IMG/VR virus record: IMGVR_UViG_3300035698_023842
Coordinates: 1 to 25,962 of that record
Origin: a virus
DNA: 25,962 nt
Reading direction: 5' to 3' (one strand)
A program made the position numbers and the translations under genes. How positions within the stretch are numbered: the first letter of the stretch is position 1; every line of letters begins with the position of its first letter. The notes beneath the pieces were generated by a model, which searched no databases, was not told the origin of the DNA, and was given only the letters and a program-made list of their open reading frames with translations. Of the stretch, positions 1-25,962 are shown one piece after another.

Positions 1-17
1 AAAAAGAAGGGAAATCA

Positions 18-548
18 ATGCTTCAAATATCTGATCTTTTAAAAAATATATCAAGCGGTCAAAGCGGTATACCTACACGATTAATATTCAATCAACTCGA
101 TATGGTATATTCAAGACTTAGGCCAGGTATAAAAATATTAAAAGTCGAACCAGTCAAATTAGGTTCTCTTGTTTATATGTTAATTCCTTCGCAGACTGAC
201 GCGAATAAATATTATGATGTAGATTTCCTTTTTTTAACAAAAAATAGAATTACAAAAACAACTAAATTTAAAGTATACTCTAACAGTCCTAACTTTGGTT
301 TCTCATACACATATTTGTTCCATAAACAAAAAAGTATCCTCTTTCCTGAATTGTATCCTAGAATAATGCTTACCAAGCCACCTAAAGTAAGAAACCCATT
401 TGAAGTTACTGGGTTTGATAAACATGTATATTCTGCTTTAAAATATATATACAAAGAAAATCTAGCAGCTCTTTCTGATATGTCAATTAATAAGGCAGAA
501 GTAGAAGTTATGTCATTTGAAGATAAGATGAAGACAATCAAAAAATAG
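18..548 (+). CDS. Hypothetical phage protein, 176 aa
   Basis: I do not recognise this protein. It is 176 residues, mixed alpha/beta in appearance, moderately basic (many Lys near the C-terminus), with no signal peptide, membrane segment or metal motif that I can see. The ATG is preceded by AAGGG about eight bases upstream, which supports the start. It ends in TAG at 546-548 inside a run of six A (AAAAAATAG). A -1 slip in that A-run would add about 19 codons (reading on as IVQENILISPLIG...), but nothing else supports this. The gene lies just inside the window edge, so its operon context upstream is unknown. Downstream is a 355-base stretch with no convincing gene. Confidence 0.75.
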   Translation: MLQISDLLKNISSGQSGIPTRLIFNQLDMVYSRLRPGIKILKVEPVKLGSLVYMLIPSQTDANKYYDVDFLFLTKNRITKTTKFKVYSNSPNFGFSYTYLFHKQKSILFPELYPRIMLTKPPKVRNPFEVTGFDKHVYSALKYIYKENLAALSDMSINKAEVEVMSFEDKMKTIKK

Positions 549-903
549 TACAAGAAAATATCCTTATATCTCCCCTTATAGGGCAGATACAGGACGATAG
601 AATTTAGATTTTAAGGGTACTACAAATTTGATGGAGGGCGGATTTATTGAACTTGGTGTTACGGAAATTATTGAGCGGTAGGAGTCATGCTTGCTCAAAA
701 GGTATAACGAATATACTAGGGATTTACAGATAGTAGGAATGTTACGGAGAATATTTTGAAAATCAAAAACGTACAGATCCGAAAAAATACTTTTTGCCGC
801 CACAGCAAATTTTACTAACTGGATAAAATTTAAACTTTATTCTATAACTTTCGGAAATTTATATATATACTAATTTTATTCCAAACAAAGTAAAGGATAT
901 ATT
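549..903. other. 355-base stretch with no supportable gene; possible degenerate coding remnant
   Basis: No frame here is open over the whole length with a ribosome binding site. The stretch is visibly richer in G (GGGCAG, GGAGGGCGG, GAGCGGTAGGAG) than the genes around it. Pieces of different plus frames look protein-like: the frame through 631-678 (MEGGFIELGVTEIIER, then TAG) and the frame through 737-823 (ending KKYFLPPQQILLTG, then TAA). Stops interrupt each. The last 45 bases before 904 (ATTTATATATATA at about 858-870, then AAAGGA) probably hold the leader of the next gene. I see no tRNA cloverleaf. A decayed gene is the best guess, with low confidence. Confidence 0.4.
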
Positions 904-1530
904 ATGGATTTTAAGTCATCAAAACGAGACATACAACAGATACAAAACTTTTTAATGGATGCTAAGTTTAAGTTAAAGAAAAATACTAAACCTTTAATGA
1001 ATGCATTGCCTAATAGTATAAAAGCAAACGCTAAAAAGTTTAATACAAAAAAATATATGAGACTATTTTCATCTGCTGATCAAATGAAAATTAAGAAACT
1101 ACTTCCTTTCTTTTCAGAATATACTGAGAACGGACAATTTCAATTAACCCTTGCATCATATATGGTAATTAAATCAAACGGGGATCGTTCAGAATTAACA
1201 AAACAACTTAAATTATTTAAACAAGCAATAAGAAAATCTACAGGAGCTACAAAAGGAGGATATATAATTGCTACAATTATAACCATGATGTTATGGACAC
1301 TTTTAATGGTATTACAAGATAAAGCAACTGCTACAGAAATCGCTATTAAAAACCCAGCGTATATTATTCCATTACTAGCATTGTTTGCAGCAGGGCTTTA
1401 TTTTGGAACAAAAAATGAAACAGACGCTTCTGGTGATGCTACAATAAGAAATCCTAAACCTTCAGGTAACATATCAAAACCAGAGCAAAAAAAGAAATCC
1501 ACCGCAAGTAGCGATGAATTCCTTTTATAA
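904..1530 (+). CDS. Hypothetical membrane protein with two transmembrane helices, 208 aa
   Basis: Not recognised as a known family. Residues 1-115 are Lys-rich, hydrophilic and probably helical. Two hydrophobic segments follow, roughly residues 117-140 (GGYIIATIITMMLWTLLMVL) and 150-167 (AYIIPLLALFAAGLYFG), separated by a short DKATATEIAIKN linker. The last 40 residues are polar, Ser/Lys-rich and probably disordered. There is no cleavable signal peptide, so both ends may face the cytoplasm. The start ATG follows AAAGGA. The gene ends four bases before the convergent gene 1535-2026. The layout, a soluble basic N-part then membrane helices, loosely recalls the membrane-spanning paralogues at 18976-20812, but it lacks their cysteine pattern and N-terminal tag. 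Confidence 0.7.
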   Translation: MDFKSSKRDIQQIQNFLMDAKFKLKKNTKPLMNALPNSIKANAKKFNTKKYMRLFSSADQMKIKKLLPFFSEYTENGQFQLTLASYMVIKSNGDRSELTKQLKLFKQAIRKSTGATKGGYIIATIITMMLWTLLMVLQDKATATEIAIKNPAYIIPLLALFAAGLYFGTKNETDASGDATIRNPKPSGNISKPEQKKKSTASSDEFLL

Positions 1531-1534
1531 TACT

Positions 1535-2026
1535 TTAAGCAACTTCTAAATCATTAATTGCATTGCTGGCGATTAACCTGTAAATTCTTCTTATTGAACT
1601 TAATGATATTTTTCCATTATAAATCTCGTCTGATATTTTTTTATAATTCCACCCTTTTTCAACTTTAAGGTAAGTATATAATTCAGCTAATGATCCGAAT
1701 TTTTTTGCTGCTGTTTTATTATATTTTTTTAACCCTTTATAATAAGTATGATGACATCTGCTGGTGAGAAAAGCAGTTTTATCAAAAGGGTGAATCATAT
1801 AATCAGATATTTTCTTATTTGTTTTAAAGTCAGATATAGCATTTTCTGAAAGAACCCCATCAGTAAATGTTGTAGCATTTGGACTTGTTATTAGATCCCC
1901 ATTTGAAAAATGAATTAATATAGTTTTACATGTACAAACAAGGGGTTGAGTGTAAGTGCCAGCAATCATATTTACTGTATACATTGTTCTACAAATGTTA
2001 CATCCTACTTTTCTTGTTTTAGTCAT
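1535..2026 (-). CDS. Zinc-ribbon protein with helical, possibly HTH, C-terminus, 163 aa
   Basis: The start is placed at ATG 2026, not at the longer upstream start, because AAGGGGAT lies immediately before it. The N-terminus has a CxxC pair (VGCNICRTMY, residues 9 and 12) and a CxC pair (LVCTCKT, residues 31 and 33), a likely four-Cys zinc site. The C-terminal 60 residues (LAELYTYLKVEKGWNYKKI then GKISLSSIRRIYRLI) read as helices with a helix-turn-helix-like arrangement, so nucleic-acid binding is plausible but not shown. It is a lone minus-strand gene between two plus-strand genes. A TATAAATA sequence (the T4 late promoter consensus) sits about 50 bases upstream on this strand, at 2076-2083. 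Product function unknown. Confidence 0.7.
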   Translation of the reverse strand: MTKTRKVGCNICRTMYTVNMIAGTYTQPLVCTCKTILIHFSNGDLITSPNATTFTDGVLSENAISDFKTNKKISDYMIHPFDKTAFLTSRCHHTYYKGLKKYNKTAAKKFGSLAELYTYLKVEKGWNYKKISDEIYNGKISLSSIRRIYRLIASNAINDLEVA

Positions 2027-2151
2027 TTTATCCCCTTTTAAATTATTAAAAATTGAGTAAATACTTACTATCAATTATTTATATATGTAACACAAAAATG
2101 CTATCCAAGTTTTAAGAACAAATTTAAAAATACTAATAAGGTCTTATAATT

Positions 2152-2481
2152 ATGTCAACAAAAAATATAATTAAAAAATTAATTCCTATCGGAAAAAAGA
2201 AACAGATTGAAGATGTTTTGAAAAGGATTGAGGATGAATTAATTTCAAAGGATAAACTTTTAAAATCCAAAAAAGAATTTATTGCTAAATTAAAAATTGA
2301 AGATCCTAGTCTTCATGCTCAAATGAAAAATGCATATAAGATTAGATTAGAACAATTAACAAAAAGAAAAGATAAATTACAAAAAATGAAAACTAAACTT
2401 GTCTATTATTTAGCTAGTGTAACAACTATAATAGGAGCAGGAACTACTTTCGGAATTAAAAAGATAAAAGATAAAAGATAA
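2152..2481 (+). CDS. Small coiled-coil protein with a C-terminal membrane helix, 109 aa
   Basis: Family not recognised. Residues 1-80 are almost entirely charged and helical with heptad-like spacing (KKKQIEDVLKRIEDELISKD, KRKDKLQKMKTKL), so a coiled coil is likely. Residues 82-100 (LVYYLASVTTIIGAGTTFG) form one hydrophobic segment, followed by a short basic tail (IKKIKDKR). This is the arrangement of a tail-anchored, cytoplasm-facing membrane protein. The ATG is preceded by AAGG at a longer than usual spacing. The upstream gap holds AGAACAAATTTAAA (2116-2129), a relative of the motif found ahead of late genes. A perfect inverted repeat follows the stop codon by about 30 bases. Confidence 0.7.
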   Translation: MSTKNIIKKLIPIGKKKQIEDVLKRIEDELISKDKLLKSKKEFIAKLKIEDPSLHAQMKNAYKIRLEQLTKRKDKLQKMKTKLVYYLASVTTIIGAGTTFGIKKIKDKR

Positions 2482-2510
2482 AATAATTAATATTTTTTGT
2501 GTTGTAACTA

Positions 2511-2557
2511 GAGGTATACGAAATGACTTTCCCCCCCTTAGTCATTTCGTATACCTC
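2511..2557. repeat. Perfect 17-bp inverted repeat with a C7 loop between convergent genes
   Basis: The left arm 2511-2527 (GAGGTATACGAAATGAC) is the exact reverse complement of the right arm 2541-2557. The 13-base loop contains seven consecutive C. It lies between the end of 2152-2481 and the end of the minus-strand gene at 2569, so it could act as a terminator for both. Neither side shows the T-run of a classical intrinsic terminator. The symmetry would also suit a protein-binding site or a processed RNA hairpin. Confidence 0.8.
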
Positions 2558-2568
2558 CCTCTCTCCGC

Positions 2569-3448
2569 TTAAATTTCCTCAAATTCAAGTCTTGTCATAA
2601 TTGCTTCTGTTGCCCATATATTTTTATAATCAGCACACTTCTCCTCAAACAATTTATAAGTAGCATCATCCCATATATAAAAATTATTTTTATACCATTT
2701 TTCAATATGTTTAGATGCATATAGAGGAAGAAATTTACCATAAAGTTTCCAATTGAATTTATTAGTATCCCACCAATCATCAAACCTATAAGAAAGTTTT
2801 TTAACTAATGCTCCACTTCCAAATTTGTAATTAAATTTTTCAGGATCCCACCACACATCAAACCTGTTTGGTAAATGCAAAGCTAATGCTCTACTTTGTC
2901 TCCAATTAAAATCATCTGCATCCCACCAAGAATCAAAATAAGGTTTTCCATGTCTTGCGAAATAATTTATAATTCAATCTCATATCAATTTTGCTTGTAT
3001 CAAACCATTTATGAAAATGAGGTTTACAATGTATTAATAATCCTTCCCATAAATTATAATGTTTAAGTACTCGAGCTTTATCATCTTTAAATTGTGCTAT
3101 GTGTGTTCTTGATTCAACAGTTGGCCACCATTTATCAAAATGGGGAGAACAATATTTCACAAGAAAACTATCATGCATTGCAGGATATTGTTTAGGGTCC
3201 CACCATTTATCAAAATGATTTGAGCAATACTTGGTTAGAAAAGGACTCCAATTACCATATGGTATAATTCTGTCTTTCCATATACTATCAAAATCTTTTG
3301 CATATTTTCTACATTGTTTAATAAAAAGATCGCTTCTGTCAATCCAGGCTTTACCTGTTATATCACGTTCTTTTGAAATTTGAGATTTTCTTTTGAGTGA
3401 TACTTGTATATTATAATTTCGAGATCTTTCTTTATTGTTAACTTGCAT
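2569..3448 (-). CDS. Trp-rich 26-residue repeat protein, split by a +1 frameshift at TTT CGC
   Basis: Read as complement(2960..3448) joined to complement(2569..2958), skipping one base (position 2959), this gives 292 residues. In the zero frame the protein stops at TGA (2933-2935) eight codons after the codon pair TTT CGC. The +1 frame continues with GCA AGA CAT and restores the repeat register exactly: LF/ARHGKPYFDSWW aligns without gaps to LLAKYCPRKFDEWF of the neighbour gene. There are about eight repeats of the type (K/R)xFDxWWDPxKFNWKxxSxxL. The start is ATG 3448, since AAGGGAAG is well spaced for it and too close to ATG 3454. The N-terminal 50 residues are basic. The protein ends ATEAIMTRLEFEEI, the shared tail of this cluster. 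Function unknown. Alternatives to programmed frameshifting are a recent mutation or a sequence error. Confidence 0.7.
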
Positions 3449-3950
3449 TTTCATCTTCCCTTTCGAGTTTTTGCATTATATAAAAAGTTTCCAAATTAGA
3501 CATGTCTAATTTTTCTTTTTTATGTTTTGCAAATTCTAATAAGATATTTAATAAATGATAACAATGCTCATCAAGACTTCCTCTGCAAGTTAATTCAAAG
3601 TTAACTTTATCATATCCCTCGCCTACCTCTACTGATTTAAATAACATTTCATTTAATATATAAAAATCAAGGACTTGTGAAGTAATAAATACATCTTTAA
3701 TAACTACATCTTTTATGAAGGATGTCATTGAATGTACCATCGTTCCATCTTCATTACATTCCTCTTCTCTAAATATTCTTCTAATATCATTATTTAGATT
3801 TATATATTGAGTAGATTTACATGTCAATGCAAACCTAAGGAAGTCTGTTATTACTTTTTTATAAGGGCATGAAATAATTGGTTGAATTACTTTAACTTCA
3901 AGGTTCCCTATATAATCTTTTATGAATTCATCAATATTAATAATTGTCAT
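3438..3950 (-). CDS. Hypothetical protein carrying the cluster's C-terminal KLE tail, 170 aa
   Basis: Not recognised. It has no Trp repeats. It is mixed helix/strand, with hydrophobic stretches (FITSQVLDFYILNEMLF) and scattered Cys, and no membrane helix. The end, FYIMQKLEREDENAS, matches the tail of its neighbours. Two starts are possible, ATG 3956 and ATG 3950. The second is preferred because GAGG lies six bases before it and abuts the first. Both ends overlap other genes: its start lies inside the last codons of the upstream Trp-repeat gene, and its own last codons (GATGAAAATG) hold the start of the downstream one. This makes translational coupling likely. Confidence 0.75.
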   Translation of the reverse strand: MTIINIDEFIKDYIGNLEVKVIQPIISCPYKKVITDFLRFALTCKSTQYINLNNDIRRIFREEECNEDGTMVHSMTSFIKDVVIKDVFITSQVLDFYILNEMLFKSVEVGEGYDKVNFELTCRGSLDEHCYHLLNILLEFAKHKKEKLDMSNLETFYIMQKLEREDENAS

Positions 3951-5064
3951 TTTCATCCTCGAATTCTAATTTAAACATGATAGCGTCTGTTGCCCATCTG
4001 TCTTTATATTGAAAGCAATACAATTCAAATATATTCTTAATGTCTTCTGCCCACTCTGAAAGCATTTCCCATAAATCAGATGTATACCATATATCAAATT
4101 TATCAGGGCAATTTTTGGCTAATTGTGTAACCCACTCATATGTCATATTATCAATACTAATAATAGGCCACCATGTATTAAAATGTTTTGAACATTTTTC
4201 TATCAAGGAATCTACTGAATGTAAACTAAATTTATTAGGATCCCACCAATCATCAAAATATCTTGAACATTTTCTTGCTAAATATCCGCTACCTGTATTA
4301 TAATTAAAAACATCATTTCCTTTCCACCATTTTTTAAATTGTTGAGAACAACAGCAAGCCAAATAAGATGTATGTTCTATATCTATTTTATCAGCATCAT
4401 ACCATATATTAAAATGTCTTGGAGCATACGTGATTAATTCATTACATGAATCTTTCCAATTAAATTTATTAGGATCCCAATACTCAAGAAATTTAGTCGG
4501 ATAAGTTTGAAGTAAATCTTCCCATTCCCACATATTAGAATTCATTTTATTTTTTACATAAGGAATCCATTTATCATACTGATCAGGGCAACAAAGGATA
4601 AGACTTCCTATTAAAGAATTATCATTCCAATTAAGTTTTTCAGGGATAAACCATTTATTGAAATGTCGAGAACAATATTCAGCTAATCCATCTGAAGTAG
4701 TTTTCCAATTGAATTTTTCAGGATTCCACCAAACATTAAATTTATTTGATAATTCATCACATAAAAATCCACTAAGGTTTTTCCAATTCCATCTTTTAGG
4801 ATCCCACCAGATATTAAACTTTTCTGGATATCGTCTAACTAATAGGCGTCCTATTTGTTTCCAATTAACTTTTGTAGGGATAAACCATTCATCAAATTTT
4901 CTAGGACAATATTTAGCTAATAAATATGAATGAGTTTTATATGGGAATGTTTTAGGATTAAACCATTCATTAAACCTGCCTTGCATATTGATATGAGTTC
5001 GTCCGTCTCCTCTAACAATTTTATTTATTGTCCATTTCGGTGGTGGCATTTTAAAATTAGGCAT
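3937..5064 (-). CDS. Trp-rich 26-residue repeat protein, about 12 tandem repeats, 375 aa
   Basis: Almost the whole protein is a tandem array with the consensus (K/R)(H/K)F(N/D)xW(W/F)(D/N)PxKFNWKxxSxxLAxYC(S/P). Examples are EKFNIWWDPKRWNWK, NKFNVWWNPEKFNWK and TKFLEYWDPNKFNWK. Unit length is about 26 residues, with a few longer units. The regular aromatic positions and helical spacers suggest a solenoid, but I know no named family or function for it. Many repeats carry Cys at the YC(S/P) position. The C-terminus is ATDAIMFKLEFED plus ENDNY. ATG 5064 is preferred over TTG 5067 because GGAGG is better spaced for it. The gene starts 8 bases after the gene upstream and overlaps the one downstream. 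The opposite strand shows long open frames here, but these are shadows of the repeats. Confidence 0.85.
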   Translation of the reverse strand: MPNFKMPPPKWTINKIVRGDGRTHINMQGRFNEWFNPKTFPYKTHSYLLAKYCPRKFDEWFIPTKVNWKQIGRLLVRRYPEKFNIWWDPKRWNWKNLSGFLCDELSNKFNVWWNPEKFNWKTTSDGLAEYCSRHFNKWFIPEKLNWNDNSLIGSLILCCPDQYDKWIPYVKNKMNSNMWEWEDLLQTYPTKFLEYWDPNKFNWKDSCNELITYAPRHFNIWYDADKIDIEHTSYLACCCSQQFKKWWKGNDVFNYNTGSGYLARKCSRYFDDWWDPNKFSLHSVDSLIEKCSKHFNTWWPIISIDNMTYEWVTQLAKNCPDKFDIWYTSDLWEMLSEWAEDIKNIFELYCFQYKDRWATDAIMFKLEFEDENDNY

Positions 5065-5072
5065 CAATCCTC

Positions 5073-5351
5073 CTATAAATTATATTCAATTTTAAATGAA
5101 TTTTTATCTATTTCGCTTTTTACATTTACTTGTTTAAGTATATAACTATTTGATTCATTTCCACCTATTTGAAATATCTGTTCTCCTTCTTTTGTTATTA
5201 ATAAAATTAAACACGTATTATCATTGTTGTCGACAATTATATTATTGAGCAATCCTCGAACTCCAATAATAACCCCATCTTGTTTAATTAAATGTAGATG
5301 GATCAAATCTCCGAGAAATGTACTTAAACAACGTGAAGCTGAAATGATCAT
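5073..5351 (-). CDS. Small beta-rich protein, paralogue A of three, 92 aa
   Basis: This is one of three adjacent small proteins (with 5366-5647 and 5658-5957) that share a layout: a short N-terminal helix, then alternating strands with conserved turns (GDLIHLHLIKQDG, GLLNNIIVDN), then a variable strand region and a common tail. Here the tail is diverged: EIDKNSFKIEYNL against IMFKLEHD in the others. A small SH3- or Sm-like barrel is a reasonable guess from the strand pattern, but no motif proves it. The start follows GGGGGAAAA. The stop TAG runs directly into GGAGG, the ribosome binding site of the next gene. Function unknown. Confidence 0.75.
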   Translation of the reverse strand: MIISASRCLSTFLGDLIHLHLIKQDGVIIGVRGLLNNIIVDNNDNTCLILLITKEGEQIFQIGGNESNSYILKQVNVKSEIDKNSFKIEYNL

Positions 5352-5365
5352 TTATATTTTCCCCC

Positions 5366-5647
5366 TTATGATATGTCATGTTCTAGTTTAAATAACATTC
5401 TGTCAATATCACTATATTCTTGTATGCTTATAAGATTTTGTGAATTGCCTAATACTACATTTTCGGATCCGTTAGCACAATCTAAAGTAAGCATTACTAC
5501 ACCGACATAAACTTCAGCATCTACTAGAATTCCTATTTGTTTATGTTCACTTGTACCCACTGGAGTAGACCATTTAATACACACCAATTTATTTAAATAA
5601 TTATTGGCAAATTTAATCGTTGTTTCTATCCATTCAAGCTCGTCCAT
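5366..5647 (-). CDS. Small beta-rich protein, paralogue B of three, 93 aa
   Basis: Same size and layout as its neighbours: an N-terminal helix (EWIETTIKFANNYL), a first strand (KLVCIKWSTP), a second strand with a GILVDA motif matching GILIDI in the next gene, and the tail SDIDRMLFKLEHDIS. The tail differs from that of 5658-5957 by only a few residues, although the middle of the protein has diverged far. It starts at ATG 5647 after AAGGAGA. The genes follow each other with gaps of 10-14 bases, so they are one transcription unit read leftward. No catalytic or metal motif is visible and the function is unknown. Confidence 0.75.
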   Translation of the reverse strand: MDELEWIETTIKFANNYLNKLVCIKWSTPVGTSEHKQIGILVDAEVYVGVVMLTLDCANGSENVVLGNSQNLISIQEYSDIDRMLFKLEHDIS

Positions 5648-5657
5648 ATCATTCTCC

Positions 5658-5957
5658 TTATGCTAAATCATGTTCGAGTTTAAACATTATACGAGCAGTA
5701 TCATTACAAGATTTTATTTTAAACAACTCTTCATCTGCATATAATGTTAAATTATAAATTCCTTTAGCATTATGTATTTCTAATTTTATAGATTCGAGAT
5801 TGTTATTTGCTCTAGGCCACCATTGTGTTATATCAATAAGTATACCTTTATGAATATATTTTGAATATATACCATTAGTACGAGAGACTTTTACTGTAAT
5901 AATTACCAACTTATCAATATAAGGGAATAATAAATTTAACATTGCTTTTGTAATCAT
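5658..5957 (-). CDS. Small beta-rich protein, paralogue C of three, 99 aa
   Basis: The start is ATG 5957, preceded by AGGAG. A longer frame runs upstream but would enter the divergent endolysin gene and has no ribosome binding site. The strand pattern (KLVIITVKVSRTNG, HKGILIDITQWW, LESIKLEIHNAKG) aligns with the two neighbours, and the tail is NDTARIMFKLEHDLA. It is the first gene of the leftward cluster. Only 37 bases separate it from the endolysin start, so the promoters for both directions must be compact or overlap. Function unknown. The conserved positions (GIL(I/V)D and the tail) would make good anchors for a profile search. Confidence 0.75.
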   Translation of the reverse strand: MITKAMLNLLFPYIDKLVIITVKVSRTNGIYSKYIHKGILIDITQWWPRANNNLESIKLEIHNAKGIYNLTLYADEELFKIKSCNDTARIMFKLEHDLA

Positions 5958-5967
5958 ATTATTCTCC

Positions 5968-5981
5968 TGAATAAATATTAA
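5968..5981 (+). promoter_or_regulatory. Candidate promoter-type motif TGAATAAATATTAA ahead of the endolysin gene
   Basis: It differs by one base from TGAACAAATATTAA found ahead of two virion genes (13834, 18518). It ends just before the GGAAA ribosome binding site of 5995-6744, so the leader would be very short. The motif is AT-rich and near-matches occur by chance in coding DNA, so this is a weak call. Confidence 0.3.
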
Positions 5982-5994
5982 AAAGGAAATTACC

Positions 5995-6744
5995 ATGTCT
6001 AGTCGAGATTTACAGGATATATATTCCCCCTTTAGAAAAGTTATTAAAAAAGCATTAGTCATTGCCAAAGCTCAAGGGTTACATGTATTAATAACATGTA
6101 CCCAAAGATTGCCTGCAGAACAAGAAGCTTTATATGCTCAAGGTAGAAATTCACTTGAGGAAGTTAATAAAGCAAGGAGAGAATGTGGTCTCTGGGAAAT
6201 AAGTGAAAAAGAAAATTCTAGAAAAGTAACTTGGACACTTTCCTCTTATCATACAGTAATACCTAAAGCAATGGCTATTGATTTTGCAATAACTAAACCA
6301 GACGGGAAAATCAGCTGGGATGTTAAGGGTGATATTAATAAAAATGAATTAGCTGATTATAAAGAATTTGCTGAGATATGTAAAAAAATAGATCCTGTAA
6401 ATATCCAATGGGGTGGTGATTGGAAGAATCCTGATAATCCTCATATCCAATGGAAGAACGGAAAATTTATAATTCAATCAGTCAAGGAAGGAGTAGTCGA
6501 AAATAATCAACATGATACCCAACATCAACAAGAACTTAAACATGAAAACCAACCCGCTAATAAGTCCACAAAACAACATAACAAAAAGCCCAATAAGACA
6601 CAACAAACAAATCAAATTAATACAAAATCTAATAGCCATCTTAATAATGTTCATAATAAATCTCCTCGTATAATTAAAGATAAAATGCCTATATTAAATG
6701 CAATAGCAAAATTTTTAAGTTTATTTAAAATAGGGGGAAAGTAG
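5995..6744 (+). CDS. Endolysin, M15-family D-Ala/L-Ala-D-Glu-type peptidase, 249 aa
   Basis: Residues 1-155 form an M15 (VanY/Ply500-like) zinc peptidase domain expected to cut peptide cross-links of peptidoglycan. Visible landmarks are TQRLPAEQEALYAQGR (37-51), the metal motif SYHTVIPKAMAIDF with H86 and D96, and WGGDWKNPDNPHIQW, which supplies the catalytic acid and the third ligand H150. The usual SxHxxGxAxD has H and D seven apart. Here they are ten apart, a three-residue insertion. Residues 160-225 are a Gln/Asn/His/Lys-rich linker. The last 20 residues (KMPILNAIAKFLSLFKIGGK) form a cationic amphipathic segment. No signal peptide is seen, so release would need a holin; none is recognised here. 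GGAAA precedes the ATG, and an intrinsic terminator overlaps the stop. Confidence 0.88.
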   Translation: MSSRDLQDIYSPFRKVIKKALVIAKAQGLHVLITCTQRLPAEQEALYAQGRNSLEEVNKARRECGLWEISEKENSRKVTWTLSSYHTVIPKAMAIDFAITKPDGKISWDVKGDINKNELADYKEFAEICKKIDPVNIQWGGDWKNPDNPHIQWKNGKFIIQSVKEGVVENNQHDTQHQQELKHENQPANKSTKQHNKKPNKTQQTNQINTKSNSHLNNVHNKSPRIIKDKMPILNAIAKFLSLFKIGGK

Positions 6745-6766
6745 TTTAACCTTCCCCCTTATTTTT
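6731..6766 (+). terminator. Intrinsic terminator after the endolysin gene
   Basis: AGGGGGAA (from 6732) pairs with TTCCCCCT, giving eight pairs, with the stop codon in the loop and ATTTTTC following. It closes the endolysin transcript before the convergent MoxR gene. The 6767-6851 remainder shows nothing I can name. Confidence 0.65.
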
Positions 6767-6851
6767 CAGTTGTTCTTCTTGATGTGATAACAGGCACCGC
6801 TATGCCAACCACATCTATCATTTCATAATCAACCACCTTTCCTTTCAGTTA

Positions 6852-8201
6852 TTAAACAATTTCTGTTATTTTCTTAATTATATCTGATGAATCTATTAGT
6901 TGTCTTGTTAACTGAGCAGAACCTGCCTTTTTATTACCTTTCATTAATACCTTTACTCCCAACGGCACAATAGGTCTACATTTTTCTGTAACACCTTCAA
7001 GTACTTTCTTCAAGCTTTTCATGTGTACCTTTTCAATCTTTTGCTCTCTTCTCATGCGTTTTAAAGTTTCATCAATCATAACTGTCATGATGGAATACAT
7101 TTCCATTTGATTGAGGTTGCTTATTACTGGAATTCCTCTTCCTTCCAATAATTCAGGAGCATTCCACTCAAGCATTAAACTTTTGTATTCATAAAACTTT
7201 CCAGCAAATTCTGTCCCGACATGACCTTTCATAATTGTATAAATCTGACTCATATCAACCTTATTTACCCATTCTTCGAAATGATTCAATTTATCAGATG
7301 CATATGTCCAGGATCTTGGAGAAGCCCACGGCTCATTTTCTCGTGGAGTACTGGATAAATATTCCGGACAATTTTGCAAGAACATTACTATATCTGTCCT
7401 TACTCCATATCCAATAGCAAAATTATTTATCCAATCATCAATATTACTTTGTACATCAATAAAATCAATCCTGTTTGTAATTGGTGCAAGCATCTGCTGG
7501 AATCCGGCTCTGTCCGTTGACCTATTACCCGCCATTACTAAAACAACATTCTTAGGAAGGTGGTGCGAGTTAATTGATCGGTATGTGAGTAACTGAAACA
7601 AATAACTCTGCATTGTTTTATTAAGTAGATGAATATCATCTAACATAAGAACCATTGTATCTGTATCCCAGCTAAATGTTGTTTTGCCTTGGTCATCTCT
7701 TGGAACATATCTAATATTCCGAAATGAAAACAATTCAGGCAATGACCACTGAGTATAAGCTGGTTCTTCCTGTACTACATATTCAGGTAGGTCCTTGACT
7801 ATTTGGGCAAGAGGACCAAGCAATTCAATATCATCTCTTTTCTTAAGGCCTTCCAGCGATTTAGCAAACCATCTGTGAAATTGTTTTTCGGCAGCTGATC
7901 CTGCTTTGGGTAGTCCTGTTAGTTGTTCTAATTGCATTGTAGCCATGTAATAAACTGTCAATGCTGTAGGGTATCCTCTTTCTGTCAGGTTATGACATAT
8001 CTGTTCAGCCAAATCAGACTTACCAATTCCTGGAGGCCCTGATACACAAAGAGCACTATATCGAATTTCACCAGCATGAGCATACTTTTCCATTACAGTT
8101 TTATGCATCATAATATGATTTTCGATAAATGGGATTGACTCATTAAGATTCATCGTTGTTCCAAATACACCTTCATCTTCTCTAACTTTTTTCTTTGACA
8201 T
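6852..8201 (-). CDS. MoxR-type AAA+ ATPase, 449 aa
   Basis: A clear AAA+ module: Walker A GPPGIGKS (residues 55-62), Walker B MVLMLDD (183-189), sensor-1 Asn in VMAGNRSTD (N226) and a probable arginine finger in ITNRIDF (R244). The order and the C-terminal helical part fit the MoxR/RavA/CobS side of the family. These ATPases usually remodel a target together with a VWA-domain partner. The partner is the next gene upstream, 8215-9654, 13 bases away in the same operon. The start ATG is preceded by AAGGAG. Phage copies are often labelled cobalt chelatase CobS; nothing here points to cobalamin synthesis. The real substrate is unknown. Confidence 0.85.
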   Translation of the reverse strand: MSKKKVREDEGVFGTTMNLNESIPFIENHIMMHKTVMEKYAHAGEIRYSALCVSGPPGIGKSDLAEQICHNLTERGYPTALTVYYMATMQLEQLTGLPKAGSAAEKQFHRWFAKSLEGLKKRDDIELLGPLAQIVKDLPEYVVQEEPAYTQWSLPELFSFRNIRYVPRDDQGKTTFSWDTDTMVLMLDDIHLLNKTMQSYLFQLLTYRSINSHHLPKNVVLVMAGNRSTDRAGFQQMLAPITNRIDFIDVQSNIDDWINNFAIGYGVRTDIVMFLQNCPEYLSSTPRENEPWASPRSWTYASDKLNHFEEWVNKVDMSQIYTIMKGHVGTEFAGKFYEYKSLMLEWNAPELLEGRGIPVISNLNQMEMYSIMTVMIDETLKRMRREQKIEKVHMKSLKKVLEGVTEKCRPIVPLGVKVLMKGNKKAGSAQLTRQLIDSSDIIKKITEIV

Positions 8202-8214
8202 TCACAAGATCTCC

Positions 8215-9654
8215 TTATACTTTGAGTTTAATTACTTTTCCACTGATTTCTGGATGAGAATTATCATTATTTGTAATGTATATTCTTGGCAACCATGAAG
8301 GAAGTACTTCCTGATGCTCTTCCACGTCTGAATCCAAGTCAGAACAACTTATATAACATGATACTAAAACATCATCATCATGGGCAATATAATCATTGAT
8401 ATATTTAAAAACGTCTTTATGACTTGTTCCGCCACATTGTCTTCTTTCCAATAACTCATCAATGTCCACATCTTCCATTGATTCATACAATTTATTCCAA
8501 CCAACATCCCAATCATGTTTAAGAATTAAAAGGTTTTTATAAAATTCACGACTTTGTTGAACTACTCCTATAGCATCACGGATATCATGATCACTCATTG
8601 ATCCTGATTCATCAATACTGAAAATAACAGTTCCGTATTTTTCTTCTACAATCCTACTCGGTCTATAAGCAATTGTTATAGGATTTGCTAACCATATAGG
8701 ATTTGGTTTCGACCAAGCAACTTCAAAAGATTTTTCAAGTGCTGTAGCAATTGAATCAGATAATATCTTTTTCCAATCAACTTTAACTTTAAAAAGTCTT
8801 TTAAGAAACCTTCCAATTTTAGTTGAACCAGTTCCTTTTATTAATTCGCTCTCCATCATTTGGCGACCCAGTGCTGCACTCTCTTTCATCTTCTTATCAT
8901 GGGCCGCTAATTCTTCTTCAGTCATATTAGGAGGAGTAGGAAATTCAACTTGAACATCTTTAAACTTCTTACCGTTTACTTCAAAAGTAGTTTCGATAAC
9001 TTTAATATCCTGAGTGTTATCTTCATTACTTCCTGCGTCTCCTGGTTTAGGTTCTGGTTTTCCTTCTTTTCCGTCATCTTTGTTTTCGCCACCTGAATCA
9101 CAACCTTTTTGTAATTCTTCTATCGATGTAGTTGAGATAGTTTGTTTATATTTACATTGCTTGCTCATAAGCACATCATAAACTTCTTCCTCAATTTGAT
9201 TATCAAACATATCATCAATACAAAATCTAGAGTTGTAATCATTATTATTACATTGAAGAAGTCTTATTTCTTGATGACTTTCAAGAGCTTGTAACAATAA
9301 ATTGATAACAAAATCTCCTGCAATATTCCACATATAAGGATTTCTATTTTTAATCCTATATGCATGGAATAATATTATATGCATTATTTCATGTAGTAAA
9401 ATAAAAGCTGTAATATATTTTTGCTCTTTTATTGTTGAAATTGGGTCATCTTGTTTCATCCCAATATATATTGATTTTCTATAATGATCTACTGCGGCTC
9501 CTGCTCCTTTTGGTAATGATGTAGTAGGGATTATCTCGTACTCGAGTAACTTTAAACCATGAGGTCTAAATATAGGATCCCTTATCATCTTTGATGATAA
9601 CTGAAGGCATAATTTTTGAATTATGAGCCCTTCGCTTTGACTTACTTCATTCAT
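8215..9654 (-). CDS. VWA-domain protein with HExxH metallopeptidase-like N-domain, 479 aa
   Basis: The N-terminal domain carries HEIMH (residues 88-92) within LLHEIMHIILFHAYR and a nearby WNIAGDFVIN, the pattern of the DUF2201-type putative metallopeptidases. A low-complexity acidic linker (about 185-215, KPEPKPGD) and a second helical stretch follow. The C-terminal VWA-like domain has the metal-ion-dependent adhesion site FSIDESGSMSD (D348, S350, S352). Proteins with this layout occur next to MoxR ATPases, as here, and form an ATPase-adaptor pair. Whether the HExxH site is proteolytically active cannot be told. ATG 9654 is preceded by a weak GGCGGG. The name CobT is sometimes given to such phage proteins but is misleading. 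Confidence 0.82.
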   Translation of the reverse strand: MNEVSQSEGLIIQKLCLQLSSKMIRDPIFRPHGLKLLEYEIIPTTSLPKGAGAAVDHYRKSIYIGMKQDDPISTIKEQKYITAFILLHEIMHIILFHAYRIKNRNPYMWNIAGDFVINLLLQALESHQEIRLLQCNNNDYNSRFCIDDMFDNQIEEEVYDVLMSKQCKYKQTISTTSIEELQKGCDSGGENKDDGKEGKPEPKPGDAGSNEDNTQDIKVIETTFEVNGKKFKDVQVEFPTPPNMTEEELAAHDKKMKESAALGRQMMESELIKGTGSTKIGRFLKRLFKVKVDWKKILSDSIATALEKSFEVAWSKPNPIWLANPITIAYRPSRIVEEKYGTVIFSIDESGSMSDHDIRDAIGVVQQSREFYKNLLILKHDWDVGWNKLYESMEDVDIDELLERRQCGGTSHKDVFKYINDYIAHDDDVLVSCYISCSDLDSDVEEHQEVLPSWLPRIYITNNDNSHPEISGKVIKLKV

Positions 9655-9672
9655 GTACTACCCGCCTTTCAT

Positions 9673-9879
9673 TTATAAAACATAACTGTTTGTAATACCG
9701 TCAATAATACACTGTTTACATATTGCTTGCTTGTGTTCCGGAGGTGCTTCATTGCTCATAATAGCAACATTAATTAGTGTAATCCTAAGATTATTAGTAC
9801 ATGATAATCTTTTTGCATCTTTGAAGTTATCTTTTGATATTGGTTTTTTACATATATCACAAAATGCTTTAATTGTCAT
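9673..9879 (-). CDS. Small zinc-ribbon protein, 68 aa
   Basis: It has two CxxC pairs, FCDICKKP near the N-terminus and ICKQCIIDG near the C-terminus, about 45 residues apart, typical of a small treble-clef or ribbon zinc site. ATG 9879 is chosen over GTG 9882 because AAAGGAGA is correctly spaced for it. It overlaps the end of the next upstream small gene by 11 bases, so the two are probably coupled. It precedes the VWA gene by 18 bases, in the same leftward operon. The function is unknown; regulatory or adaptor roles are common for such proteins in phages. Confidence 0.7.
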   Translation of the reverse strand: MTIKAFCDICKKPISKDNFKDAKRLSCTNNLRITLINVAIMSNEAPPEHKQAICKQCIIDGITNSYVL

Positions 9880-10033
9880 CACGTCTCCTTTGACTTATAA
9901 GTTTCCACTTTTGAGTGCACTTTTCACACTCCCCTATCCATACATCAGCTTTCTTTTTCTCTGATTCCTTTTCATTATAGTTTAAATTCATTTGTCTTTG
10001 ACAAGTACATTTAATCTTTTTAATTCCCTTCAT
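9869..10033 (-). CDS. Very small zinc-ribbon protein, 54 aa
   Basis: The frame is open from ATG 10033 to TAA 9869, and AAGGGGAT lies seven to ten bases before the ATG. The protein has a CxC pair (KIKCTCQRQ) and a CxxC pair (GECEKCTQKW), suggesting a single zinc ribbon, with a Lys/Glu-rich stretch between and a basic end (KLISQRRRDDN). It is the first gene of the leftward MoxR/VWA operon and overlaps the next gene by 11 bases. The good ribosome binding site, paired cysteines and overlap make it convincing despite its size. Confidence 0.7.
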   Translation of the reverse strand: MKGIKKIKCTCQRQMNLNYNEKESEKKKADVWIGECEKCTQKWKLISQRRRDDN

Positions 10034-10241
10034 TCTGATCCCCTTTAAAAAAATTATACAAGTAGTGTTATCAAGAATTTATATATATAATATACCGTTA
10101 CTATTTAAAGTTTCCTTAGCTCTTAGAAAACTAGTCAATTGCTCATTGTAAAATGTACCATATAAAGTTGTGAACAAATTATAAATTATACCATTCATGT
10201 TGTCTATGTAGTATGTAATTAAAATAAGGGAAGTTTATATT
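10034..10241. promoter_or_regulatory. Divergent intergenic region between the MoxR/VWA operon and the late virion genes
   Basis: These 208 bases separate genes transcribed away from each other and should contain promoters for both. They hold an AATTTATATATATA element (about 10077-10090) and TGAACAAATTATAA (10171-10184), the latter close to the motif ahead of other virion genes. No clean -35/-10 pair at 16-18 spacing stands out on either strand. AAGGGAAG before 10242 is the ribosome binding site of the next gene. Confidence 0.45.
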
Positions 10242-10409
10242 ATGAATACTAAAAGTAAGTATGAGTTATTACAAACATTCTTAGAACAGAACGCAGCAGC
10301 GGGTATGGCGGCATATGAGTCACTTCCTCAGCGCGGAGGAACTTTGAAGATGCAATATAAAGGCTTTCCTAAAAAAGTAAAGCTCAATAAAGAGAAGAAA
10401 GATTATTAA
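10242..10409 (+). CDS. Small hypothetical protein, 55 aa, first gene of the late cluster
   Basis: The frame is open from ATG 10242 to TAA 10407-10409, with AAGGGAAG at good spacing. The stop overlaps the ATG of the following gene (TAATG), so the two are coupled. The N-terminal part (KYELLQTFLEQNAAAGMAAY) is helical and the C-terminal part is short and very basic (GFPKKVKLNKEKKDY). No family recognised. Position at the head of the virion cluster suggests a structural or assembly role, but that is inference only. Confidence 0.65.
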   Translation: MNTKSKYELLQTFLEQNAAAGMAAYESLPQRGGTLKMQYKGFPKKVKLNKEKKDY

Positions 10410-11335
10410 TGAATTTTATTCCTGAGTTAAATTACTGGATTTATAATCGATATTTTGAATCTCCTGTGAATGAATATCATTTTAATTTCCCAGTAGAACT
10501 CAGTCAAGAAAATTGGAGTGTAGACGATTCAGTATTAAATCTTCTTTTCAATGAATCATTTACTGCTTCTTCATACAGGTATATGTTTAATAATATTTCA
10601 TTTCAATCAATTACATGTAGTTCATTAAGAATGAGACTTTCTGCTTATAGAGGAAATTTGAATATATATGTAATACCAGATATAAGTATCATAACTAATT
10701 TAACAAATGCTCTTGAATTAACAATAGAGGAACTTGAACTTTGTGATATATTATTAAATTATAGAATATCTACAACAAATGATTCTTCGAGTATTGTTGT
10801 AGTTACTGATGAATTAGATTCTCTTGATTATAATAATTTAACATCTAGTTTTTCAAAGTTAATATATATTTATCTACAAGTAATGATTAATGATGATATG
10901 ACATTGTATGATAACACTACTCCTATTGCTAATACAAATAGGTTAATTGAATTAATATATGAGAAATTTATACTTGATTCATGCTTTAGAAAAAATGAAG
11001 CAGAATATATAACTTTAGATTCCTCTTCCGATTGTAAAGTAATTGATCTTGAAAATACTACTGAGTATATAAGTGTGGATTCATCTTCAATTATAGTGGC
11101 AGCATATCCCCTAAGCGATAATCCTTTCTTTCTTGAAGATATGATTGTAATTTTAAATGGTGTTAAAAAACAAGTAGCTGTAGATTTTACTGTGACTATT
11201 GTAAATGATGTTTCATATTTAAATTGGAACGGACTAGGTTTACAAGATGAATTACAAGCAGATGATAAATTATTTGTTTCATATTCACATGAAACATCTT
11301 GGGAATATACACATACTCCAATCGAGGTGACTTAA
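10409..11335 (+). CDS. Putative virion/baseplate protein with fibre-like C-domain, 308 aa
   Basis: Family uncertain. The N-terminal half is mixed and acidic. The C-terminal 110 residues are beta-rich with the cadence seen in phage fibre and baseplate domains: EDMIVILNGVKKQVAVDFTV, then VSYLNWNGLGLQ and DKLFVSYSHE, the form (M)xVxxNGxxxxxxxDF, hydrophobic strand, VxY. A short internal repeat is visible (EYITLDSSSDCKVID and EYISVDSSSIIVA). The start overlaps the stop of the previous gene. The end abuts the TTG start of the gpI-like gene with no gap, and its last codons (GAGGTGA) supply that gene's ribosome binding site. This ties it to baseplate assembly. Confidence 0.6.
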   Translation: MNFIPELNYWIYNRYFESPVNEYHFNFPVELSQENWSVDDSVLNLLFNESFTASSYRYMFNNISFQSITCSSLRMRLSAYRGNLNIYVIPDISIITNLTNALELTIEELELCDILLNYRISTTNDSSSIVVVTDELDSLDYNNLTSSFSKLIYIYLQVMINDDMTLYDNTTPIANTNRLIELIYEKFILDSCFRKNEAEYITLDSSSDCKVIDLENTTEYISVDSSSIIVAAYPLSDNPFFLEDMIVILNGVKKQVAVDFTVTIVNDVSYLNWNGLGLQDELQADDKLFVSYSHETSWEYTHTPIEVT

Positions 11336-13807
11336 TTGATTAATCAAAATGATTTTTTCGCGATCCTTAAATTTTTAAAAGAGGATGCTTCAGAAGACGT
11401 ACCAGAAGAAGTGCGTAATATAGCGAAAAATACTAAATTAAGAACTCAAGATTTTTTCACTAAAGTTATTGATCAAGTACCTTTTAATTCATCTGATTAT
11501 AATAGACTTAGAAAATTATTAATTGATTGGTATTCTTCATTAGCAACATTTCAAGATTTAGAAAAATCAAGTTCTGATGCATTTACTTTACCTCATAAAT
11601 TATTAAATATATCATGTAGAGGATTTGGATTTCCTTATGCTGACGGTATAGGATCAAGAGTTGATAAAGCATTGTTTCTTTATTCATTAACTGAATTATA
11701 TAAAATTAAAGGTTCACCAAAATCAATTAAAAGCGCATTAGAATTTTTTGGGGTATATGATGTTCAAATATTTGAGTGGTGGATTAAAAACGATCCAATA
11801 CTTGATTCATTATTTATACATAGTAAACCTGTTGATCTGGGTGGAGTTAATATTGAAGCTTTAGGAGTTCAAAAAATTCCATATAATCATTTTACATTTG
11901 ATAATCATTGGTGGTATTCACAAGAACAAATACAAGCTAAAAATAATGAGTTGCCTATAAATCTTCCTTCAATCACTCCTTATTTTAGTATACAAGCATC
12001 TGCTAACATTCAAAAGTTAGTTCAATTATATGGAATAATAAGTAGAAAAATAAGTGATACTTATACAGATTTTCATGATAATGGGATTGCATTGGATCGA
12101 AGTATATTTGTAGATGAATACAATGAAAGCCTTTCATTGCTTGAAATTATATTATCAATATCACATTTATATAACACTTGGTCAAATAGGACAACTGGAA
12201 GTTCGTCTATTGATTATGAACATTATAGAGGTGATACCGAAGATTTTGATGTTATAATTGATGAATATAATCAAGTAGTATCTCGTCCTAATACCCGTCA
12301 ACAAATGATGGATCTTCAAGCAGAATACACAGCTAAATTTACAAAACTTCAAGCTAATAATTTTATCCCTGATAGAGCTACTGTTGAAGCTATTTTATCT
12401 GAAATAAATTCCCCTTTTAAAATTTGGCTTGATAATGTAACAGCAGGGGGCGAAGATAGAATTGTTAATGTGCTCCAGCAATTTTTGAGAGAGCTTGATA
12501 TATATATAAGAATGGAATATGGTATACAAGCATTGAGTTTTTCAAATATGATACTTGGTATTGATAATGATGATATAGGGGATGTTATAAATTTCTTTAA
12601 ACCAAAACGATCTAGATTACTTGCTTTTAATTTAGTATATGCTATTAATGATCCTTTAATGCACTCGATTGTAATGGCTGAAAGTCTAGGGGTTAATATA
12701 ACTCAATGGAAAACTGAAACTTATGATAATTTAAGGGATGCTCTTAATAATCCGAAATGGCAAAGTGATGGGGTTTCAATTGACTTTCCTGGTACTATAA
12801 TTACTCAATGGGATTATGATTATTATAATTGTGCTCCTGGCATATTAGATAATGCAAATTATGATCAAGGGCTTACTTATGATAGTGCTTCCAGTTTATG
12901 GTCATGTATAAGTGATGCTACTCTAATTACTCCTATTCAATATAAAATTGATATATTTTCTACACAAGATGAACTGAATTATATTAATTCACGGTTTTAT
13001 TTCAATGAATATGGACATTCATGTCTTATGGCATTTAATGGCATTTTTGATGATGATTATCATTTTGATAAACTTAGTCAAGTATGTGATAATATTATTA
13101 TCAACTCTACAATAAATTTTAGTGACATAACCTTTAGATGTAGGGAAAATGATTATGATCCTTGCGGTATACCTGGTTGGCCTTATTCTGATAGAAGTAA
13201 AACATTTGATTCTGGATATATATTTGATCTTAATGGGTTTCCTTGTGATAAAACATTTGATTCTGGATCTATATTTGATGATCCTACATCTGATTGGTGG
13301 GGTGAATGTGATGATAATGAAAAAATATGTATATGTGAAACTACAAATACAAGTATATATGAACAACCATCTGCAGAATCAATTACAGTAACAGAAAGTT
13401 TAGGAGTAGATAATATAATTCAACGGAAAACTGAAATTTATAATTTTTTGAGAGACGAAATTCTTACACGTATTTTCATGAGATTTAGTGATAGTTTAAA
13501 AACAGAAATATATGATAAATTTGATAAGGGTACTATATTCGATTATGTAAGAGATTCGTTGTATGATCATTATACAACAACTCTTCTACAATATTGTGAT
13601 ACAACAGCTGAAACAGTTAAAGTAACAGATACTGCGAGTTCAGAAATAGAAATACAATTTGTAGATGTTGCTGGAGGCGGGCAATTACGTATATTTGATA
13701 ATGGTTGGTATTTTGATGATCTCCGTGATTTTTGGAGAGATAACATGGCAATTACTGTTACAGATGGAAGTGGAATAGTTCCGTTAAGTCAATGGTATAC
13801 GCCATAA
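11336..13807 (+). CDS. P2 gpI-like baseplate protein with long repetitive C-terminus, 823 aa
   Basis: Residues about 110-150 (LYKIKGSPKSIKSALEFFGV then IFEWW) match the signature of phage tail protein I, in which a KGTxxxIxxAL helix is followed by a strand ending EWW. This protein sits at the baseplate periphery. At 823 residues it is several times longer than P2 gpI. The extra C-terminal half has FDxGxxFD units (KTFDSGYIFDLNGF, KTFDSGSIFDDPT, DKFDKGTIFDY, RIFDNGWYFDD) and a duplicated segment (AESLGVNITQWKTETYDNLR and TESLGVDNIIQRKTEIYNFL). The start is TTG, with GAGGTGA five bases upstream and no nearby in-frame ATG. The repeats may hold fibres or bind a receptor; that is inference. Confidence 0.7.
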   Translation: MINQNDFFAILKFLKEDASEDVPEEVRNIAKNTKLRTQDFFTKVIDQVPFNSSDYNRLRKLLIDWYSSLATFQDLEKSSSDAFTLPHKLLNISCRGFGFPYADGIGSRVDKALFLYSLTELYKIKGSPKSIKSALEFFGVYDVQIFEWWIKNDPILDSLFIHSKPVDLGGVNIEALGVQKIPYNHFTFDNHWWYSQEQIQAKNNELPINLPSITPYFSIQASANIQKLVQLYGIISRKISDTYTDFHDNGIALDRSIFVDEYNESLSLLEIILSISHLYNTWSNRTTGSSSIDYEHYRGDTEDFDVIIDEYNQVVSRPNTRQQMMDLQAEYTAKFTKLQANNFIPDRATVEAILSEINSPFKIWLDNVTAGGEDRIVNVLQQFLRELDIYIRMEYGIQALSFSNMILGIDNDDIGDVINFFKPKRSRLLAFNLVYAINDPLMHSIVMAESLGVNITQWKTETYDNLRDALNNPKWQSDGVSIDFPGTIITQWDYDYYNCAPGILDNANYDQGLTYDSASSLWSCISDATLITPIQYKIDIFSTQDELNYINSRFYFNEYGHSCLMAFNGIFDDDYHFDKLSQVCDNIIINSTINFSDITFRCRENDYDPCGIPGWPYSDRSKTFDSGYIFDLNGFPCDKTFDSGSIFDDPTSDWWGECDDNEKICICETTNTSIYEQPSAESITVTESLGVDNIIQRKTEIYNFLRDEILTRIFMRFSDSLKTEIYDKFDKGTIFDYVRDSLYDHYTTTLLQYCDTTAETVKVTDTASSEIEIQFVDVAGGGQLRIFDNGWYFDDLRDFWRDNMAITVTDGSGIVPLSQWYTP
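13199..13279 (+). repeat. Near-identical 30-base direct repeat within the gpI-like gene
   Basis: 13199-13228 and 13250-13279 differ by one base in 30, with a 51-base period. They encode the two KTFDSG(Y/S)IFD units. This close match suggests a recent duplication or ongoing length variation in the C-terminal array. Confidence 0.85.
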
Positions 13808-13833
13808 ATTAATAATTTAGTATTAAGGATTAA

Positions 13834-13847
13834 TGAACAAATATTAA
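13834..13847 (+). promoter_or_regulatory. Candidate promoter-type motif TGAACAAATATTAA
   Basis: With two flanking bases (AATGAACAAATATTAA, 13832-13847) this is a 16-base exact copy of 18516-18531. It lies 31 bases ahead of 13879-14565 in the gap after the gpI-like gene. It could be a phage-specific late promoter element. It has not been shown to be one, and similar strings occur in coding DNA. Confidence 0.35.
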
Positions 13848-13878
13848 TTAAATTACTGTTCCGATAGGAGGATACAAA

Positions 13879-14565
13879 ATGAGTACAAAAAAAGTTCGTA
13901 TATTCGATAATCAAAAAAGACACATGAAAGATGTTTTATCAGCAGATGATAAAAGACCGAAAGGTCGAGTTCAAATATTTGATAAAGCATCTGGGGATTT
14001 AATAGGGGAATCTGATAATATGGTTTTCCCTGAACAAAAGCTACATGATGGTCCAAACTTAATTGTTTATTCAGGAAGAACATGGTTAATGCAAAGAGCA
14101 TTTCAACAAGATCTTTCACCTGCTTCTGGTGATTCATTATCATATCTTTCTTGGTTTGGTTTAGGTACTGGCGGAGCAACACTCGGAGATCCATTGGATC
14201 CGGTGGCTCCTTTACCAGCTGAAACAGATTTAGATACTGAAGCAATTATTAATTCTACAGATCCTCTTTGTGCTAATTCAGGAGCTCTTCACCCATATGA
14301 TTCAATTGTGTATGAGCAAGATGCTGCAAATGAAAATCAATATCTAATAGCAAAAGTTACAACAACAATTGGAAATACAGATGCAAATGGAGCATCAGGC
14401 ACAGGGTATTATGATTTAAGTGAGGCAGGTTTATGGATATCTAATACATCAACAGCAGCTTCTCTTGATACTAATTCTTTGATATTATTTGCAAGAGTTA
14501 CCTTTAGTACTATCAGAAAACATGACGAAAGAGAGATAGTTTTTATTTGGTCGATTTATTTCTAA
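13879..14565 (+). CDS. Putative virion structural protein, 228 aa
   Basis: I cannot assign a T4 number. The protein opens KKVRIFDNQKRHMKDVL and then VQIFDKASGDLIGESDNMVF, followed by IVYSGRTWLMQRAF, a Gly-rich FGLGTGGATLGDP, and an ending of strands ARVTFSTIRKHDEREIVFIW. The strand spacing and the GRxWLxxRxF / FGxGxGGA features recur in beta-rich tail-associated phage proteins. TAGGAGG precedes the ATG. It lies directly before the sheath gene and after the baseplate gpI-like gene, so a tail or baseplate-attached role is likely. Third positions match the neighbouring structural genes. Confidence 0.6.
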   Translation: MSTKKVRIFDNQKRHMKDVLSADDKRPKGRVQIFDKASGDLIGESDNMVFPEQKLHDGPNLIVYSGRTWLMQRAFQQDLSPASGDSLSYLSWFGLGTGGATLGDPLDPVAPLPAETDLDTEAIINSTDPLCANSGALHPYDSIVYEQDAANENQYLIAKVTTTIGNTDANGASGTGYYDLSEAGLWISNTSTAASLDTNSLILFARVTFSTIRKHDEREIVFIWSIYF

Positions 14566-14605
14566 AAAGGAAGGTATTATAACTAATTCTTCTCGATCAT
14601 TTTTT

Positions 14606-14619
14606 AGAACAAAAATAAA
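14606..14619 (+). promoter_or_regulatory. Weak copy (AGAACAAAAATAAA) of the late-gene motif before the sheath gene
   Basis: It lies in the 102-base gap between 14565 and the sheath start and keeps the GAACAAA core of the 13834 and 18518 sites. The remainder of the gap is AT-rich leader ending in AGGAGG. No hairpin terminator is visible. Confidence 0.2.
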
Positions 14620-14667
14620 AATATATCCGTGTTTTCTGGTATATATACAAAAATAGGAGGATAAAGA

Positions 14668-21463: not shown

Positions 21464-21982
21464 ATGCAAATACAATATACAGCTAATTTAATAAATAAAT
21501 TATTAATAAATGAAGCTTCTAAAGCATCATTTCGTATGTATTCTAGAGGAGACACCCAATTATCAGCTCTTTTAAAACAAGAAAAAGAATTAATAAAAAG
21601 TCTTAATAAGGAACAAGATAAACTTGAATTATTAGCTGATCAAGCACACGCTGCAACAGAAATATACAGTGATTATGGTACTAAAGCTACATCGACAGTT
21701 GATGAATATAAAAAAATAGATGGAAAAAAACAACCAAAACGAAAAGCTAATAAAAAAAAGAAAATAACAAAACTCAAAAATGAACAAAAGAAAATTAAAA
21801 AGAAAGTAGATAAAATAAACGAAAAGAAGATTGTATCTCGTATTATTAAAAAATATTATATAGAGACTTTAAAAAATGTTAAAAAAGCAATAAGAAAGAA
21901 AAAGATTCAACTTAGAAAATTAAATAAAATTAGAGCAACAAAAAATATTGCTAAAGCAATAAATAAAGTAAGAGGACGATAA
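21464..21982 (+). CDS. Putative internal head protein, very basic coiled coil with capsid tag, 172 aa
   Basis: The N-terminus MQIQYTANLINKLLINE/AS ends in I-N-E followed by A, a fourth (L/I)xE-type site in this cluster. The rest is helical and extremely Lys-rich (KKQPKRKANKKKKITKLK, KKYYIETLKNVKKAIRKKK) with heptad spacing, and has no membrane helix or Cys. Net charge is strongly positive, as in DNA-associated internal head proteins of T4 (IPI-IPIII) and the core proteins of large phages. It starts immediately after the TAA of the previous gene, with only a weak GGA upstream, so it is probably coupled. AGAGGA in its last codons serves the gp6-like gene. DNA binding is inferred from charge only. 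Confidence 0.62.
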   Translation: MQIQYTANLINKLLINEASKASFRMYSRGDTQLSALLKQEKELIKSLNKEQDKLELLADQAHAATEIYSDYGTKATSTVDEYKKIDGKKQPKRKANKKKKITKLKNEQKKIKKKVDKINEKKIVSRIIKKYYIETLKNVKKAIRKKKIQLRKLNKIRATKNIAKAINKVRGR

Positions 21983-21985
21983 CTC

Positions 21986-24616
21986 ATGTTTGATAACAAT
22001 TCCAAAGCTATTGACATTCTCACTTCAAGAGATTCAATTCGAAGTCAGTTAATTGATTATGCAAAAGACTATCTTGAATTGGAAAATGTAGATCTTACAT
22101 ATACCTCATTTTTATCATATATTATAAATGTATTGAGTCAGTTAACTGCTAATCAATTATATTATACTTCAAGCATATATAGAGAATTCTTTATAACTGA
22201 AGCTCAAATGGAAGAATCTGTTTATAATCTTGCTAAATGGGTAGGGTATACACCAGAAACAGCACTTCCTGCTACAGTTGATGTATTATTAACATTGCCT
22301 TTAAAATTTAAAGATACTGATGTAACTTTTATTATACCAAATGGGTTCAAGATTACTAGTCAAGATATTGTATATACAAGTGATCTTCCTATGACTGTTC
22401 AGATAGAACAAGATTTAGTTAATGTTGAATATGAAGATATGATAAATGAAGGAATAGCAATTAGAGTAATTGATAATAAAGCTGTGACAGCTAGAAATCC
22501 TGAAGGATATTTTTATCCAGTTCTTTTAAATTCAGATGCTGAAACTGCTTCTGTTCTTGTTCCATTTACACAATATGAAATACAAGAATTTACATATGTA
22601 GTTGATCCAGATTTAGAAATATATCAATTCTGGTCAGTAGCTCTTGAATTCGAGGGAATGCCTTGGAGAGTAAATGTATATGAAGGTATTAAACAAGGAA
22701 ATACAATTATATATGATTTATTAGAACAAGCAGAGGGTAATTCACTTTATACAATGAGTTCATATGATAAAAAATATGTATTCACTTCAACTTATAATAA
22801 AGCTGATATATTCTTTGGTAATGGAGTAATTGGTAAACAACCTACTATAGGAGCTACTATTAAAGTTGAATTGTTTTTAACAAAAGGTGAAGGTGGTAGA
22901 GTCATCACAGGAGCATTAACTAAACCCGATAAGTTATATTATACCTATTATGATACAACAACCGGAAAGGATAAAACTCTTCCTATTAAATTAATTACTA
23001 ATAATCCATCACCCGCAACAGGCGGTGATGATGCCCCTTCAATAACAGCTATTAAATCAAGAGCAATTGCTAATTTAAGATCTAAAGGAAGATTTGTTTC
23101 TGATTCAGATTATGATGATATGATTGATATCATTCCTGATACTCCTTTGAGTGATGCTAAACCTATATTAAAAAGGTCTGATATAAAAACAAATGAAATA
23201 ATGGTATTTAGTAAATTAAAATATCAAGATCAAATTTGCCCAACAAGAAATACTATTTGGCCTTTAGATTCTACTTCTTCATTAGATATAATTGATCCTG
23301 GTTCAACAATTGAAATTGACGGGGAAGATTATGAACTTATTTTTGCAATGGATCCAGATTTAAATACTTTAGGTATAGATTATAGTTATCTTGTTAATGA
23401 AATAAATATTACACCTGTTATTGAACAAATAACAGATTATGCTCAATATTCATATATTATTATTACTAATTGTAATTTTGTAAGAGATGGTAATGCAATT
23501 GAATTAACTGCTGATATAACAAATATTGATGATAGATTATATGATTTTGAATGTGCACTTACTACACTTTGGGATGGATTAACATACAATATGGTATCCC
23601 AGTTAGATGGGGGAGGCGATCTTAATAGTTTCTTTTATGATTTTTCTCATTATAGTAGTATTCCATTGAATCAACAAAAATTTAAATTTAGAATTACAGG
23701 AATGGTCCCTCATGAGTTAATTTCAGGGGCAATTGTAGATGAAAGAAAAACAGTTGCAGTTTATTCTTGTGATGCAATTATAAGAAAAGATCTTAGTGAA
23801 TTTATGATGTCTAGTATAACAGAAGATTCGACTGCGGGATATGTAATCCACAATGTTCCCGTTATTAGATCTCAATGGTTTACCGATGAAGATGTAGATA
23901 GAGCATTATTTGAATTGTTGGCTATCCAAGCATTAATTGGTGATATTGATATAAATTCAAAAAGAATGTTAACTGACTTTATTAATATAAAATTTTCAGA
24001 TACGACTGGAACATTAGATAACATGATGTACAACGAAGCTAGTCAAGGAAATGTTACCAGTAGGACTCAAACAACTATACCATTAAGTCCAGCTATTGGA
24101 GAACAATGGATTGTAAACGGTACTGAAGATGTTACTTGGGTTGAACATAGGTGGGATATAACTCGATGGTCTGCAACAGGGTGGGAATTTTTAACACCTT
24201 CAAAAAATAGTAGTGCTCATATTGTAGATGAAGATCTTGATATTGTATATACTGGATGTAGATGGATACTTCCTGAATTTGGAATTCCTTTTACAATACA
24301 AGCAGTTGTAAGTAAAGATTATGCAAGTCCTATAAGTAGTTCAGCTTTAATTGAAAATATTAAGGATTCACTTCTTGAAACATTTACACCTAAGTTTGCG
24401 ATGGATGCTAATATAGATAGAAGTGAAATAATTACTGTAATAAGAACAGTTCCAGGTGTAATATATTGTGAACTAAATGAACCAGCAATTGATATTAAAT
24501 TTACTTATAATATGGAAGATCTCCCAATGATTCAATTGCTTGATTATACTCCTCAATTAGTAGCATTTACATATGATAATATTAGTATATCAATTCGTGA
24601 AGTAGATAAGGATTAA
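21986..24616 (+). CDS. Baseplate wedge protein, gp6/J-like, 876 aa
   Basis: The N-terminal 120 residues have the baseplate J/gp6 cadence: a helix pair (IRSQLIDYAKDYLELENVDL, then TSFLSYIINVLSQLTANQLYY) followed by EFFITEAQMEESVYNLAKWV and GYTPETALPATV, in which the region after a Leu-rich helix reads AxxxGYxPxxxxPA. The middle holds GxVIGKQPxxGATIKVE and SxxDYDDMIDIIP motifs typical of the family. A long insertion (about 670-770) is beta-rich. The C-terminal part (SSALIENIKDSLLETFTPKF, then ITVIRTVPGVIYCELNEP) is the conserved closing domain. In T4, gp6 forms the inner ring of the wedge and holds gp25 and gp53. The size suits large T4-type phages. AGAGGA precedes the ATG. Confidence 0.86.
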   Translation: MFDNNSKAIDILTSRDSIRSQLIDYAKDYLELENVDLTYTSFLSYIINVLSQLTANQLYYTSSIYREFFITEAQMEESVYNLAKWVGYTPETALPATVDVLLTLPLKFKDTDVTFIIPNGFKITSQDIVYTSDLPMTVQIEQDLVNVEYEDMINEGIAIRVIDNKAVTARNPEGYFYPVLLNSDAETASVLVPFTQYEIQEFTYVVDPDLEIYQFWSVALEFEGMPWRVNVYEGIKQGNTIIYDLLEQAEGNSLYTMSSYDKKYVFTSTYNKADIFFGNGVIGKQPTIGATIKVELFLTKGEGGRVITGALTKPDKLYYTYYDTTTGKDKTLPIKLITNNPSPATGGDDAPSITAIKSRAIANLRSKGRFVSDSDYDDMIDIIPDTPLSDAKPILKRSDIKTNEIMVFSKLKYQDQICPTRNTIWPLDSTSSLDIIDPGSTIEIDGEDYELIFAMDPDLNTLGIDYSYLVNEINITPVIEQITDYAQYSYIIITNCNFVRDGNAIELTADITNIDDRLYDFECALTTLWDGLTYNMVSQLDGGGDLNSFFYDFSHYSSIPLNQQKFKFRITGMVPHELISGAIVDERKTVAVYSCDAIIRKDLSEFMMSSITEDSTAGYVIHNVPVIRSQWFTDEDVDRALFELLAIQALIGDIDINSKRMLTDFINIKFSDTTGTLDNMMYNEASQGNVTSRTQTTIPLSPAIGEQWIVNGTEDVTWVEHRWDITRWSATGWEFLTPSKNSSAHIVDEDLDIVYTGCRWILPEFGIPFTIQAVVSKDYASPISSSALIENIKDSLLETFTPKFAMDANIDRSEIITVIRTVPGVIYCELNEPAIDIKFTYNMEDLPMIQLLDYTPQLVAFTYDNISISIREVDKD

Positions 24617-24618
24617 TT

Positions 24619-25734
24619 ATGATTAGATTAACATTATCAGGATTCGATGTTGATGATAGAGATGGACATTTATTACGCAGATTTATTGAATCTAATGTTG
24701 GAAATGAACTTTCTAAAATGGCTCAAGATTGTTATTACCCTCGTGTAGCTCCTTTGTTTAAAGAATTAATGATGAGAACTAATACTAATGAGAAAATGTT
24801 AAAGGAATATTCTAGGCGACGTTATCCTCAATATAAATTTAAATTATTACATGATGATTATACTACTCTTCTTATTTTAATCACTCAATATTTTATTAAT
24901 GAGAAGAAAGATGAAATAGGGGCTAGATGGACTTATAACTTATTTGCAATAAGATATTATTCAAATATCATGCATAAATATATTAAAGTAGGATGTAATC
25001 CTGATTATTGGAGATATGCAATGGAACGTATATCTTATTCACATTTATTTAGAACCAAAAAAACAGTTGGTAATTCTGTATTGTATTTAAGTCAACAAGT
25101 ATATCAAAGACATCATAAAGATATGGTTGATGATGACGCTGAAGGAATCATGAAAATGATCCTTTATTTACGTTCTAGAATTAATCAATCAAGTAGAAGT
25201 TTCTTTGTTCATTATTATAAAGCAAGTTCGGAGAAAAAGAAATTATCAACAACTTCTGATGATAAAGAAGCATATGCCCGTGAAACATTTGAACAAAATA
25301 TTAAGAAATTTTCTGATAGAATATCAAAGGATCTTTGTGTATATGGTAAGGTTAATAAGAAAGCAGCTACAGATGCTCAAAGATTGACAAGATTCAATAA
25401 AACATTAGCTGTCAGGTATACTCAGGTACTAAATAACGTCAAGTATGTAGAACAGGTAGAAACAATATATATGTTAATGCTTCGTGGATTGACTGCGATG
25501 GATGAAGTATGTACTAATAAATTTTTAGATCATATAAAGCGCCTTATGGCAGTGAAAACTAGCTCAAAACCCGTGTATACGAAAAAGAATTTGATTGAGT
25601 TACATGATAAGGACATAATTCCCGATCTTGAATTAGATGATTGGTTCAAAAACCTTTCTATACAGACCAAAAAAGTGTCGAGGGATTATCTCATCTACTA
25701 TTTGGCTTTTTTTATGAGGAGTTATATATGTTAG
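24619..25734 (+). CDS. Hypothetical protein at the end of the baseplate cluster, 371 aa
   Basis: Not recognised. It is largely helical and basic, rich in Tyr and Arg, with no membrane helix or known catalytic motif. The most distinctive stretches are FKLLHDDYTTLLILITQYF near the N-terminus, YWRYAMERISYSHLFRTKK, and YVEQVETIYMLMLRGLTAMD near the C-terminus. It begins two bases after the gp6-like stop (AAGGA before the ATG), so it is co-transcribed and may be virion- or assembly-related. Its last seven codons overlap the start of the GIY-YIG gene and contain that gene's ribosome binding site (GAGGAG). It may have lost its original C-terminus to insertion of the endonuclease gene, but I cannot test this here. 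Confidence 0.65.
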   Translation: MIRLTLSGFDVDDRDGHLLRRFIESNVGNELSKMAQDCYYPRVAPLFKELMMRTNTNEKMLKEYSRRRYPQYKFKLLHDDYTTLLILITQYFINEKKDEIGARWTYNLFAIRYYSNIMHKYIKVGCNPDYWRYAMERISYSHLFRTKKTVGNSVLYLSQQVYQRHHKDMVDDDAEGIMKMILYLRSRINQSSRSFFVHYYKASSEKKKLSTTSDDKEAYARETFEQNIKKFSDRISKDLCVYGKVNKKAATDAQRLTRFNKTLAVRYTQVLNNVKYVEQVETIYMLMLRGLTAMDEVCTNKFLDHIKRLMAVKTSSKPVYTKKNLIELHDKDIIPDLELDDWFKNLSIQTKKVSRDYLIYYLAFFMRSYIC

Positions 25735-25962
25735 ATGATATAAAATTTTATACATACATATATCTAGATCCTAGAAAAATCGGGATATTTCAATACGGAA
25801 AATATGCATTTAAATATGAACCGTTTTATGTGGGTAAAGGTAAAAATGGTCTTAATAGAAATCAGTTGAATGCTCATTTATCCGAAGCTAAACGAAATAC
25901 ACCTTTAAATAAATGTTCAAATAGTCATAAAACTGCAAAGATAAGAAAAATTCTAAACGAAA
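25728..25962 (+). CDS. GIY-YIG endonuclease, N-terminal part (runs off the window)
   Basis: From ATG 25728 the frame stays open to the window end (78 codons). It reads KFYTYIYLDPRKIG, then YEPFYVGKGKNG, then NQLNAHLSEAKR. The YIYLDPR (GIY position), YVGKG (YIG position) and Asn/His following are the GIY-YIG nuclease motifs in the form common to free-standing phage endonucleases (Seg-like). Such enzymes cut related DNA and spread their own gene. The first codons overlap the end of 24619-25734 by seven bases. GAGGAG upstream gives a good ribosome binding site. The catalytic Glu and the DNA-binding C-terminal domain lie beyond the window. Confidence 0.85.
   Translation, partial: MLDDIKFYTYIYLDPRKIGIFQYGKYAFKYEPFYVGKGKNGLNRNQLNAHLSEAKRNTPLNKCSNSHKTAKIRKILNE

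Follow-up and report, generated by a model that had tools for sequence, protein, structure and literature searches.

A shared C-terminal tail on tandem small proteins and a Trp-repeat protein of a myovirus, a candidate docking handle

Six ORFs at the minus-strand cluster

The window, which is the whole of an IMG/VR record of 25,962 bases, comes from a myovirus; ranked by coverage times identity, the best cultured matches to its tail sheath are PBS1, AR9 and related large phages, at ~31% identity. Positions 2569-5957 carry a cluster of six ORFs on the minus strand. The preliminary description of this DNA had quoted six C-terminal sequences from the cluster as one tail on six mostly unrelated proteins, and all six sequences are present on that strand as written.

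Three of the ORFs are small genes, all on the minus strand. The gene at 5658..5957, a proposed Sm-like barrel, ends NDTARIMFKLEHDLA, with tail codons at 5661-5702; it is 54% identical to L002:15236-15538 in a related record, and the alignment with this orthologue makes a start at 5957 more likely than one at 6068. The small predicted Sm-like barrel protein at 5366..5647 ends SDIDRMLFKLEHDIS (tail codons 5369-5410; predicted helix at residues 80-90), and the third gene, at 5073..5351, is of the same family and has a degenerate tail, EIDKNSFKIEYNL, at codons 5076-5114. These three genes are homologous over their full lengths and form one diverged family with the small genes of L002; 5073..5351 matches L002:14637-14939 over its full length with E 3e-8. 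On the same strand lie a Trp-repeat protein at 3937..5067, which ends WATDAIMFKLEFEDENDNY (tail codons 3940-3987), and a 172-aa protein, p172, at 3438..3956, which ends FYIMQKLEREDENAS and whose sole homologue among the compared records is a 174-aa protein of L002 (40%). A second, split Trp-repeat gene occupies 2569..3454 on the minus strand and ends WATEAIMTRLEFEEI (tail codons 2572-2607). Three-frame translation shows that its two ORFs, 2933-3454 and 2569-2880, are one gene whose reading frame slips by one base near 2970-2985, perhaps through a sequencing error, a mutation or a programmed shift; the tail-less ORF 2933-3454 is therefore a fragment.

From the gene order, the gap at 5958..5994, which separates the array from the divergent M15 peptidase gene (5995-6744), would be the promoter region of the array. 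Further along, positions 6852-9654 encode an AAA ATPase (phrog_1297) paired with a DUF2201/VWA-like protein (phrog_1314). This pair adjoins the M15 peptidase in G000, G003, G001, G007, G008 and G015, and it also occurs without M15 in G011 and G013. As a candidate partner of the tail it was dropped, since it does not adjoin the arrays in G007 or G001. Searches of Pfam, PHROGs and PDB sequences with the window genes gave no usable match, and none of the Trp-repeat, 172-aa or tested small proteins had a significant relative in the collection of cultured phages.

The tail is more conserved than the bodies that carry it

The AlphaFold2 model of 5366-5647, built with 18 sequences, consists of a helix, five strands and a C-terminal helix at residues 80-90 that is the tail itself (pLDDT 91.6). 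Foldseek returned nothing below 0.001 for this model. A second look at structure matches gave Hfq, SmAP, Lsm, Gemin6 and PafBC at Z 6.4-7.8, with the Hfq, SmAP and Lsm chains at Z 6.4-7.1, under the Z 8 line of caution. At the sequence level, the LSM and Hfq profiles had no significant match: the LSM profile, run over 22 family members, matched one member only (E 0.016), and the best Sm-related match in the PDB profile search had E 0.88. The structure matches are consistent with an Sm-like barrel, short of proof. The predicted N-terminal helix and five strands resemble the small β-barrels of the Sm/LSm/Hfq and WYL proteins; unlike those, the window family has an extra conserved C-terminal helix and occurs in tandem arrays of up to ~15 paralogues. 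A SHOCT C-terminal domain was also considered, and PF20612 scored 12.5 bits (E 0.17), under the cutoff of 24.

Across the small genes the pairwise identity is 53% in the tail vs 17% in the body. A profile built from the Sm-like tails only, with 5366, 5658 and 5073 in its training set, was run over 377,000 positions in 80 sheath-related loci. All nine positions that score at least 12 bits are C-terminal (six from the training record and three new), and none lies among the 344,000 internal positions. Within the cluster the profile gives 33.6 for 5366, 31.8 for 5658, 22.0 for 5073, 12.8 for 3937 and 4.6 for 2569; the best score at any C-terminus of the window outside the cluster is only 1.2, for 19446-20117. 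In shuffle tests, p is 0.00055 for 3937-5067, a weak 0.015 for 2569 and a non-significant 0.11 for 3438-3956. The picture of six mostly unrelated proteins sharing a tail has therefore to be narrowed. The tail holds on the three small genes and on 3937, and weakly on 2569; three of the six proteins are full-length members of one family, two are Trp-repeat paralogues, one of them broken, and p172 drops out as a supported carrier.

For 3937-5067, AlphaFold2 predicts a two-helix solenoid (mean pLDDT 74), whose weak Foldseek matches are for the most part ankyrin proteins and further solenoids from large viruses. The earlier suggestion that the tail of this protein grows out of its last degenerate Trp repeat agrees with the model, in which both form one final helix, 352-372. 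For the Sm tails an amphipathic-moment test lay at the border of significance (p 0.05); for the tag of the phage G032 described below it was not significant (0.12).

Arrays and tags in other phages

The record L002 was found through the ATPase adjoining the cluster, which is 74% identical over its length. In the corresponding position L002 has 11 consecutive small ORFs, nearly all ending [LM]FK[IL]E[HY]DI(A), typically LFKIEHDIA, and these are followed by a Trp-repeat protein homologous to 3937 and a 174-aa protein homologous to 3438. Where L002 and L003 overlap, the two phages are almost the same, and several of the compared records are fragments. Two more tailed genes each were found in L008 (record G002) and L012 (record G001). 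G007 has ~15 tandem small ORFs with the tail and an embedded Trp-repeat gene, and the 112.8-kb relative G001 has five to seven tailed small genes, dispersed. The search of related phages that had been proposed thus yielded further arrays in L002, G007 and G001. Array copy number differs among related phages, and the syntenic G008, whose sheath is 79% identical, lacks the array altogether, which marks it as an accessory module. Pattern matches in L004-L007, L009-L011 and L017-L022 were rejected because they show no C-terminal tail, as was one in G006/L015 that does not fall at the end of an ORF. When ~100 other loci were searched de novo for shared C-termini, clusters with diverse bodies appeared only in L041 and L051, both of the tail group.

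With body-only HMMs, the window and L002 small proteins group together, and no significant body match was obtained in G001, G007 or G002 (best E 0.1), where the tail persists; Sm-like folds in those three phages are for this reason assumed. The Trp-repeat tails adjoin tailed small genes in G000, G003, G007 and G001. Tail p values for Trp-repeat orthologues are 0.09 in G003 and 0.07 in G007, and 0.014 for the Trp-repeat protein of the 193.5-kb relative G030, which ends WASDLIIFKIATEGSV. A 117-aa protein of G002 ending DTENILYKLDNEDLKR gives p 0.0007; it was found by scanning, so this value is weakened by multiple testing. Separately, G028:31729-35501 holds four tandem Trp-repeat genes with the common end YCREAL, and G028 has no wider tag.

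The Trp-repeat motif also led to G032 (128.8 kb), in which no homologue of the window sheath was detected. About 34 of its ~250 genes end [L]xxKM[SK][EK]H[L], on bodies that fall into ~18 BLASTP clusters; this is the maximum number of body types, because remote homologues can escape BLASTP. The clusters include Trp-repeats, DUF4116 repeats, a small family of five and 15 singletons. One tagged family matches DUF4116 with E 1e-21, a repeat that is absent from the window cluster. A phage without detected homology to the window in its core thus carries an analogous peptide on many body types. The comparison of the G032 tag with the window tail did not show homology: the profile test was not significant despite matching spacing of K and hydrophobic residues. 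Two further candidates were set aside. The array of ~19 tiny ORFs with ATGA overlaps at G011:1-8800 has shared C-termini that partly encode a Shine-Dalgarno sequence, and it was not counted as a third tag because the RG.. part is that sequence; in Salicola phage SCTP-2, a four-member KLKLxxGP cluster in 100 kb is too small to claim.

Another reading makes the tail a nucleic-acid signal, such as a ribosome-binding site or coupling element, that is translated only incidentally. The last residues (..EDEN..) of 3937-5067 and 3438-3956 double as the Shine-Dalgarno sequence and start of the next gene, so part of their resemblance is dual coding. The signal reading holds for that part, and likewise for RG.. 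in the ends of the G011 array. In the small genes of the window and L002 it is contradicted: there the Shine-Dalgarno sequence lies downstream of the stop. Codon choice also varies synonymously, with 0.73 of tail codons identical between records vs 0.67 expected from codon usage, and 0.77 vs 0.61, a modest excess, within the L002 array. Together, the synonymous variation and the downstream position of the Shine-Dalgarno sequence argue that the tail is conserved mainly at the protein level. A G007 gene without a start within the following 200 nt still has the tail, and in G032 codons vary and the tag is retained even with the next start at a distance of 55 to 395 nt. A translated signal is the least probable of the readings that we weighed.

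A degradation signal, by which the tailed proteins would be kept short-lived, had been among the roles first proposed. The C-terminal position would suit it, as would several ends of the form ..LA or ..IA. The motif, however, lies 0 to ~15 residues from the stop with nearly any end residue, which departs from an ssrA-like C-degron with its free LAA-type end and argues that the free carboxylate is not read; the tags also differ between phages. We give a degron only a slim chance.

A candidate docking helix on variable accessory proteins

The best single reading, to which we assign a probability of about 0.48, sees in the tail a helix through which variable accessory proteins dock on one common, putative partner. 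It draws on sequence together with two monomer predictions. The tail would be a C-terminal amphipathic helix acting at the protein level, a constant handle borne for the most part by the small proteins of an expanding array, one of which is modelled as an Sm-like barrel, and also by the Trp-repeat solenoid; it would presumably be helical beyond the two modelled proteins as well. The bodies would diverge, presumably to bind different targets, and the tail would stay constant, presumably since all members must meet the same, probably phage-encoded partner. That a shared end is a handle had been suggested before, and the further tailed arrays in relatives and the peptide on ~18 body types in G032 strengthen the idea. 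Other observations weigh on the opposite side: AlphaFold2 sets the tail as a confident helix directly after barrel strand 5, so its conservation could be structural; support is thin outside the small-barrel family, with the p values given above for the window, G030 and other Trp-repeat proteins and no significant value for p172; and between the window tail and the tag of G032 no significant similarity was obtained.

The first two of these feed the strongest rival to docking, in which the tail is no more than the final helix of one diverged family with an Sm-like fold, kept by descent and packing, and the likeness of the Trp-repeat and 172-aa ends is due to chance and dual coding. The confident placement of the tail helix in the model fits this account, as do the full-length homology of the window small genes, the weak Trp-repeat orthologues and p172, and the overlap of ..EDEN.. 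with a Shine-Dalgarno sequence and start. Against it, the tail, including its polar K and E, is far more conserved than the barrel on which it would pack. The tail is also found where the bodies have no detectable similarity, the window Trp-repeat protein reaches p 0.00055, and G032 shows that body-independent C-terminal peptides exist. On balance we regard a purely structural helix as less likely than docking.

If the tail is a docking handle, the tailed proteins might be adaptors that bring targets to one machine. This suggestion is made by analogy with the poxvirus ankyrin-repeat/F-box (PRANC) adaptors, in which variable repeat-protein families likewise bear a constant C-terminal docking element, and solenoid and barrel bodies are plausible binding scaffolds. 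The window cluster differs in having another repeat and in belonging to a prokaryotic virus, and no F-box or PRANC domain was matched by Pfam in its proteins. More broadly, and tentatively, large tailed phages may have a C-terminal address system in which each lineage uses its own short tag, presumably with its own receptor, for arrays of unrelated, fast-evolving small proteins; the FKLEHDL group in the window phages and KMSEHL on ~34 proteins of G032 would be two such tags. Our literature searches found no description of a C-terminal tag of this kind. Were docking its role, a single bait peptide would suffice to pull down the partner that many uncharacterised phage proteins have in common, and searches for tags would point to host-interaction genes in phages known from metagenomes. 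The tail would then also be a C-terminal counterpart to the capsid-targeting logic of T4, found in two phage lineages that use different sequences.

The T4 capsid targeting sequence (CTS) is N-terminal. Like the window tail, it is a short terminal peptide that is the sole part common to diverse small accessory phage proteins, and a packaging tag had also been proposed for the tail. In that role it would bring small anti-host proteins into the phage head, from which they would be injected. The window tail differs from the CTS in being C-terminal in all cases and, by inspection, in lacking an [LI]xE cleavage site, as it reads FK[LI]E with K at P3. In addition, CTS-like peptides occur separately in these phages, at the N-terminus and on other genes (19446 and 20120 in the window, MKSIIQEYLLFES; MYVSEQFI in G011). 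We consider a packaging role improbable.

Several shared termini were recorded in passing. The window proteins 19446-20117 and 20120-20446 share the N-terminus MKSIIQEYLLFESPE, which is T4-CTS-like with an [LI]xE site; positions 18976 and 21464 were noted along with them. About nine proteins of G011 begin MYVSEQFI, and four of G030 begin M[ND].K[YF]. At G007:39706-42166, three paralogous glycine-rich ORFs have the N-terminus MSTSKIFDKL and the C-terminus GSGYCKIEWYEL in common, and six proteins of G001, at 75259-81152 and 102981-103343, start with the shared motif MKxRxxFVSNSSSxSF.
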